Shown here: positions 1 to 64,000 of the stretch, one piece after another
How positions within the stretch are numbered: the first letter of the stretch is position 1
Layout: each line of letters starts with the position of its first letter
Assembly: GCF_025685625.1 (NCBI RefSeq)
Contig: NZ_JAGSYI010000001.1
Coordinates: 744,001 to 808,000, forward strand
Reading direction: 5' to 3'
Origin: Acidicapsa acidisoli
GTDB lineage: Bacteria > Acidobacteriota > Terriglobia > Terriglobales > Acidobacteriaceae
DNA length: 64,000 nucleotides
The notes under the pieces: generated by a model
What the model was told of the DNA's origin: nothing
What the model saw: the letters and a program-made list of their open reading frames with translations, nothing else
Databases searched by the model: none
Translations under genes and position numbers: made by a program

Positions 1-1128
1 CAAGTGAGCCGCCAGGAAAAGCATCTCCGGGATGTTGTGGAAACGATTCCGGCGATGGCCTTTTCTGCCCGGCCCGATGGGTCTACGGAATTCGTCAATC
101 GGCCATGGCTTGACTTCACAGGGTTCTCCAGCAAAACCGACCTGGACGCCAGCTGGCAGCTCACACTTCACTCCGACGACGTGCAGGAGCACATGACCAA
201 GTGGCGAGCATCACTGGCCACTGGCGCGCCATTCGAAAATGAGGTGCGCCATCGCGCCGCCAATGGCGAATATCGCTGGTTTCTGGTGCGTGCCGTTCCG
301 CTGCGCGACAAGCACGGAAAGGTTCTCAAGTGGTATGGAACCCTGACAGACATTGAAGATCGTAAGCGCGCAGAGCAGGAACGCGAGAGATTTAGACAGC
401 TGCAGGCACATCTCGCCCACGAGAACCGGGTCAGCATGATGGGAGAACTGGTCGCCTCTCTCTCTCACGAGCTAAGGCAGCCCATCACCGCGTCCATCGT
501 AGACGCCAATGCCTGCCTACTGTGGCTCACCCGCGACCAGCCCAATGTCGAAGAGGCCCTCAACGCCACAAAGAGAACCATGAAAGACGGAACCCGTGCG
601 GCCGAAATCATTGACCGTGTGCGCTCTTTTTACAGGAAAGGCGCTCCCCCCGAACGGGAATCGGTCGATGTCAACGAAGTGGTCCGTGAAATGCTCGCCC
701 TGCTGCGCGCAGAAGCCGACGGCTACTCCATCCCCTTGCGCATCAACCTGGCCCGCGAACTTCCCCGAGTTACCGCCGACCGCGTGCAACTGCAGCAGGT
801 ATTGATGAACCTGATGCTCAATGGAATTGAAGCCATGAAGGAGACAGGCGGCGAACTGACGATTAGATCGGAACTTGGCCAGGACGGCCAGCTCCTCATC
901 TCCATCAGCGACACCGGTGTAGGGCTACCGGACGAAAAGATGGAGGAGATTTTCAGCCCGTTCTTCACCACCAAACCGCAGGGTTCCGGCATGGGACTGG
1001 CCATCTGCCGCTCCATCGTCGAGGCACACAGCGGTCGCTTGTGGGCCCGTCCCAATCATGGACGCGGGGCGACGTTTTACTTCACTCTGCCCGCCGAGGT
1101 GACTACGCCATCCCCTTCGTTTGCCTGA
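1..1128 (+). CDS. PAS-domain sensor histidine kinase, 5' end outside window
   Basis: The frame is open to the window edge, so the true start probably lies upstream; a GTG at position 4 is only the first in-frame start seen here. A PAS-type sensory fold with its C-terminal PAC part occupies about residues 5-120 (FVNRPWLDFTG, then WYGTLTDIEDRKRAEQ). A dimerisation/phosphoacceptor helix follows with the H-box SLSHELRQPI, whose His would be autophosphorylated. The HATPase domain shows the N box (LMNLMLNGIEAM), G1 box (DTGVGL), F box (FSPFFTTK) and G2 box (GSGMGLAI). No transmembrane segment is visible in this part, so it may be cytoplasmic or anchored by the missing N-terminus. No response regulator lies downstream; the next gene is convergent. 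Partner and signal are unknown. Confidence 0.9.
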   Translation, partial: QVSRQEKHLRDVVETIPAMAFSARPDGSTEFVNRPWLDFTGFSSKTDLDASWQLTLHSDDVQEHMTKWRASLATGAPFENEVRHRAANGEYRWFLVRAVPLRDKHGKVLKWYGTLTDIEDRKRAEQERERFRQLQAHLAHENRVSMMGELVASLSHELRQPITASIVDANACLLWLTRDQPNVEEALNATKRTMKDGTRAAEIIDRVRSFYRKGAPPERESVDVNEVVREMLALLRAEADGYSIPLRINLARELPRVTADRVQLQQVLMNLMLNGIEAMKETGGELTIRSELGQDGQLLISISDTGVGLPDEKMEEIFSPFFTTKPQGSGMGLAICRSIVEAHSGRLWARPNHGRGATFYFTLPAEVTTPSPSFA

Positions 1129-1214
1129 AGCGCTAGAGTTGCCGCGGTTACTACAGCAACTTCGCTTCCTGCACTTGGCTGCTCTTAATTGTTAGGACTA
1201 GAAGCAAAAATATT

Positions 1215-3143
1215 CTAGAACACGGTCACGTTGTAAGTTTTCTCTTTCGGCGTCCCCGCAATCACAGCGCAGACATTTACGGTGGCCGTGGTTTCCGATA
1301 CCGTGGCGCGCACAGTGAAATTACCTCCGATAAACGAACCATCGCTTTCGGTTGCAATCGCCGTGTGCCCAGTGGCTGAGGTCGCGAGCGCCACGGTTCC
1401 AGTCGCGCAAGCGCCCGCAGCCAAAGCTGATCCGCCAATCGATCCTGTCGTCCCGGTCTGCACGAGCGGGATATTGCTTGCCACGTAAGGTGCCGAAGGA
1501 ATCACATGGGGGAACGCCGCCGTGTTCTCCGGGAGGATGTTCTGCTCCGAGAAGCCGTCTCCGATCCATTGGACGGTCAATGTCCCCGGGTTGCCGCCTT
1601 GATTTGCAATCGTTACGCCAAGCTGGGCTGAAGTCTGGGAGCCCGCCACCGCGTTACCCAGGATCTCCGGGGTAATGACCTGTGCATTTCCATAGTGAGA
1701 CAGAACCGTAAGCTCTCCAGAGGCTGCATATGGGCCGGAACCAACGTAGATATCCCAAAGGTCGGTGCGGTTTCTGCCGATGTAGCTTAGGCGATACTCG
1801 CCAGAGAGAAGGAGGTTTGGCTGCGTCGTATTCGGCGGTTCTGCAGCTACGAAAGTACCGCCGCTGCTTGGAACGTAGATGGTCTTCGATGACCCTGGCG
1901 TCTGAATATGCACGATCGGAACATTCCTTCCGTCGCTCGAATACAGAAGCGATTGCGAATTAGTTCCGACGGACTTCGGGAACTTCCCGTTGATGTTGCC
2001 GGAAAATATCCCGGAGAGGCTGAGTTGCGCATTTCCCGCGCTGCTCACATAGAACGGGGCGATCGTAGGCTGAGACGTTCCGCCATATCCGAAGTAGGTC
2101 GCGCCTGAAGGAAGGCTAAGATGCGCGTTGCCCTCAAGCTGTACCAGGCTGGTTGCGGTGTAAGTCGAAGCATCCACAAAGAACGTCGGAGAAACCATCG
2201 TCACGTCGCTGTTATTGGATGAATTTATAACGACGAAGGGATAATCCATCTTGCTCTGCACATCCTCGAAGTGTGGCGCCTCAAAGACAACCTGCATCGG
2301 ATTCGTGCCAATAACGACCTGACACCCATCAATTCTGGGCGCAAAGAAAAAGAATTCGGCACTGCTGCCTCCAGAAGCCCCGAGAATCTGAATGCAATTC
2401 TGACCCGTAGCCGTGCCGTCCGATTGTGCTCCGTTGGCAATTGTGCAGTTGATGCAGGAGATGCTCTCGCCGGAATTGCTCAGGCTCTCCGCATAGTAGA
2501 GGTTGATATCGTTCGTTCCGATGGCCACCGTGTCGAACGAGTCATCGAAGGAATTGTTCCCGAAGGTCAGGCCGATGTGAAACTGTGCCGTGGTGCTCGT
2601 ATTCGGGATATAGCCTCCGACTGCGATATCCTTCGCCTTGAAGCCCTGAATATTTACCTGAAGCCCAATGGCTGTGTTCGAGTTTCCTGTCGTACCGGGT
2701 CCAAGCAGGCTAAGGTCTCGTATTCCCCACCCGGCCGTGTTCGGACCCGATGCTCCGTTGATCGTGATAGCAGTTCCACTGGCCGCGGTGAACTTGAGGA
2801 CAGAACCATCCTTGCTCTGACCTTCGATATTGCAAGTGCCGTTAATGACAATCGGAGTGGAAAATAGATAGGGAGAAGCGGCAGCCGGGATAATTACTGT
2901 ACCGCCATTCTTATAGGTCGCGCACGCTGCGTTGATCCAATTGCCAATATCCTGCGTTCCCGTCTTTGGGCACCACGAGGGCGCGAGAGACGTGGAAGCC
3001 GTGCCGCAGGCGACCGCGCTCAGTGTCCCGTTGACGCTCGTGGCTGGCCCAGATACAACGGTCTGGGAAATCGCCACAGTACAAAACAGGTAAATGATCG
3101 AGAGAGAGAGTACGAACCGCTTCAACTTGGCATTTCCTTCCAC
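1215..3143 (-). CDS. Secreted parallel beta-helix (pectate-lyase-3-like) protein
   Basis: A 642-residue protein with an N-terminal signal peptide (KRFVLSLSIIYLFCTVAIS, cleavage near residue 27). Residues about 65-240 (GTQDIGNWINAACATYKNGG onward) resemble the start of pectate-lyase-3/phage-tailspike-type right-handed beta helices, followed by Asn/Ser/Gly/Thr-rich repeats typical of secreted beta-solenoids. The last 70 residues look like a beta-sandwich tail. The furthest upstream start is GTG at 3143; a TTG at 3125 is an alternative because GGAAGGA sits about 10 bases before it and it begins directly at the basic part of the signal peptide. It stands alone, convergent with the histidine kinase. 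A substrate cannot be assigned: the fold is shared by polysaccharide lyases, hydrolases and non-catalytic adhesins. Confidence 0.75.
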   Translation of the reverse strand: MEGNAKLKRFVLSLSIIYLFCTVAISQTVVSGPATSVNGTLSAVACGTASTSLAPSWCPKTGTQDIGNWINAACATYKNGGTVIIPAAASPYLFSTPIVINGTCNIEGQSKDGSVLKFTAASGTAITINGASGPNTAGWGIRDLSLLGPGTTGNSNTAIGLQVNIQGFKAKDIAVGGYIPNTSTTAQFHIGLTFGNNSFDDSFDTVAIGTNDINLYYAESLSNSGESISCINCTIANGAQSDGTATGQNCIQILGASGGSSAEFFFFAPRIDGCQVVIGTNPMQVVFEAPHFEDVQSKMDYPFVVINSSNNSDVTMVSPTFFVDASTYTATSLVQLEGNAHLSLPSGATYFGYGGTSQPTIAPFYVSSAGNAQLSLSGIFSGNINGKFPKSVGTNSQSLLYSSDGRNVPIVHIQTPGSSKTIYVPSSGGTFVAAEPPNTTQPNLLLSGEYRLSYIGRNRTDLWDIYVGSGPYAASGELTVLSHYGNAQVITPEILGNAVAGSQTSAQLGVTIANQGGNPGTLTVQWIGDGFSEQNILPENTAAFPHVIPSAPYVASNIPLVQTGTTGSIGGSALAAGACATGTVALATSATGHTAIATESDGSFIGGNFTVRATVSETTATVNVCAVIAGTPKEKTYNVTVF

Positions 3144-3247
3144 TCGAGTCGCACGGCACAGATAGCCAGCATCAACGCGACAGAAGGAGAACCTTTAGGT
3201 TTCCCGACCTCAGCCACGTTCTAAAGCACTCAAAGAGGCAGCTAGTG

Positions 3248-3279
3248 GGTTGTTGGATTCATGCACGAATTCAACAACC
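3248..3279. repeat. 13-bp inverted repeat upstream of the beta-helix gene
   Basis: The arms 3248-3260 and 3267-3279 are complementary with one mismatch around a 6-base loop (ATGCAC). It lies between the divergent start of the beta-helix gene and the left att copy. There is no T-tract on either side, so it is not a canonical terminator; an operator or a transcript-end hairpin for the left tRNA-like copy is possible. The rest of 3144-3393 holds nothing else I recognise. Confidence 0.4.
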
Positions 3280-3393
3280 AATAACGCTGCCACGGAGGTC
3301 CGATTGTATAAGGATACGGAACTAAAATCGAAGGCCAGCGACCTCCATGCTCAACGAATCACAGTCGGGTGCGAATTTCTACCTTATTTATTC

Positions 3394-3472
3394 TAATGGT
3401 CGGGACGGGCAGATTTGAACTGCCGACCCCTCGCACCCCAAGCGAGTGCTCTACCAGGCTGAGCCACGTCCC
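3394..3472. repeat. Left attachment-site repeat (att), 79 bp
   Basis: This 79-bp stretch is identical, base for base, to 13713-13791 in the same orientation. Identity stops abruptly on both sides (C versus A before, T versus G after). It covers a whole tRNA-Pro sequence except its first base, and an integrase gene starts 62 bp to its right. Direct repeats of a tRNA gene with an integrase just inside are the classical signature of a tRNA-targeted integrative element. This is the left boundary. Confidence 0.9.
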
Positions 3473-3473
3473 T
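3397..3473 (-). tRNA. tRNA-Pro(GGG)-like copy in left att; first base altered
   Basis: Read on the minus strand it folds as a cloverleaf with anticodon loop TTGGGGT (anticodon GGG, proline), a T-loop TTCAAAT and an encoded CCA end. It differs from the copy at 13716-13792 only at position 1, which is A instead of C, so the C1:G72 pair at the top of the acceptor stem becomes A:G. C1:G72 is part of the identity set of bacterial tRNA-Pro, so this copy is probably the displaced att remnant and may be poorly functional. Its 5' flank is element DNA, so it may also lack the native promoter. Confidence 0.7.
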
Positions 3474-3508
3474 TTAGAATCAGCATCTTATTCGGGTTGC
3501 CTCCAAAT

Positions 3509-3520
3509 TTGAGTACTCGC
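3509..3520. promoter_or_regulatory. 12-bp repeat TTGAGTACTCGC, possible integrase arm site
   Basis: The same 12 bases occur in the same orientation at 13653-13664. This copy begins 36 bp inside the left att, the other ends 48 bp outside the start of the right att, so both are just within the element ends. They contain the palindrome GAGTACTC. The position fits arm-type binding sites of tyrosine integrases; the role is inferred only. Confidence 0.35.
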
Positions 3521-3534
3521 TTGGAGAAAACCGT

Positions 3535-4383
3535 ATGGGATTTTCAGAGTTCACCCGCGAACGCCAATTCCTCTCAAACGTCTCACCGTCAACGCTGGAA
3601 TGGTACAAGCACGCCTTCAAATGGCTGCTCACGGATTCACCTTCGCAAGACGACCTCAAATCCGCCGTGGTCCGTATGCGGGAAAAGGGATTGAAGGCAA
3701 CAGGCTGCAATTCAGCCATCCGCGCAATCAACACATATCTGCATTGGGCGAGTGCAGGCTCAGAGGTCAAATGCGGTCCCACATGCAAGCATCCGAAAAT
3801 CGCCCAACTTAAAGAACCTCAACTCGTGTTGCCCACCTTCACAGAGCAACAAATCAAGCTGCTTGTCTCGTGGAAGCCCAAGGACAAGTACCAAGAGCGG
3901 CTCCATTTGGTGACGTTGTTCCTGCTTGACACCGGATGCCGCATCTCTGAGGCCCTCACATTGCGCGTCTCCGATTTGAACTTTGAAAATCTGCTTGTCA
4001 CGCTGGACGGCAAGGGGCGCAAGCAGCGGGTTGTCCCCTTCAGCTTTGAGTTGCGGAAAGCGATGGTGCGCTATTGCAAGGAAACGAATCGGACACCGGA
4101 CAGCCTGCTCTTTGCCAATTGCACCCAAACGATATTGGGGCGTAGGAACGTTTTGCGGGATGTGAAGCTGCTTTGCAAGCGGCTAGGATTCACGCCTCCA
4201 GGTCGCACGCTCCACGCCTTCAGGCACACATTCGCGGTCAACTACTTGCGGCGTGGCGGCTCCGTGTTCCATCTGCAAAAGGTGCTCGGTCACAGCACAC
4301 TTGAGATGACTCGCCGCTATGCCAACTTGATGACTGAGGACCTCCAGGCCGTGCATGAGCGTGTGAGCCTGCTCTCAAAATAG
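3535..4383 (+). CDS. Tyrosine recombinase/integrase of the tRNA-Pro element
   Basis: A 282-residue phage-type integrase, about the usual length for the shorter XerC/XerD-like members. The N-terminal 85 residues form the SAM-like core-binding domain (RQFLSNVSPSTLEWYKHAFK). The catalytic domain shows the first Arg in TGCRISEALTLRV, the Lys hairpin in LDGKGRKQRVVPF, HxxR in LHAFRHTFAV, and the final His and nucleophile Tyr in LGHSTLEMTRRYANL. The complete R-K-H-R-H-Y set suggests activity. A GGAGA stands 8 bases before the ATG. It starts 62 bp inside the left att repeat and is transcribed into the element. It would catalyse integration at, and excision from, the tRNA-Pro gene; no excisionase is recognisable. 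Confidence 0.93.
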   Translation: MGFSEFTRERQFLSNVSPSTLEWYKHAFKWLLTDSPSQDDLKSAVVRMREKGLKATGCNSAIRAINTYLHWASAGSEVKCGPTCKHPKIAQLKEPQLVLPTFTEQQIKLLVSWKPKDKYQERLHLVTLFLLDTGCRISEALTLRVSDLNFENLLVTLDGKGRKQRVVPFSFELRKAMVRYCKETNRTPDSLLFANCTQTILGRRNVLRDVKLLCKRLGFTPPGRTLHAFRHTFAVNYLRRGGSVFHLQKVLGHSTLEMTRRYANLMTEDLQAVHERVSLLSK

Positions 4384-4967
4384 GTGGGGGTTGGGGCAGC
4401 CACGGTGTTCATCGGCTAGCCTAGAGGCCGCCATGTGCGATTGATGGGCATTCAGGGCTAAGAAACGCTCCGGGATGCCTATTGCGCGGTGAGCCAATCG
4501 CACTGGCGTCCGAAATGGGATTTACTCCTGTCCACGTACAAAAAGGACTACTGGTGTGCTCTCCTGAGTACCCTCTTTAACTTTTGACCCGCCCCCGGTC
4601 CCTTTTCATCCCGCCGGACACATCGCATGGGAGTGCGGGGCAGAGGGGGTGGGTCAAAATCTTGAACACATTCCCTTATGAGAGCGCCGCAATCCACAAT
4701 GTTACACACGGTAACAATTCTCGGAAAATAGAGATTCGGGGCGGGATTACGCGGGTACGACTACTCACAGACTTAAGAGTAGTAGTGTTGATATAACACA
4801 CTCTAGAGAAAGCCTTTGTGCGCTTTATTTTCAATAGGTTGAGGCCAGCGCGAACGGCGTTTTCATCGGTACCCACACACCCGATTTTGAGCGTGTGCGT
4901 ACCGATGATTCGGCAGTTTCCGGCCCGTAGTTACCGCAAGATGCAAGTAGGACATGAAGCCTTGCTA
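4384..4967. other. Noncoding 584-bp segment between convergent integrase and replication genes
   Basis: No convincing gene: short open frames here lack family features and ribosome sites. It contains hairpin-forming repeats at 4760-4783 (ACTACTC/GAGTAGT), 4785-4799 (GTGTT/AACAC) and a strong 16-bp inverted repeat at 4863-4908. The segment 4690-4860 looks AT-richer than its surroundings. Because the element encodes a primase-helicase, this is the best candidate for its replication origin or for a shared transcription-end region. Confidence 0.4.
4863..4908. repeat. 16-bp inverted repeat, origin/terminator candidate
   Basis: The arms 4863-4878 and 4893-4908 (TCATCGGTAC... / ...GTACCGATGA) are complementary with one mismatch around a 14-base loop. 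No T-tract follows in either direction, arguing against a simple rho-independent terminator. It lies about 60 bp beyond the last gene of the leftward replication operon. Confidence 0.5.
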
Positions 4968-5207
4968 TTACAAAACCGAGACGCTCTTTTGCCGCCTCTT
5001 CTTCTTATAGTTAGGCCCGATGAATGCTGGTGCAGCATCGCCGCCCTCAACCGTGTGGATTCGGTCATTCGCGTCGTCAATCATTTTCTCTATGCTGCCG
5101 TAGTCGTATTCTGTCCAAGCCCTATCGAAGCGGATTTTCTCGTGCATGGCCGCCTCCTTTTTCCTGCTTTCCTGCCGCTTTTGTTGCTGCTCTCTCCGTT
5201 TCGTCAT
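4968..5207 (-). CDS. Small basic hypothetical protein of the element
   Basis: A 79-residue protein, last gene of the leftward operon. It begins MTKRREQQQKRQESRKKEAA, a highly charged helix, followed by an acidic middle (EYDYGSIEKMIDDANDRIH) and a basic tail (NYKKKRRQKS). The open frame extends further upstream, but that part overlaps the preceding gene and has no protein-like composition, so ATG 5207 (37 bp after the previous stop) is preferred; no clear ribosome site is seen. No family recognised. The basic ends suggest nucleic-acid contact, which is inference only. Confidence 0.55.
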   Translation of the reverse strand: MTKRREQQQKRQESRKKEAAMHEKIRFDRAWTEYDYGSIEKMIDDANDRIHTVEGGDAAPAFIGPNYKKKRRQKSVSVL

Positions 5208-5244
5208 GGGCACAGTCCAATGTGATTCAGGTGTGATCTTGTCA

Positions 5245-5568
5245 TTAGGCGTTAGCTCGCCCGTAAGCCTCCGCAACGTCAGTGAAGATGGAGAGAGCCT
5301 CTTGAAGCCATTTGGCCGCTTCCTCATTCGACATTTGAGACGTTGTGGCTTCGATTGTCCCCTCATCTCCCCGAGCGGCCCGTTTTGTGTTATCAGCGAG
5401 AAGCGCCTCAAACCGCTCCCAGGTTGCATCATCCGGGAAGCTGTCGCGCTCCAAGTGGCAAACACCGGATACAACCCCAAACAACCGCTCCTGCACCGAG
5501 TCTGTGCTCCCAATTGCATAGTTCAATACGCTGAAGAATTTCTCGTGCCCATAGTCCCCCCCATGCAA
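5245..5568 (-). CDS. Hypothetical protein (107 aa), TTG start
   Basis: It begins with TTG at 5568, supported by a strong purine-rich ribosome site (GGAAGGGGGG) five bases upstream; an ATG one base further on is in another frame. The sequence is acidic and helical (DDATWERFEALLADNTKRAA, EEAAKWLQEALSIFTDVAEA) with no membrane segment or metal motif. It lies 36 bp behind the primase-helicase gene and in the same direction, so it is probably cotranscribed and may be an accessory replication or regulatory factor. No family recognised. Confidence 0.65.
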   Translation of the reverse strand: MHGGDYGHEKFFSVLNYAIGSTDSVQERLFGVVSGVCHLERDSFPDDATWERFEALLADNTKRAARGDEGTIEATTSQMSNEEAAKWLQEALSIFTDVAEAYGRANA

Positions 5569-5604
5569 AATCCCCCCCTTCCTTTTCGAGAAGAATACTA
5601 CTGC

Positions 5605-7365
5605 TCAATTGACCGTGGGAGGCTCCGGGAACGCCCGGTAGTATTTCCCGTTGGACTTCGTGACCTTGCCCTCCTTTGCCGCACGATTTTTCCAGTCGAA
5701 AAACAGATTGCGATTGCCAAAGCCCGGCTGATACTTGATTTCGTCACCCGGTTGGACCGCCTGAAATATGCGCTGCTCAATGCGGTCAATTGCTTTCAGT
5801 TCTGGCACGGCTTGTGGCTCCGTTGTCAAAACCAGCCCCTCCGGCTGCCACTCGAAAAACAGGGTTTCGGTGCGTCCATTCCGCGTCAACACCGTGCACC
5901 GCCGGACAGAGTTTGGGTCATCATCGTTGTTCAATGCCATGAGCACCACGGTTTCAACCTTGCGAGCCAAAGCCGCACTTCCGAAAAGCGAGTCACGGCC
6001 AAAGTATTTGTTGTCCTTGCCGCGTTGCTTTGGGCTGCCCACCGTGCCAAGCACTGCGACATCACGCCGGGTAGCAATGCGCTGCAAGCCGTCAATCACC
6101 GGCCCTACGACCTCCATCTTGTTCGGGTCCGTAATCCAGAGGTCCAGGCCCTCAATGAACCAACACTCAACGCCCGGTTCCCGTTCAATGGCCGCCTCCA
6201 AAGCCTCAGCGGGCGGATGTGATTGCTGCTCTGAGGTCAACCGGATGACGCGCTGAATTGCCTCTGTGGACAGCCCCAAGGACTTCACTGTGCGCTGCAT
6301 GGCCTTCTTGGAACGGTCATGCAACAACACCCGATAGTCGCGGGGCTTCGCACCGTGCCCGAATATGTCCGCACCTTTGCGAATCTTCTCAAGTAGCGGC
6401 ATTGCCCATGACGTTTTGCCCGCACCAGATGACCCGCCAATGAGGGAGACTTCGCCCTTCGGAAACCAACCCTCGTGCATTGGCTCCGGGAGCGCGTCAA
6501 CGAGATACTCCGTGGGTCCGTCATCTTCGATTGGGTCATGGTCACTGCCATCGAAAACGGGCGTGTCCTTCGCTACAGCGGTCACAGCCCGTGTGATTGT
6601 CCCTTCCCTGTAGTCGTCCCTCTCCCACTTTTCCCGATACAGGCCGGAGTCACGAAACTCCGCGTCAATCTTGAACGCATTGCAGCGGTGTTTCTTTGCA
6701 AGCAAAATACACAGCGCAAAGTCCGCCGTGCTGTGGTCATCCTTGTAATCACTCATGTCCCCGGCCATCAGCTTGCGAAGCCGCTCTTCCTCACTGAGTT
6801 GGAGAGAGATTGTAAGGCCGCTTTTCGGGCTGGTGGCCTTGGACACGCGGTCATAAAGCGCGTTCACCTGCTCCTTCCGGTCCATGAGCAGGTTGGGCGT
6901 CTTGTTCAAATGGCGTGCGGTGAATGTGAAGTAATAGCCGTCTGACTTGACCTCAACGGACTTCAGACCAAGGTAAGGTTTCTTGATTCCCGGTCCAGGC
7001 AGCCCGCCGATGCCAAGCACGTGGCAGCCCGTCCCCGATGGGCTGTATTCCCCATAACTGTCCAGGCCAATGATTATCTCACGTGACTCGGGAGTGAATT
7101 TGCCCGTGTGCGCATCACAGCATCCATCAATGTCAACGCCCCAGACGCACACGCCGTCCACCCTCCCGAGCGCAAGGCCCACCCCAGAGAATTGTGGAGC
7201 GAGCGCCGCGCACTCAGCGTGTGTGTGCCACGTGCTTGGATTGTTCGCCATAGCCTTGCGTCCGCTTGGCTGATATGGAACCTTGGTCTGTTTGTCGTGG
7301 ACAGTTTCCATACGCCACAGGACCCAACGCCGTTGTGCTTTCAGGTTTTCAATTGAGAGGGCCAT
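5605..7365 (-). CDS. Primase-polymerase/helicase-like replication protein
   Basis: A 586-residue protein. The N-terminal 180 residues match the pattern of NrS-1-like phage primase-polymerases (RRWVLWR..., NNPSTW, VDIDGC with catalytic Asp pair near residues 78/80, SPSGTGCH near 109-115 and a following Lys-rich strand). The second half is a RecA/RepA-like ATPase with Walker A GGSSGAGKT at about 310-318 and Walker B-like WFIEGLDLWI. Known enzymes with this layout prime and copy DNA and unwind it for small replicons. The ATG at 7365 overlaps the previous stop codon as TAATG, so the two are translationally coupled; a TTG two codons earlier is less likely. It suggests that the excised element can replicate. 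Substrate specificity cannot be read. Confidence 0.8.
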   Translation of the reverse strand: MALSIENLKAQRRWVLWRMETVHDKQTKVPYQPSGRKAMANNPSTWHTHAECAALAPQFSGVGLALGRVDGVCVWGVDIDGCCDAHTGKFTPESREIIIGLDSYGEYSPSGTGCHVLGIGGLPGPGIKKPYLGLKSVEVKSDGYYFTFTARHLNKTPNLLMDRKEQVNALYDRVSKATSPKSGLTISLQLSEEERLRKLMAGDMSDYKDDHSTADFALCILLAKKHRCNAFKIDAEFRDSGLYREKWERDDYREGTITRAVTAVAKDTPVFDGSDHDPIEDDGPTEYLVDALPEPMHEGWFPKGEVSLIGGSSGAGKTSWAMPLLEKIRKGADIFGHGAKPRDYRVLLHDRSKKAMQRTVKSLGLSTEAIQRVIRLTSEQQSHPPAEALEAAIEREPGVECWFIEGLDLWITDPNKMEVVGPVIDGLQRIATRRDVAVLGTVGSPKQRGKDNKYFGRDSLFGSAALARKVETVVLMALNNDDDPNSVRRCTVLTRNGRTETLFFEWQPEGLVLTTEPQAVPELKAIDRIEQRIFQAVQPGDEIKYQPGFGNRNLFFDWKNRAAKEGKVTKSNGKYYRAFPEPPTVN

Positions 7366-7703
7366 TACCAACGCACCCCCTCAGCGAATGGAGAAACAAC
7401 GCTGTCATCCAGCAACACGGTATCGAAATAGGATTTTCCTGCATGATTCCGAATGAGGAGTAAATGGCCGTGCCCCTCTTCGCAGCGCACCTCCAGGCGC
7501 ACCCAACGGCGGTCCCGCTCGCGGGGATCACGTTCCCACACCACGTCAACAATATGTGTTTTGTGGCCGCACTTGCACTTGGTCCAAGGGCACCTCAGAT
7601 AGCCGTCTTTGATGAGGTCGTCAATGATTGGCATTGGAAAAGGAAATTCTGGAGATGTTAGCCGTGAGGCAAGTTGATCAATTTCCGTTGTGTTGGACAG
7701 CAT
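7365..7703 (-). CDS. Cys-rich hypothetical protein, coupled to primase
   Basis: A 112-residue protein, first gene of the leftward operon. Around residues 38-48 it has a compact Cys/His cluster (CPWTKCKCGHKTH), and a further Cys and His at RCEEGHGH, enough for one zinc site. Its stop overlaps the start of the primase-helicase by one base. It may be a small DNA- or protein-binding partner of the replication protein. No family recognised. Confidence 0.65.
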   Translation of the reverse strand: MLSNTTEIDQLASRLTSPEFPFPMPIIDDLIKDGYLRCPWTKCKCGHKTHIVDVVWERDPRERDRRWVRLEVRCEEGHGHLLLIRNHAGKSYFDTVLLDDSVVSPFAEGVRW

Positions 7704-7859
7704 TTATAACTCGCTTTCTGCCGCTAGCTGCGGGCTTCGGATTGGTGACAGCAATGCCCCGCAATCGCGCTGCAAGGCGCGTAGGTGTGTTGCTGCGAAT
7801 CACTGGGCGTCATCCTGCCACACAACGTAGTGTCCCGCAAGGGCGAGTACAATTGTTCT
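7704..7859. promoter_or_regulatory. Divergent promoter region of the element
   Basis: A 156-bp gap between the leftward replication operon and the rightward cargo operon; both must start here or just inside the flanking genes. I see no confident -35/-10 pair and no long inverted repeat. Confidence 0.4.
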
Positions 7860-8702
7860 ATGCAAAAAATGTCACCCATCCCAACCGTCCCAATCGCGCT
7901 CCACATCCGGGCTGCTCGGATTCCGCTTCGATGGACCGTGCGCGACCACGAGTTACAGGAATGGCGTGCTGCTGATGGGAAAGTGATTAGTGAAGGCGGA
8001 ATCGAACGGGTGTTCTGGCCTCAAGTCGAGACAACGAAGTGGGGGGACGTTGAGCTAACCGAGATAGAAGACCCTTTGGAGTTCCGCATCAAGCTGTTTA
8101 GGTTTTTCAACATCAACAAGACGGAGGCCGCCGCGTTGGACTTTCTCCAGGACATTGGCGCATGGCGCATCGTGACTGAAGAGCATCGCGAACGGTGGGC
8201 CGAAGGGACGTATGCGAACGTAACCTACGGGCACCGTCAAGGTGTCGGACTTCGTATGCTGCCGACAACCCTCCCCGAGATTCTCCAGGCGATTGAGGGC
8301 TGGTACAAACTTCTGGGCAATCACAACCCGAAGAAGCTGGAGAGCCAATTCAAGCCGCCCCCTCCGCCGGATGCCCGCGTATCTGACCGCAATCTTTTTG
8401 CGATGGAAGCACAATTCGTCAACACATTGCCGGTTTCGCTGGAATGGCGCGGAAAGGACCCCTATGCGGTCATTGAAACGATTAGCGCATGGGAACTGAT
8501 GATTGCTGCCGCTTGGGTTGACGTTGTGAGCCGGGCGGAAGAGCAGGTATGCGCAAGATGCGGGACGCGGTTCACATGGCCACGAAAAAAAAAGCATTGC
8601 CGGTGGGAATGTGGGCACTTGGCCGCCGTTGGCAAGTACAAGAGAAAGAAAGCACTCGAAAAACAACAACAGTCGGAGGCAGCGAACGGCACGCCTGCTT
8701 AG
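7860..8702 (+). CDS. Unknown protein with C-terminal Cys-knuckle, upstream of type III R-M
   Basis: A 280-residue protein counted from ATG 7860; the frame is open 75 bases further upstream but that part is atypical, and ATG 7869 is also possible. Residues 1-220 have no motif I recognise. Near the C-terminus CARCGTRFTW and HCRWECGH give a CxxC...CxxxC set, then a Lys/Arg-rich helix (KYKRKKALEKQQQ). The arrangement recalls treble-clef/CGNR-type zinc fingers, usually DNA-binding, but the CGNR residues themselves are absent. It precedes the methyltransferase gene by about 60 bp on the same strand. It could be a controller of the R-M genes or an independent accessory factor; the function is not known. 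Confidence 0.7.
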   Translation: MQKMSPIPTVPIALHIRAARIPLRWTVRDHELQEWRAADGKVISEGGIERVFWPQVETTKWGDVELTEIEDPLEFRIKLFRFFNINKTEAAALDFLQDIGAWRIVTEEHRERWAEGTYANVTYGHRQGVGLRMLPTTLPEILQAIEGWYKLLGNHNPKKLESQFKPPPPPDARVSDRNLFAMEAQFVNTLPVSLEWRGKDPYAVIETISAWELMIAAAWVDVVSRAEEQVCARCGTRFTWPRKKKHCRWECGHLAAVGKYKRKKALEKQQQSEAANGTPA

Positions 8703-8765
8703 GAGCCGCGCCGGAGCTTCTGAGATGTAAACTTTCAAAAGAAAACAAGAGGATTGTCAGACCGT

Positions 8766-10556
8766 ATGCCGGAGCTTCAGTTCAAAGGGAAAGAGTTCGT
8801 CTACAACCACCATTTGACAGTGCCGTACCGCCCTCTGGTGCCGGATGCGGGCAAGTCTGTGGGGGAGCCGTCTCTGCTTGGCAATCTCATCATCCACGGA
8901 GACAATTTGCACGCGCTCAAGGCGCTGTTGCCGATGTATGCGGGCAAGGTGGATTGCATCTTCATTGACCCGCCGTACAACACGGGGAATGAGGGCTGGA
9001 GCTACAACGACAACGTGAACAGCCCAATGATGAAGGAGTGGCTTTCCAGCAATCCTATCAACGCTGAAGACATGCTCCGCCACGACAAGTGGTGCGCAAT
9101 GATGTGGCCACGACTAACGCTCTTGAAGGAGCTTCTTTCGGAATCGGGCAGTATTTGGATTACGTTGGATGACAACGAGGTCCACCACGCGCGCAATCTA
9201 CTGGACGAAATATTCGGAGACGATCATTGCATTGGTCAGTTGGCATGGCAAAAGCGCACCTCTCGTGAAAACCGTGCTGTGCTATCTCCTAGCATTGACC
9301 ATCTAATTGCCTACTCGAAGTGTTCCACGAAGCTATGGCGACTGGTTCGGAATCTCCTGGAGCCTGGTGACGAAGGCTATTCAAATCCGGACCAAGACTC
9401 ACGAGGAGATTGGAAGTCCATACCCTTTTCGGCACAAGGTTTTCGAAAAAATCAGGTCTACAAAATCACATCTCCAACAGGAAAAGTCTTCGATCCGCCG
9501 AAAGGGAGGTGTTGGGGCGCAACAGAACCAGAATTTGAATCGCTGAAACACCAAGGTCTTGTTTATTGGCCAAAGGACGGTGATGGGCGGCCCCGAATCA
9601 AGCAGTTTCCAAAAAACGCAAAGGGACTTGTGCCTGAGACTCTTTGGCTCGCACGTGAAGTCGGAGATACTGAAGACTCGAAGAAACAATTGCTCGAAAT
9701 ATTCTCAGACAGGGACGAAATTGACTTCCACGCCCCAAAGCCTCCTCAGCTAATTGAACGGATACTAAAAATCTCAACCGAAAAAGATTCGGTGGTGCTC
9801 GATTCGTTTGCGGGAACAGGTACAACCGCCCATGCGGTCTTGCTTGCGAACAAAGATGATTCAGGAACACGAAGGTTCGTGCTGGTGGAGTTGGAGGATT
9901 TTGCAAATACGTTGACCGCTGAGCGCGTGCGCCGGGTCATCGGGGGATATAAGTTCGTGGGAACGCAGAAGGAGGAGCTTCTTCGAGATTCCCTCACTTG
10001 GACAAAGTTGAACAATGCCGAAAAACTGCTGAAAAAGGTCGTCCGTCTTGAGGAATTGAGTGCCGCCAATTACAACAATATCGGCAAGGTTGTGAAGGAC
10101 GGCGAATTGGTGGTGACGGGAGAAAATACGGTAACCGAACGCACGGAGGGCTTGGGCGGCGAATTTACCTACTGCACGCTTGGCGCTGAATTGAATGTGG
10201 ACAAGATTCTGACTGGCGAATCATTGCCCGATTACCTTTCGGTTGGCGCGTGGCTCTTTCATACTGCCACTGGCGAAGCCTTTGATGCCTCCAAAGCAAA
10301 GGCTAAGGACTGGTATCTAGGCGAGAGCGCGGCGTTCCACGTCTGGCTTGTGTACCGCCAGGAGTTGGATTTTCTCAAGTCCGCTGATGCTGCGTTGACT
10401 CTGGCACTCGCAGAGAAGATTGCAAAGGCGAAGACCGCCGGGAAGAAGCATCTTGTGTTTGCGCCCGCAAAGTATGTGCCCAATACCAAGCTGTTGCCAA
10501 TGGGCGTGGAGTATGCGCCGTTGCCATTTGCTCTCTACCGGATTGAGAAGGGCTGA
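8766..10556 (+). CDS. mod: Type III DNA adenine methyltransferase (Mod)
   Basis: About 597 residues, the usual size of type III Mod proteins. Motif order is beta-class: the catalytic DPPYNTG motif IV at about residues 68-74 precedes the AdoMet-binding DSFAGTGTT motif I at about 346-354. The intervening stretch (about 150-330) is the target-recognition region and looks lower in GC than the ends, as expected for an exchangeable module. ATG 8766 is 12 bases after GAGGA; a TTG at 8754 is in frame but abuts that site. It ends five bases before the restriction gene. The enzyme would methylate N6-adenine in one strand of an asymmetric site and also guide the Res subunit; the site cannot be deduced from sequence. 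Confidence 0.92.
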   Translation: MPELQFKGKEFVYNHHLTVPYRPLVPDAGKSVGEPSLLGNLIIHGDNLHALKALLPMYAGKVDCIFIDPPYNTGNEGWSYNDNVNSPMMKEWLSSNPINAEDMLRHDKWCAMMWPRLTLLKELLSESGSIWITLDDNEVHHARNLLDEIFGDDHCIGQLAWQKRTSRENRAVLSPSIDHLIAYSKCSTKLWRLVRNLLEPGDEGYSNPDQDSRGDWKSIPFSAQGFRKNQVYKITSPTGKVFDPPKGRCWGATEPEFESLKHQGLVYWPKDGDGRPRIKQFPKNAKGLVPETLWLAREVGDTEDSKKQLLEIFSDRDEIDFHAPKPPQLIERILKISTEKDSVVLDSFAGTGTTAHAVLLANKDDSGTRRFVLVELEDFANTLTAERVRRVIGGYKFVGTQKEELLRDSLTWTKLNNAEKLLKKVVRLEELSAANYNNIGKVVKDGELVVTGENTVTERTEGLGGEFTYCTLGAELNVDKILTGESLPDYLSVGAWLFHTATGEAFDASKAKAKDWYLGESAAFHVWLVYRQELDFLKSADAALTLALAEKIAKAKTAGKKHLVFAPAKYVPNTKLLPMGVEYAPLPFALYRIEKG

Positions 10557-10561
10557 CCGAC

Positions 10562-13150
10562 ATGGAGCTGAAGCCCTATCAACAGGACAGTCTTGACACG
10601 GTTGACCTCTACCTTGAGCAGCTTGTTCTATTCAGAGCCAAGGCGGAAAAGACCCGCGCCCTCGCGCTCGAAAACCCCGATGTGGAAGTGCCGATTCCCG
10701 ACTTTCCAAGGCAGGCATGGAACGCGCTGCGCAACAAAGGCGTCCTTCCGGTTTCTCGTAGGAGCCACCAGTACGTTTCCCGCAAGGACGGTACAGGAGA
10801 GGATGTGCCGAGTGCCTGCCTGAAAATTCCCACGGGCGGCGGCAAGACTCTGCTTGGGGCGTATTCGGTTTCTCGAATCATGGGTAGTTATCTGGAGAGC
10901 AACTGCGGCTTTGTTCTCTGGATTGTGCCCAATGAAGCGATCTATTCACAAACAAAACGGCAACTCACAAGCCGCGAACACCCAATACGCCAAATCCTTG
11001 ACCGTGCGGCGGCGGGGCGCGTGAAGATTCTTGAGAAGGATGACCCGCTCAACGCGCTGGACGTGCAGAGTAACCTTTGCGTGATGCTGTTGATGCTCCA
11101 GTCCGCCAATCGGGAGACGAAAGAGACATTGCGCCTCTTCCGGGACCGGGGCAACGTACACGGTTTCTTTCCGGCGGGAGACGACATACAGCGCCATTGG
11201 GATTTGATCGGGCGGATTCCGAATCTGGATTGCTACGGGCGTGCCGATACGATGGGCGCGACAGCCAAGGACAGCTTGGGCAATGTGTTGAGGCTACTGC
11301 GCCCCGTAGTGGTGATGGACGAAGGCCACAAGGGTTACTCCGCCATCGCCATGAACACAATCAACGGATTCAACCCGTCCTTTGTGTTGGAGCTTTCTGC
11401 CACTCCGAAAGAAAACGCGAATTGGCTGGTGGATGTGCGGGGCGCTGCGCTGCAAGCGGCGGAGATGATAAAGCTGCCCATCAATGTGAAGGTGAAAGCC
11501 GGAGACGACTGGAAAGACTGTCTGCGGGAGAGTTTTGACAAAATCAACAGCCTGCAAGTGAGCGCGGACCGGTTGAGAGCAAACACGTCCCGCTATATTC
11601 GCCCAATCTTGCTGGTGCAAGTGGAGCGGACGGGCAAGGAACAACGCGACGGGAAAATGATTCATGCTGAGGATGCGCGGGATTTTCTCCTGTCAATTGG
11701 ACTGGACCGCACACAGGTTGCAGTGAAGACAGCGGACACGAATGAACTGGACAATCGAGGCAACGGTGACCTGCTCAGTTCCACTTGCCCCGTGCGCGTC
11801 ATCATCACGAAGCAGGCATTGCAGGAAGGGTGGGATTGCCCCTTTGCCTATGTGCTTTGCACGCTGGCAACGAATCGCAACCTCAACGCCGTTACACAGC
11901 TTGTGGGACGGATTCTGAGGCAGCCGGAGGCGACTTACGTTTCAGAGGAGTTAGCCGTCCTGAATGAGTGCTACATCTTTTGCCACCATGCGAGCACAAA
12001 GGAAGTGGTGGACAGCATCAAGACAGGTCTGGAAAAGGACGGCATGGCGGACTTTGCCGGGAAGGTGAAAGAGGGCGACAGCAGTTCCAGTGCCAAGCAG
12101 ACAACCCGCAAAGTGCAAAGGCGGGACCAATTCCGTACACTGCGGATTTTTCTTCCAATGGTGAATTGGGTGGACGGAAAGGCATCACGCCCGCTGGACT
12201 ATGAGCAGGATGTTTTGTACCGGCTGAATTGGGAGGCGCTGGACCTCAAGCCACTGGTGGAACAACTCTCGAAGGCTCCCACAGCGGAGGCAAGCTATGT
12301 TGTGCGTGTCGGTATCGGGACCGGCAAGGATTGGCTTGAGGAGTCGGGACGGCAGACAGTTGTTGAATCCACGAGTTTCGACACCGTGTATGCAACCCGG
12401 CTGATGGTAGACATTCTGCCGAATCCTTGGGTGGCACGCGCACTCATCGGGGAGTTGCTTGCTGCCCTACGTGGGCGCGGGTTGACCGATGCTGACCTTG
12501 GCGGCGCGTCCGGCTACATTCTGGAGGAGCTTCGCAAGTGGCTGGTGAAAGAGCGTGACCGGCTGGCAGAGACGCAATTCTTCGGTGACGTATCGGCGGA
12601 GCGGATTCAATTCAGGTTGCGGGCGGACCGTGCGGTTTGGGAATTGCCGATGACCTTGGACACGGAGCGGCCTGAGAAGGCGCGTAAATTGGTGCGGCCA
12701 TCATCGGGCGGCCCCGTAGAGAAGAGTATTTTTGCGCCCGTTTATGAAGAGGATTTCAACACGGATGAGGCGGAGTTTGCCTGCTACTTGGATGAGCAAG
12801 CGGCCTTGGACTGGTGGCACCGCAACGTTGCCAAGGCTGGGAACTATGCACTTCAGGGGTGGCGCAAGAATCGGGTTTACCCCGACTTTATTTTTGCGCA
12901 CCAGAAGTCCGGCAAGAAACAGCGCATTGTGGTTTGGGAGACAAAGGGCGACCAACTTGAGGGGAACCTAGACACCGTGTACAAGCGCAAATTGCTGGAC
13001 GCGATGTCAAAATCCTTCAAGGCTGAAGACGTGGTTCACGCTGGTGAATTGGAACTGGTGAGCAAGGACGGTGTAAGCGTCAGTTGTGAGATGGTCCTGA
13101 TGAGCGAATGGAAAGGGCAAATAATCGGCACGCTGGGGTCCGAAGGATAG
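10562..13150 (+). CDS. res: Type III restriction enzyme, helicase-nuclease subunit (Res)
   Basis: 862 residues. An SF2 helicase core carries Walker A PTGGGKT at 90-96, motif II DEGH at about 253-256 and motif III SAT near 281, then the second RecA-like lobe with TKQALQEGWDCPFA and TQLVGRILRQPEA (motif VI). The C-terminal nuclease motif is YPDFIFA...VVWETKGD, a PD-(D/E)xK set at about D775, E793, K795. All key residues are present, so activity is likely. It forms a two-gene unit with Mod and would cleave DNA after translocation from unmethylated, head-to-head sites, the known behaviour of type III enzymes such as EcoP15I. Confidence 0.93.
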   Translation: MELKPYQQDSLDTVDLYLEQLVLFRAKAEKTRALALENPDVEVPIPDFPRQAWNALRNKGVLPVSRRSHQYVSRKDGTGEDVPSACLKIPTGGGKTLLGAYSVSRIMGSYLESNCGFVLWIVPNEAIYSQTKRQLTSREHPIRQILDRAAAGRVKILEKDDPLNALDVQSNLCVMLLMLQSANRETKETLRLFRDRGNVHGFFPAGDDIQRHWDLIGRIPNLDCYGRADTMGATAKDSLGNVLRLLRPVVVMDEGHKGYSAIAMNTINGFNPSFVLELSATPKENANWLVDVRGAALQAAEMIKLPINVKVKAGDDWKDCLRESFDKINSLQVSADRLRANTSRYIRPILLVQVERTGKEQRDGKMIHAEDARDFLLSIGLDRTQVAVKTADTNELDNRGNGDLLSSTCPVRVIITKQALQEGWDCPFAYVLCTLATNRNLNAVTQLVGRILRQPEATYVSEELAVLNECYIFCHHASTKEVVDSIKTGLEKDGMADFAGKVKEGDSSSSAKQTTRKVQRRDQFRTLRIFLPMVNWVDGKASRPLDYEQDVLYRLNWEALDLKPLVEQLSKAPTAEASYVVRVGIGTGKDWLEESGRQTVVESTSFDTVYATRLMVDILPNPWVARALIGELLAALRGRGLTDADLGGASGYILEELRKWLVKERDRLAETQFFGDVSAERIQFRLRADRAVWELPMTLDTERPEKARKLVRPSSGGPVEKSIFAPVYEEDFNTDEAEFACYLDEQAALDWWHRNVAKAGNYALQGWRKNRVYPDFIFAHQKSGKKQRIVVWETKGDQLEGNLDTVYKRKLLDAMSKSFKAEDVVHAGELELVSKDGVSVSCEMVLMSEWKGQIIGTLGSEG

Positions 13151-13298
13151 AGCTTCGGTGGAGTCTTGAGGAAGCGACTCCGGGGCGTAATCGTCTTGGA
13201 GCACCCGGAGCGGCTACACAGGTGAACCTATCGGAGCATTCGGATTCCGCGTGTCGTGTAAGAGGGTTTGTTTAGGAGATTTTCAAGTCGGACCGGGG

Positions 13299-13586
13299 CT
13301 AGTCGTTCCGCCACTTGGCGCAATAGCCGCATTCCATTGCAGAGTCCTCAATAGCTGCTTTGATTGCATCTGTCATTTCACGGCGGTCTGAAAAGACACC
13401 GTTCAACTCGCCCGAAGAGAATAGGCGATTGCCGCGAATGTATGCCGGAGTGTTGTCGTCTCCGGGTGCGCCATAGACTTCACTGTGGAACTCGCAACGT
13501 TTCAACACACCCGCGTCCACTGCAATTTCTTGGGCGATTATCCATTGATCTTGCTCTAATTGCATCTGCCTTTTCGCGAAGCCCAT
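13299..13586 (-). CDS. Hypothetical protein (95 aa) at right end of element
   Basis: A small soluble protein convergent with the restriction gene. CAGGAG lies six bases before its ATG. It has Cys at CEFH and a C-terminal CGYC pair (MECGYCAKWRND), and an internal GDDNTPAYIRGNRLFSSGEL. No membrane segment. It is the last gene before the right att repeat. Function unknown; a small regulator or inhibitor is one guess among many. Confidence 0.6.
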   Translation of the reverse strand: MGFAKRQMQLEQDQWIIAQEIAVDAGVLKRCEFHSEVYGAPGDDNTPAYIRGNRLFSSGELNGVFSDRREMTDAIKAAIEDSAMECGYCAKWRND

Positions 13587-13652
13587 ATTCTGCTCCTGCC
13601 GTTTTCTGCTCTAAACCACTTCCGCTATTTTGATCGACAATCCTTGCACTAA

Positions 13653-13664
13653 TTGAGTACTCGC
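13653..13664. promoter_or_regulatory. Second copy of TTGAGTACTCGC, possible integrase arm site
   Basis: Matches 3509-3520 exactly and lies just inside the right att repeat, in the same orientation. See the left copy; the role is inferred. Confidence 0.35.
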
Positions 13665-13712
13665 CTTACAATTTCCCTCTGGAGGGTAATCCTTCTAAGT
13701 CGTTGATTCTAA

Positions 13713-13791
13713 TAATGGTCGGGACGGGCAGATTTGAACTGCCGACCCCTCGCACCCCAAGCGAGTGCTCTACCAGGCTGAGCCACGTCCC
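13713..13791. repeat. Right attachment-site repeat (att), 79 bp
   Basis: Perfect direct repeat of 3394-3472. It overlaps the intact tRNA-Pro gene, whose native 5' flank continues to the right, so this is the junction where the element is joined to the functional target gene. Confidence 0.9.
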
Positions 13792-13792
13792 G
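13716..13792 (-). tRNA. tRNA-Pro (anticodon GGG), intact copy
   Basis: A 77-base cloverleaf on the minus strand: acceptor stem CGGGACG/CGTCCCG, D-loop AGCCTGGTAGA, anticodon stem CTCGC/GCGAG with loop TTGGGGT (anticodon GGG, reads CCC), T-arm GGCAG TTCAAAT CTGCC, discriminator A and encoded CCA. The C1:G72 pair required for proline identity is present, unlike in the left copy. This is the functional gene and the integration target of the element. Confidence 0.95.
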
Positions 13793-13896
13793 ACACGGTT
13801 TAGCCGGCTCAGATCGTGTGGACCGAGCCAGCATGGGGTTCTGATTTAGTTTACACGAGCCGCGCTTGATACGGATTTGGGCCCGGCAGAGGAGGG

Positions 13897-14169
13897 CTAG
13901 TGCTTCGGCGGAACGTACTCTGCCGGCAAGGCTGCGCCGTCGCCAAAGAAGAACTCCTGCATCTGTTCAACTAGAAAGCTCTGCGCCTGCGGAGTCCATG
14001 GCTGCAGCCGGTATTCATTCAGCAGCATCTTCTGGCGCTCGCTCCACTCTGCCCACGCCTGCTTGGAGACGTTCTTGTAAATCTTCTGACCAAATTCGGA
14101 GTCGAAGGGCGGCTCATCGAGACCCTCCATCTCTTTCTTGTTGCGAACGCAAAATACCATGTGTGCCAT
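13897..14169 (-). CDS. yggX: Fe(2+)-trafficking / oxidative damage protection protein YggX
   Basis: 90 residues, the family length. Hallmarks are VFCVRNKKEMEGLDEPPF at the start (conserved Cys), GQKIYKNVSKQAWAEW, QKMLLNEYRL and EQMQEFFFG. YggX proteins protect iron-sulfur clusters and influence labile iron in the cytoplasm. ATG 14169 gives the family N-terminus MAHMVFC; earlier in-frame starts add an atypical extension. It lies 48 bp behind the RNase R gene on the opposite side of the tRNA and is read in the same direction as RNase R. Confidence 0.92.
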   Translation of the reverse strand: MAHMVFCVRNKKEMEGLDEPPFDSEFGQKIYKNVSKQAWAEWSERQKMLLNEYRLQPWTPQAQSFLVEQMQEFFFGDGAALPAEYVPPKH

Positions 14170-14217
14170 CGTCATCGGGCTCCTCAATCAATTGTAGGGG
14201 ATGTTGGACAGCGCCGC

Positions 14218-16929
14218 TTACTTGCGCGGCCGCCCTTTCTTGGAGAATTTTCGCTTGCCGCCGGGGCGCGTGGCTTCCCTCCGGGAGGCTTTGGCTTTGC
14301 CTGACTTCGTAATCGCAGTCTTCTTCGGCGGCTTGCCGGCAATTGTGCCGCCCTTCTTCGATTTGAGCGGGGGGGCTTCTACAAGTGCAAATTGCAGCTT
14401 GCGTTCGAGCGCCAAGACGCGGTCCAGAATCACCCGCACCTGGTCGCCCGCGCGGTAAACCCGACCGGTCTGCGCGCCAACAATCTCGCGGGTGTTTTCG
14501 CGATACGTGAACCGGTCGCTGACCAGCGTCTCAATCGGCACCAAGCCTTCGACAAACAGGTCTTTCAACTCCACAAACAGGCCGTATTTCGCTGGATTCA
14601 GCACCATCGCCTCAAATTCCTCGCCGACGCGATCCTGCATGAAGCGAACCTTCTTCCACTCGACCAATTCGCGCTCAGCGTCGGCGGCGCGACGTTCCGT
14701 AATGCTGGTTTCGGAGGCGATGGCTGCCAACTCGGCCTCGGGGATCGGAGGGCCTAAAGGAACCGCGACCTGCTTCGGCGGACGCAGATCGCGAATGCCG
14801 AATTTTGCTCCCAAACCCTCACTTGTATGCGACCAGGGCGAATTATGGCGATCTTCGCCAATAGCGCCTTTGCCTGAGACGCCTTCGCGCAGCAGGCTCT
14901 TGCTGATGCGATGCACGATCAGATCCGGGTAGCGGCGGATTGGCGAGGTGAAATGCGTGTAGCTGGGCGCAGCCAGCGCGAAATGGCCTTCGTTGATCTC
15001 CGAGTACCGCGCCTGCTTGAGCGAACGCAGCATCAGGTAGCTCAAAATCCGCTCCTCTGGCTTGCCTGCGATACGCGCGCTCAGCTTCTGATACATGCGC
15101 GGCGTCACCGCAACGTCTTCCGGAACTTCGTAGGAACTGGCGTCGCGCTGGTTGCGTCCGGTTCGCTGCTGTTCGCGGCGATCTCCCCTCGGCTGGAATT
15201 TTTTCACCGGCAGCGCTCCCAGACCCAGCGAATAGCCAAATGCCGCCGCAGCGTCTTCAAAATCGACCACCCTGCGCGGGTCCGGCTTCTCGTGAATGCG
15301 GTAGATCGACGGCATGCCGAGGTCTTCGAGCCACGTAGCGACGCACTCGTTAGCGGCCAGCATGAACTCCTCAATCAGACGGTTAGCCCATGTTCGTTCC
15401 GCGCGCGAGACCCCCTGCATCTGGCCGATCTCGTCGAACTCGATCACAGGCTCCGGCAGGTCGAAGTCAATGCTGCCGCGCTCGGTCCGCCGCTTGTTGA
15501 GCCGTCCTGCAAGCTCGCGCATGCGCTCAAATTCCGGGACAAGATCGTGGTATTTGGCGCGGGTCGCTTCGTCGCCTTCCAGAATTGTGTGGACCTCGGT
15601 GTAAGTCATGCGCGCTGCCGAGCGGATCACGCCTTCGACAATTTCGAAGCTTTCCAGTCGCGCATCGTCGGTCAGGCGCATCAGGCAGCTCAGAACGAGC
15701 CTGTCTTCCTGCGGACGCAGCGAGCAGATATCGGTTGAAAGCTCATGCGGAAGCATCGGTATTGCACGGTCCGGAAAGTAGACGCTGGTTCCGCGCAAAC
15801 GGGCCTCAAGATCCAGATCCGTCGCAGGGCGTACATACTCGGCGACATCGGCGATGTGGACTTGCAGCTCCCATCCGCCTTCTGGAATCTGACGGACAAA
15901 TACAGCATCGTCAAAGTCGCGCGCCGTCGCGCCGTCAATCGTGACAATCGGCAGATTCCGAAAATCGTGCCCTGCTTCAACGCGGCGAACCACCTCGGTC
16001 TGGTCGAGATGAGCCACGCTGCGCGCTTCCGCAAGCACGTTCTCGGGAAAGATGCGCGGCAACTGGTGCTTGCGGATGATCATCTCAACGTCCACGCCGA
16101 AGTCGTCGGGCGCGCCAAGCACCTCGATCACGCGGCCAAAGGGTGGTTTAGTCGGCGTGGGCCAGCTCGTGATCTCCACATCGACCACCAACCCTTCGAG
16201 ATCGTCGTAGGCCGCAGCAGACTGCGCTTCCGTGCCCAGAACGCGATGCTTTGCTCCATCCGACACTTCCGGCGTCTCCGCACCCTCGGGAATCAAGATC
16301 GGCTGGCTCATCCGCGAGTCAAACGGAGTGACCATGTTCCCGCGATGCTCGCCAGGAATAAAAGCGCCTCTGCGTCCCTTGCGCGCGTAATGGAAGACCC
16401 CAACTACGGTCGGATTGCGGCGCTCAAGGACGCGCACAATCCGCCCCTCGCGCCTACCATCCCGCTTCGGCGGCCCAACCTCCACCAACACCTGGTCGCC
16501 CTGCATCGCGCCGTTGATCTCGTTGGGAGGAATGAAAATATCGTCGTCATTTCCGGTCGAGCGCGCACCCGGCTGGGGATTGGGGCGGACAAAACCAAAG
16601 CCATCCCGATGCAGATCGAGACGCCCTGCGGCTAGATTGTCACGGCTCTGCCTGTCGCGGGTCCGGTTGTCGCCGGTCTGGCTCGCTCCGGAACTGCCCG
16701 GTTTTGAGGCGTTCAAATCTTTCGAGGGGATGGCCCAATGTTCACGGTCCAGCTTGGCAAGCTCGCCACGCAGCGTCATTCGATCCAACTGCTCCAGCAG
16801 TTCGCGTCGCTCTTTGCCGCCGCCAAGGCCCAGCTCGCGTACGAGCTGTTTATAACCCGCCTTCTGACCGGGCGAGCGGCTGATATGCCGACTTAACTCT
16901 TGATCCGTCATCTTTCCAGAGTAGGCCAT
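14218..16929 (-). CDS. rnr: Ribonuclease R (RNB-family 3'-5' exoribonuclease)
   Basis: 903 residues. N-terminal helix-turn-helix-like region (TDQELSRHISRSPGQKAGYK), cold-shock/OB domains around 90-260 (LDLHRDGFGFVRPN), the RNB catalytic domain from about 300 to 680 with the metal-binding motif TIDGATARDFDDAV and the HFTSPIRRYPDLIVHR strand, an S1 domain near 770-850 (FEAMVLNPAKYGLFVELKDL) and a Lys/Arg-rich tail (KRKFSKKGRPRK) typical of RNase R rather than RNase II. It degrades structured RNA processively. About 60 residues between the RNB end and the S1 domain (near GEDRHNSPWSHTSEGLG) are a lineage-specific loop. ATG 16911 (MTDQEL) is an alternative start. Confidence 0.95.
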   Translation of the reverse strand: MAYSGKMTDQELSRHISRSPGQKAGYKQLVRELGLGGGKERRELLEQLDRMTLRGELAKLDREHWAIPSKDLNASKPGSSGASQTGDNRTRDRQSRDNLAAGRLDLHRDGFGFVRPNPQPGARSTGNDDDIFIPPNEINGAMQGDQVLVEVGPPKRDGRREGRIVRVLERRNPTVVGVFHYARKGRRGAFIPGEHRGNMVTPFDSRMSQPILIPEGAETPEVSDGAKHRVLGTEAQSAAAYDDLEGLVVDVEITSWPTPTKPPFGRVIEVLGAPDDFGVDVEMIIRKHQLPRIFPENVLAEARSVAHLDQTEVVRRVEAGHDFRNLPIVTIDGATARDFDDAVFVRQIPEGGWELQVHIADVAEYVRPATDLDLEARLRGTSVYFPDRAIPMLPHELSTDICSLRPQEDRLVLSCLMRLTDDARLESFEIVEGVIRSAARMTYTEVHTILEGDEATRAKYHDLVPEFERMRELAGRLNKRRTERGSIDFDLPEPVIEFDEIGQMQGVSRAERTWANRLIEEFMLAANECVATWLEDLGMPSIYRIHEKPDPRRVVDFEDAAAAFGYSLGLGALPVKKFQPRGDRREQQRTGRNQRDASSYEVPEDVAVTPRMYQKLSARIAGKPEERILSYLMLRSLKQARYSEINEGHFALAAPSYTHFTSPIRRYPDLIVHRISKSLLREGVSGKGAIGEDRHNSPWSHTSEGLGAKFGIRDLRPPKQVAVPLGPPIPEAELAAIASETSITERRAADAERELVEWKKVRFMQDRVGEEFEAMVLNPAKYGLFVELKDLFVEGLVPIETLVSDRFTYRENTREIVGAQTGRVYRAGDQVRVILDRVLALERKLQFALVEAPPLKSKKGGTIAGKPPKKTAITKSGKAKASRREATRPGGKRKFSKKGRPRK

Positions 16930-17119
16930 TCCACTGCCAATCCGCTCTCACGGTATATACGTGGGGCCGGTGAGATTGATTTGGCGGACGTACTTGAATG
17001 ACAACTGTGGTTCCAATTGGACATACGATGTTGCGCCGGCGAGCTAAGATCGGTTCGATTTGCAAGCGGTTCGCTTGGGCCAGGCGTTGGAAGGATGCCA
17101 TCGGAAAGGAGGGAGTGTC

Positions 17120-17386
17120 ATGGCCACTTATGCAGAGAAGCCGGAATCGGAGTACCATTCCGGAATAAAGGATCAGACTAAGGAACTGATTCAGGATGTA
17201 AAGAACGAAGTGACGCACGAGGTCAGCCGGATTCAGACCAGCAAGGAGCCGGTCGATCCGTCCCACAGCGATCGTTTGGTGCGCCGACACATTGCCGGAT
17301 TGTCGATCTGGTTCTTTGTCGCTATCGCGTTCTTTCTGATTGCTGCGATTGCAGGAATCATGATTTACACCCAGACCCACCACTAA
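17120..17386 (+). CDS. Small single-pass membrane protein
   Basis: 88 residues from ATG 17120, preceded by a strong AAGGAGGG site. A polar, helical N-terminal half (IKDQTKELIQDVKNEVTHEV) is followed by one membrane helix (IWFFVAIAFFLIAAIAGIMI), leaving only a few residues beyond it. Its stop overlaps the next start as TAATG. With its neighbour it forms a two-gene unit of tail-anchored proteins. The heptad-like charged helix resembles YqjD/ElaB-type envelope-stress proteins, but the similarity is weak. Confidence 0.7.
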   Translation: MATYAEKPESEYHSGIKDQTKELIQDVKNEVTHEVSRIQTSKEPVDPSHSDRLVRRHIAGLSIWFFVAIAFFLIAAIAGIMIYTQTHH

Positions 17387-17682
17387 TGCATCTAACTGGT
17401 GGGCCGAAGGGAAGCATGACCAAACTCCTCACAGAATTCGAGAAGCATTCGCGCCACACCGCAAACGATGCAATTGACGAATTCGTCGCCCAGGAGACTC
17501 CCATCGACGAGTTGGTAGAAGACTTGCGGAGTGAATTCCGTCGCGGAATGCGGCGTGAAATCGCCCGCGGTAAGGCCGAAAAACAAAGGCGTACGAAGCG
17601 ATGGATCATCGCGCTGGCGGCGTTGGCCGGGGTTCTCGGTACCGCTGCCGCGATTGAATTTGTCTCACACCATTCGCATTGA
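17386..17682 (+). CDS. Small C-tail-anchored membrane protein
   Basis: 98 residues if started at ATG 17386, which overlaps the preceding stop (TAATG); ATG 17416 (MTKLLTEFEK) has its own AAGGGA site and may be the real start. A charged region (IDELVEDLRSEFRRGMRREIARGKAEKQRR) precedes one C-terminal membrane helix (WIIALAALAGVLGTAAAIEF). Coupled to the upstream membrane protein; function unknown. Confidence 0.65.
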   Translation: MHLTGGPKGSMTKLLTEFEKHSRHTANDAIDEFVAQETPIDELVEDLRSEFRRGMRREIARGKAEKQRRTKRWIIALAALAGVLGTAAAIEFVSHHSH

Positions 17683-17700
17683 AACCGCTATTACCGCGAA

Positions 17701-18425
17701 TTATCGCGCTACATACCCGGCTCCGCGCAAAACCTTCCCCGGTAGAGCTGCGGTCATTTTTCCCGCCGCGATCACCGGAACTCCATTGACCAGCACATAA
17801 TCCATGCCCTGCGAAAGCTGATTGGGCTGCTCGAAGGTAGCCATATCCCGGATCGTTGCCGGGTCAAAGATCACCACATCCGCCCACATTCCCTCCTTCA
17901 AGACACCGCGATCTGTAAAGCGCATCCGCTGCGCCGGAAGCGCGGTGAACTTGCGAATGGCATCCTCCAGCGTGAGCGCCTGCTCTTCGCGGACGTACTT
18001 GCGCAGAATGCGGGGAAACGTGCCGTAGGCCCGAGGATGCGGGTGTTCCTGGCCGAGCAGGCCATCAGGCGATGTGCCCTACGAATCATTGTCGATGGAA
18101 ACCCAGGGCTGTTTGAGTGCAAGCACAACATCCGGCTCGTCCATCCCGAAAACCGCAACGTTGGTGAAGGCCTTTTCTTTGATCAGGATGTCGCAGAGCA
18201 CGTCAATCGGGTCTTCAGATTCCCGATCGCGGCAATGCGTCCTGCGCGAATGCTGATATCGCCCGAGTACCAGGGCGACCCGGTGCCATCGATGATGTGC
18301 CCGTGGACGATAACGACATCTAAAGGGGCCGCGTCCGGCGTCGCTGTCTGCACTGAAACGGTAACGCCCGCCCCTGCGGTCACAAGGAAAACTACGAGTC
18401 GAATCAGATTTCGCATGAATTTCAT
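17701..18425 (-). pseudogene. Decayed N-acyl-D-amino-acid deacylase (D-aminoacylase)
   Basis: The 5' part encodes a signal peptide and amidohydrolase start (LDVVIVHGHIIDGTGSPWYS...IAAIGNL), the 3' part the D-aminoacylase C-terminus (KQPWVSIDNDS, then HPRAYGTFPRIL, VLKEGMWADVVIFDPATIRD). They are fused near 18215 in different frames (EDPIDVLCDILIKEKAF continues in the other frame), and an in-frame TAG interrupts SIDNDS*GTSPDGL near 18080, where family members usually have a codon for Gln. Together about 240 codons remain of a family usually near 500-550 residues, so roughly the central half, including most metal-binding residues, is gone. Internal deletion, frameshift and nonsense make this a clear pseudogene. 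Confidence 0.88.
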
Positions 18426-18748
18426 TGTTTCCTCAGACAAGTCATTCGGTTCCGTAGAGCGCAAGCAGCGCCGAATGAACAGTTTGAAACAGTATTGAAA
18501 TATATTGTCCAACGGATAAAACCGGCATGATTCCCGGTAAATCGCGAAAATAGTTGCCTGCCTTGAGTCTCGGCATCGACCTCGCTCCCGCGCAATCAGG
18601 CCGCTACGCCCACCCATGCGGCTACAATCGAAGCAAGCCAGCTGTGCGATGCGGTGAGAGCGATCGCGGGGAATTTCTTTGAGTGTCATCGCACCGGCTT
18701 GATCCGTTTCATTCCGAAGTTGCAGAGGAAAGGAAGTCACCGAATCTT
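18426..18748. other. 323-bp spacer before bactofilin gene
   Basis: It contains the former upstream region of the D-aminoacylase pseudogene and the promoter side of the divergent bactofilin gene. No supported gene, hairpin or repeat was seen. Confidence 0.4.
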
Positions 18749-19243
18749 ATGTGGAAACCCAGTCAGCCAGGAGCATCGTCCGTGCCGCCAGCACCCGAGC
18801 CGGTTCGTCCCACGGCTACCCCCGCCCCTACGTATGAGCCGCCTGCGCGCGCGGCAGCTCCGACCGGCGATCAGGCCACCATCGGCAAGGGTCTCGTTAT
18901 CAAGGGCGAGATCAGCGGCAGCGAGTCGCTTTTCATCGATGGCAAGGTCGAAGGAACCATTAACCTGCCCGGCAATCGCGTGACCGTCGGCCGTAACGGC
19001 CAGGTTGCCGCCAACATCACCTCGCGCGAGATCGTTGTGCTGGGGAAGGTGCGCGGCAATATCACGGCGACCGACCGCGTCGATATCCGCAGCGAAGGTG
19101 CTTTGACCGGCGACGTAACCGCAGCCCGCATCAGCATCGAAGATGGCGCCTTCTTCAAAGGCGGCATCGACATCCGCAAGCCCGATGCCAAGTCAGGCGC
19201 ACCAGCACCGGCAGCCGAGCCCGTTAAGGCAGTGCAGGCGTAA
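18749..19243 (+). CDS. Bactofilin (polymer-forming cytoskeletal protein)
   Basis: 164 residues from ATG 18749, with GGAAAGGAAG upstream; the open frame reaches further back but that part is not family-like. A disordered Pro/Ala-rich head (residues 1-45) precedes the beta-helical bactofilin core (GKGLVIKGEISGSESLFIDG, VEGTINL, VTVGRNGQVAANI, REIVVLGKVRGNI, RVDIRSEGALTGDV) and a short Pro/Ala tail. Bactofilins polymerise without nucleotide at the inner membrane and often localise cell-wall enzymes. It is convergent with murJ, consistent with a cell-envelope neighbourhood. Confidence 0.93.
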   Translation: MWKPSQPGASSVPPAPEPVRPTATPAPTYEPPARAAAPTGDQATIGKGLVIKGEISGSESLFIDGKVEGTINLPGNRVTVGRNGQVAANITSREIVVLGKVRGNITATDRVDIRSEGALTGDVTAARISIEDGAFFKGGIDIRKPDAKSGAPAPAAEPVKAVQA

Positions 19244-19265
19244 TTCCGCAACGAGCAAGAGATCG

Positions 19266-19297
19266 CGCAGAACCCCGGATGAATCCGGGGTTCTGCG
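19266..19297. terminator. Hairpin between convergent bactofilin and murJ genes
   Basis: A perfect 15-bp stem (CGCAGAACCCCGGAT paired with ATCCGGGGTTCTGCG) with a 2-base loop, 23 bp after the bactofilin stop and 7 bp before the murJ stop. No long T-tract follows on either side. Its position suggests a shared transcription-end structure. Confidence 0.65.
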
Positions 19298-19303
19298 TAG
19301 GTT

Positions 19304-20926
19304 TCAGGAAAGGCCAAGCCGCCTGAGCGTCGCTCTGGGCAATGCCGATCCCAGCCGCTCCAGCAGCACGCCGGTAATCGCCAACCATAACGCGGAGCCT
19401 GCCACCAACTCCGCAGCGTCCATCCAGCGGCTGCGTCCGGGCAGAAAATGGGTTGCGCCCAAAACTGCCGCCCAAACTGCTACACCGCTCGCGGCTCCAG
19501 CAACCAGGCATCGGCCCAGCTCCCGATAGTCGATGCTGGCCAGCGACACCATGCGGCGTTGATGCAGCAATACCGCCAGCGCAAGCGTCTGCAGCGCGAT
19601 CCCAACGTCCGATGCTACCGCCAAACCTGCGGCTCCGTGCCAGCGATACCCGATGCCGTATAGCGGAAAGGCCGCAATCGTGACCACCGTACTCGATAGC
19701 ATCGGCAGCCACGTCGTGCCCGAAGCATAGAACGCCCGCGCATAGATAGCCTGTGCTGACCAGAGAAAGAGTGAGACGGAGAAGAGAGCGAAATATCCCG
19801 CGGTCTGGCCCGCAATCGCAGAAGTATAAAGGCCGCCGCGAAACACCAAATCCACCAGCACCGGCGCAAGCGCAATCATCGCAGAAGCCGCCAACAGACC
19901 AAGAGCCGCAACGCGAGATACAGAGTCGGCTACTTCGACGGCGAAATCGTATCGCTTTTCCTGCGCCCAGAGTTTGGCGAAAAACGGCATCGAAGCGGCC
20001 CCGGCTGCCTGCGCCAACACTGCCATCGGTGCGGAAAAAAGTTGCTTGGCATTTGTCAGCCGGGTGATATCGCCCGCGCCGTGCGAGGCGTAGTAGCCCG
20101 CAAAGTATGGGTCGAGAAACGGCAGAGTAAAGCCGAACATCAAAGGGACAGTCATTTGCAGCCAATCGCGCAGTCCCGGATGGTGCAAGTCAATACCCCA
20201 GCGATATTTCACGCCTGCCCGCGCCGCTCCAATGGCGTTGAGGAGAAAGGCGCCGAGAAAAGCGCCGACGGTCGCGCCCACGGCAAGCGCCGAAACACCG
20301 AGACGGCGCGCGAGCAGCATTCCTCCGCAGATAATGCAGAGGTTGTAAAGAATTGGCGTCATCGCCTGAAAGAGAAACTGTTTGCGCACCAGTAGCGTTG
20401 CGCTCAGTACGCCGCCTGCGAAGAAAAATATTTGCCCCGGCAGCAGTATCCGGGTCATACGCGCCGACAATTCCACTTGCTCGGGGGTAAAGCCAGGATT
20501 GGTGTGGCGGATGTACGGGCCAGCCAGGAACATAAGGACGATGGTTGCTGCAATCAGTACAAGCACAACCAGACTTAGCACGATCGATAAGACGCGCTCG
20601 CCCTCGGATTCCTGACCGCGCTCTTTGTATTTGTTGAGAATAGTGACAAAGGTGATCGATACCGCTCCGCCCACCAGGAAGTTATTCATCAGGTCGGGCA
20701 GGCGGAAGGCTGCCTGATAGGCGTCCGTCTGCGGCCCTGCGCCAAAGAGCCAGGCAATGTATTTTCCCCGGACCAGACCAATAATGCCCGACAGGAAGGA
20801 CGACGCCATCAGCAGCACCGTCGCCGTGTAAGCAGTATGGCTGTGCGAGGGACGAAGCAAACGCAACACCCGTGCAATTTTCGACGGACGCGCGCCATCC
20901 TCGGTCGGAGCGGACGTCACCGTCAT
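19304..20926 (-). CDS. murJ: Lipid II flippase MurJ
   Basis: 540 residues from ATG 20926 (the frame is open upstream, but there the sequence is not protein-like). Around 14 membrane helices with MurJ signatures: SFLSGIIGLVRGKYIAWLFG, GPQTDAYQAAFRLPDLMNNF and SITFVTILNKYKERG near the N-terminus, then FAGGVLSATLLVRKQF and AIYARAFYASGTTWLPM. MurJ moves undecaprenyl-linked peptidoglycan precursors across the inner membrane and is normally essential. The N-terminal 25 residues are a hydrophilic cytosolic extension. Divergent from the prolyl oligopeptidase gene, sharing about 200 bp of upstream DNA. Confidence 0.93.
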   Translation of the reverse strand: MTVTSAPTEDGARPSKIARVLRLLRPSHSHTAYTATVLLMASSFLSGIIGLVRGKYIAWLFGAGPQTDAYQAAFRLPDLMNNFLVGGAVSITFVTILNKYKERGQESEGERVLSIVLSLVVLVLIAATIVLMFLAGPYIRHTNPGFTPEQVELSARMTRILLPGQIFFFAGGVLSATLLVRKQFLFQAMTPILYNLCIICGGMLLARRLGVSALAVGATVGAFLGAFLLNAIGAARAGVKYRWGIDLHHPGLRDWLQMTVPLMFGFTLPFLDPYFAGYYASHGAGDITRLTNAKQLFSAPMAVLAQAAGAASMPFFAKLWAQEKRYDFAVEVADSVSRVAALGLLAASAMIALAPVLVDLVFRGGLYTSAIAGQTAGYFALFSVSLFLWSAQAIYARAFYASGTTWLPMLSSTVVTIAAFPLYGIGYRWHGAAGLAVASDVGIALQTLALAVLLHQRRMVSLASIDYRELGRCLVAGAASGVAVWAAVLGATHFLPGRSRWMDAAELVAGSALWLAITGVLLERLGSALPRATLRRLGLS

Positions 20927-21128
20927 CGGACGCGATTGCACAATGTCCTCGACAGGATCTTGCGGTCCGATGCCGGGTAGAAAATCCTCTGGCGGAAGCT
21001 TGGCCACTGGATTGATTCTACAGTTGCGGCCACTTCGATCACGCCCGCATCCAGCGTGCCCACGCTGTGCGGAACCAACGTCCGGACAAATGTTTGACCA
21101 ATGTATTGTTGTGGAAGCGGAGCTTATC

Positions 21129-23351
21129 ATGCGGACCGATTGGATTGCCTTAGCTATCGTTCTTACCACTGCCCTGACTCCTGTTGCAATCGCTGCTCAG
21201 ACAGCCAAGGAATCACCCAAGGAACCGGCCCGCGACACAATTCGGGGCGGCGACCATATCCATCTACCGTCGCCGCCAGCCGCTGATGCCATTCCCGTTG
21301 TCGACAACTACTACGGTACGAAGATCACCGACAACTATCGCTGGCTGGAAGACGCAAAAAGCGCCGAAACCCGCGACTTCCTCGACAAACAGATCGCGTA
21401 TACGGATCGCTACCTCAAGCAGGCAAAGGTTCGCCCCGAGTTCGCCGACAATCTGGATGCGCTGGTGCATGTCACAACCTGGACCACCCCCATTCAACGC
21501 GGCGACAGCTACTTTTTCACCAAGCGCCTCTCGGGTGAGGAGCAGCCTTCGATCTTCATGCGTCATGGCTGGGCCGCTTCAAGTGCAGTCAAATCCATCC
21601 CCAAATCCGCCAAGCAGACCACGTCCGAAGTGGGAAAAGACATCCGCCTGATTGATCCGGCATCCCTGAGCCGTGATCCCAACACCTCCGTCTCGCTTCT
21701 CGAAGTCTCTCAGGACGGCAGCCTGCTCATCTACGGAGTCCGCGAGGGTGGCGCGGATGAAGAGGAAGTCCATATCTTCAACGTTAAAACGCGCAAATCG
21801 ATGGAGGATTCGCTGCCCGCCGAGCGCTATCAGAGCGTCGACTTCGCGCCCGACCTAAGCGGCGTCTATTACTCCCGTTTTACCCACAAAGGTTGCCTTG
21901 TTTACCTCCACAAATTCGGCACTCGCCCCAGCAGCGACATCCTTGTCTTTGGCCGCGAATTCCGCGGCGAGCCGCTGGCCGAGATGGACCTGATCTCCGC
22001 CAAAGTGACGGATGACGGCCACTATCTCGCCGTTACGATCAGCCGCGGCGTGCCTGCCAAACGCGTCGATATCGTGTTCCGCGACCTCAAGAAGCCCGGC
22101 AATCCCTTCGATCTCCTCATCTGGGGCACCGACTCGCGCTTTGCACCGCTCTACTCCAACGGCGACTGGTTCGTCCGCACCGACTATAAGGCTCCCAACG
22201 GCCGCATTCTCAGGGCCATCCCCGGCGGCGTTGCCCCGGACGCCTGGGAGACCATCGTTCCCGAGGGCCCCGACGTGCTGGACGGCGCCAATATCGTTGG
22301 CAACAAGCTCTTCGTCCATCGCCTGAAGGACGTCAAATCCGAAACCACCATCTACACGCTGCAAGGCAAGGCGACCGGCGCCATCCAGTATGACGGTATT
22401 GGAGACGCCTCCGTTGTCAGCGGCTCCGCGAAGGACCGATACGGCTTCTACAGCTTTCAATCCTTCATTCAGCCCCCGACCATCTACCGCTACGACACTA
22501 CGACCGGCAAGCGGGAGATCTTCGCGCAGCCCAAAACGCCCTTCGATTCCAGCGAATATGAGTTGAAGCAGGTCTTCTACAAATCAAAAGACGGTACGCG
22601 CATTCCCATGTTCGTTGCCGGAAAAAAAGGCCTGAAGACGGACGGCAGCGAGCGGTTGCTCATGACTGGCTACGGCGGCTTTAATCTCAGCGAAACACCG
22701 GACTGGAACCCGCTGTGGGCGGCTTGGATGGCGCAGGGCGGCTGGTTTGCGCTTCCCAATCTGCGCGGCGGCGGCGAGTATGGCGAAGCATGGCATGAGC
22801 AGGGAATGTTCGCGAAGAAGCAGAATGTCTTCGACGATTTTTACGCCGCTGCAGAATACCTGATCGCCAATCACTATACTTCCGCCGCGCACTTCGCCAT
22901 CAGCGGCCGCTCCAACGGCGGGCTGCTCATGGGCGCGGCCATGACCCAGCGCCCCGACCTCTTCGGCGCGATCTGGTGCGGCTATCCGCTGCTGGACATG
23001 CTCCGCTACCAGAGCTTCGAACTCGGCCGCCTCTGGACAGCCGAGTACGGATCGGCGGAGAACGAAAAGGATTTCCCTTATATCCGTAAGTATTCTCCCT
23101 ATCAGAACGTGAAGCCGGACACCGCGTATCCCGCCATCATGTTCTTCACCGGCGATAGCGATACCCGCGTCGATCCGCTACACGCACGCAAGATGACAGC
23201 CCTCATGCAGACCTCCAGCAGCAGTGGACGTCCTGTCTTGCTTCACTACAGTCTCAAGAGCGGACATAGCGCCGGAGTCTCGGCAGCGCAATTGATTGAC
23301 GACTACGCCGACCAACTTGCCTTCCTGTGGACGGAAACAGGCCCAAGGTAA
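21129..23351 (+). CDS. Secreted prolyl oligopeptidase (S9A family)
   Basis: 740 residues from ATG 21129, which begins a clear signal peptide (MRTDWIALAIVLTTALTPVA). A seven-bladed propeller follows the helical start (YYGTKITDNYRWLED), then the alpha/beta hydrolase with nucleophile Ser in SGRSNGGLLMG (about residue 595), Asp in TGDSDTRVDP (about 680) and His in SGHSAG (about 713). The triad is intact. S9A enzymes cleave short peptides after proline; export to the periplasm suggests peptide scavenging. Alone in its transcription unit. Confidence 0.93.
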   Translation: MRTDWIALAIVLTTALTPVAIAAQTAKESPKEPARDTIRGGDHIHLPSPPAADAIPVVDNYYGTKITDNYRWLEDAKSAETRDFLDKQIAYTDRYLKQAKVRPEFADNLDALVHVTTWTTPIQRGDSYFFTKRLSGEEQPSIFMRHGWAASSAVKSIPKSAKQTTSEVGKDIRLIDPASLSRDPNTSVSLLEVSQDGSLLIYGVREGGADEEEVHIFNVKTRKSMEDSLPAERYQSVDFAPDLSGVYYSRFTHKGCLVYLHKFGTRPSSDILVFGREFRGEPLAEMDLISAKVTDDGHYLAVTISRGVPAKRVDIVFRDLKKPGNPFDLLIWGTDSRFAPLYSNGDWFVRTDYKAPNGRILRAIPGGVAPDAWETIVPEGPDVLDGANIVGNKLFVHRLKDVKSETTIYTLQGKATGAIQYDGIGDASVVSGSAKDRYGFYSFQSFIQPPTIYRYDTTTGKREIFAQPKTPFDSSEYELKQVFYKSKDGTRIPMFVAGKKGLKTDGSERLLMTGYGGFNLSETPDWNPLWAAWMAQGGWFALPNLRGGGEYGEAWHEQGMFAKKQNVFDDFYAAAEYLIANHYTSAAHFAISGRSNGGLLMGAAMTQRPDLFGAIWCGYPLLDMLRYQSFELGRLWTAEYGSAENEKDFPYIRKYSPYQNVKPDTAYPAIMFFTGDSDTRVDPLHARKMTALMQTSSSSGRPVLLHYSLKSGHSAGVSAAQLIDDYADQLAFLWTETGPR

Positions 23352-23493
23352 TCCAAGCTTCCTTACCATCGGTACTGTAATGTCTTGTTCTCAGCCTCCG
23401 ATGAAGAGAGAGCAGAGACTCTCGGATTGGGCGGGCGGTGTCGTCTTCGCACCTCGCCTTATTCCGGAGCCTTGAATTGCTTCCGGAGCCGCG

Positions 23494-24993
23494 ATGCCCC
23501 AACTCACACACAAACCTGGGACGATACCAGACGCAGCGGAAAAGGCGCGTCTCGACGCCTTGCACGATTTGGGGATTCTCGACACCCCGCCCGAACCTTG
23601 CTTTGACGCCATCACCCGCATGGCCGCGAGTTGCATGAAGCTGGACACAGCTTACCTTGCCTTTGTGGACGAAACCCGCGTCTGGATCAAGTCGAAGCGC
23701 CCAAACGAGGGGAAGGAATCACCGCTAAACCGTTCCCGGCATGGCTCGCACTACGAGCGAATAGTGCTCGAAGGCAAACCCATTATCGCCATCCCGCACG
23801 AGGACCATCCAGACATCCGTCCCGACAGCCATCCCGGCGCCAGCCGCAAGAAACCCGCCCACCCGCGCCTCTTCGCCGGGGTGCCCGTGCGTACAGCGAG
23901 CGGACACGTTGTCGGAGCATTGTGTGTCTGCGGAGCCAGGTCAAATTACAGCGTTTCCGATCAGGAATTGAGCCTGCTTGAGCAGTTGGCGGCTCTCATC
24001 ACCGATGAGCTGGAGCTGAGAGATCGGCGCCGCACCATGCCTGCGATCAGCAAAAACCTGAAATCCAATCCGGAAAGTTACCCGTTGTACGCGGGCGCAA
24101 CCGCAGGTTCTCAGGATGAGGGCACACCCACGCTCTGGCCGAGACATGCCGACATGGTCCACGCGCTCAACCTGAACCAGTTCGTGCTCTTTTACCAGCC
24201 TGAAGTGGAGTTGACGACACGGAGGATCGTCGGAGTCGAAGCCCTCGTTCGCTGGCAACATCCGCAGCGCGGTCTAGTCTCCCCGCTCGATTTCATCCCG
24301 CAGGCCGAGGAAAACGGGCTGATTCTTCCCCTGGGAGACTGGGGGCTGGGCCAGGCATGCCGCCAGTTACAGACATGGCAAAAAAAGTGGCCCCGGCTTT
24401 CGAATCTGCGGGTCTGCGTAAACCTTTCCGCCCGCCAGTTTTCCCGCATTGGCCTCGCCGATCACGTCGAGTCGCTGCTTCTCGAAACCGGCATATCGGC
24501 GAATCAGCTTGGCCTGGAATTGACGGAATCCAGCCTGATCTCCGATGCGACCGAAGCAGCCAGGGTCCTGACCAGCCTCAACCGTCTCGGCGTCTCCCTG
24601 CACATGGACGACTTCGGGACTGGCTACAGTTCCCTCAGCCACCTTCACCTCTTTCCCTTCGACGTTCTCAAGATCGATCGCTCCTTTGTGCAGCGCATGA
24701 GCGCTGGCCAGCAATCTCTTCAGATCGTCCAGACCATCCTTGAACTGGCTCGTGTTCTGGGCATGGATGTGGTTGCCGAGGGAATTGAAACCGAAGAGCA
24801 GTCCAAAATGTTGCTGGAGTTGGGATGCCGCTATGGCCAGGGATACCTGTTTTCTCCGCCGCTTCCTGCAACGGAGATCGAAGCTTTGCTGGCTCATCCG
24901 GAACTACCCCTGCACGAGGAGCCCCGGACGCCCATCGCCGGTCAAGTACTCCCTGAAGCACTCCCGGAGGCTCCGGCTCACGCGGCTTCGTAG
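23494..24993 (+). CDS. GAF-EAL cyclic-di-GMP phosphodiesterase
   Basis: 499 residues: a GAF sensory domain at about 20-165 (ARLDALHDLGILDTPPEPCF, a form common in sensor proteins) and an EAL domain at about 220-475. The EAL residues are present: VEALVRW, NLSARQFS, ELTESSLI, MDDFGTGYSS, LKIDRSFV, AEGIETEEQ and GQGYLFSPPL, so hydrolysis of c-di-GMP to pGpG is likely. No membrane segment and no GGDEF domain. Target pathway unknown; an exopolysaccharide locus commonly controlled by c-di-GMP begins about 1.2 kb further on. Confidence 0.93.
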   Translation: MPQLTHKPGTIPDAAEKARLDALHDLGILDTPPEPCFDAITRMAASCMKLDTAYLAFVDETRVWIKSKRPNEGKESPLNRSRHGSHYERIVLEGKPIIAIPHEDHPDIRPDSHPGASRKKPAHPRLFAGVPVRTASGHVVGALCVCGARSNYSVSDQELSLLEQLAALITDELELRDRRRTMPAISKNLKSNPESYPLYAGATAGSQDEGTPTLWPRHADMVHALNLNQFVLFYQPEVELTTRRIVGVEALVRWQHPQRGLVSPLDFIPQAEENGLILPLGDWGLGQACRQLQTWQKKWPRLSNLRVCVNLSARQFSRIGLADHVESLLLETGISANQLGLELTESSLISDATEAARVLTSLNRLGVSLHMDDFGTGYSSLSHLHLFPFDVLKIDRSFVQRMSAGQQSLQIVQTILELARVLGMDVVAEGIETEEQSKMLLELGCRYGQGYLFSPPLPATEIEALLAHPELPLHEEPRTPIAGQVLPEALPEAPAHAAS

Positions 24994-25135
24994 AATAGAG
25001 CTCCAGCTCAACCGCAACGAAATTCGATTCCCAAAACAATCCAGCAACCGGATCAAAGCCTGTTCCGGGAAGACGGCGCCGCAGTCGAGCGCTATTCGCT
25101 CATGAGGCGCTCATGGACCACGCTATGCTCCGACC

Positions 25136-26098
25136 ATGAGCCGCTTTGTTCCCCCACCGGAGACTGGAGAGCAGGAGTTCGCCGCATTCCTGGAACCATT
25201 CCTGGAACGCCTTACCGGCAGTTCCAGAGACGAGACCGCCGAGCAGGACTCCGGAGTCTATTTCACGTCGAGCGAGCACGGGGCGAAAAACGCGGAGAAA
25301 AACTCTGTAGCGAATTCGGTCGCAACCAGCCGCACAATGACGCGCCCTTTGGCCCCGGAATCGAAAGCTCGTAAACGCGCAGCGGAATCCGAAGGCGCGC
25401 AGATCAGTTACGAGAAGGCGCTGCGATTGCACACCCGGCATCGCAATGTATCGGAAGACGATCTCCCGAAGGCCGAACCAGACGGGAACGATCCCCAGAA
25501 CCATCTCGGGGTCGATTCTGCAAACATTGCCCCGGCAGGACATGCCAAATCCGGCAGGCCAACCGGTCCTGATCTGGAGATTGCCAACGCATCAAGGAAG
25601 ACAAAGCAGGCCAAATCCCTAAATCGCACGGGGCTGTCCAAGAGCAAACAGAAGGGAAAATCGTCGGCTCCGTCCATAGTTGGGCCGAAGACGTCGCGAG
25701 CGAAAGGACATCGTCTGTCGAACCAGGAGGCTCCGGGACCGTATCTGCAGAAGTTACGGCCTCAAGCCCTGCAATTGCCGCAAAGGCGAGCCGTCGTCTC
25801 CGTCCGGCTTACGGAGGTGGAATTTGCTCAACTCCGTGACCGGGCCGATGAATCTGGCATATCGGTCTCTGCTTATATGCGCTCGTGTGTTCTCGACGCG
25901 GAGATTCTCCGCGCCCAGGTCAAACAGGCGCTCGCTGAAATGCGGGCGTTTCGTGACAGATCAGAGCCTGCGCGCAATCCAGCCATCGCGCCCTCGCGAA
26001 ACGCCGATGCCGCTGATTGTGGCGCGTGGTTCCGAGTACTCCAGCGATCCGCGGCATTTCTCCTGAGTCCGCTCCTTCCATTTCGGCGCAGCGCCTGA
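25136..26098 (+). CDS. Ribbon-helix-helix/MobC-like protein with long disordered head
   Basis: 320 residues. Residues 1-215 are low-complexity and charged (many Ser, Lys, Ala, Pro), probably disordered. Residues about 219-262 (VVSVRLTEVEFAQLRDRADE, then SVSAYMRSCVLDAEI) match the ribbon-helix-helix pattern of mobilisation accessory proteins of the MobC type, which bind DNA next to relaxases. No relaxase is nearby, so it is either an orphan DNA-binding regulator or a remnant of a mobilisable element. No good ribosome site was found for ATG 25136. Confidence 0.6.
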   Translation: MSRFVPPPETGEQEFAAFLEPFLERLTGSSRDETAEQDSGVYFTSSEHGAKNAEKNSVANSVATSRTMTRPLAPESKARKRAAESEGAQISYEKALRLHTRHRNVSEDDLPKAEPDGNDPQNHLGVDSANIAPAGHAKSGRPTGPDLEIANASRKTKQAKSLNRTGLSKSKQKGKSSAPSIVGPKTSRAKGHRLSNQEAPGPYLQKLRPQALQLPQRRAVVSVRLTEVEFAQLRDRADESGISVSAYMRSCVLDAEILRAQVKQALAEMRAFRDRSEPARNPAIAPSRNADAADCGAWFRVLQRSAAFLLSPLLPFRRSA

Positions 26099-26162
26099 TT
26101 CCTAGGCCTGACCGTTGGGTATTGAATACGGAAGATCGATCCTCAGGCTCACTTCAGCTTCC

Positions 26163-27134
26163 CTATTGTTGGGCGTAAAACCGTCCGACAAAGCTCGCCA
26201 ACCGTGCCGCCCGGCGCATTTTCTTCAACCGCGCCGGGGTGAACGGCTGGATAGGGCCCTCAGCACACTCCAGGAAATGCTTGTCGCCGTTCCAGGGTGG
26301 ATTACCGGAGAAAGCGGAGCTGACAAACTTCTTGCGCCAGGGCTTCTTTCTCCCCACCGTGTGGTACATGGTGAAGCCTCCGGGAACCCAGCCCATCCCC
26401 TCTGGACCAATTGTCGTCAATGGCGTCTTGGCGTACATCGCGGCCACATTCAATGCGTCCTGATCCGTGGAGAAAAACGCCTCCGTCCGAGTGCCATGCT
26501 GTATGTGGTTTTCGTTGACTCCCGCCGAAGCAGCAACCCGCATTGCAGCTTTCCACGTCTCCACGAATGCCCGATGCTCCAGACCCAGTCCGACAAAACC
26601 TCCGTTATAGTAACGCTCCTGCTGACTGACAACTTCTCCCCAGCCGTGGTTCTTGACTATTTCCATCCATTCGCAACGAAGCGGGTGATTGGAAGGCATC
26701 ACCCCCATAGTGATTTCTTGGCAAAGACAGACTCCAAAGCGGACCCATCGTTCGAAGAATTCCCATTCGCACCGGACCGTAATGTCCGGATCAAAATACC
26801 AGAGGTACTTCCTTGCGATCCCTCGATCGATAATCGTGCTCATGAACTCCGGCTTGAACTGGGTAAAGTGGCCGGAGCGGTCGATCAATTCAAAGCTAAG
26901 CAACGCTTCTCCAACCTGGTAGAGGCCGTCCGCTCGCAGTTGCAACTGTGTCGTCCAAGGCGGCAGCTCACCCCGATAGCCTACCCAAAACAATCCCCGG
27001 AAGCCGCCCCTGACAATCGAGTTGATCAATGCGGCTAGGCCGAAGTGATAGTCCCCTTCGTAAAGCGTGCAAATCACCTGCTCATTGCATGGCAGTGTCA
27101 TTAACTCCTCGGTCATTCCTATAGCTTTCCCCAT
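26163..27134 (-). CDS. Putative glycosyltransferase of the exopolysaccharide locus
   Basis: 323 residues, soluble. A DxD-like metal/nucleotide-sugar motif WYFDPDITV lies at about 113-121 and an acceptor-side YNGGFVGL at 176-183, features of GT-A transferases; the N-terminus EQVICTLYEGDYHFGLAALI is like GT8/nucleotide-diphospho-sugar transferases. It starts 3 bp after the flippase stop and is last in the leftward run of genes, so it is probably cotranscribed. Sugar and linkage unknown. Confidence 0.7.
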   Translation of the reverse strand: MGKAIGMTEELMTLPCNEQVICTLYEGDYHFGLAALINSIVRGGFRGLFWVGYRGELPPWTTQLQLRADGLYQVGEALLSFELIDRSGHFTQFKPEFMSTIIDRGIARKYLWYFDPDITVRCEWEFFERWVRFGVCLCQEITMGVMPSNHPLRCEWMEIVKNHGWGEVVSQQERYYNGGFVGLGLEHRAFVETWKAAMRVAASAGVNENHIQHGTRTEAFFSTDQDALNVAAMYAKTPLTTIGPEGMGWVPGGFTMYHTVGRKKPWRKKFVSSAFSGNPPWNGDKHFLECAEGPIQPFTPARLKKMRRAARLASFVGRFYAQQ

Positions 27135-27137
27135 GGC

Positions 27138-28475
27138 CTACGTTCCGGACTCCAGGCTTTCCTGCAGCCCCGGCTGATGTAGCTCTTGCCCGCCTCGCAA
27201 GAATCCGTAAACGCCGCAGGAGAGATTGACCGCCAGTGAGACCAGCGCCGACGCGACATTCATGATCAGAACATTCCGCACTATGCTGAGATCTACCTTC
27301 CAAATAAACAGCACCTCCACTGCCAGGATAAGAGCTATATTGGCAATCGTGACCCACCAATAGACGAAGCGGCGCGAGGAATGCACGATCCATAAGAATC
27401 CGCTGAGATATTGAATGGAAGAGCTGAGAACCATCAGACCAACCTCAACCCGCAGTTGGCTGTAGTGCGGTCCCAGTATCCAGAGAAAGGCCTCGGGAAA
27501 GAGAAAGGCCAGTGCTGAAAATGCCGCCACACCAAGAGCCACCAACCCCACGGCCAATAGGTAAATCCGTTTGAGCCGCGCCTTCTCGAGCTTTGCGAAG
27601 AACGGTTCGGCCAGAATAATATTCATCTGCGAAAACAATACAAGAATCTGGCCCAATCGGCCCAACGCGCCAATGCTGGCCACACTCGATACATTGTGCC
27701 CAAAGACAATGATCAACATCAGCATGACCTGGCCCTGGATGGCATAAAAGACCGTGCTGGGCACATTCGGCATTGCCAATCGAACGATTGCCTTTTCCTG
27801 CGGTGCGCTTGGCTGGCCCTTGACTCCCAGCAGTTCCCGCGCGCGCCGGTAGTAGGTAAAGGCGAGAAAGAGAGTCTGCGCAACGTTCAGCAGAATTCCG
27901 ACATAGACATTCATGCCATGCAGAGCCCAGAAGATCACCAGAAGAGTCAGCGATCCAAGACTGCCGATGATCTGCGCGCGATAGTAGCGGCTGCGGTCAC
28001 GCCGCAGGATTAATACTGCGCCATAGGCGGAACTCACTCGCGCAAACCACGTTGTTACCAGCAGCACAACAACCATCTGCGCCACCACGAGCGCGCCCCA
28101 ATGCTGCCTCTGCACCAACAGAACAAAGATCACTCCCGCGACGGGAGCAACAACCAGGTACATGCGCACTGCGATTCTGCGGATAGAAGCGACGTAGTTG
28201 GCAATCAGAGGAAGATTGGCGATCTGGCCGCCCACGAGTGGAGTTATCGTTCCTGACATGCCAACGTCGAGCAGAGTTGTCAAAGAGCCCATAAAGCCAA
28301 ACAACACGGCAAACTTGGCATAGGACGGGACGGGAAGCATCCTTACGCAAAGCAGGCCATAGAGCATATTGCCCGCCATCGCGATTCCCTGCTTCGTCAG
28401 AAAATGAAACGCAGCCCGAAGCTTTGGAATAAGAAATAACTTCCCTCTTTCCAACCACGTCATCGCGGAATCCAT
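27138..28475 (-). CDS. Polysaccharide flippase (Wzx/MOP superfamily)
   Basis: 445 residues with about 12 predicted membrane helices and only short loops (TKQGIAMAGNMLYGLLCVRM at the start; repeated PhiG-rich helices). The arrangement fits the MOP exporter superfamily used to move lipid-linked repeat units across the inner membrane. Located between the BY-kinase and a glycosyltransferase. Assignment rests on topology and context rather than a diagnostic motif. Confidence 0.75.
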   Translation of the reverse strand: MDSAMTWLERGKLFLIPKLRAAFHFLTKQGIAMAGNMLYGLLCVRMLPVPSYAKFAVLFGFMGSLTTLLDVGMSGTITPLVGGQIANLPLIANYVASIRRIAVRMYLVVAPVAGVIFVLLVQRQHWGALVVAQMVVVLLVTTWFARVSSAYGAVLILRRDRSRYYRAQIIGSLGSLTLLVIFWALHGMNVYVGILLNVAQTLFLAFTYYRRARELLGVKGQPSAPQEKAIVRLAMPNVPSTVFYAIQGQVMLMLIIVFGHNVSSVASIGALGRLGQILVLFSQMNIILAEPFFAKLEKARLKRIYLLAVGLVALGVAAFSALAFLFPEAFLWILGPHYSQLRVEVGLMVLSSSIQYLSGFLWIVHSSRRFVYWWVTIANIALILAVEVLFIWKVDLSIVRNVLIMNVASALVSLAVNLSCGVYGFLRGGQELHQPGLQESLESGT

Positions 28476-28658
28476 AGGGCAAGCTCTAACCGATGCAATG
28501 TATGGCCTCCCGGCTTACTCCCTGGCTTCGAACAGGGGATTTGTAATTGGGATCTGGCGCCTCGAATGCCATTCCGCAAGACGAATAGAAGTAGGAGTTT
28601 GCGGCACCTTCTCGCAATCTGTTAGTTCCCGATAGCGAGAAAGGTGTGCGTCATTGGA

Positions 28659-30854
28659 TTACTTCTTCTTCCCGGACGAGAGGTAGCCGCCGACTCCGGA
28701 ACCGTAATAGCTCCCGCCGCCACCGTAGCCTTTGCCGTAGTACTTTCGGTAGTTGCCATAGCCGCCGTAGTAGGTGTCGGCATGCGGCAAGGCATTCACC
28801 ACAACTCCCGTCTGCTTGCCTGGATACTTAGCCAGATCCTGCCGGATTCTGCGCAACGCGCGTTTCTGCGCGACCCCAATGCGCACCACAACGAGCAATG
28901 TATCGCAGTGGGATGCAATGATCAGCGCGTCCGTGACAAGCAAAACCGGCGGTGTATCGATTAGAACGTAGTCGTAGTGATCGCGCGACCAGGCAAGCAA
29001 CTGCTCCAGCCTTCCCTGACCCAGAAGTTCGGATGGAAATGGAGGAATCTCCTGAACGGGGATAACGTCCAGTCCCGCAACCTCCGGCACCTTCTGAACA
29101 CATTCTTCGGGAGCTACTGTAACGTCGCTCAGAAAGCGGCTAAGTCCAGGCTGGTCGGTCGCTGGCATTTTGAGCCGTTGCGCAATCGTCGGCTTGCGCA
29201 AATCGGCGTCGATAAGCAGCACTCGCTTGGACTGAGTCGCCAGAACCACGGCCAGGTTCAGCGCGGTCGTAGACTTGCCTTCTCCAGGTCCGCAACTTGT
29301 CAACGAGATAACGCGATGCTTCTGGCTCACCGGCATCAAGGTAATCGCCGTTCGCAGCAGCCGGTATGCCTCTGTGCCAGCGGAACGCGGCGCAAGCAAG
29401 GTCACAAGGGGCAGCACATCGTCCGAAAGGCGCATGGCGGCCAGATCTTCCTTGTACTCCGGCACAGAAGCCAATACCGGCATAGGTAGTCCTTCTTCCA
29501 CCTGCTCCACGGTCTGCACCGTATCGCTGTTCAAGACAATGATTCCGACGATCACAAGTGCAATCAGAAATCCGCCTGCCGCGCCGGCCATCGTATCGGC
29601 GCGCACATTTGGATACGCCTTGATCCCTGGCACCTCAGCCGCGGTGAAGCGATTCAGTTCCTGAGATTGCATACCGGCCTGAATTGCGCCCGTTCCCATG
29701 GCAGAGAGCAACACGTTGTAAAGTGTCTGATCGCTGATGTATTGGGATTTCAGAATCTCGTAGCGCACCGTGTCGGGAGTCTTGCCTTGAGCCTCCTTTT
29801 GCAACGCCCCCAGACGGTCATTGATGCTTTGCTCTGCCTTCTGCGCTCGTTCAAGGTTCTCCGCGGCGCCGTTGAGAACATTCTGGCGGAGGCCCTCAGC
29901 GCTCTTTTGCAGACTGGAAAGCTGAGCCTTGGCCTGCTGAAGAGGTGGATAATTCGGCCCATACCGATCTTCCAGCGATGCCACCTGTGACTGTGAGGCG
30001 GCCAATTGGGATTGCAAAGCAACCAGCGCGCCGGCGGATGGAATATCAGGAGGAATGCTCGCATCGGGATGATGAAGCATATTCTGATATTCAGCTTCCG
30101 CAAGATATCGGTCGCTCTGGACCTTTACGCGCTCGCTGAGTAGCTGCGTCGTTTCGCTAACGAGCATGCTCGAATCCGAGTTAGCGGTGGAAGATAAGAT
30201 TCCGAGCTTTGCCTCAGAATTCAGAAGATCGTTCTGTTCGTCCTGAATCTTCTGCTTCAGACTATCCATCTGCACTGTCAGATAGTGCGTTATGTCCTGA
30301 GTGCTCTTGTAGCGCTGGGCAAAGCTTTGTTCCATGTAGACATCGACCAGCGTGTTGGCCACCGAGGCCGCCAATGCCGGGCTCGAGCTTCGAAACCGGA
30401 TCGATAGAAGCTCCGATCTTGGAACCTGGGTCACACTCAATGACCCCAGGAACTGGTGTACCAATTGATCCCGCTGAACTGGATTATCAAGATTGATATG
30501 CGCTCCACCCGCGAAGACAGGGTGCTTGGCCAGATCGAGCCTGCGCATCGTCATCTCTGCAATCGTCGGGCTCTGAAAACCGATAATCAGTGTTTGCATC
30601 TTCAGGCTATACTCGTCGCCGCTGCCGCCCCCGCCGCTACCGATACTTATGGAACTATGCTGGTCCATATGAACCATCGCAACGGCATCATACTGCGGAG
30701 TTTGAAATTTCGCCCACAGCGTAGCCAGCGTAGCGCCGAGGATCATAAGACCGAGCAGATACAATCCATATTTCCGCAGAATACGGACAATATCGGAAAG
30801 GTGTATCGCGTTCTCCGTGAATTTCGTCGCCGCTATTGGTGGATTTGTCGTCAC
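28659..30854 (-). CDS. Wzc-like tyrosine autokinase (Wzz + BY-kinase)
   Basis: 731 residues. Wzz region with first membrane helix at about 30-48, a long periplasmic coiled coil (about 190-400, including the GNVR-like part), second helix at 422-441, and a cytoplasmic BY-kinase with Walker A GPGEGKSTT (522-530), A' LLIDADLRKP (546-555) and Walker B YVLIDTPP (629-636). The C-terminus is a Tyr/Gly cluster with ten Tyr within about 30 residues, the autophosphorylation tail. Such proteins control chain length and export through Wza. The start overlaps the upstream gene by ATGA, indicating coupling. Confidence 0.93.
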   Translation of the reverse strand: MTTNPPIAATKFTENAIHLSDIVRILRKYGLYLLGLMILGATLATLWAKFQTPQYDAVAMVHMDQHSSISIGSGGGGSGDEYSLKMQTLIIGFQSPTIAEMTMRRLDLAKHPVFAGGAHINLDNPVQRDQLVHQFLGSLSVTQVPRSELLSIRFRSSSPALAASVANTLVDVYMEQSFAQRYKSTQDITHYLTVQMDSLKQKIQDEQNDLLNSEAKLGILSSTANSDSSMLVSETTQLLSERVKVQSDRYLAEAEYQNMLHHPDASIPPDIPSAGALVALQSQLAASQSQVASLEDRYGPNYPPLQQAKAQLSSLQKSAEGLRQNVLNGAAENLERAQKAEQSINDRLGALQKEAQGKTPDTVRYEILKSQYISDQTLYNVLLSAMGTGAIQAGMQSQELNRFTAAEVPGIKAYPNVRADTMAGAAGGFLIALVIVGIIVLNSDTVQTVEQVEEGLPMPVLASVPEYKEDLAAMRLSDDVLPLVTLLAPRSAGTEAYRLLRTAITLMPVSQKHRVISLTSCGPGEGKSTTALNLAVVLATQSKRVLLIDADLRKPTIAQRLKMPATDQPGLSRFLSDVTVAPEECVQKVPEVAGLDVIPVQEIPPFPSELLGQGRLEQLLAWSRDHYDYVLIDTPPVLLVTDALIIASHCDTLLVVVRIGVAQKRALRRIRQDLAKYPGKQTGVVVNALPHADTYYGGYGNYRKYYGKGYGGGGSYYGSGVGGYLSSGKKK

Positions 30855-32227
30855 ACGGACCTCGTCAATAAATCTCCAGCCTCAAATTCCTGGCTCGATG
30901 TGTTATCCGGATAATAAAAAGCGCCCAGGATGAACGCATAGCCCATCATCACCTGCGAAGATGTCATAGTTGCGTTTCGAGTCAGATCCCCCTGGTAGGC
31001 TTGCGCCAAAAGACAAAAAGAGAGAGGCAGCACATGCGGAGAGGTGCCCCCGCGCACAATCCGAACGGCGACAACCACCATGGCCAATAGAAATCCAAAC
31101 CTGATCATGATGTAAAAGAAACCCACCGGCGTCCCCAGTTCCATTACATTGCGGATAGTGTCACCCTCCGAAAGGTCGTACGTGTAATTGTAAGTATTAC
31201 TGTCACCCAGGTGCGACGCGTCGACGCCCAAACCAATTCCAGCCCCGATCAGGCTGAACTGCGGTATAGTAGCGAATCCGATCAACCCATCCGTCAATCG
31301 CCCCTTACTGTTTTCCACATAGCTCGCGCCAGTGAATCGCTCAAGCACGATGTTGAATTCTGAGGGTGAAATCACGTAGGTCATCGCAGCAGCTGCCGGC
31401 ATCAAAATACAGATTCCTCCGATAGCCAGGATCGCGCGGGTCGAACCAAGAACGATAGCGCAGACCAAGCCGCCGAGAATTGCCGCGCCTGCAAGGGCAA
31501 TTGCAGACCTGGAACCACTGACCAGATGACAAAGGTTCGCCGCGAAGGTGCATGCGATGAGGAGCCAACGATTTCCAATCGTCCGGCGCTCCTTCGGCAG
31601 CAACCACTCTCCCATGCAAAACGCAACCGCGATTGAAACCCAAATGCCATAAAAGACAGTGAAGTTGAAGGTGCCTGAGACCCTGGCAATATCTGCGCCC
31701 GGCAAGCCGAAGGCGTCACCCTCCGAGGTTTTGTTGATCCACGCCGAAGTTGAAGACTCCGCCTGAGCAATCGCCAAAGCACACATAGGAATGCTCAGTA
31801 ACAGGTTCGACCAAATGAAAATCCGGCGGTATTTCTCCGTCAGACAAATCGGGAACACGATCAACATTGGCAGATAAAACAGGTAGTTGTGAATCCCCAC
31901 CGTCGCCACAAAGATAGGAAGACCGACAATAATGATCTGCAACAGCCCCTGCAGGATCAAAACTGCGCTTACCAGAATCATACCTAGCAGTAGATATCCT
32001 CGATCGAACAATCCAACCCATATCGCGTAGATATAGGCCAGGCTGATCGGAACATCTTGCAGGAGGTAGAGAATAGAAACACCCGGGAATAGCCACTTAC
32101 GCACGGCTCCCGTAAAAATAATGGCCCAAAATGTGGCGAAATAAAACTTCGCCAGCGTGCGGGCAGCAGAACTCTCCCGCGGATTCTCGACGGTAAGTTC
32201 GTTCCCAAATTGGAGTGTCGTTGCCAA
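30851..32227 (-). CDS. O-antigen polymerase/ligase-like membrane protein (Wzy)
   Basis: 458 residues with about 10-12 membrane helices. A long extracytoplasmic loop (ITSPSEFNIVLERFTGASY region to YNYTYDLSEGDTIRNVMELG) lies near the C-terminal third, as in Wzy/WaaL proteins, and VSGSRSAIAL resembles the conserved helix start of that family. Its last 4 bases overlap the kinase start. Sits between the Wza-like exporter and Wzc-like kinase, so polymerisation of repeat units is the likely role. Confidence 0.75.
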   Translation of the reverse strand: MATTLQFGNELTVENPRESSAARTLAKFYFATFWAIIFTGAVRKWLFPGVSILYLLQDVPISLAYIYAIWVGLFDRGYLLLGMILVSAVLILQGLLQIIIVGLPIFVATVGIHNYLFYLPMLIVFPICLTEKYRRIFIWSNLLLSIPMCALAIAQAESSTSAWINKTSEGDAFGLPGADIARVSGTFNFTVFYGIWVSIAVAFCMGEWLLPKERRTIGNRWLLIACTFAANLCHLVSGSRSAIALAGAAILGGLVCAIVLGSTRAILAIGGICILMPAAAAMTYVISPSEFNIVLERFTGASYVENSKGRLTDGLIGFATIPQFSLIGAGIGLGVDASHLGDSNTYNYTYDLSEGDTIRNVMELGTPVGFFYIMIRFGFLLAMVVVAVRIVRGGTSPHVLPLSFCLLAQAYQGDLTRNATMTSSQVMMGYAFILGAFYYPDNTSSQEFEAGDLLTRSV

Positions 32228-32252
32228 TAATCGACTGTTTCCCGGCTCTCAG

Positions 32253-33215
32253 CTAGAAATTCGCTTCCCTGAGCGTAGTAGCCGCATAAAGACCGCTGAG
32301 CGCCGTCCCGAAGATATTGTTGGTCTGCTGACGCAAATAACTCGGTTGCAGGTAGATGATGTCATTCGGGTGAAGTATCGGGTCTGCAATCTCTCCCTTG
32401 GATAGCTTGACCTGATCGAGGAGAATCTCCTCGCGCTTCCCATCCACAGTGCGCAAGAGATATAGTTTGGACCGCTTTGCAATCGACGTCACCCCGCCCG
32501 CTTGCGTCAAAGCCTCCATGAGGGTGATATCCTTCACAACACCTTCCCCGGAAACCGGAGATGCCTGCCCGACGCTCAGCGCGCCGCCAAGAGGGTAAAT
32601 TCCTGGGCGAAGCACCTCGCCACCTACAAAATAAACCCCGCGATTGGCCACGACTACAATGTCACCCGGTTGTACGGGCGTATTCATCGCCGAAACGCTC
32701 GGGGCGTCCGGGTCGAGTTCCACCGCAGTAGGAGGTTGATCGCTATGGTGGAGAATCGAGAGGTGATGATCTGCGAGCCCTGTCAGTCCGCCGACCTGAG
32801 CGATCACATACGAAAGTGGTGTTGGCGCAAATATGGGAATAACCCTGGGAGTCGCGACCTGGCCGATCACATTCACAGAAAGGTTGATTGCGGTGACTAC
32901 GTCGACTGTCACATTCGGGTCTTTGACAATCCCTTTCGCCTGCAGCGATTCCGAGATCGCGTGCTGAAACTGATCGGGCGACATACCGGCAACCGGAATT
33001 GTGCCAGCATAAGGAAGGTGTACAGAGCCGTCCGCGCCCACGTGCACCTGAAGTCCCGAAGCGAGTTCCGGAAAATCGTACATATGCACGCTCAATTGGT
33101 CCCCCGGCGCGAGGCCCGGAGGGACAAACTTCCCGTCTGGCGCCGCAGGTTCCTGAGACCAAACCGGAATCGGCAGCATCAAAAGGCTAACTAGGAGAAC
33201 TCTGGTCAGTTTCAC
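32253..33215 (-). CDS. Polysaccharide export protein (Wza-like, SLBB domains)
   Basis: 320 residues with a signal peptide (MKLTRVLLVSLLMLPIPVWS). A polysaccharide-export domain at about 35-110 (GDQLSVHMYDFPELA, DGSVHLPYAGTIPVAGMSP) is followed by two SLBB-type units (VIGQVATPRVIPIF and VGGEVLRPGIYPLGG). There is no lipobox Cys at the cleavage site, unlike E. coli Wza. It is the first gene of the leftward export/polymerase/kinase run (25 bp before the polymerase gene) and would form the outer-membrane export channel. Confidence 0.9.
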   Translation of the reverse strand: MKLTRVLLVSLLMLPIPVWSQEPAAPDGKFVPPGLAPGDQLSVHMYDFPELASGLQVHVGADGSVHLPYAGTIPVAGMSPDQFQHAISESLQAKGIVKDPNVTVDVVTAINLSVNVIGQVATPRVIPIFAPTPLSYVIAQVGGLTGLADHHLSILHHSDQPPTAVELDPDAPSVSAMNTPVQPGDIVVVANRGVYFVGGEVLRPGIYPLGGALSVGQASPVSGEGVVKDITLMEALTQAGGVTSIAKRSKLYLLRTVDGKREEILLDQVKLSKGEIADPILHPNDIIYLQPSYLRQQTNNIFGTALSGLYAATTLREANF

Positions 33216-33474
33216 TGAGAAATCGTCACCTGTTTCAAAGCGATTAAGTGTCTGGCCCTTGTCTCAGCGAGAGCGCCGCACCCGGACCAATTTCATTCCC
33301 GCCCAAGGCCGCGTACCCGCACTCGAACAGCTAGGTTAAAGATACCATGGGGCCTTTGTCACACGAAGCCCAATTCCAGTCATCCGCATCTCGCCAGAGG
33401 CCGGGCGTGACTGTCCTAAGTAATCTTGGCAAATCCTTTGTAGCAGTTCTGTCGCGTTCTGCGCACCGACCGGT

Positions 33475-34629
33475 CTACCCGATTCCTAGCGCCTTATAGA
33501 CTTCCTGCGCCGCATTGTTAAGCGCGTAACGTCTTTGGTAGCAATCCAGGGCACGGGCTTGCATGGTCTTCAGCTCCTCGGGATTCAGTTTTTGAAACGC
33601 CGTCAACAAGCGAACTGTACCCTCGATGGTGTCGGTTTCCATCAACCCCGCGCCATCGGCGGCCACATCGGGCGCGATATTGACTTTGTCAGAGATCAGC
33701 GGCACAACCCCACACGCCAGAGCGTCCGCTACCGCTATTCCGAAATTCTCCTGATGCGACGGAAGCACAAACGCTTCCGCCCCATAAAAAGCGCCCCACT
33801 TCGCATCGCCGCGCAGCATTCCGGTCCACGTAATCCGCTCCCCAATGCCCAGTTGCGCCGCTCGGGCCTTCAATTCCGCACTCCAGCCCGTCTCGTCCGG
33901 ACCGGCCATGACCAGTTGCAGCTCTGCGCTGACCGCCTGAGCAAAAGCTTCCAGCAGCAAATCGCAGCCCTTCTTCGGATGAATTCGCCCCAGGAACAGC
34001 AAGTAGTCTTTCCCACGTAACTGCGGCCAGTTCTCTAGAAACGCGCGCTTCAGCATCTCAGGATCGCCGATTGGTCCCATCGTTCCATAAGGCACCACAA
34101 CTCGGCGAAATCGGCAAAACGGAAATCCGTCCGCCGCCACTCTCCGCTCCTCTTCGCTCGTGAAGCAGACTGCCTCCGCCGCGTTCAGATTGCGATGCTC
34201 CTGGAGTGTCCAGTACAAGAGTTTCTTTAGGTGCTTTAAGGGAAACCTGTCCCTGAAGTAAGGGTCGAGCATGCCGTGAGCAAATACCACATAGGGCTTC
34301 CGGCCCGCAAGAGCCTTCCGCACCGCTACTCCGTGGTATTGCCAGACGCCGTTGACGATCACGCCATCGAATCGATGGTGATTGACCTTGAGCCACTCGT
34401 CCAATTGCGGTGAATAGCCGTAATTCGTCTTACCCGGCCCACACGGATGGACCGCGCAATCAAGCAGGCTCCGAAAGCCGTCGCCCTCCGGACCGTCGTT
34501 CGCGCCATCCAGCGTAGCTACTTCGACCTCGTTGCCGGCCCGCTGATGCGCACGCGCAAACATCCGAACAGATTCGCTCGGGCCACCTCTATCCGGGTTC
34601 AATGTGTGCACAACGTGCAAAAGACGCAT
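33475..34629 (-). CDS. Family 4 glycosyltransferase
   Basis: 384 residues with a GT-B fold: N-terminal MRLLHVVHTLNPDRGGPSE acceptor loop, GRIHPKKGCDLLLEAFAQA at the start of the second lobe, and PSHQENFGIAVADALACGVV, the nucleotide-sugar-binding E-x7-E motif of GT4 enzymes. No membrane segment. Located 260 bp upstream of the Wza gene in the same direction. A retaining transferase adding a sugar to the repeat unit is likely; the donor is unknown. Confidence 0.88.
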   Translation of the reverse strand: MRLLHVVHTLNPDRGGPSESVRMFARAHQRAGNEVEVATLDGANDGPEGDGFRSLLDCAVHPCGPGKTNYGYSPQLDEWLKVNHHRFDGVIVNGVWQYHGVAVRKALAGRKPYVVFAHGMLDPYFRDRFPLKHLKKLLYWTLQEHRNLNAAEAVCFTSEEERRVAADGFPFCRFRRVVVPYGTMGPIGDPEMLKRAFLENWPQLRGKDYLLFLGRIHPKKGCDLLLEAFAQAVSAELQLVMAGPDETGWSAELKARAAQLGIGERITWTGMLRGDAKWGAFYGAEAFVLPSHQENFGIAVADALACGVVPLISDKVNIAPDVAADGAGLMETDTIEGTVRLLTAFQKLNPEELKTMQARALDCYQRRYALNNAAQEVYKALGIG

Positions 34630-34680
34630 GAGTGGTCAGTATATCGTTGAGCCGCTCTGACTCTTGCCGCAACACACGGT

Positions 34681-36282
34681 TCAATTTCCTGAAGGCGTCT
34701 CACCCTCCTGGCCGGATCCTTCCTGGTAAATAAAAAAGCGCTCATCGGGATAGATCGGACGCTGATCGAAGGACTGGATCAGATGCAGTCGCAGGCCCTC
34801 CCGCGTCGAGTCCGGAAGCGGAGCATTCATAATCACCAGGGTGGGCAGCGTGGAGGTTTCGCGGACGCGGTTCAAGTCCTCCTGATCTAGTACGTGCTCC
34901 TCGTCTCGTTGCGTGTTCCAGACGACAAAAGACTCAAAACAGCGACACGTCGTGTAGTAAGCCGAGGGCCGCTGCAGATAGCCGATGAGGCCGACACCGG
35001 CGTAGTCCGGTCGTATAACCATGGGGTTGTTGGCAAGACCCGAACGCTGAAGCCATTGGCTCGTGGCTTTGGCTTCAGAATACGGACGGAGGACGTCGAG
35101 CCCGGCGGAGACAAGCGCCGCCATGGTCTGAATGCCCAGGAAACAGACAAGCAGCAGAGTCCGCACTTGGTTTGGAAGCCACGAGGACCGCGACCTGCCA
35201 GGCTGTCCGGAGTTGGAGTCTGGCAGAGTATCGATGAAAAGTGCAATCACGAGACTCGCGAAGATCAATCCATAGTGACGCACGGGCGGAAAGTGGACCG
35301 TGGCGGCAAAGGCTACCAGATCGAGAAAAGCCGCGCAGAGAAAGAAATAGCGAGCACGAGCCGTGCGAAGCGTAGCGGCCACGAAAAGGAAAACAGCCAG
35401 AGAAAGAAGGGCAGCTACAGCCGAGGGGTGATGGCGCGGCACCAGAACTTCAAGTAGATCGCGTGGAATGTAAGAGCCGGGTATGGGGAAAAATGCCTGC
35501 CAGGCGCGGCCTTCACAGATCAGGAAATAACCGGCGAGGGACTCTTTTCCGCTCGTGTAGGCCGGCGTGAATATGTCTGCCGGCGGACGGACCGTGAAAT
35601 AAGCGGCAATCAGGCTTGCCAGCAGGAGTGCGAGAGCCACCCAGAACTGGCCGCTGCGCAATAATCTGGCAGGGCGGGCGAGGCTCTCAGCGTCCGGGAA
35701 GCAATAGAGCCAGAAGAAGATAACAGCGGCAATGGGAATCGCAAAGAAATGCGCTTGGATCGCCAAAACCAGAAGGACTATGCCCATCCAGCGGCGTGGG
35801 CGCTCGCTGAGGAAGCAGCGCGCCGCAGCCGTAAGCAGCAGCATCGCCAGCATGTAATTCCTGGCGACGGCGCCGTAGCCGTAAAAAACGAAGAAGGAGA
35901 AAGCCGCAAGGGTAAGCAAGTACCATTGGATGCGACGCGCGGAAAGAATAAGCCAGCCTTGTGCCAGAGCGAGCAGGTAATTGAGCACCTGCATACTGAC
36001 TGGATTCCCCGAAATGTGGGCCGGAATATAGAGAAGAAGATGCCACAGGGCTGGATGGCCTTCGTACCGCAAATTGTGGAAAAGAGCCGAGAGCGTGGGG
36101 CTATCCCGGGCGATGAGCCACGCCTGCAATTCGTCGTGGAACATTTCGTGGCGCCAGGTGACAAGCCCCAGCAGCAGACCGAAAACGCCAAATACGAATC
36201 GCTCGAAGCGCTGCGCGGTGCCAAACAAACGAGGGTAAGACACTACGCGCTGATAAACTGTCGTAGTAGAGATCGTTGACAT
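34681..36282 (-). CDS. GT-C/PMT-like polytopic membrane protein
   Basis: 533 residues with about 10-11 membrane helices. The first extracytoplasmic loop carries HDELQAWLIARDSPTL and YEGHPALWHLLLY, the acidic-pair pattern seen in GT39/GT83-like lipid-sugar-dependent transferases. The last 130 residues form a soluble domain. It may transfer sugars from polyprenyl phosphate at the outer face of the inner membrane. Divergent from the flavoprotein gene. Family assignment is moderate. Confidence 0.7.
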   Translation of the reverse strand: MSTISTTTVYQRVVSYPRLFGTAQRFERFVFGVFGLLLGLVTWRHEMFHDELQAWLIARDSPTLSALFHNLRYEGHPALWHLLLYIPAHISGNPVSMQVLNYLLALAQGWLILSARRIQWYLLTLAAFSFFVFYGYGAVARNYMLAMLLLTAAARCFLSERPRRWMGIVLLVLAIQAHFFAIPIAAVIFFWLYCFPDAESLARPARLLRSGQFWVALALLLASLIAAYFTVRPPADIFTPAYTSGKESLAGYFLICEGRAWQAFFPIPGSYIPRDLLEVLVPRHHPSAVAALLSLAVFLFVAATLRTARARYFFLCAAFLDLVAFAATVHFPPVRHYGLIFASLVIALFIDTLPDSNSGQPGRSRSSWLPNQVRTLLLVCFLGIQTMAALVSAGLDVLRPYSEAKATSQWLQRSGLANNPMVIRPDYAGVGLIGYLQRPSAYYTTCRCFESFVVWNTQRDEEHVLDQEDLNRVRETSTLPTLVIMNAPLPDSTREGLRLHLIQSFDQRPIYPDERFFIYQEGSGQEGETPSGN

Positions 36283-36574
36283 GGTTCCTTTCGCAGACGA
36301 TCAGCGACTTGAGACCAACGCCAGTCGGATCAACACGGGCCCGGCGTTAGCCTGCGTCATACTTCCCTTCGCAGCAAACTCCATCAAGTTCATCGCCAAA
36401 TACCCAGGACGTTTCCTGGCAAAACGCATGTTTTTGCGGATTCGCCTCCCAAAGTATTACCTGCTTTTAAGTCGATTCGCGATAAATTATTCACATAATA
36501 AGAGCATTGCCGTCCGCGTCTGCCAACCGAAATTATCTGTAAGAGCTTCCTAACCGCTGTTATACTGATATAAG

Positions 36575-38236
36575 ATGCGAGGACTTATATCGAACGATGT
36601 CATCAAACAGCGGGCCATCATCATCGGCGCAGGACCTGCGGGCCTAACCGCAGCGCTGGAACTGTTGCGCCGTACAGGCGTCCAGCCCGTCGTCCTCGAA
36701 GCGACTGATGCAATCGGCGGCATCAGCCGGACGATTCAGTACAAAGGCAATCGGATGGACATCGGCGGTCACCGCTTCTTTTCCAAGTCCGATCGCGTCA
36801 TGCAGTGGTGGATGGACGTAATGCCCCTGGAGCCTTCGCTGGCTAACGGGAATGGCTCTGCTGGCGCACCAGCGAGCTCGATCCAACTCAGCTATCAAGG
36901 CAAGCAACGCGAACTCTCCGCCAGCCTCACCGCAACCTCAGTCGCAGACGCTCCGGTTGATCCAGATCTGGTAATGCTTCTGCGCCCGCGCAAGAGCCGC
37001 ATCTACTTCCTTCGCCGCTTTTTCGACTATCCCATCCGCCTCACGGCCGACACTTTACTTAACCTGGGACTGGTCCGAACCTTTCTGGCCGGCATCAGCT
37101 ACATGCGCGCCGCTCTTTTCCCCAAGAAGGAAGAGAAAACCCTGGAAGATTTTCTGGTCAATCGCTTCGGCCGCCAACTCTACAGACTGTTCTTCGAGTC
37201 CTACACCGAGAAAGTCTGGGGTGTGCCTTGCAGCCAGATCAGCGCCGAGTGGGGAGCGCAGCGAATCAAGGGGCTCTCCCTCAAAGGGGTTGTAGTTCAT
37301 TTCCTCAAGAAAGCCTTCAGCGGCAAATCCCGCAAGGGAGCTAAAAACGGCATCGCCCAGAAGGAAACCGAAACCTCTCTGATCGAACAGTTCCTGTACC
37401 CGAAGTTCGGTCCCGGCCAGCTATGGGAGCATGTTGCAGAAATGGTGCAGGAGGCCGGCGGCGAACTGCACATGGGCGTCAACGTCGACCGCCTCATCGT
37501 CTCCGGCAATCGCATCTCCGGCGTCGAAGCCATCTCCGGCGCAGCCTCCGGCAATCCCCAGCGCGCCACCTTCGCAGCCGATTATGTCTTCTCCACGATG
37601 CCTATCCAAGAGCTGATCCGCACGCTCTCAGTGCCAGCCCCCGAGGAGGTTCGCGCCGTCAGCGAAGGCCTCGTCTACCGTGATTTCATCACCGTAGGCC
37701 TGCTCGCCTCGAAACTCGATGTGCGCGAAAAAGACGGCAGCCCGCTCAAGGACAACTGGATCTACATCCAGGAACCGGACGTTCAAGTTGGCCGCCTGCA
37801 GATCTTTAATAACTGGAGTCCCGCCATGGTCGCCGACCCCTCAAAGGTCTGGATCGGCCTTGAATACTTCTGCTATCAGACCGACCCCATCTGGAACCTC
37901 AGCGACGAAGCAATGATCGCCCTGGCCAAAGATGAAATCTCCAGAATCGGCATCCTCCGCGCCGAAAATGTACTCGATGCCCACGTTGTCCGCGTGCCCA
38001 AAACCTACCCCGCCTACTTCGGCACCTATGATCGCTTCGACACAATCCGCAACTTTACAGACAGTATCGAGAATCTCTTCCTCGTAGGCCGCAACGGCAT
38101 GCACAAATACAACAACCAAGACCATTCCATGCTGACCGCCATGACCGCCGTGGATAACATCGCCAAAGGGATCACTGATAAGTCCAATCTTTGGACCATC
38201 AACACGGAAATGGAATATCACGAAGAGAAGAAATAA
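36575..38236 (+). CDS. FAD-dependent oxidoreductase, UDP-galactopyranose mutase-like
   Basis: 553 residues. The Rossmann FAD-binding motif [18 protein letters not shown] is at about 13-30, with [15 protein letters not shown] binding the ribose and [15 protein letters not shown] next; the C-terminus [20 protein letters not shown] contacts FAD. The general plan is shared by protoporphyrinogen-oxidase/amine-oxidase and UDP-galactopyranose-mutase-like proteins found beside polysaccharide genes. A residue run at 85-120 ([12 protein letters not shown]) is a small insertion. A TATACT hexamer ends only 8 bases before ATG 36575 and no ribosome site is visible, so the message may be leaderless. The exact reaction is not certain. 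Confidence 0.8.
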
Positions 38237-38262
38237 ATCCGCCCTTTACCCACCAGAAAAAT

Positions 38263-38294
38263 CGGCAGATTCCCTCCCCCGAAGGAATCTGCCG
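38263..38294 (-). terminator. Terminator hairpin between convergent genes
   Basis: Perfect 11-bp stem (CGGCAGATTCC/GGAATCTGCCG) with a 10-base loop. Read leftward it is followed by a TTTTT run, so it fits a rho-independent terminator for the small gene at 38340-38609; it also lies 26 bp after the flavoprotein stop and may serve both. Confidence 0.75.
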
Positions 38295-38339
38295 TCTCGA
38301 GTGTGACTGAGAAAACTCGTTTAACTGCTGCGCCCCCTG

Positions 38340-38609
38340 CTAGAGAGCCCACACCGGAGCATTGCCCAAAATGGCCGCGCCAGAAAAGGCAACCGGCCCA
38401 TCCCATGCAGGCACCACAAATCCCTTCACCGGGTGAACCTCCGGCCCGGCCCCGGAATGATGATGATGTCGCAGCGTGGTCTCCACTTCACGCAGTGCAG
38501 CCGCCCGTTCCATCTTCGTCCCACGCTCCCAGAACATCACAAATCCTTGGCCGCAAATCGTGCAACGCGTCTCTGGCGCGACCTCGGTGCTCTTGAGAAG
38601 TACTTGCAT
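38340..38609 (-). CDS. Hypothetical protein (89 aa) with CxxC
   Basis: Starts at ATG 38609 with AAGGAGAGA upstream. It has a TRCTICGQGF knuckle near the N-terminus, HHHH in the middle and a hydrophobic C-terminal third (VPAWDGPVAFSGAAILGNAP). A single metal site is possible from Cys and His residues. Followed by a clear terminator, so a monocistronic gene. No family recognised. Confidence 0.6.
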   Translation of the reverse strand: MQVLLKSTEVAPETRCTICGQGFVMFWERGTKMERAAALREVETTLRHHHHSGAGPEVHPVKGFVVPAWDGPVAFSGAAILGNAPVWAL

Positions 38610-39008
38610 TTCGCTCTCTCCTTGTTGCTATGCGCCGGGCATCGCCCAGCCACTCGTTGACGTTAGACCTCGGCGCGAAATCGCAATATTCCACGAACAA
38701 GGCGTTTGCACAACCTTGCGCGTTATCGCGCCTCACTCAGAGGATGGTTCCAATACCACCCCTGTGTGAGTGACGATACGGAACAAGCAAAAGTGTCTGG
38801 AATGAAGTGTCATGAACGCTTGAACCGTATCAATACTGATCAACTTCCGCGAATTTTTCCAAAGTGAAGTCCATCCTGAGACAGGAATCGAAATGCGCTG
38901 TGACACGGCAAACACGTCTTGTACACCCTGCAGCCGGTATATCCTGAAAGGTCGCTGTGACAGCACATGCTCCGCGGCTAAAGACTTCTAAGGACACCGG
39001 TTTCCATC
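38610..39008. other. 399-bp leader/intergenic region before thrS
   Basis: Divergent promoter region of the small CxxC protein and thrS. I looked for a T-box or other leader structure and did not find a convincing stem with a following T-tract. An AAGGA lies 14 bases before the thrS ATG. Confidence 0.35.
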
Positions 39009-41057
39009 ATGAGCACGCAGACTATTGCCGTACATTTGCCCGACGGGGCAATTCGTGAAGTGCCCGTTGGTACGACCCCGCTCGAAATTGCGAATTCCAT
39101 TTCGCCGCGCCTCGCCGCCGTCTCGGTCGTAGCCCGTCTCACTCCCATCGCATCCACCGGCGTCTCCATCGGTTCCGAAAACACGAACGCAGCGGAAACA
39201 GACAGCGACGCCGCAATGTACTCTGTCGGAGACGCCGCAGCCTCTCGCCTCGTCGACCTTTCCACTCCTCTGACCGAAGACACCCAGCTCGCTCTCGTCA
39301 GGGAGCAGGACCCGGAAGCTCTCAAGGTCATCCGCCATTCCGCCGCGCACGTCATGGCGACCGCCGTCCTCGAACTCTTCCCCGAGACCAAGCTCGGCCA
39401 CGGTCCGGCCACAGACCAGGGATTCTTCTACGATTTCTATCGCGAAAAGCCCTTCACGCCGGAAGATCTGGCCGCCATCGAAGCCAAAATGGCCGAAGTC
39501 ATCGCGCGCAACGAGAAGTTCGTGCGCGAGTCCACGCCGCGCGAAGAAGCCCTCGCCACCTTCGAGCATGACGGCGACTTCATGAAGACCCATTTCGTGA
39601 CGAAGTTCACCCACCCCGGCGAGCAGGTCAGCTTCTATCGCAACGGCCACTTCCTCGACTTCTGCCGTGGCCCGCACGTGCCATCGACTGGCCGCGTCAA
39701 AGCCGTCAAAGTCACCAACCTCGCCGGCGCCTACTGGCTCGGCGACGAAAAGAATCCGCAGCTCCAGCGCATCTACGGCACGGCGTTTTTCTCGCAAAAA
39801 GACCTCGACGCCCACTTCGCCCGCCTCGAAGAGATCGCCAAACGCGATCACCGCGTGCTCGGCAAGCAGCTCGACCTCTTCAGCATTCAGGAAGTCGCCG
39901 GAGCCGGTCTCATCTTCTGGCATCCCAAAGGCGCCATGATCCGCAAGATCATGGAAGACTGGATGCGTGAAGAATGCCTGCGCCGTGGCTATTCCATGGT
40001 CTTCACACCGCACGTCATGCGCCGCGAACTCTGGAAGATCAGCGGACACGAGGGCTTCTACTCCGGCAACATGTACACGCCCATGGAACTGGACGACGCC
40101 GATTACCGGCTCAAGCCCATGAACTGCCCCGGCCACATCCTCATCTACAAGAACACCCCCAAGAGCTACCGCGACCTGCCCGTCCGCTACGCAGAACTGG
40201 GAAACGTCTACCGCTACGAGCGCTCCGGAACGATGCATGGCCTCCTGCGTGTCCGCGGCTTTACCCAGGACGACGCGCACATCTTCTGCACACCCGGCCA
40301 GATTGAAGATGAGATGGACGCCTGCATCGACTTCGCCGAGGCTGTTCTCAAGACCTTCGGCTTCGCTGAATACCGCGTAGAACTCTCCGCGCACGATCCC
40401 GGCAAGCCGGGCGAATTCGTGGGCAAAGAGGAAGACTGGCTCCGCGCAGAGTCGGCCCTCGACCGCGTCCTCACCCGCCGCGGTCTTACCTTCAGGAGAA
40501 TTCCCGGCGAAGGCGCCTTCTACGGCCCCAAAATCGACTTCAAACTCGTCGACGTTCTCGGTCGCCTGTGGCAGCTCTCCACCGTCCAGTTTGATTTCAA
40601 CCTGCCGGCCCGCTTCGAGCTCGAATACGTCGGCGAAGACGGCGAGCGCCATCAGCCGGTCATGGTGCACCGCGCTCTCTTCGGATCGGTCGAGCGTTTC
40701 TTCGGCGTCCTCATCGAGCACTATGCTGGAGCATTCCCGCTCTGGCTCGCACCCGTCCAGGTCGGCCTCGTCCCCATCAGCGAACGCCACCAGGAATACG
40801 CAGCCCGAGTCAAGGCCGAACTCGAAGCCGCCGGCCTGCGTGTCGAAATCGACGACCGCAACGAAAAGATGAACTCCAAGATCCGCGATTTCGCCAACCA
40901 GAAGACGCCCTACATTCTCGTCATGGGCGACAAGGAAGCCGAAGCCCACGCGGTCAGCGTCCGCACCCGCGCCAAAGGTGACCAGGGATCGATGCCCTTA
41001 GCCACCTTCCTAGCCAACTCGCTGGAGCTAGTCAAAACCCGTTCCGTCGACCTGTAA
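39009..41057 (+). CDS. thrS: Threonyl-tRNA synthetase
   Basis: 682 residues versus about 640 in E. coli. TGS domain (residues 1-95), editing domain with HSAAH at 110-114, class II core with motif 2 MNCPGH (zinc Cys) and RYERSGTMHGLLRVRGFTQD, HRALFGSVERF (motif 3), and anticodon-binding domain from about 570. Relative to E. coli the TGS domain carries about 30 extra residues (roughly 46-78, Ser/Thr/Asn/Ala-rich). It charges tRNA-Thr and clears mischarged Ser. Essential core gene; followed by the vapBC unit. Confidence 0.96.
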   Translation: MSTQTIAVHLPDGAIREVPVGTTPLEIANSISPRLAAVSVVARLTPIASTGVSIGSENTNAAETDSDAAMYSVGDAAASRLVDLSTPLTEDTQLALVREQDPEALKVIRHSAAHVMATAVLELFPETKLGHGPATDQGFFYDFYREKPFTPEDLAAIEAKMAEVIARNEKFVRESTPREEALATFEHDGDFMKTHFVTKFTHPGEQVSFYRNGHFLDFCRGPHVPSTGRVKAVKVTNLAGAYWLGDEKNPQLQRIYGTAFFSQKDLDAHFARLEEIAKRDHRVLGKQLDLFSIQEVAGAGLIFWHPKGAMIRKIMEDWMREECLRRGYSMVFTPHVMRRELWKISGHEGFYSGNMYTPMELDDADYRLKPMNCPGHILIYKNTPKSYRDLPVRYAELGNVYRYERSGTMHGLLRVRGFTQDDAHIFCTPGQIEDEMDACIDFAEAVLKTFGFAEYRVELSAHDPGKPGEFVGKEEDWLRAESALDRVLTRRGLTFRRIPGEGAFYGPKIDFKLVDVLGRLWQLSTVQFDFNLPARFELEYVGEDGERHQPVMVHRALFGSVERFFGVLIEHYAGAFPLWLAPVQVGLVPISERHQEYAARVKAELEAAGLRVEIDDRNEKMNSKIRDFANQKTPYILVMGDKEAEAHAVSVRTRAKGDQGSMPLATFLANSLELVKTRSVDL

Positions 41058-41074
41058 TACTCCGCAAGCATTTC

Positions 41075-41121
41075 GATGCTCGCCTACATCTGATGTTTGA
41101 TGTATGATGCAGGTGAGCATC
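41075..41121. promoter_or_regulatory. Inverted repeat upstream of vapB (operator candidate)
   Basis: The arms GATGCTCGCCT (41075-41085) and AGGTGAGCATC (41111-41121) are complementary with one mismatch, separated by 25 bases containing repeated TGATG/TGATGT units. It ends 22 bp before vapB, where VapBC-type complexes usually bind to repress their own operon. It also follows the thrS stop by 18 bp, so it may act in transcript ending. Confidence 0.5.
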
Positions 41122-41143
41122 CTTTGATGCCACGAAGAGGTCT

Positions 41144-41374
41144 ATGCGCACTACACTGACCATCGACGATGACATTTTGGCGGCCGCACGGGAACGAGCC
41201 GACGCCGAGCGAAAGACCGTGGGTGAGGTCATTTCCTCCCTCGCCCGAAAAGGACTCTGCCCGACGGAGTCCACCCCCGTTTTTCGTAATGGCATTCGGC
41301 TACTGCCGGTCCAGCCCGGAGCCGGGATTTCGACTGTGGAGTTGATCAAGGAGCTGATGGACGAACTGCCATGA
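41144..41374 (+). CDS. vapB: VapB-type antitoxin (ribbon-helix-helix)
   Basis: 76 residues. MRTTLTIDDDILAAARERAD is the ribbon-helix-helix start of the VapB/DUF2191-like antitoxins; the C-terminal part (GISTVELIKELMDELP) would wrap the toxin. GAAGAGG precedes the start. Overlaps vapC by ATGA, the usual coupling. It binds operator DNA and neutralises VapC. Confidence 0.85.
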   Translation: MRTTLTIDDDILAAARERADAERKTVGEVISSLARKGLCPTESTPVFRNGIRLLPVQPGAGISTVELIKELMDELP

Positions 41375-41805
41375 CGTTCCTTCTCGACGTGAACGTCTTG
41401 ATCGCACTCATCGATTCTCGGAATAGTCACCATCAAGCTGCCCATGCGTGGTTCTCGCGAAGGATGGGAAAAGATTCCTGGGCGACCTGCCCTCTCACGG
41501 AAAACGGCGTCCTGAGAGTCGTTGGAAACCCCAGATTTCCCAACTCGCCCGGAAGCCCCCTTATCGTTGCTGAGTCCTTGAATAGCCTGCTGACGCAACC
41601 GGGACATGACTTTTGGCCTGACGACATCAGCCTGCTGGATTCTCAAAAATTCGACCTGCGTCATTTACTCAACGCCAGCCAAGTCACCGACAGCTATTTG
41701 CTTGCGTTGGCAATCGCCCACGGAGGGCAATTGGCAACCTTCGATCGCAAGCTGATCAAGGATGCTGTCCGAAACGGCGCTCAAGGGCTGCATCTAATCA
41801 TCTGA
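41371..41805 (+). CDS. vapC: VapC-type PIN-domain ribonuclease toxin
   Basis: 144 residues. PIN acidic residues are visible: LLDVNVLIALID (first Asp), TENGVLRV (Glu) and DSYLLALAIAHGGQLATFDRKL (two Asp). Such toxins cleave tRNA or rRNA and stop growth when VapB is lost. The start lies within vapB's last codons. The set looks intact. Confidence 0.88.
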   Translation: MTFLLDVNVLIALIDSRNSHHQAAHAWFSRRMGKDSWATCPLTENGVLRVVGNPRFPNSPGSPLIVAESLNSLLTQPGHDFWPDDISLLDSQKFDLRHLLNASQVTDSYLLALAIAHGGQLATFDRKLIKDAVRNGAQGLHLII

Positions 41806-41842
41806 TCAGCCCGAGCGCTCAGTAATTCCCAGGTGCGAACAG

Positions 41843-42055
41843 CTATATGCCCATGCCGAACTCAGAAGCAGTCTGCGTCCCCGCGTTGGCATAGAAGTCA
41901 TACGGAGTCCGGTGATTGAACACGTAGCGCTTACGCAGCTCTCGCCCTATAAACAGCCCAACCGCAGCAATCCCAAGACCGACGGAGACCCAGCCAATCG
42001 CTCGCAGAGCGTTGTGATTCGTGGTGCAACTCGTTTCTGCTTCGTTCTCGGGCAT
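41843..42055 (-). CDS. Small membrane protein (70 aa)
   Basis: ATG 42055 follows GGAGGA. One membrane helix (AIGWVSVGLGIAAVGLFIG) and a basic anchor (RELRKRY) in the middle, with a short C-terminal tail. Leading residues MPENEAETS are acidic. Alone; function unknown. Confidence 0.6.
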   Translation of the reverse strand: MPENEAETSCTTNHNALRAIGWVSVGLGIAAVGLFIGRELRKRYVFNHRTPYDFYANAGTQTASEFGMGI

Positions 42056-42153
42056 CGGGACTCCTCCAAGTAAATGATAACGCACATTAACTTAAGACTG
42101 TCCAGGGCAGACGAGGTAACACTTTCGTGCCAGTCCGGAAAGAGACAGCCTGC

Positions 42154-43197
42154 TCACATCACTGATTCGATGCGGGAAAGCCAATCCTGCTTCGCCGATT
42201 CCGGCAAAAAACTTGCGCGAAACGAGTTCTTTGCGAGTGCCTTGAGGCCGCTGCGGTCAAACCCGTGGATCTCGTGCGCCAGCCGGTACTCGTTCTCGAC
42301 CGGCGAGCCAAAAAACGCCGGATCGTCCGAGTTCAGCGTGACCATCAACCCGCGATCGAAGTACTCCCGCAACGGATGCGCCGCGAACGAGGGGCAGACC
42401 CCGGTCCGCACATTCGAGCTGGGATTCAGCTCCAGGGGAATTTGCCGCCGCGCAAGCTCCGCTACCAGTTCGGGATCGCGAATCGCCGAAAGCGCATGAC
42501 CGAGCCGTTCTGAACCAATCGACAAAGCCTCCCAGATCGCCTCAGGCCCGGTCGTCTCCCCCGCGTGGTTCGTCAGCCTGAGACCAGCCGCAGCCGCCTC
42601 GGCATACATCTCCCGGAACGGCTCCGAAGCTGCGACCCGCTCGTCCCCGCCCAAGCCAATGCCGATGATCGACGGATACTCCTGCCGCATCCGCGCCGCC
42701 AGACGAAAGACCCGCCGCGCCTCGGGAACACTGAAATGCCGCACCGCGTCGAAGATCCAATAGAGCGTCACGCCATAATCGCGCTCGCCCCGTTCCCGCG
42801 CGCGCTCCAGCCCGGCAAAGATCTTCTCAAACAGCAGCGGATCGGCTGCGTCTTCCTCCTTGCGCCAGAAGTAGACCACGCCCACCGAGATATATACCTC
42901 GGCATGAACCACCCCTTGCGCCGCAAGCTGCCCGATCATGCGGTAGCCGGCCAACTCATACTCCTCAGGCCCGCGCAACCGCCGCGTCACTGCCTTGAAG
43001 GCCAGCATGAATCCCGAAAAATCTGTGTACTGGTAAAGCGCCTCGGCCTCAGCCAGCGTTAATGGCGCAGCCCCAAAGCCAGCATCGACCCGCTCGCTCA
43101 GCTCCGCGAGGGTCGCCGGCTCAATCGTGCCTTCCAGATGTAAATGCAGTTCCGCCTTAGGCAACCGGCGGATAAACGAAGAAAGATCATCGGACAT
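42154..43197 (-). CDS. Adenosine deaminase family protein
   Basis: 347 residues, the family length. Metal/substrate motifs: PKAELHLHLEGTI (zinc His pair), GLGGDE, TNHAGET (His/Glu), LELNPSSNVRTG and TLNSDDPAFF (Asp). The catalytic set is complete. Deamination of adenosine is the default call, but the family also includes aminodeoxyfutalosine deaminases of the futalosine menaquinone pathway, which the sequence does not exclude. No pathway neighbours are present. Confidence 0.88.
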   Translation of the reverse strand: MSDDLSSFIRRLPKAELHLHLEGTIEPATLAELSERVDAGFGAAPLTLAEAEALYQYTDFSGFMLAFKAVTRRLRGPEEYELAGYRMIGQLAAQGVVHAEVYISVGVVYFWRKEEDAADPLLFEKIFAGLERARERGERDYGVTLYWIFDAVRHFSVPEARRVFRLAARMRQEYPSIIGIGLGGDERVAASEPFREMYAEAAAAGLRLTNHAGETTGPEAIWEALSIGSERLGHALSAIRDPELVAELARRQIPLELNPSSNVRTGVCPSFAAHPLREYFDRGLMVTLNSDDPAFFGSPVENEYRLAHEIHGFDRSGLKALAKNSFRASFLPESAKQDWLSRIESVM

Positions 43198-43254
43198 ACT
43201 TCATTCTATTGCGCCCGATTCCACCAAGGAACCTCGCCGGAAGCCGTTAGCACC

Positions 43255-43653
43255 TTACTTTGAATTTTCACGAGGCCGGCCGAAGAACAACACATAGCCG
43301 CCAGCATCTTCCAGTTCGAAGCCGCGCAATCCATCCTCCGTATCCTTGAGCGGTACGGAAAAGGCGACACTACGCGAAAGAAACTCATCCGCCAGCGCAT
43401 CCGGATCGGATACAGAAACGTAGGCATCCAACCTGGCCCAAGGGTGCCGTGCCGCATTGGGCAGCGGATCGACTCCCACCGCCTTCACAAAGAGCATCGC
43501 GTTGTTCCGCCGCACGATGGCAAAGAAAGGATCGGCGTCCGGGTGTTGATATTCCACCTCGAAACCCAGCTTGTCGCGATAGAAGGCGATGGAAGCCGTG
43601 ACATTGCGCACAATGAACGAAGGCGAGATGCTGGATATCGCAGGTCGGCTCAT
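43255..43653 (-). CDS. VOC-family (glyoxalase/bleomycin-resistance-like) protein
   Basis: 132 residues in two beta-alpha-beta-beta-beta modules: SPSFIVRNVTASIAFYRDKL at the start and RLDAYVSVSDPDALADEF, then GLRGFELEDAGGYVLFFGRP at the end. The final Glu/Phe pattern is typical. Its start overlaps the stop of a 33-codon adenosine-deaminase-like frame (43650-43751). Substrate not predictable. Confidence 0.85.
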   Translation of the reverse strand: MSRPAISSISPSFIVRNVTASIAFYRDKLGFEVEYQHPDADPFFAIVRRNNAMLFVKAVGVDPLPNAARHPWARLDAYVSVSDPDALADEFLSRSVAFSVPLKDTEDGLRGFELEDAGGYVLFFGRPRENSK

Positions 43654-43751
43654 GCAAGGTTTCCCTCCAAGGTCTTCCCCGCAAACATGCTAGTGCCCTC
43701 AAGGTGCAAGTGCAGCTCCGCCTTGGGCAAGCGGAGAATGAAATCATTCAT
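43650..43751 (-). pseudogene. Truncated adenosine deaminase N-terminus (33 codons)
   Basis: It reads MNDFILRLPKAELHLHLEGT, followed by 13 unrelated residues and a TGA that overlaps the VOC start (ATGA). The first 20 residues closely match the start of the deaminase 450 bp away (RRLPKAELHLHLEGTI) but third-base positions differ, so it is a diverged, separate copy. The rest of the gene is missing. It is either a remnant of a second deaminase gene or a reused upstream leader. Confidence 0.65.
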
Positions 43752-43920
43752 GGATTCATGCCGAGATTGATCTTGCATCCTTCTATGCTACCGGGACGCT
43801 CTGGATTAGCGAACTCCAGCAACCGCTCGTCAGACATTATGTACCGATGTGGAAACCGCTTCGATTTCATTTCGTAGTAATGATATGTTAATTTTGCACT
43901 TCGCCGAGAGTAAGAGGAAC

Positions 43921-44259
43921 ATGATCGACCTGAGATCAGTTGACGACGTTGAGAGCCTAGTTCCGCGAGTCTCGAACTGGAAGGGCGCTGAGTTTGCGTG
44001 GACGCGCTGGAGCGACGTTCCGCATCAGGAGTCCTGGACACATGACCATTGCCCGTTCTGCGCGGCATGCATCTGCAACCACAGAGACCGCTTTCCTGAA
44101 ATTACCGTGGGACCGGAGGATGGTGGGCATTACCGACGCGCCTACTTCACTCAACGATCCAACACAATTTACTTATGGGTCTGCAGGTCCTGTTTTAAGC
44201 GCATGCAGTCTCGGATGGAGTGGACTGTATGCAGCTCGGGTTCAATTACAAGCAATTAA
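43921..44259 (+). CDS. Hypothetical Cys-rich protein
   Basis: 112 residues from ATG 43921, preceded by AAGAGGA; upstream in-frame codons look atypical. Contains HDHCPFCAACICNH and, 50 residues later, WVCRSCFKRM, enough for one or two zinc sites. The N-terminus MIDLRSVDDVESLVPRV is polar. Convergent with the permease. No family recognised. Confidence 0.65.
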   Translation: MIDLRSVDDVESLVPRVSNWKGAEFAWTRWSDVPHQESWTHDHCPFCAACICNHRDRFPEITVGPEDGGHYRRAYFTQRSNTIYLWVCRSCFKRMQSRMEWTVCSSGSITSN

Positions 44260-44293
44260 TTCGTTGCCCTCTGACGTCAAATACCGCTGTTAG

Positions 44294-45946
44294 CTATTTC
44301 GCCGGGGCAAATTCGGACCGGTGGCGACTGTAGAGGTAATAGATCACCAGCCCGATTGTCAGCCAGATGAAAAAGCGGAACCACGTAATGATCGGCAGAC
44401 CGCACATCAGCAAAACACAAAAGAGGATGCTCAGCACCGGAATCACCGGACCACCCGGAACGCGGAAGCCGCGTCGGCGATTGGGTTCCCGCACTCGAAG
44501 AACGAGAACCCCGATCGAGACTAGGACAAACGCAAACAGTGTCCCGATATTGGATAGATCCGCAAGCAGCTCAATATCAAACAAGCCCGATGGAATCGCA
44601 ACCAGAAATCCAGCAACCCAGGTCGAGAACGCCGGCGTTCGAAAGACCGGATGAACCTTGCTGAAGATCTTCGGCAGCAATCCATCCCGCGACATCGAGT
44701 ACCAGACGCGCGATTGACCGAGCTGATATACCAGCAGGGAGGAAACCATCCCCATCAGCGCGCCGACCAGCACAATCAGCCGTACCCAATGCAGCGGATG
44801 GCCACCCGGCAGCACCGACAGCTTCTTGAGCGCATTGACCACCGGCGCCGCGTCATCGACCATCGTATGCCACGGAACAAGTCCCGTAAGGCAGACAGCC
44901 ACCGAGAGATAGAGCAGCGTACAGACAATCAGCGTGGCGATAATGCCAATCGGCAAATCCCGCTGCGGATGGCAGCACTCCTCAGCCGCGGTCGAAACCG
45001 AATCGAATCCGATATACGTAAAAAATATGATCGAGCCGCCGGTCAGCACCCCCGAAAAGCCATTCGGCATATACGGATGCCAGTTGCCCGGATGAATATA
45101 ACCAAGCACAGCGAAGACAAAAATCAGAATGGCCGCAATCTTGATCCCAACCATGGCATTGTTCGCCTTGGCCGACTCCTGAATGCCGCGCACCAGCAGC
45201 ACCGTGAGCAAGAGAACGATCAGAAACGCCGGAATATTGAACCCGAAGTGCCAGCCCGCGTTATACAGGACATTCCCCTGCAGGTCCGTCATGCCATCCG
45301 ACAGATACGCAGGGGTAATCCATTTCGTCGAGGGATGCAGCCCGAACCAGTCCAGAAAGTCGACCACATGTGCGGCAAAGCCAACGCTCACCGTCATGTT
45401 TGACCCGGCGTACTCCAGAATCAGGTCCCAGCCAATGATCCACGCAACCAGCTCGCCGAGCGTCGCGTAGGCATAGGTATACGCTGATCCCGCAATGGGG
45501 ATCATCGACGCCAGTTCCGCATAGCAAAGACCGGTCAGCGCGCAGACAATCGCCACCAGCACCAGCGAAATCGAGATCGCCGGCCCCGCTCCCGGCCTGC
45601 CGCCCGAAAGCGCAGTATGCCGCAGAGCATGAAGCACCAGGCTCGCGACCGGCGCCTTGCTCCACTCGGAGATATTCGACTGGCTCCCTGAGATCGCTGT
45701 CCCGATCACGGTGAATATCCCGGAACCGATCACCGCCCCAATGCCAAGCGCCGTCAGCGACCATGGGCCGAGGGTTTTCTTGAGGCAGTGTTCCGGATCC
45801 TGGGAGTCCAGAATCAGCTTGTCGATGGACTTACGGGACAGCAGTTGGCTCGCCAGTGGAAAGCTCCTCGCCCTTGGAATGGAACTCGTCTGATTCACAT
45901 CACCCGCCCCGAAAACTCCAATCCACCGGAAAGTCAATGAAGACAA
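44294..45946 (-). CDS. APC-family amino acid permease (cationic type)
   Basis: 550 residues at most, with 12-14 membrane helices. KKTLGPWSLTALGIGAVIG then GSGIFTVIG is the conserved first helix of APC transporters, followed by AGPAISISLVLVAIVCALTG and ASMIPIAGSAYTYAYATLGE. The C-terminal extra helices suit the cationic amino acid transporter (CAT/YfnA) branch. GTG 45895, with GGGGCGG nearby, is a plausible start 17 codons in. Substrate not predictable. Confidence 0.9.
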   Translation of the reverse strand: MSSLTFRWIGVFGAGDVNQTSSIPRARSFPLASQLLSRKSIDKLILDSQDPEHCLKKTLGPWSLTALGIGAVIGSGIFTVIGTAISGSQSNISEWSKAPVASLVLHALRHTALSGGRPGAGPAISISLVLVAIVCALTGLCYAELASMIPIAGSAYTYAYATLGELVAWIIGWDLILEYAGSNMTVSVGFAAHVVDFLDWFGLHPSTKWITPAYLSDGMTDLQGNVLYNAGWHFGFNIPAFLIVLLLTVLLVRGIQESAKANNAMVGIKIAAILIFVFAVLGYIHPGNWHPYMPNGFSGVLTGGSIIFFTYIGFDSVSTAAEECCHPQRDLPIGIIATLIVCTLLYLSVAVCLTGLVPWHTMVDDAAPVVNALKKLSVLPGGHPLHWVRLIVLVGALMGMVSSLLVYQLGQSRVWYSMSRDGLLPKIFSKVHPVFRTPAFSTWVAGFLVAIPSGLFDIELLADLSNIGTLFAFVLVSIGVLVLRVREPNRRRGFRVPGGPVIPVLSILFCVLLMCGLPIITWFRFFIWLTIGLVIYYLYSRHRSEFAPAK

Positions 45947-46000
45947 TGGGTGCCCCGGGTCTCGCCCTTGAGAACTTGGAGACCTGGGGTCAAACTCACC

Positions 46001-46159
46001 TTACTTGCGCTTCGCCTGGCCGCGAGCAGCCTTCTTCAGCTTCTGCTTATTCTCGCCGCGTGGCCCAGTCCGTGGTCCCTTCGGAGCGGCCTTCTTGCGA
46101 GCAGCGCGCTTGATCTTCTTGCGTTCCAGTACGTCTTCTACAGCCTTTGTGTTTGCCAT
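46001..46159 (-). CDS. Small Lys/Arg-rich protein (52 aa)
   Basis: It runs from ATG 46159 to TAA 46001 and begins MANTKAVEDVLERKKIKRAA; over one third of residues are Lys or Arg, including RAARKKAAPKGPRTGPRG and KQKLKKAARGQAKRK. Such composition suggests RNA, ribosome or DNA contact. It lies between the permease and uvrD genes and faces the same direction. No family name can be given. Confidence 0.65.
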   Translation of the reverse strand: MANTKAVEDVLERKKIKRAARKKAAPKGPRTGPRGENKQKLKKAARGQAKRK

Positions 46160-46238
46160 CTTTTTCTCTTTTCGTGTTGTTTTTGGATTGCCCCAACCAG
46201 TAAAGACCAGGGCTTGAACTCATAGAGGGGCGTCCGCG

Positions 46239-49157
46239 TTACATCTTCTCCAGCTGCGCAAACTTTTCGATCAGCTTCTTTACCCCAAATCTAGCAAAGT
46301 GTACCGTAAGTTTCGCATCTTCGCCGTCGCCTTCGCGCAGAATTACGGTTCCCTCGCCATATTTTCCGTGCCGCACGCGGCTGCCCTTCGTCAAACCAGG
46401 CGTAACCGGGCTCATCGGAACCTCCATCTTTGGCCGGGCAAAACCAGCGCCGCCCCGCCCGCCAGCACTGCGTCCGCCGAAAAACTGGGCAATATTATCC
46501 AGCGAATCCGGCTTCTTCTCCGCTGGCTTCGACGCGTCCGCCGTACCTGTTTTCCGCTGCGGCGTCCACACAACCGGCTTCCCGCCAGCCTGCGGATACG
46601 GCGTAGCCTTCACGCCCGCGTAAGGCGCACGCAACGGCGTCCGCCCGGGAGTCCTGTCGGAACTCTGGTCCTCATCCTCATAACTGTAGTGGCCGCCGCC
46701 AAAATCGTCGTTGGCTCCAGCCGCCAATCCAGTCCGGCGATTCGCCCCAAATCCGCTGCCCCACGCACCCGAACCATACCCGCCGCCGCTGGCTTCGCGC
46801 CGATGCATCGGCGTCCCAAGATTCTCAATCAGCCGCCCCGGAATCTCCTCCAGAAACCGCGAAGCCAGGCTAGCCTCCGGCGCGTCGTTCCCGTACCGCC
46901 GCCGATACTGCGCCCGCGTCAGCACCAGCGTGTCCATCGCCCGCGTCATGCCCACGTAGCAAAGCCTGCGTTCCTCTTCCAGCCCATCCGGGTCGTTCAT
47001 CGTCCGCGAATGCGGAAACAACCCCTCTTCCATTCCAGTCAGAAAGACCAGCGGAAACTCCAGCCCCTTCGCCGCATGAAGGCTCATCAGCGTCACCCGC
47101 GCGTCCTCGCTGTACTGGTCCGTATCCGAGACCAGCGCCGCATGATCCAGAAACTCGCTCAGCGTCTCGCCCCGCTGCTCCGCATCCTGCGCCGCGTTCG
47201 CCAACTCCTTTAGATTCTCAATCCGGCTCACAGCCTCCGGCGAACCCTCCGCCTCCAGCACTCGAATATACCCACTGCGATCGATCAGGAACCGAATCAG
47301 CTCCGGCAGAGTTCCCCGATCGCCCGGCTTGCGAAAAGCACGATCTTGTTCCGGGTCCAGCGGATTGAGCTTGCTGGCGTCTCGCGCTGCCTGCTCGGCA
47401 ATCTTCTTCTGCGCCGTGGTCTTGCTGTTGACTCCGGCCGTGTTGCTGAGGAAAGGGGAAAGCATCGCAGGATCGAAAATCGGGATGATCGCTGCGGGCA
47501 CCGATTCAACGATCTCGCCTCCAAAATCAAAATCCGTCCCGTCGCCAGCATCCGACGACGCCCCAAAGTCAAAGCTGGCATTCTCGCCAAACTCAAACCC
47601 TGAATCCGATCCAGCATCCGAACCGACATCGGCCTCGCCCACAGCGTCCGCCGAATCCCCAGCGACATCCGCCGCCAGCTTCCCGGCAAAATCGTCGCCG
47701 TCCAGATGCACCAGCGCCCGAGCATCCTTGATCAGCTGCCGAAAACCCTCCAGAGCCGCGCAAGCCCGCGCCGGAACAAGCTGATTCCGCGCCGCTTGCT
47801 CAATCGCCTCCCACGTCGACGTGCCCGTCTCCAGCGCCAGCCGCTCCAGCGTCTCCAGCGTTGTCTTCCCAATCCCCCGCGTCGGCGTATTCACACACCG
47901 CTGCAAGGCGACCGAGTCATGCGGATTCAGGACTAACTTCAAGTAGCTCAACATGTCGCGAATCTCAGCTCGCTCGTAAAAGCTGAATCCGCCGACCATC
48001 GTGTACTTCACCCCGTACCGCCGCAGCGCCTCTTCCACCAGACGCGACTGCGAATTCGTCCGATAAAGCACCGCTGTCCGCGCTTCCCGTTCGCCGTCGG
48101 CCTCACGCAGAAATTTATTGATCCGGTCGGCAATAAACAGCGCCTCATTCTCGCCATCCGGAGCCTCATAGAACCCCACCAGCGACCCGCCGTCGCGCTC
48201 CGTCCACAGCGTCTTGCCCTTGCGCTGAGCATTGTTCGCTACGACCGTCCCAGCCGCCTCCAGAATCACCTGCGTCGAGCGGTAATTCTGCTCTAGCCGG
48301 ACGATCTTCGCGTTCGGAAAATCCTTCTCAAACTCCAGAATGTTGCGAATATCCGCCCCGCGCCACGAATAGATGCTCTGGTCCTCGTCGCCCACCGCGC
48401 ACACATTCCTGCGCTCGCCGGCCAGCATCTTCATCAGCTCATACTGCGGACGGTTCGTATCCTGGTACTCGTCCACTAGCAGATATTTGAACCGCCGCTG
48501 GTACCGCTCCCGCACCTCGCCCGAAGCCTTCAGCAGCCGCACCGTCTCCAACAGGAGATCGTCGAAATCCAGCGCATTGTTCTTGGCCATCTCCTTGCGA
48601 TAGGCCTCATAAATATGCGCAATTCGCTCCGAACCCGGATCGGAAGAACTGAGGTAATACTCCTGCGGATCGATCATGTGGCTCTTGGCCCACGAAATCT
48701 TCCCCAGCACCGTTCGCGGCGTAAGCTGCTTCGTATCCAACCCTAGCCGCTTCATGATCGTCTTCACAATCGACTGCTGATCGTTCTCGTCGTAGATCGC
48801 AAAATCCCGCGTCAGCCCGACCGCATTCGGCCCGGTCCCGATCCGCAACGCCTCAATATCCCGCCGCAAAATCCGCACGCAAAGCGAGTGAAAGGTCGCA
48901 ATCAGCGGCTTCGTCAGCGAACCCCGTTCGAGGAGCTTGTCGATCCGCTCGCCCATCTCCTTCGAGGCCTTGTTGGTAAAGGTCACAGCCAGAATCGAAT
49001 CCGGCGCAACCCCTTTTTCCTGGATCAGGTAAGCGATGCGGTAGGTAATGACACGCGTCTTCCCCGACCCGGCCCCAGCCAGGATCAGCACCGGCCCCTC
49101 CGTAGTCTCCACGGCGGCGCGCTGTTCAGGATTCAGTTGTTCGACAAGATGCTGCAA
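46239..49157 (-). CDS. UvrD/PcrA-type DNA helicase with acidic insertion
   Basis: 972 residues, about 200 more than typical PcrA. SF1A motifs: Walker A AGAGSGKT (27-34), Ia AVTFTNKASKEM, II LLVDEYQDTN (about 226-235), III VGDEDQSIYSWRGAD, IV EQNYRST, V VTLMSLHAAKGLEF (about 688-701), VI EERRLCYVGMTRAMDTL. Residues about 490-615 in the 2B part are an acidic, Gly/Ser/Phe-rich insertion (repeated DFGG/DFG/SDAG). The C-terminus ends in a PcrA-like Tudor-type unit (GSRVRHGKYGEGTVI). It unwinds DNA 3'-5' in repair and removes RNA polymerase. Confidence 0.93.
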   Translation of the reverse strand: MQHLVEQLNPEQRAAVETTEGPVLILAGAGSGKTRVITYRIAYLIQEKGVAPDSILAVTFTNKASKEMGERIDKLLERGSLTKPLIATFHSLCVRILRRDIEALRIGTGPNAVGLTRDFAIYDENDQQSIVKTIMKRLGLDTKQLTPRTVLGKISWAKSHMIDPQEYYLSSSDPGSERIAHIYEAYRKEMAKNNALDFDDLLLETVRLLKASGEVRERYQRRFKYLLVDEYQDTNRPQYELMKMLAGERRNVCAVGDEDQSIYSWRGADIRNILEFEKDFPNAKIVRLEQNYRSTQVILEAAGTVVANNAQRKGKTLWTERDGGSLVGFYEAPDGENEALFIADRINKFLREADGEREARTAVLYRTNSQSRLVEEALRRYGVKYTMVGGFSFYERAEIRDMLSYLKLVLNPHDSVALQRCVNTPTRGIGKTTLETLERLALETGTSTWEAIEQAARNQLVPARACAALEGFRQLIKDARALVHLDGDDFAGKLAADVAGDSADAVGEADVGSDAGSDSGFEFGENASFDFGASSDAGDGTDFDFGGEIVESVPAAIIPIFDPAMLSPFLSNTAGVNSKTTAQKKIAEQAARDASKLNPLDPEQDRAFRKPGDRGTLPELIRFLIDRSGYIRVLEAEGSPEAVSRIENLKELANAAQDAEQRGETLSEFLDHAALVSDTDQYSEDARVTLMSLHAAKGLEFPLVFLTGMEEGLFPHSRTMNDPDGLEEERRLCYVGMTRAMDTLVLTRAQYRRRYGNDAPEASLASRFLEEIPGRLIENLGTPMHRREASGGGYGSGAWGSGFGANRRTGLAAGANDDFGGGHYSYEDEDQSSDRTPGRTPLRAPYAGVKATPYPQAGGKPVVWTPQRKTGTADASKPAEKKPDSLDNIAQFFGGRSAGGRGGAGFARPKMEVPMSPVTPGLTKGSRVRHGKYGEGTVILREGDGEDAKLTVHFARFGVKKLIEKFAQLEKM

Positions 49158-49437
49158 GAGTTCCGTATCCGGCGGGAAAATATCCTTCCTCTAGTGTACC
49201 GTCAGCAGGTTATCGCCGCTCGACGGCGCCAGAGAGGAGTGTGCTACGGACATGTTTTGTCTTGCGCGAACAAGGCATGCAATCATTCAAGGAAATGGGC
49301 AGACGTCGCACCCCAACTTTTGAATTTTCCGTCCCATCGGCAACACCGGGCACCCTACCTTCTGTGGCTTTGCGTAACGCAACGTCGGGAGTGTTTCGGG
49401 GCGTTCGCGCCTAGCAACATGGAGCGCTCGGAGGCGC

Positions 49438-50106
49438 ATGATGACAATTTCCGATGAAGACCGTGAGGCGAAGCTCATTTTTATTGAAGCTTTCTTTGAG
49501 GAATTCGAACGCAGAATCGAACGTCTCCCGAAGCTGTTGGCAGATTCCTTTAAAGACGAGGCGCTCACCTTATGCGTGGTGTATATCGACCACCTTGCAT
49601 CTGGACACTTTGGTGGCGATCAAAGCAACAACGAGAATTTCTCGCGTGCGCTCAGAACACTAAGCGGAGATTCGCTCTTCGCAATGATTCATCCGCGAGA
49701 TCTGCTGGAGAAAGCGGCGGGGTTTTGTCACGAGGCCCTTCCCCTACTGGAATCCGTGGTCCAGAATCACCCCAATGCACTTCTGGAGGAGGCCCTGCTC
49801 CGCAGGGCCGTTCAGGAATCCGGCCTTGCCGAGCCTGTAAAACAGAAATTGAACTCTAACTTGTGGAGAGCGTCGATTGCGTCGATCTGCTACTCCCACA
49901 TCCGGGGGCAGTTGGTTCATGGACCAGGAAGCGGGGGCCTCTTGTTCGAGGACAGTTTGTACAAGGGAAAAGTGGGCGTAAAAGTGGATTTCGATCTTCT
50001 CTACAGGGCTCTTCGTAGCATTTACGATTCAGTTAAGACAAAATCCCTCCAAAACGCTGAATGGTTCGGAAATCCTAGCTATCCAGACCGAAATAAGACG
50101 GGCTAA
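49438..50106 (+). CDS. HEPN-like hypothetical protein
   Basis: 222 residues, all-helical by appearance, with GGAGGC five bases before ATG 49438. Near the C-terminus HIRGQLVHGPGS contains R156-x4-H161, the Rx4-6H signature of HEPN ribonucleases, which act in toxin-antitoxin and abortive-infection systems. The surrounding sequence (LLYRALRSIYDSVKTK) suits the last helices of that fold. No MNT partner is adjacent. If the fold is right it is a possible RNA-cutting effector; the motif alone is short and can occur by chance. Confidence 0.5.
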   Translation: MMTISDEDREAKLIFIEAFFEEFERRIERLPKLLADSFKDEALTLCVVYIDHLASGHFGGDQSNNENFSRALRTLSGDSLFAMIHPRDLLEKAAGFCHEALPLLESVVQNHPNALLEEALLRRAVQESGLAEPVKQKLNSNLWRASIASICYSHIRGQLVHGPGSGGLLFEDSLYKGKVGVKVDFDLLYRALRSIYDSVKTKSLQNAEWFGNPSYPDRNKTG

Positions 50107-50149
50107 GGTCCCGACAGGTCTAAAACCAGATCTAGCGTATCTGATGGAA

Positions 50150-50223
50150 GGTGGCGCAGGTCTGAATAAATACCAATGCGGGTGCCTCACATCTGGCTTC
50201 TGAGATGTGGGTTTCTCAAAGCC
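50150..50223. repeat. 74-bp direct repeat, copy 1, with hairpin
   Basis: Aligns without gaps to 50834-50907 at about 59 of 74 positions by hand. It contains an imperfect palindrome at 50185-50211 (CACATCT/AGATGTG stem). Copy 1 ends 13 bp before the stop of the gene it brackets. Confidence 0.75.
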
Positions 50224-50235
50224 GGGCCGGGCGAA

Positions 50236-50805
50236 CTATTGGGACCCCTCCCGCTCGAGCACGAACAATTTAAAGTATGGGTCCCCCGTTGGAGGATCGG
50301 CAAGAAAGCTCAGTTGATCAGGAAGCTTCTGGCTAAGCTCTTCAATTTCGAGTGCTAGAGACGCTCTCATTTGTTCTCTTGACTTGCCGATCTTTTGAAG
50401 GCTGCGCCAGTAAATATATGAAGAAATGAGGCCCAATGAAACCAAGGCAAGAACTGTTGATTGAAGGTACCTCTCAAAGAAGGCGTCGCCAAGCAAGCAG
50501 ATTGCGATTATCACCACGGGTGGGCCAAGGTCAGAACAGAGTTGACCCACGGCCTTGTCCTCACCGCGACTTCCAGCGATTGCTAAGCCTCGTGCGTAGA
50601 TAGCCTCGATGGAAGGTGCGTGCAGCGCCTGTTCTTTGGCTTCCTTAGAACGTGCGTGCGATGCATCTTCTTTGGCTTTCTTTCCCCTCCCCCTGTCTCT
50701 CTGCAAAGCCTCCGAAACAGCCAAACGGACTGCGTAGTCAGCCGAAACGCCTCGCATTTCTGCGAACTCTTGAATAAGGGAATCAATTGATCTACGGATA
50801 GCCAT
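50236..50805 (-). CDS. Membrane protein bracketed by direct repeats
   Basis: 189 residues; GGGAGG lies upstream of ATG 50805. The first 40 residues (RSIDSLIQEFAEMRGVSADY) look like a small helical DNA-binding or coiled-coil region, residues 40-70 are highly charged, and two membrane helices follow (VVIIAICLLGDAFFERYL and VLALVSLGLISSYIYW). The C-terminal 55 residues are cytosolic. No family recognised. The 74-bp repeats on both sides suggest a mobile or recombining cassette. Confidence 0.6.
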   Translation of the reverse strand: MAIRRSIDSLIQEFAEMRGVSADYAVRLAVSEALQRDRGRGKKAKEDASHARSKEAKEQALHAPSIEAIYARGLAIAGSRGEDKAVGQLCSDLGPPVVIIAICLLGDAFFERYLQSTVLALVSLGLISSYIYWRSLQKIGKSREQMRASLALEIEELSQKLPDQLSFLADPPTGDPYFKLFVLEREGSQ

Positions 50806-50833
50806 GGCCGTTGCCTCCCGAACATGTTAGGTG

Positions 50834-50907
50834 GGTGGCGCAGGTCTGGCAAACAACCAAATTGGGTACCCCACATCTCGCTTCTAAGATGTGGGGCTCG
50901 CAAAGCC
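50834..50907. repeat. 74-bp direct repeat, copy 2, with hairpin
   Basis: Same orientation and length as copy 1; its palindrome at 50869-50896 is a 10-bp perfect stem (CCCCACATCT/AGATGTGGGG) with an 8-base loop. Confidence 0.75.
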
Positions 50908-51038
50908 TGATCAAGCCCGATATCCCCTAGATCCAGCCAGATTCTCGCATTTGCTTTTCTATCTGTCATTCCATTCGCGAATATGCTTCTTCACCACCAG
51001 CCCAACCGCCGCAAACCCATTCGCGCCCCGCGCGAATT

Positions 51039-51195
51039 CGGAGGGAGCAGGGGCATTCATGCCCCTGAATAGCCGCCACGCAACGAAGCGGCTTTAGCCG
51101 CGGGCCTTCGCTCCCAAATCAAGAAAATGCCCGCGCCTAAAGGCGCAATATGGCAGCCCCATCGTTCCAGGGCATAAAGGCCCCGGCTCCCTCCG
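51039..51195. repeat. REP-like palindromic cluster next to RAYT gene
   Basis: Two about 29-bp units in inverted orientation (51039-51067 and 51167-51195, sharing CGGAGGGAGC...GGGGC...TATGCCC) flank two small palindromes, GCGGCT-TT-AGCCGC at 51088-51101 and GCGCCT-AA-AGGCGC at 51133-51146. The left unit contains AGGGGCAT-TC-ATGCCCCT. Inverted REP pairs with internal hairpins resemble the BIMEs associated with RAYT proteins, and the adjacent gene is one. The flanking stretch 50908-51038 holds nothing else I recognise. Confidence 0.75.
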
Positions 51196-51238
51196 TGCTT
51201 CGACCTCGAAAATGCTCCGGCATCGGATCCAGCCTACC

Positions 51239-51667
51239 CTAACCCGCCGAACTGAACGGATACGCATCGGCGCTCGAAACAAGTCTGGCCCGAACTGGAT
51301 TCTCCTCGATACAGCGCACGCAATCAGCGAACTTGTCCGCCGTTGATATCTGGCTTTCGTTGAAGCTCCTCATCCAGACATCCATCTTGCTCTTCAGGCG
51401 AAAGGAAAAACCGCCCTTGATGAATTGCATGGCCTTCTCAAGGGAAACCTCAGCGGCTGGCGTAATCAGCACATGGAAATGATCCGGCATGACGACGTGC
51501 GCATGGAGAAGAAACCTCCCCTGCTCGCGGTAGTCGAACAGCACCTGCCGGAACAATTCCGCGTTAGCCGTCACCTGAAACAGCCTCCGCCGCTGCGCTG
51601 TAACTGCGGTTACCAGATAAGTGCGGGTCTCTTGCGGCGCAAAACGCATTGCGAAAATATACAGCAA
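51239..51667 (-). CDS. REP-associated tyrosine transposase (RAYT), probably inactive
   Basis: 142 residues (ATG 51649 is an alternative start). The HUH motif is intact in HVVMPDHFHVLI, and KGGFSFRLKSK and WMRSFNES are typical. The catalytic Tyr that precedes the ENPV motif by four residues in the family (Tyr115 of E. coli TnpA-REP, DYIYINPV) is a Cys here (VRCIEENPV, codon TGT for TAT). The frame ends at a TAG just after YPFSSAG, while family-like codons (GRLDPMPEHF) continue beyond it in frame. So it is likely a catalytically dead, slightly truncated copy. It normally acts in REP spreading. Confidence 0.8.
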   Translation of the reverse strand: MLYIFAMRFAPQETRTYLVTAVTAQRRRLFQVTANAELFRQVLFDYREQGRFLLHAHVVMPDHFHVLITPAAEVSLEKAMQFIKGGFSFRLKSKMDVWMRSFNESQISTADKFADCVRCIEENPVRARLVSSADAYPFSSAG

Positions 51668-52084
51668 TCACCTGCCGTCAAAGGCGGATGGCGCTCGATA
51701 CCGGACTGTCCCGGTCCCGCCTGCGTCTTATACCGCCCCTTGTGGGCAGCGTGAGATTGTAATCATGCTTGGAGCCTCATTCGCTATCGGATCGGAGCTG
51801 CCTGCCTTATGGTTGCTGTCAACGCGGAGACAATGACCACACGAGCGGCAATCTTTTCTGCGAGGCTCGACCGCGTTGGTCAATCCATTAGGCCGCTCGA
51901 TGTTCAAATCACACACTTCAGTCATCTCCGCAGTTCGCGTTGCGAACTCTTCAGCTCTTTCTCAGGAGACAACCGGGCGATCACTTTGTATATTGCGCAT
52001 TGGCATCATGGAAGGTGGCGCATTTGTCACTTTCCATTGGTTACTTCTGGCTCTTGGCATCCTGACGGGCTGAAAACGTGCTAA

Positions 52085-52195
52085 TCACATTGCGTAAGTG
52101 TGTAGCAGCCAATAGATAAGGAACAGCGCCACAAAGGCCAGCACGATATGGACAAGCCATTGTCCAGGAGAATTCGGTCTGCCGAAGTTGAACAC
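52085..52195 (-). CDS. Possible 36-aa membrane peptide (low confidence)
   Basis: From GTG 52195 to TGA 52085: one hydrophobic helix (LVHIVLAFVALFLIYWLLH) framed by PNSPGQW and TYAM. Stops close the frame just upstream, so GTG is the only start; no ribosome site is seen. It could be a tiny membrane protein or the tail of a lost gene. Confidence 0.25.
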   Translation of the reverse strand: MFNFGRPNSPGQWLVHIVLAFVALFLIYWLLHTYAM

Positions 52196-52383
52196 GCTGG
52201 AATACTATCAGCCCATTTCTGGAATCTACAGAGCAAGACTGACCGTCATCCTGAAACCGGAAGACCACAGCAATGGGAACGGCTATCAGAGTTGACGGAA
52301 TCAATATCCCAGATTCGGGTCAGATTCCCTCAAGGCTGGCGGGGGCCCATTAGCACTTTCTGTCCTAACCACACGAGGGGTGC

Positions 52384-52414
52384 CCCATCCTTCCTGTCCT
52401 TTGGGAAGGGTGGG
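52384..52414. repeat. REP-like hairpin (CCCATCCTTCC)
   Basis: 11-bp stem with one G-T pair, arms 52384-52394 and 52404-52414, nine-base loop. Its form (CCCAT-CCTTCC...GGAAGG-GTGGG) differs from the two other repeat families in this patch. Confidence 0.55.
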
Positions 52415-52583
52415 AAACCACAAAAGCAGCCCTTTCTTGCCCTTGCTTTTCTTTCTGTCATTCCCGGCTAGGGAATCTGCTTCTCCGCCGCGTAGAACAC
52501 TCCGCTCCACAGACCATAGTGCTATGGCCCATAACGTTGTGTGCATTGTCAGATCTACCTTCCCGGCCTACTCTCTCACTAAC

Positions 52584-52775
52584 ATGAGCACAGTCTGGAC
52601 AGTCGAACGGAATTCGGGAGCCCGCGCAGGACTCGTCGCGGGTGATGTGAGGAAACAGCTCTGGCGGTCCCTGAGGATGAGCCGACTGGACTTCTTCCAG
52701 TTGCTTCCCGAAGGCACGCTGTTGGACGAAAAAACTCTGCTTGAGATCACAAAGATTCTGAAGGAACAGCTCTAG
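52584..52775 (+). CDS. Small hypothetical protein (63 aa)
   Basis: From ATG 52584; the frame is open upstream and an earlier ATG cannot be excluded. The second half is a helical stretch (MSRLDFFQLLPEGTLLDEKT and LLEITKILKEQL). No ribosome site of note, no known motif. Convergent with the next small gene. Confidence 0.4.
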   Translation: MSTVWTVERNSGARAGLVAGDVRKQLWRSLRMSRLDFFQLLPEGTLLDEKTLLEITKILKEQL

Positions 52776-52780
52776 GCGCT

Positions 52781-52951
52781 CTATGCCGGCTCCGGCAGTC
52801 CGCCGTCAGGCACTCCGCGGGGTTCGTCGTCTTCGCCTTCCGGGAGAAGCTCGACCCCAAGTTCAGTGATTGGCTTAATCGGCGGAAAAACTTCCGGACC
52901 GTCAATATCGGTTTCTGCATCGGGCGCAAGAGGACTATTTGAAGTGGCCAT
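52781..52951 (-). CDS. Small acidic, proline-rich protein (56 aa)
   Basis: ATG 52951 follows AGGAGA. It reads MATSNSPLAPDAETDIDGPE, then a Pro-rich middle (VFPPIKPITELGVELLP) and an acidic/Gly/Pro end (EGEDDEPRGVPDGGLPEPA). Probably unstructured and soluble. Lies 194 bp downstream of the pseudokinase gene in the same direction. Confidence 0.5.
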   Translation of the reverse strand: MATSNSPLAPDAETDIDGPEVFPPIKPITELGVELLPEGEDDEPRGVPDGGLPEPA

Positions 52952-53145
52952 CGTATTCTCCTGCCTGCTTGGATGCGGAAAACCGACCCACAGACCAAGC
53001 TTCCCATTCGCTGCAACAAAGCACAAATCCCCATAAAAACACGCAAATTCAACCCCAATAAAATGAATAACTCGCACCCCACCCGCGCCAAGCCCGTCCC
53101 ATTCGCCAGAAATTGTTCTACGTGGAACAATTTCCAGCACCAGAC

Positions 53146-54579
53146 TCACCGCCGCTGGCCGGGATAGTTCTGCGCATAGGTATCGCGGGCCAGCCCCGCC
53201 GCACGCGCCTTTTGCACCAGCGCAAACGCCTCATCGCGGCTCATGCCTCCGCCAAGCGTCACCAGGTACGGCGCATGCCCGGTCGGCGTAAACACCTCAG
53301 GCCGCAACTCCGGATGCTTCAGAGCCACCGTCGAACGCTTCTTCTGCGCCTGGTCTTCGCGGTTGTACGTATACGCCACCACCCGCCAATCCCCATGGCT
53401 ACCGGACGCAGCATTTGGAACCGGCAGCGATCTGGCAGCTCCAGCAGGAGCGGCCTCCGTAACCGGAGCCGGGACAGGCGCAGAGATCGTCTGCCCGGCA
53501 GTCTCGTGATTCGCAGGCCGGGAGTGCGCGAAATGCCATCCAAGCCACAGTGCCAGCAGCGCCACGACTACACCCGCAACGATCAATCCCGTCTTTGGCG
53601 AATTTTCGCGAAGCCAGCTCTCGATGGAATCTCTGCGCAACCAGCTTTCAATCCTGAGAGGTGGCCGATCCGCAGACGAGGCAACACGAACCGCTCCTAA
53701 CCTCGTTTCAGGGATTGCTCTGGCCTCAGACGCAGCGCTCTTTGGCCCAAAGCCGGGCTTCCCGTCGCGTTCGGATTCAGGCTTGATTGCGGCCTTGACT
53801 ACAGGCTTGGCGGCGGTCTTCGTATCAGGCTCGGCTGGCTTATTAACGGCTGTTTGCGTTGGCGATGAGGCTGCTGCCGGAGGGGGATTCGATGGCCGCT
53901 CGCCAGTCTGCAGCGCAGCCATAATCTCGACCGCGCTCCACGCTCCGCTCACTCCGTTCCGCACGATCTGATCGAGCGGCGCAGGCAGGGGAAGTTGGCG
54001 TCCCGCAGCCTCCAGCGTGCTGACCTGCGTAAGCGATTGCAGAATAACGATTGCTAAATCGTGAATATCTTTTCTCTTAGCTGCCAGGCCGCTCTCGCCC
54101 TCGGGAGTCTCACGGATACAATCGCCACGCAGTTTGACTACCTCGCCGACGGCAAAGACGTTGGACGGCTCGACGTGCTCATGCACGAAGCCATTCACAT
54201 GCAGCACATCGAGAGCCGAGGCGAGGCTGGCGGCAAGCTGTCTGGCCTCGGCGACGGTCAGGCGCTGTCCCCCGATGACTGCGGCGAGGTTGGCGTCGAC
54301 CGGCTCCATCACGGCATAGACCACCGTGGTTTCGTCGAGCATCAGTTGGCCGTACTTCTCCAGCTTCAGGATGTTGGGATGGCCGAGCGCTTCCACACCG
54401 CGCCAACGGGCCAGTATCTCTTCCTCGTCGAAGTGAGAGGCGATCAGTCGTATGACTGTCGGTTCGCCCTTGCCGTTCGAGGTGGAAAAGAAGGCGCTGC
54501 GTCCTTCGGGCAGCAAGAGTCTTTCCAAAGGGAAGGCGCCATCAATGACTCTGCCTTCATATTCCGTCCATAGTTCCAT
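53146..54579 (-). CDS. Membrane-anchored pseudokinase with C-terminal SPOR-like domain
   Basis: 477 residues from ATG 54579. Residues 1-215 follow the Ser/Thr-kinase fold (HPNILKLEKYG, LASALDVLHVNGFVH), but key residues are replaced: the catalytic loop HRDxKPxN is HEHVEPSN (133-140, no Asp), the ATP-Lys position reads TVIRLI, and DFG is GDC. A disordered Pro/Ala/Lys region, one membrane helix (LIVAGVVVALLALWLGWHF) and a C-terminal SPOR-like domain (YLVTLGGGMSRDEAFALVQK) follow. SPOR domains bind denuded septal peptidoglycan. A non-catalytic signalling or scaffold protein linking cytosol and cell wall is likely. Confidence 0.75.
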   Translation of the reverse strand: MELWTEYEGRVIDGAFPLERLLLPEGRSAFFSTSNGKGEPTVIRLIASHFDEEEILARWRGVEALGHPNILKLEKYGQLMLDETTVVYAVMEPVDANLAAVIGGQRLTVAEARQLAASLASALDVLHVNGFVHEHVEPSNVFAVGEVVKLRGDCIRETPEGESGLAAKRKDIHDLAIVILQSLTQVSTLEAAGRQLPLPAPLDQIVRNGVSGAWSAVEIMAALQTGERPSNPPPAAASSPTQTAVNKPAEPDTKTAAKPVVKAAIKPESERDGKPGFGPKSAASEARAIPETRLGAVRVASSADRPPLRIESWLRRDSIESWLRENSPKTGLIVAGVVVALLALWLGWHFAHSRPANHETAGQTISAPVPAPVTEAAPAGAARSLPVPNAASGSHGDWRVVAYTYNREDQAQKKRSTVALKHPELRPEVFTPTGHAPYLVTLGGGMSRDEAFALVQKARAAGLARDTYAQNYPGQRR

Positions 54580-54734
54580 AGGTCGCTTCCAGTCCGGAGA
54601 TGGGGCCAAGACAGAGAGGCCGCGAAGGGCAAGTCAAACAGGACAGACTAGAACAAGCCAGAACAGGCCGAATATGCAATAAGGGACACACGTATACGAC
54701 TGTGCACCCCCTGCAATCACTCTTCCATTATCGT

Positions 54735-55187
54735 TCATTCCGATGGAGAGCGGGTAGCACGGCACTCCGCGCACTGGCAATTGCGCCGGAGAAAATCCCA
54801 CGAATAGATCCCGCTCGAGTGCCCATCCTGCCAGTTGAACTGGATCGCATAGCGTCCGACGGCATGGGCGCTGGCGGGGCGCGCCGGGGCCTCGTACATC
54901 TGCAAGAGCTGCGTAGGTTTGGGCTTGGGCTGCCCGGGTTCGCGGCCTTGCGTCTGCCGCTCTTCGACGCAGGTAGCACAGGGGCAGGCATTGCGCAGCC
55001 ACGCAAAATTCCAATGGCTCTTATGCCCGTCTTCCCAGTCGATCTCCATGCCGGCGCCTTCGGTCTTGAGCACGCGCACCTTACTGGGAGTCAGCGCTCT
55101 CTTGGTTAGCGCGGCGGCGTGCTGCTCCTCACGCTCGTGGCGCTCCTGCTCTTCCTTGCTGACAAAACGAATACCTTCGTGGCTCAT
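54735..55187 (-). CDS. DUF971/GBBH-like N-terminal domain protein
   Basis: 150 residues. A coiled, charged head (HEREEQHAAALTKRA) precedes a DUF971 domain: LTPSKVRVLKTEGAGMEIDW, then WLRNACPCATC and a final RRNCQCAECR. The Cys pairs suggest a metal or iron-sulfur role; the domain is related to the N-terminal zinc region of gamma-butyrobetaine hydroxylases and also occurs beside iron-sulfur assembly genes. It precedes the pseudokinase gene in the same direction. Confidence 0.85.
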   Translation of the reverse strand: MSHEGIRFVSKEEQERHEREEQHAAALTKRALTPSKVRVLKTEGAGMEIDWEDGHKSHWNFAWLRNACPCATCVEERQTQGREPGQPKPKPTQLLQMYEAPARPASAHAVGRYAIQFNWQDGHSSGIYSWDFLRRNCQCAECRATRSPSE

Positions 55188-55245
55188 ACACTTCTATTTT
55201 GCCTGATACCGATCAGGACGGACCGACGTGGACTAGCGAACACGG

Positions 55246-56118
55246 TCATCCGTGGTTTCTCCAGAAGAAGTAAGCCGCGATCCCCAAACCGACGCATACC
55301 ACCAACCCGCGCAAAAACCGTGGATTCAGCCGCTGCGACACGCGCGCCGAAAGATACCCGCCGATGGCGCAGGTTACCATCGCCGCGAGGCAGAAGCGCC
55401 ACTCCACTTTGCCGCTGAAGGCAAACAAGATACACGCAACGCCGTTGGCCATGGTGGTCGAAACCACTTTCATCGCGTTCATCTCATTCAAATCCTGAAA
55501 ACCGAATAGCGACAGCAAGGAAATGATCAGAAATCCCGCCCCGGCGCCAAAATAGCCGAGGTAGACGCAAACCAGGGTGATCAGGATCACCAGCAGCCAG
55601 TGCTTCCGGCCGGTTTCCTGGTCCGGGTCGCCGCCTTGCGCGTCATCGCCTTTCATTCGCTGGATCTGCTTCATGATTGGGCCACTGAGCGCGAAGATTA
55701 GCGCCGCGAAGAGCAGCAGCCACGGCACCATGTTGAGAAAAGTCTGTGCTGGAGTGTTGAGCAGAATGATCGCCCCGACTGACCCGCCGAGGAGACCTGA
55801 GAGCGCCATCTTCGTCGCCAGACTGCGGTGTTTACGTACCTCGTCCCGATAACCGGCAATCGAGGTGAGCTGTCCGGGCCAAAGAGCGACTGTATTTGTA
55901 GCGTTCGCCTGGATCGGCCCGAGCCCAACCCCCAGCATCGCCGGGAAACTGAGAAACGAGCCTCCGCCGGCGACCGCATTCAGCGACCCGGCCAGAAACG
56001 AGGCCAAAATGACCCAAGGCATGCGCCAGTCAATGGAATGAATGGAGTGAATCAAGCTATTCGGGTCAAAGTAGGTCCAACTCGCCGGAACCCATGTCAG
56101 AACTACAATCCGATGCAT
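55246..56118 (-). CDS. TauE/SafE-family sulfite/organosulfonate-exporter-like permease (1)
   Basis: 290 residues, eight membrane helices in two repeats. The conserved FLAGSLNAVAGGGSFLSFPA and GYFGAGAGFLIISLLSLFG turns are present. It is paralogous to the next gene (same ALWPGQLTS motif and spacing). Family members export sulfite or small anions; no substrate can be assigned. The first 30 residues may be a start-site overextension. Confidence 0.9.
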   Translation of the reverse strand: MHRIVVLTWVPASWTYFDPNSLIHSIHSIDWRMPWVILASFLAGSLNAVAGGGSFLSFPAMLGVGLGPIQANATNTVALWPGQLTSIAGYRDEVRKHRSLATKMALSGLLGGSVGAIILLNTPAQTFLNMVPWLLLFAALIFALSGPIMKQIQRMKGDDAQGGDPDQETGRKHWLLVILITLVCVYLGYFGAGAGFLIISLLSLFGFQDLNEMNAMKVVSTTMANGVACILFAFSGKVEWRFCLAAMVTCAIGGYLSARVSQRLNPRFLRGLVVCVGLGIAAYFFWRNHG

Positions 56119-56145
56119 CTGAAACCATTCTATCGGCTGCTGAAA

Positions 56146-56940
56146 CTACGACTTTGGCCCGTACACGTGCCAGAAGAAATAAGCTGCCGTCAGGAATCCT
56201 ATGCTTGCGACGAGCCGTCGCATCACTTTTTGATTGACTCGCTTGCTATAGCGGGCTGCGAGATATCCTCCAATTGCCGCCAGGATCGCCATCTGCCAGC
56301 AATAGAACCAGACCACGCGGCCGTTATAGATAAACCAGAAGACAGCAATCCCGATCGAAACCGTCGCCGTCACCACCTTCAACGCGTTCACCTCATGGAT
56401 GTTCGTCACGCCGCAGACTCCAAACAGCGCCATCACCAGGAAGCCGCCCCCAGCCCCGAAGTAGCCGACATAGAAGCTCACCACAGCCATGCCCACGATC
56501 AGCCAGAGATCGGAGCGATGCGCTTCTCGCCGGGTCTGGAGCCATCTCCCCAATGGTTCGCAGAGCACAAACATTACCGCCGCAAACAACAGCAGCCATG
56601 GAAGCAAATACATAAATCGCGAATTTGGAGTGATTAGAAGCAGCCATGCCCCTGCGAGCCCTCCAACGAACGACGCGATGCTCAGTGGCAGCAGGCGCTT
56701 GGTGTGGCGTCTAAGATCGTCCCGATACGCGAAGGCTGACGTCAGCTGGCCGGGCCAAAGCGCCACGTTGTTCGTCGCCTGAACAGAGACGGAGCCGACA
56801 CTGCTGCCCTTCATCGCATTCAAGAGAGCCGGAAGCGAAAGAAACGAGCCGCCTCCAGCTACCGTATTCAGAGCCCCGGCAAGAGAGGAAGCCACAGGCA
56901 GCCAAAGCGGCTGCAAAGTGTGCAGAAAAGGGGATTGCAT
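56146..56940 (-). CDS. TauE/SafE-family permease (2), tandem paralogue
   Basis: 264 residues with the same plan (SSLAGALNTVAGGGSFLSLP, VALWPGQLTSAFAYRDD, GYFGAGGGFLVMALFGVCG). Starts at ATG 56940 and ends 28 bp before the sister gene. The pair may form a heteromeric transporter or have different substrates. Confidence 0.9.
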   Translation of the reverse strand: MQSPFLHTLQPLWLPVASSLAGALNTVAGGGSFLSLPALLNAMKGSSVGSVSVQATNNVALWPGQLTSAFAYRDDLRRHTKRLLPLSIASFVGGLAGAWLLLITPNSRFMYLLPWLLLFAAVMFVLCEPLGRWLQTRREAHRSDLWLIVGMAVVSFYVGYFGAGGGFLVMALFGVCGVTNIHEVNALKVVTATVSIGIAVFWFIYNGRVVWFYCWQMAILAAIGGYLAARYSKRVNQKVMRRLVASIGFLTAAYFFWHVYGPKS

Positions 56941-57080
56941 ACCTCAATGTAATGGCTTAAATGCCATTCCCCAAGCCATATTTGTGGCCTTCGTCTGCCA
57001 AATCACAGGTCTGTTGCCGTCGTTTTGACCGGCACCTGATACACTCCCGTTGAATACCCAGTGGAGTCTTCAGAACCCTT

Positions 57081-57974
57081 ATGACACGAATTGCCCTGAT
57101 GTTAGCGTTCGCCGGCACTCTCGCCGTGGCTCAAACTCCTACCGCGCCAGCACCCAAATCCGCTACTCCCGCGAGTGCAGGGGTTGCGCCCAAGCCAGGT
57201 ACAAAACCGGGCACAGCAGTCAGACATACCGCCGTGCTTGGAACCGCGTGCAGGCCGACCTCTGTGATCGGCATCAAGCTGCCCCCCGGCATTCCCGTGG
57301 TCAAGGCCGTGACAAAGCCAGCTTTCACCCTTTGCTACGAGGACATCAAGATTGGAACCGGCGCGGAAGCTGAGCCCAACAAGATGTACAAGGTGAACTA
57401 CACCGGCTGGCTTGCCACCGACGGCAGGAAATTCGACTCCTCCTTCGACCATCGCATGCCTGTGATGGACAAGGATGGCAAGCCTCAGAAGGACGCGGAC
57501 GGAAAGCCAGTCCTTGGCGATGCACAGCCCTTCACCTTCCCGCAGGGGTTTGGGCGTCTCATTGCGGGCTGGGATCAAGGCTTTGAGGGGATGAAGGTGG
57601 GTGGCAAGCGACGCCTGTTTATTCCCTGGGAGCTTGCCTACGGTGTTCGCGGAGTCCCGGCGCGCGACGCCGACCATCCTGGAATTCCTCCCAAATCAGA
57701 TTTGATCTTTGACATCGAACTCCTCGACGTGACCGATATGCCCAGCCGGCCAGCGCCAGGAGCTGGAATGCGTCCGATGCCGGCACGGCCTGGTGCGGCG
57801 CCCGGTGCAGCACCAGGCGCAAGCGCTTCTCCGACCTCGCCAAGCTCGCCTGCAACTGCGCCGAAGCCTGCGGAACCAGCAAGTCCAGCTGCCGCTCCAG
57901 CTCCCACAACGCCGACACCAGCTCAGGCACCGGCGCCGACTGACAAGCCGGTCAACCCCGAACAGCCGAAGTAG
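57081..57974 (+). CDS. Exported FKBP-type peptidyl-prolyl isomerase with Pro/Ala tail
   Basis: 297 residues: signal peptide (MTRIALMLAFAGTLAVAQ), a linker with TAVRHTAVLGTACRP, the FKBP core from about 85 to 215 (YKVNYTGWLATDGRKFDSSF, LIAGWDQGFEGMKVGGKRRL, WELAYGVRG, LIFDIELLDV) and a roughly 75-residue Pro/Ala-rich tail. The core contains a Lys/Asp-rich insertion (VMDKDGKPQKDADGKP). It catalyses proline isomerisation in the periplasm and helps fold exported proteins. Confidence 0.92.
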   Translation: MTRIALMLAFAGTLAVAQTPTAPAPKSATPASAGVAPKPGTKPGTAVRHTAVLGTACRPTSVIGIKLPPGIPVVKAVTKPAFTLCYEDIKIGTGAEAEPNKMYKVNYTGWLATDGRKFDSSFDHRMPVMDKDGKPQKDADGKPVLGDAQPFTFPQGFGRLIAGWDQGFEGMKVGGKRRLFIPWELAYGVRGVPARDADHPGIPPKSDLIFDIELLDVTDMPSRPAPGAGMRPMPARPGAAPGAAPGASASPTSPSSPATAPKPAEPASPAAAPAPTTPTPAQAPAPTDKPVNPEQPK

Positions 57975-57996
57975 TCGGCTTTCCGACGACCGATTG

Positions 57997-58047
57997 GCCA
58001 GAACTGCCCGGCAGCTATCGATTCACACTCTGCCGGGCAGTTCTGGC
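57997..58047. terminator. 18-bp inverted repeat between convergent FKBP and ABC genes
   Basis: The arms 57997-58014 and 58030-58047 (GCCAGAACTGCCCGGCAG and its complement) match perfectly around a 15-base loop. The right arm overlaps the 3' end of the ABC gene. No T-tract; likely a bidirectional transcription-end structure. Confidence 0.65.
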
Positions 58048-58850
58048 GTTGCTGCCAGGAGCTGCCGCGTATAACTCTCGCGCGGCCTCGCACAGAGTTC
58101 CTCTGCGTCCCCGGTCTCTACCAGCCGCCCGCGTTCCATCACCGCGATTCGCGACGAAAGATAGCGCACCAGCGGCATCGAGTGGCTGATAAACAGATAG
58201 GTCAGTCCGTGCTCGCGCTGGAGTGTGCGCAGCAGGTTGATAATCTGCGCGCCGACGCTGACATCGAGCGCGGATACCGGCTCGTCCAGCACGACAAACT
58301 GCGGCCTCAGCGCCAGCGCCCGGGCGATGTTGATGCGCTGCCGCTGACCGCCGCTGAATTCATGCGGATAGCGGTCCAGCGCCGACTCATCGAGGCCGAC
58401 CGACGCTACCAGCTCCCGCGCCTTGGCCATCAGAGCCGCGGGCCGGGTGTCAATCTTATCCACGCTAGCTTCCCTGCGATGTCTGCCGTGCCTACCGTGC
58501 CCACCATGAATGACAAGCGGCTCGGTGACAATATCCAATACCCGCATCCGGGGATCGAGCGCGGCCGACGGGTCCTGAAAGACGGGCTGCATTTCGCGCC
58601 GCAAGCCTTGTGTACGTTCTCCACCCACTTCGACTCCGGCGACCCGAATGATGCCGCTCGTAAGGGGCACCAGTCCGAGAATCATCCGCGCCAGTGTGCT
58701 CTTTCCCGAGCCGGATTCGCCCACCAGGCCAAGCGTTTCGCCGCGAGCTATGGTAAGGCTCACATCCCGCACTACGAAGTGATCTTCCCGCCGCAGGCCG
58801 TCCCTGCGCGGATAGTTCTTGCTGACGGATTCGACTTCGACAAACCCCAT
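58023..58850 (-). CDS. Oligopeptide-type ABC transporter ATP-binding protein
   Basis: 275 residues of the DppF/OppF class: Walker A GESGSGKST (44-52), signature SGGQRQRINIARALA, Walker B FVVLDEPVSALDVS and H-loop FISHSM, plus the oligopeptide-type tail REGYTRQLL. An insertion of about 20 residues (GGHGRHGRHRREASVDK, about 116-132) interrupts the helical domain. Permease and binding-protein genes are not adjacent, so it would act with subunits encoded elsewhere. Confidence 0.88.
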   Translation of the reverse strand: MGFVEVESVSKNYPRRDGLRREDHFVVRDVSLTIARGETLGLVGESGSGKSTLARMILGLVPLTSGIIRVAGVEVGGERTQGLRREMQPVFQDPSAALDPRMRVLDIVTEPLVIHGGHGRHGRHRREASVDKIDTRPAALMAKARELVASVGLDESALDRYPHEFSGGQRQRINIARALALRPQFVVLDEPVSALDVSVGAQIINLLRTLQREHGLTYLFISHSMPLVRYLSSRIAVMERGRLVETGDAEELCARPRESYTRQLLAATPELPGRV

Positions 58851-59004
58851 GCCTGGATGCTACCGCACGGGATGCTATTGCACGGTCTCATTGCAATTTC
58901 CAATGCTGCGCGAAGGTTTTTTCTGCATTCTGTGCGATCCGTGTGATAGAAGCGTATCGAGCTTTCCTTGAAGCATTTTCTGCATTGAATATTGGGAGGA
59001 GAAG

Positions 59005-60183
59005 ATGGAACGATATCGCATTCTCACGCTCGATGGCGGCGGGGCGTGGGCGCTTATTGAAGTAATGGCGCTCATCGATCTCTACAGCGCCGATACCACT
59101 GGCCACCAGGTGTTGGGCGACTTCGACATGGTCGCGGCGAACTCGGGCGGGAGCATTGTGCTTGGCGGATTGGTAGAGGACCTGTCGCTCCAGACAATGC
59201 TGGATTTCTTTCTGAGTCAGGATAAGCGGCAATCCATCTTCGTCAGGAAGTCGCTGCACCTGCCCAGCATGGAGAAATACGTAACCACGGGCAAGCTTGC
59301 CGGTCTGCGCGCTGCGTTTCCAAAACGGTGTGACGTCCCTTTGAACAAGGTCGCGCAGGATATTCCCGGCCATTCCGGGAAACCGGTACATCTGCTCATC
59401 GCTGGCTTCAACTATGACCGCAACCGCGGTGAGTTTTTCCGGTCCGCGCCGGCGACCCGCGATGGCTTCGGAATCGGTGTTCCATCGACGGCAACTTTGG
59501 CAGAGTGCATCCACGCCTCCAGCAATGCGCCGATCCGATACTTCGACCGGCCAGCGGAGCTTCCCACGCAGCCCGGCTCACACTACTGGGATGGCGCGAT
59601 CAGCGGGTCGAACAATCCGATCCTGATCGCCGTCACGGAGGCGCTTGTGCTGGGACAGCCTGGGCTGGGGCTGGCTGCGCTTTCGATCGGCACTGGAGGC
59701 ACTTTTCTGCCGATGGCGCCTGAAAACGCAGCGCCGGAGCCTTATTATCTGACCGTTCACGAATCCTGCCTGACGACGGATCTCGAAAAGATCGCGGGCG
59801 CTATCCTCGACGATCCTCCGGATGTTGCCAGCTTTGTGGCGCATGTGATGAGCGGCGGGCCTCCGGCCGGGGCGGTCGCGCCGGTCGACAGCTCGATCGT
59901 GCGGCTCAATCCGATGATTGCGCCGGTCGTGAACGAGGATGACGAATTCGTGCTGCCGCACGGAATGGATGCCGAGTCTTTTGAGAATCTCGTCAAGCTG
60001 GACATGGATGCCGTGGAGCAGGACCAGGTGGATGAGATTGTGAATTTTGCCCGGTTGTGGCTGAAAGGGTCGATCTCTAATCAGCCGGTGCGGGCGGCGG
60101 CCGATCTGACGCCGGTGATCGGCCAGGGAAAATATGCGCAGGGCAAGGACGCGTGGAACAAGCTGGCGGCGATGCCGTTCTGA
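59005..60183 (+). CDS. Patatin-like phospholipase
   Basis: 392 residues, GGAGGAGA before ATG 59005. Oxyanion loop DGGG (10-13) reads DGGGAWAL, lacking the usual Arg-Gly, and the nucleophile elbow is ANSGGSI with Ser47. The paired Asp is in YWDGAISGSNNP (Asp196). So the Ser-Asp dyad is present, but the oxyanion loop is unusual. The C-terminal region (about 250-392) is family-specific. It probably hydrolyses acyl chains of phospholipids; no CD-NTase or other defence gene is nearby, so a CBASS role is not supported. Confidence 0.85.
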   Translation: MERYRILTLDGGGAWALIEVMALIDLYSADTTGHQVLGDFDMVAANSGGSIVLGGLVEDLSLQTMLDFFLSQDKRQSIFVRKSLHLPSMEKYVTTGKLAGLRAAFPKRCDVPLNKVAQDIPGHSGKPVHLLIAGFNYDRNRGEFFRSAPATRDGFGIGVPSTATLAECIHASSNAPIRYFDRPAELPTQPGSHYWDGAISGSNNPILIAVTEALVLGQPGLGLAALSIGTGGTFLPMAPENAAPEPYYLTVHESCLTTDLEKIAGAILDDPPDVASFVAHVMSGGPPAGAVAPVDSSIVRLNPMIAPVVNEDDEFVLPHGMDAESFENLVKLDMDAVEQDQVDEIVNFARLWLKGSISNQPVRAAADLTPVIGQGKYAQGKDAWNKLAAMPF

Positions 60184-60209
60184 TGGCCGGATTCAGTTAA
60201 TCCGGCCCG

Positions 60210-62069
60210 CTAATCCAGCTTGGGATGCAGTTTGTGGAAACCGGTTGCTTCCTGATATGCCCTCGCGAAGGCGCAGAGCTTTGCGTCCTGATAATGCCCG
60301 GCGAGGAAGGTAATGCTGACCGGCGTTCCGGGGCCGCCGACTCCGTCATTGTCATCGCCGGAGTCATTCAGGGGCTTGGGGGCATCCGCGCCGCGCAGGC
60401 CATTGGGGACGATTACTGCCGGGTGGCCGGTGAGGTTGGTTGTCACCAACTGGTCGCCGAAGGTGGGGGCTACGATGATGTCGACTTGCTCGAAGAGTTT
60501 CGACACTTCGCGGATGGCCAGCGAACGGGCGCGGTTGGCCTGGATGTATTCGACCGCTGGGTAAAAGCGCGCGACGCGAAAGGTATTGGGCCAGTCGCCG
60601 GGGCCTTGTTCGGTGAGCAGTTTGTCGCGGCCTGAGATTGTGAGATCGTCGAAGGCTGCCGCGGCCTCGGCTTCGAGCAAGGGTGTCATTGCTTCGTAGG
60701 GCAAATCCGGCAGTTCGACCGGGACGAGTGTCACGCCCATGGTACGGAGCTTGTCGAGCGCGGTCAGGTCGTAGCGGCGGTCCTGTTCACTCTGCGCATG
60801 CATTGCGTTGCGCATGGCAATTCGCGCTTCGCGTTTCTTCTTCTCTTCCGGAGTTTCGTTGGCGGGAATGGTGGGAGGTTTCGGCGGCTTCGGCGGATCG
60901 AATTCGCTCTTCAGGTAGCCGACGCGCAGGCTCTTCCAGTCCAGATTTGCATCCCAGTTGAAGGCGGCTTCGCGGGTCGCGAGATCGCGGCCATCGGGGC
61001 CGTAGATGCTGCTGAGGACGATAGCGCAATCTTCGACGGTGCGGCAGATCGGGCCGAGTTTGTCCATGGTCCAGCTCAAGGCCATGGCTCCGGTGCGCGG
61101 AACGAAGCCGAAGGTCGGGCGCAGGCCGGTGTCTCCGCAGCGTGTGGAGGGCGATGAGATCGACCCCAGCGTTTCGGAGCCGATGGCGAAGGCCACGCAG
61201 CCTGCGGAGACTGCGCTTGCCGAACCTGCTGACGATCCGCTCGATCCCTGATTGGGATTCCAGGGGTTGCGGGTCTTGCCGCCGAACCACTTGTCTCCCA
61301 TGGCGAGCGCGCCGAGCGTGAGCTTGGCCACCAGCACGGCTCCAGCGGCATCGAGGCGCTGTACTACTGTGGCGTCTTCGTCGAAGTGCTGTTTTTCAAA
61401 GCCGCCAGCGCCCCAGGTTGTCGGATAGCCCTTCACTGCCAACAGATCTTTGCCGCCCCAGGGAATGCCGTGCAGCAGGCCGCGATAGCGTCCGGCGGCA
61501 ATCTCGGCATCGGCCGCTTTTGCCTGGGCCAGAGCGCGCTCTTCGGTCAGGGAGATGACGAAGTGCAGCTTGCTGTCGTAGCGCTTGAGCCGCGACAGAT
61601 ACATCTGCGTCAGAGCCAGCGACGTGACCTTCTGGGTCCGCACCAGCTCGGCCTGTTCGCGCACGCTGGTGAAGGCGAGGTCTTCGATGTTGGCGGAGAC
61701 GCTGATGCCGCTTGCTTCGCTCCAGCGCGGCTGCTTCTTGTCTGTGTCGACCTTCGCGCCGGGTGGAAGGGGATCGAAGATGAAGGCCGGGGCGACGCTG
61801 TTGGGCAGGTTCAGCTTGCGGATCGCGTCATAGGATTCGCGCTGACCGACCAGTCTTTCGAGCATCATCTTCTTCTGGTCAGCGGTCAGTGGAACGCCTG
61901 CGAGCTCCGCTGCGTGATCGAGCATCTCGGGGGTAACCTTAAATGGTTCCCCTTTGGGTGTTGCCTCCTGAGCCTGAGCGGCCAGCGTGTAGAGCACGCC
62001 TGGCAGCAGCGCCGATGCTATGCCTGCCTGGCTGCACGCGGCCAGAAAACCTCTGCGATTCAATGTCAT
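60210..62069 (-). CDS. Exported amidase-signature enzyme (Tat signal)
   Basis: 619 residues with a Tat-type signal (NRRGFLAACSQAGIASALLP). Amidase signature: Lys207 in GIPWGGKDLLAVKGY, the cis-Ser region NQGSSGSSAGSASAVSAG (about 273-290) and nucleophile Ser303 in GSETLGSISSPS. About 90 residues before the domain and a Lys/Pro-rich stretch (KPPKPPTIPANETPEEKKK) are unusual additions. It hydrolyses an amide in the periplasm; GatA-like tRNA amidation is unlikely because of the export signal and lone position. Confidence 0.88.
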   Translation of the reverse strand: MTLNRRGFLAACSQAGIASALLPGVLYTLAAQAQEATPKGEPFKVTPEMLDHAAELAGVPLTADQKKMMLERLVGQRESYDAIRKLNLPNSVAPAFIFDPLPPGAKVDTDKKQPRWSEASGISVSANIEDLAFTSVREQAELVRTQKVTSLALTQMYLSRLKRYDSKLHFVISLTEERALAQAKAADAEIAAGRYRGLLHGIPWGGKDLLAVKGYPTTWGAGGFEKQHFDEDATVVQRLDAAGAVLVAKLTLGALAMGDKWFGGKTRNPWNPNQGSSGSSAGSASAVSAGCVAFAIGSETLGSISSPSTRCGDTGLRPTFGFVPRTGAMALSWTMDKLGPICRTVEDCAIVLSSIYGPDGRDLATREAAFNWDANLDWKSLRVGYLKSEFDPPKPPKPPTIPANETPEEKKKREARIAMRNAMHAQSEQDRRYDLTALDKLRTMGVTLVPVELPDLPYEAMTPLLEAEAAAAFDDLTISGRDKLLTEQGPGDWPNTFRVARFYPAVEYIQANRARSLAIREVSKLFEQVDIIVAPTFGDQLVTTNLTGHPAVIVPNGLRGADAPKPLNDSGDDNDGVGGPGTPVSITFLAGHYQDAKLCAFARAYQEATGFHKLHPKLD

Positions 62070-62247
62070 GTTTGGATTGCCTTCTGGAGAGCGAAAAATA
62101 TTCCTATTCGCAAACTAAAGGCCGGGATCGGGGCAATGCAAGGAGAATTCGGATGCGCATCTTCGTGCAATGATCAAACGGTCGATCTGGAGCAATACCC
62201 GAAGCTTTCAGCCCGGGAGTAGCAAATTGCTTTGAGAGCGGATGGAG

Positions 62248-63267
62248 TTACGAAATTCGAGGTTCGTTCACAAGAGGAGAGAGGAAATCGATGAACAATC
62301 CGCGCAGGTCGTCAACGGGCGCCTCGCCGCAGAGAATCTCCACCAATTGCCTTAAAATCTCCCCGCGCCGATAAGTTCGTAGGGCTGCGAGGTAGAGGGT
62401 TTCACTGGGTAATTCGCTAATCGTCTGAGTCCCAACGAGATAGTCATCGAAGCCGCGTTGCGCCTGCATCTCGCTACAAATTTTGACCACCTCTTCTGCG
62501 TTCTCGCTGTTAATTTCTCCACGAGAGATCAGCTCAGCCCAGCATCGGACGAAGAATTCATCAGTCTGATCTCGCTCAGGCCGGATGTCCCAAGAAGCCA
62601 AAAAGTGTAAACCCTCAGGTTCTCGTGCTTCGATGATTTGAGCCGCGAGAGACAGTTTATACTCCGGCGTTAATGCCAGGGGGCGAAGCTCCGACAGGCC
62701 AAGTGCCCAGCCCATGACCGCAAGAAATTCCCACATCTGCTCAACTAGCTGCTTCTCTTTCTCTGTCCAGTGCCCATCTGGTGCAAGCAGAAGATCTAGA
62801 AATTGTCGCTCAAGACGTTCCATCATCCCACTGTCACGAAGACGATCAATTAGGACACGGCGAGTTATCACCTCGAACTTGGATGGGATTTCCTTTTCGA
62901 GAGCCCGTTCGCTTCCAGCTCTTTCCAGAAGCGTTGCTAGTAGATAAGCTTCACGGTAGATCGCCAGCTTCAATGCTTTTGGGACGGCAGGTGACGTCTC
63001 CTCTGCCAAGCGGGCGTCGCGTCGTTCACTCCACCAGGCATATAGGCCGACCCCGCCGAAGAGCGCGACGTAAAACGCAGTCTGAACAAGGGCGACAGAG
63101 AAGGATTCCTTCGCCGCAGCATAGAAAGCGAAAATCACGACGCCTACGATATAGGCTATCCGGGCAATTAAGAGGATTAGGCTACGTAATTTTTGGCGAG
63201 CGCGCTGGTCTTTCGGCGACCTGAGCACAGCGACCCAAAGAGATTGCCATGCGGAACGCCTAAACAT
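62248..63267 (-). CDS. Hypothetical membrane protein with helical cytosolic domain
   Basis: 339 residues. Two membrane helices near the N-terminus (ILLIARIAYIVGVVIFAFYA and VALVQTAFYVALFGGVGLYAW) follow a basic head (RSPKDQRARQKLRS); the remaining 260 residues are acidic, Leu/Glu-rich and helical. No motif recognised. It faces away from the fucosidase gene's end in the same direction. Confidence 0.65.
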   Translation of the reverse strand: MFRRSAWQSLWVAVLRSPKDQRARQKLRSLILLIARIAYIVGVVIFAFYAAAKESFSVALVQTAFYVALFGGVGLYAWWSERRDARLAEETSPAVPKALKLAIYREAYLLATLLERAGSERALEKEIPSKFEVITRRVLIDRLRDSGMMERLERQFLDLLLAPDGHWTEKEKQLVEQMWEFLAVMGWALGLSELRPLALTPEYKLSLAAQIIEAREPEGLHFLASWDIRPERDQTDEFFVRCWAELISRGEINSENAEEVVKICSEMQAQRGFDDYLVGTQTISELPSETLYLAALRTYRRGEILRQLVEILCGEAPVDDLRGLFIDFLSPLVNEPRIS

Positions 63268-63349
63268 AAGATTTGGCTGCGGCCCCGTCCCTTGAATCTA
63301 GTGGAAAGGTCGCGGGTTCAGTACGATTTCTGGGTTGGACGAGCATGGC

Positions 63350-64000
63350 CTACTTCGTTCCGATCTTCAGCACATAGGCGTACCGGCAATTTGTTGAAGC
63401 AGGCAGCTTCACATTCAGCGCTTCGGGGGTCTGCATCCACATCGGTTTTTCTGTCGATCCGATCAGTTCGATCGATCCTATTGTCATGCCTTTGGCCTCC
63501 TTGTCGGAGCCGAAGGCGTGGATGGTTGCGAATGCTTCGGTTCCGGCGGCCGGGCAGCCCATGCCGATGGCGTAGATTGTGTCGCCCTTGGCTGTAAAGC
63601 GGAAATCCTCGGTCGTATAGGGCTTCGTGTCCTGATCGTGGAAGGCTCCGCCGATGACCTTGGTCGGACCCTCGCCGTAGACCTTCCACGGAGTGGTGCC
63701 GTAGATGGCTTCGCCATTGGCCTTGAGCCAGGTGCCCATCGCCAGCAGCGTGGTCTGGATCTGGTCGGGGATGGTGCCGTCTGGCTTGGGGCCGATGTTC
63801 AGCAGCAGGTTGCCGTTTTTGCTCACGATGTCGATGAGCTGATGCACCAGGAACTCCGGCGGCTGGTACTGGTCGTTCTCGATGTATCCCCAGGAGAGCT
63901 TGCTGATGGAGGTATCGGTCTGCCAGTGGTTCGGCTCAATGGACGCAAGCTGTCCGCGCTCGAAGTCGCGCACGGCGGAGGTCCAGTCCATCGAGTAGTC
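63350..64000 (-). CDS. Alpha-L-fucosidase (GH29), 3' part only
   Basis: The frame is open to the window edge; about 216 residues of the C-terminal part are visible. EPNHWQTDTSISKLSWGYIE, PEFLVHQLIDIVSKNGNLLL and NIGPKPDGTIPDQI are typical of GH29 after the catalytic Asp, which lies outside the window. The end (MDWTS region through TPWKVYGEGPTK) includes the beta-sandwich cap. GH29 enzymes release L-fucose from glycans; an N-terminal signal peptide is likely but cannot be seen. Confidence 0.88.
   Translation of the reverse strand, partial: DYSMDWTSAVRDFERGQLASIEPNHWQTDTSISKLSWGYIENDQYQPPEFLVHQLIDIVSKNGNLLLNIGPKPDGTIPDQIQTTLLAMGTWLKANGEAIYGTTPWKVYGEGPTKVIGGAFHDQDTKPYTTEDFRFTAKGDTIYAIGMGCPAAGTEAFATIHAFGSDKEAKGMTIGSIELIGSTEKPMWMQTPEALNVKLPASTNCRYAYVLKIGTK

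Follow-up and report, generated by a model that had tools for sequence, protein, structure and literature searches.

Genes and features of the element

The window, a stretch of 64,000 nucleotides from Acidicapsa acidisoli (Acidobacteriaceae), contains two 100% identical direct repeats of 79 nt, separated by 10,319 bp, and each of them holds a tRNA-Pro(GGG) that ARAGORN places on the minus strand (Table 1). The left copy shows A for C at tRNA position 1, immediately beyond the repeat, and the C1:G72 pair is therefore present on the right copy only. These points, as well as a 12-mer shared by both inner ends, had been proposed in a preliminary description of the sequence and were all borne out; when one end was shuffled 60 times, the longest shared word did not exceed 9 nt.

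Table 1. Features of the tRNA-Pro element and their positions in the window
Feature	Position	Strand	Remarks
Left attachment repeat, 79 bp	3394-3472		Holds tRNA-Pro(GGG) copy 3397-3473 (-), A at position 1
TTAGAATCA, candidate integrase core-type site	3474-3482		Inverted partner of TGATTCTAA at 13704-13712
12-mer TTGAGTACTCGC, candidate integrase arm site	3509-3520	+	Left-hand copy
Tyrosine integrase, 282 aa	3535-4383	+	PF00589, E=3.6e-32; belongs to a family of tRNA-embedded integrases
Inverted partial copy of cos core	4582-4596	-	Inverted repeat with 4645-4659; exact 13-mer core
Candidate cos (packaging) site	4640-4743	+	Leave-one-out model R2, E=2.5e-15; phage cos comparison
Two-hairpin non-coding block, candidate replication origin	4753-4913		85% identical to L041 over 164 bp
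Possible small protein, 107 aa, without family	5245-5568	-	Overlaps alternative 183-aa frame 4968-5519
Primase-polymerase with RecA/AAA-type helicase domain, 588 aa	5605-7371	-	PF22763, PF13481
Small cysteine-containing protein, 112 aa, without family	7365-7703	-	Pfam and PHROGs scans
305-aa protein, C-terminal CxxC...C motif (by eye)	7785-8702	+	Relative in L041 (34%)
Type III R-M methyltransferase Mod, 600 aa	8754-10556	+	PDLC03640, 1.4e-189; PF01555
Type III R-M endonuclease Res, 862 aa	10562-13150	+	PDLC03653, 2.2e-197, residues 1-857; PF04851
Lambda ea8.5-related protein, 95 aa	13299-13586	-	PF20735, 4.3e-10; phrog_6325
Second 12-mer TTGAGTACTCGC	13653-13664	+	Right-hand copy
Right attachment repeat, 79 bp	13713-13791		Holds intact tRNA-Pro(GGG) 13716-13792 (-)

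The gene content expected from the first reading was also recovered. The integrase at the left end is an open frame, and the primase is of the NrS-1 type, with Pfam matches to the NrS-1 HBD and AAA_25 domains. It matches phrog_13901 (1.1e-43) and the PDB entries 6k9a (8.9e-16), 6a9w (1.1e-15) and 7ola (7.6e-12), the last of which is a SaPI5 primase-helicase. Mod and Res are adjacent open frames with matches to PADLOC type III models, the match of Res spanning nearly the whole protein (1-857 of 862), and by gene content they form an intact type III R-M pair that would be active in restriction. The 305-aa protein has a FYVE match under the Pfam cut-off; its AlphaFold model, with a mean pLDDT of 51, is too weak for a fold search. 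The non-coding block proposed as replication origin contains two hairpins (4757-4786 and 4863-4908; z of -3.0 and -4.2).

Pfam, PHROGs and seed searches gave no match to capsid, terminase (TerL, TerS), portal or tape-measure genes within the element, and the reading of the element as a prophage was rejected. Capsid-redirecting, TerS and AlpA-like genes were likewise not recognised in it with Pfam, PHROGs and NCBIfam, and the same three collections gave no match to relaxase or transfer genes among the scanned element proteins. The absence of capsid, terminase and relaxase stated earlier is borne out by these searches. A conjugative or mobilisable integrative element would be compatible with the size and the tRNA site, in the mobilisable case, but the lack of any recognised relaxase or transfer gene led us to reject this reading as extremely improbable.

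Insertion site and related elements

As the preliminary description had suggested, we compared the locus with related genomes. The primase match is absent from all 14 genus relatives examined, and the tRNA-Pro/yggX junction is present in each of the 13 whose locus was compared. In three relatives the older neighbours, lepA-, OmpH-, BamA- and GPx-like genes, are found to the left of a single tRNA, two of them additionally keeping a merR-like gene. Sites without the element therefore exist in relatives. About 6 kb from merR to the left repeat are likewise absent next to the relatives' tRNA, indicating that the left flank is variable too.

Related integrases were found at 24 further loci (these and other loci bear L numbers below), and matched tRNA repeats delimit 13 of the 25 loci overall, the target tRNAs of the bounded loci being Pro, Val, Ser and Arg. 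The integrase marks a family of tRNA-integrated elements in Acidobacteriota. The same arrangement at so many loci and in different tRNAs refutes a chance tRNA duplication with no link to the integrase, which was rejected and to which we give next to no weight.

Among the 13 bounded elements R-M genes occur in three and capsid or tape-measure-like genes in three, with no element carrying both. As cargo, some relatives have type II R-M, GmrSD and type I genes, others have capsid genes, and others have neither. PHROGs identified an HK97-type major capsid protein in L061, L331 and L338, BLAST matched a major capsid protein in L078 and L336, and L041 has protease pieces, a portal and a capsid protein; tape-measure-like or S49 protease genes also occur in some relatives. 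None of the 13 bounded elements, L041 included, has a match to the two TerL seeds. L065 and L076 have, by eye, a phage/plasmid-primase-like protein. The term defence island used at first fits less well, R-M being one cargo of a mobile chassis that bears other genes in related elements.

The direct word common to both inner ends exceeds shuffled sequences in three of the 13 elements (12 nt in the window, 11 nt in L065 and 16 nt in L076), differing in sequence from element to element but similar in place; since the remaining ten do not exceed shuffles, the 12-mer was rejected as a family-wide feature. L065 also has the same inverted 9-mer as the window element. At the nine loci with 17 kb examined, four have repeats (9.4-10.5 kb) and five have none; because the sequence of the other loci extends no further than 10 kb past the integrase, a size ceiling near 10.5 kb is suggestive only.

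A candidate cos motif

Between the integrase and the primase lies a non-coding motif of about 100 bp that is common to elements with other primases. Model R2, built without the window sequence, finds the window motif at 53 bits. The motif was detected at E<=1e-4 in nine of the 13 bounded elements and weakly in L041 (0.009), and was not found in L072, L075 and L084; L061, L071, L085 and L334 have paired inverted copies. Over 3300-13900 Rfam reported nothing but the two tRNAs at E<=0.5, and hence no known RNA family at the motif. Model R1 matched a single place in the 7.1-Mb genome of the host and three of 61 genomes, the host included (up to 63 of the candidates scored per genome), and in a set of 399 genomes it matched 15, at 18 places (nine of the candidates scored per genome).

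The motif search yielded eight further loci outside the window integrase family, six with a primase-like match and none with a TerL match to the SfII/KS9 seeds. In L333 the motif is followed by TerS (PF05119), and in L336 it adjoins HNH.

The core of the motif aligns with sequence between the endonuclease gene and the terminase genes of SKA5 and KS9, and with the sequence immediately upstream of terS in SfII/SfV; phage matches to the core were accepted up to E=10, and their neighbourhood was examined in a minority of records. The right half is unlike the SfV-type cos. When R1 was run on six stretches of five known phages, among which the SfV site was split across two stretches, ST64B alone matched (E=0.009).

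IMG/VR contigs were then picked by the core 17-mer alone, with 68 occurrences. The 17-mer lies at most 600 bp after HNH in 45 of them (7% of random positions), at most 1.2 kb before TerL in 36 (11%), and after HNH, before TerL or before TerS in 49 (14%); no occurrence has HNH or TerL on the opposite strand, and 19 have none of the tested neighbours. A variable-gap pattern gave at least 120 IMG/VR stretches, of which 80 were tested against R1 without a match at E<=0.01; L116 and L117, both added as positives, were the two matches in this search. No match came from a longer pattern in which 24 bases were fixed. The acidobacterial prophage-like locus L350 shows the order HNH-motif-TerS-TerL (R1 E=9e-5). 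Only two of 30 TerL loci scanned (36 places found) have the core. Sequence and neighbourhood together make the motif a candidate packaging signal common to helper-type phages.

A probable cos-type satellite and the alternatives

The best explanation, to which we assign a probability of about 0.8, is that the element, inserted at tRNA-Pro(GGG), is a phage satellite of the cos type with R-M genes as cargo. What we observe are the tRNA repeats, relatives' sites free of the element, the intact genes and a shared motif that resembles phage cos in sequence and neighbourhood; excision, origin, packaging, helper and R-M activity are inferences. A helper phage would trigger the satellite, and the integrase would recombine the 79-bp repeats, so that one tRNA gene remains and a circle of 10.3 kb is released. 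From the two-hairpin origin the primase-polymerase/helicase would copy this circle into concatemers, the HNH endonuclease and terminase of the helper would cut the satellite cos and fill helper particles with the DNA, and the satellite would integrate into the tRNA-Pro of the next cell, where the type III R-M system may shield the host from other phages and promote retention. The first reading as an integrative element is supported by the repeats, the integrase and the relatives' sites without the element; its "self-replicating or satellite-type" nature is supported as well, now by the candidate cos site, which the preliminary description does not mention.

The host genome has no PF03354 terminase and no PF05065 capsid, and its two portal-bearing regions (L111 and L112) have, by eye, terminase-like ORFs of another type; no resident helper was thus found. 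L111 and L112 were rejected as helpers, as they show no convincing similarity to the element and lack the motif. The missing helper terminase would suit a phage-independent, self-replicating integrative island with its own integrase, primase-helicase and candidate origin, in which the motif serves regulation or replication and resembles cos only through its G-rich core, and the paired inverted copies are unusual for cos. We consider this unlikely, given that the core predicts an HNH/terminase neighbourhood in phage contigs picked by the 17-mer alone, is flanked by HNH and TerS in the prophage-like locus L350 of Acidobacteriota and directly adjoins TerS or HNH in two satellite-like loci, and that the satellite EcCICFT073 is described with two functional cos sites (excerpt of PMC6092414).

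Still less probable is a once-mobile satellite, now decayed and immobile, that is kept for its R-M genes. The element has no recognised capsid-redirecting gene and lacks p176 (phrog_13625), which occurs in L041, L061, L065, L071, L076 and L078; against decay, the integrase, primase and R-M frames are open, the repeats are identical and the cos motif scores well in the model built without it.

Comparison with known satellites

As in satellites generally, the element combines an integrase and attachment repeats, the lack of a full virion gene set and a packaging signal, the last predicted from sequence and neighbourhood. The P4 genes Psu, Delta, Sid and alpha and P4 capsid-control genes at large have no PHROG match in the window element, and its primase differs from that of P4-like satellites. 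It resembles those with antiviral hotspots in having defence genes in a cos-bearing satellite (excerpt of PMC9122126).

With PICIs of the cos type it shares a tyrosine integrase, a primase-helicase, a candidate helper-type cos and, in some relatives, two copies of it (excerpt of PMC6092414), as well as the primase match to 7ola and a replication gene with a candidate origin. Unlike PICIs, it lies in a tRNA gene of an Acidobacteriaceae host, and no AlpA/Stl/Rpr-type regulator was recognised in the scanned window proteins, although a divergent one is possible. The capsid proteins of L061, L331, L338, L078 and L336 are comparable to the Ccm of SaPIbov5-type cos SaPIs (excerpt of PMC8569155), whereas the window element has no capsid homologue and some relatives add tape-measure-like or S49 protease genes. 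With a portal, a capsid protein and protease pieces, L041 recalls the cf-PICIs. The latter additionally encode terminases, HNH and connectors (excerpt of PMC10690885), whereas L041 has no terminase match and the window element matches none of the seeds tested. Tycheposons also combine a tRNA site, a tyrosine recombinase and cargo, but they have other hosts and cos is not mentioned in the description compared (excerpt of PMC10872708). The PICMI model comprises int, alpA and a DUF3987/DUF5906 primase beside fis (excerpt of PMC10803314); the window element differs in its tRNA site and in having no recognised alpA.

The suggestion that this combination may not be described as one element type stands in part: defence genes close to cos have been described in satellites (excerpt of PMC9122126), but a literature search on phage satellites in Acidobacteria found no paper. 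More tentatively, and at less than even odds, there may be an undescribed cos-satellite family of Acidobacteriota with an exchangeable chassis of about 10 kb, in which defence genes and a capsid/tape-measure set alternate in a size-limited slot and cos alone unites members whose integrases and primases are unrelated. If so, some members would gain by reshaping the helper particle and others by defending the cell. The R-M/capsid swap raises the testable question of whether packaging size makes satellites opt for either defence or remodelling of the particle. The Acidobacteriota rank among the most abundant bacteria of soil, and under the satellite reading the element would move between cells within phage particles. 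Since the cos motif led to eight loci outside the integrase family, it could serve as a sequence handle for cataloguing satellites and matching them with helper phages.

Integrase family of tRNA-integrated elements

The element is enclosed by two 79-bp repeats that show no difference between them, each overlapped by a minus-strand tRNA-Pro(GGG) call; position 1 of the left tRNA is an A. The interior encodes a tyrosine integrase, a primase-polymerase/helicase, the type III pair Mod and Res, a lambda ea8.5-related protein, and proteins of 112 and 305 aa with no family above the cut-off. The primase has an NrS-1 HBD domain and matches PDB chains 6k9a and 6a9w, which we take to be NrS-1.

A search of IMG/VR with this primase returned one relative, contig L041, whose main piece is 81% identical, whose integrase is 70-75% identical to that of the window, and which is flanked by two tRNA-Val copies. 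Integrase relatives are contained in 19 named genome loci (alignment A1), and in at least 10 of 398 other genomes of the class at E<=1e-50, with up to 6 candidates scored per genome. TRNA-matching direct repeats of 47-79 bp delimit 13 of the 25 integrase loci examined (window, L041, L061, L065, L070, L071, L072, L075, L076, L077, L078, L084 and L085), at tRNA-Pro, Val, Ser or Arg; the repeats are 97% identical in L084 and L041 and 100% in the other 11 of these bounded elements. Another locus, L043, apparently comprises two satellite-like elements in head-to-head order on either side of a single tRNA-Ser, both with an integrase and a capsid gene of their own. In L064, roughly 6 kb separate a related integrase from a terminase-large-like ORF, named by eye, and the locus could be a complete prophage that uses the same integrase family.

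Positions of features in the window and compared loci
Locus	Position	Feature
Window	3394-3472; 13713-13791	79-bp repeats
Window	4582-4596; 4645-4659	head-to-head partial cos-motif pair
Window	4640-4743	shared non-coding motif
Window	4753-4913	putative origin
Window; own genome	1-3393; G000:C1:740748-747393	stretch from merR to left tRNA copy
Own genome	C1:736108-741184	match to BamA, GPx, merR stretch of L096
L041	9474-10004	p176
L043	1-16288	two satellite-like elements
L061	16241-16425	tail-to-tail inverted cos-motif pair
L064	9970-11000 (G029:C22)	terminase-large-like ORF
L071	11430-11622	tail-to-tail inverted cos-motif pair
L085	11936-12116	tail-to-tail inverted cos-motif pair
L098	3500-4200 (G005:C89)	three tandem units
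L332	13986-17461 (G046:C1)	two genes near P4-like primase and cos motif
L334	9841-10028	tail-to-tail inverted cos-motif pair

A shared motif resembling phage cos sites

Two non-coding features separate integrase from primase in the window. One contains two hairpins, is matched in L041 only (85%), and is read as a putative origin paired with this primase type. The other is common to the window and nine other elements, several with different primases. A model of these ten motifs, R1, was run over 39 sources. It added L071 (two copies), L073, L069 and L078 to the loci with the motif, found one more copy in L061 and two more in L085, and gave a weak match in L041 (0.009); it had no match in L044, L064, L068, L072, L075, L079-L084, L086, L087, nine empty-site loci or two portal regions of the own genome. 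R1 matched at least 3 of 61 genomes, including the own genome with one place, and at least 15 of 399 (at least 18 places) in a wider scan; these are lower bounds, since each scan scored a subset of its candidates. R2, a model built without the window, scores the window motif at E=2.5e-15 and finds no second place in its 64 kb. Some motifs are paired (table), and two cos sites within one satellite, like these pairs, are on record (PMC6092414).

The motif core, GGGG(Y)GGGTCAAATC, pointed toward phages. In IMG/VR contigs L238 and L240, terminase and portal genes lie downstream of the motif (the L238 terminase by eye). With matches admitted up to E=10, the L240 site matched 73 of 50,697 phage records, and the matches listed include the opening bases of the SfV, SfIV and SfI records, SfII 27-106, and ST64B 40098-40145 of 40149. 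Most others listed were internal to their records; in SKA5 and KS9, the two whose neighbourhood was viewed, an endonuclease gene lies on one side and terminase genes on the other, and in SfII and SfV terS follows the match directly. Alignment showed the core to be common to the window motif and the phage sites; the SfV record ends join 17 nt past it, and in the window a second conserved block (AGAGCGCCGC) begins about 19 nt past it.

We analyzed the neighbourhood of all 68 occurrences of GGGGGYGGGTCAAATCT in the 67 IMG/VR loci containing it. The sequence followed HNH within 600 bp in 45 (7% at random positions on the same loci), preceded TerL within 1.2 kb in 36 (11%), and stood after HNH, before TerL or before TerS in 49 (14%), counts that are all lowered because many contigs are short. 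None of the tested neighbours was found at 19 occurrences, and an opposite-strand HNH or TerL at none of the 68. PF03354 terminases occupy 36 places in 27 of 399 class genomes. L350 shows the order HNH, motif, TerS, TerL (R1 E=9e-5), and in L356 the core precedes TerL; neither that order nor the core was found within 1.5 kb on each side of 28 of the 30 terminase loci scanned.

R1 also led to eight more loci, L331-L338 (19-20 kb each), none of which matched the SfII/KS9 TerL at E<=1e-5. A primase-like match was found in six (not L336 or L337), a capsid match in L331, L336 and L338, and a tape-measure-like match in L334 and L336. In L333 the motif is followed by one ORF of no assigned function and then TerS (PF05119), in L336 HNH (PF01844) directly adjoins it, and L337 seems to be a remnant. 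L116, the ninth such locus, has a different integrase with primase-like and tape-measure-like ORFs, named by eye. The two L332 genes are perhaps a McrBC-like defence pair; the 805-aa protein matches the PADLOC REase_II and PDC-S02 models.

Restriction-modification cargo and structural genes

R-M genes occur in three of the 13 bounded elements: the window (type III), L070 (C5-methyltransferase, Vsr and a REase_II match) and L077 (GmrSD and type I genes). Structural genes occur in another three: L041 (capsid, portal and S49-type protease pieces, the protease HMM score coming from the intact L043 protease), L061 (capsid, protease, tape-measure-like) and L078 (26% capsid match, tape-measure-like). 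The label 'tape-measure-like' is weak: neither Pfam nor PHROGs gave a hit for the L061 protein, its 729-aa L334 relative matches phrog_339 at 4.5e-8, and its L336 relative matches no phrog. No bounded element, among these small numbers, had both cargo types; the R-M check of the structural ones, L041 included, used the Mod/Res seeds of the window plus inspection by eye. Neither type was found in the other seven by these searches, which scanned part of the proteins. The p176 family, a candidate satellite core gene, recurs in L041 and L061 (both phrog_13625), L065, L071, L076, L078 and L043, whereas none of the three elements with R-M genes has a match to it.

Proposed mechanism and known satellites

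From its parts we infer that a helper phage would trigger excision, with the 305-aa and 112-aa proteins as mere candidates for the trigger, that the element primase would drive replication, and that the helper terminase would package the element via cos, the type III R-M riding as cargo. It would work like a cos-type PICI; no PICI regulator was recognised here, and the element is therefore classed as a phage satellite, not a PICI. The absence of a resident helper is a weak counter-argument, because the cf-PICI EcCIEDL933 is mobilised by none of the 17 prophages of its strain, according to the review PMC11389934. PMC9122126 and PMC8569155 describe, respectively, defence hotspots next to cos in P4 satellites and SaPIbov5 as a satellite with a capsid-protein homologue. 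No paper on phage satellites in Acidobacteria was found in the open-licence literature, an absence that is weak evidence, and the word 'satellite' is absent from the Acidobacteriota virus paper PMC11924767.

Empty sites and left flank

The window primase had no match in any of 14 genus relatives, and the window's order of tRNA-Pro and then yggX recurs in all 13 relatives' tRNA loci compared, four of which reach at most 4.1 kb on the side away from yggX. L089, L090 and L096 have a single tRNA with lepA-, OmpH-, BamA- and GPx-like genes on the left, and in L090 and L096 a merR-like gene also lies close to the tRNA; these gene names were assigned by eye. Within the own genome, the stretch matching BamA, GPx and merR of L096 is followed by about 6 kb and then the element. 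This 6 kb, whose genes include a histidine kinase and one resembling pectin lyase (by eye), was not found adjoining the tRNA in the relatives and may be an earlier insertion into this site; given the extra DNA, the tRNA-Pro site appears to have acquired DNA repeatedly.

Fragments of the tRNA 3' end lie nearby in L088, L095 and L098, the last with a second near-full copy. In L098, from a relative without the element, three tandem units of about 172 bp lie left of the intact tRNA-Pro, each containing a 32-34 nt tRNA-Pro 3' fragment; these units could be scars left by insertions, or a local repeat.
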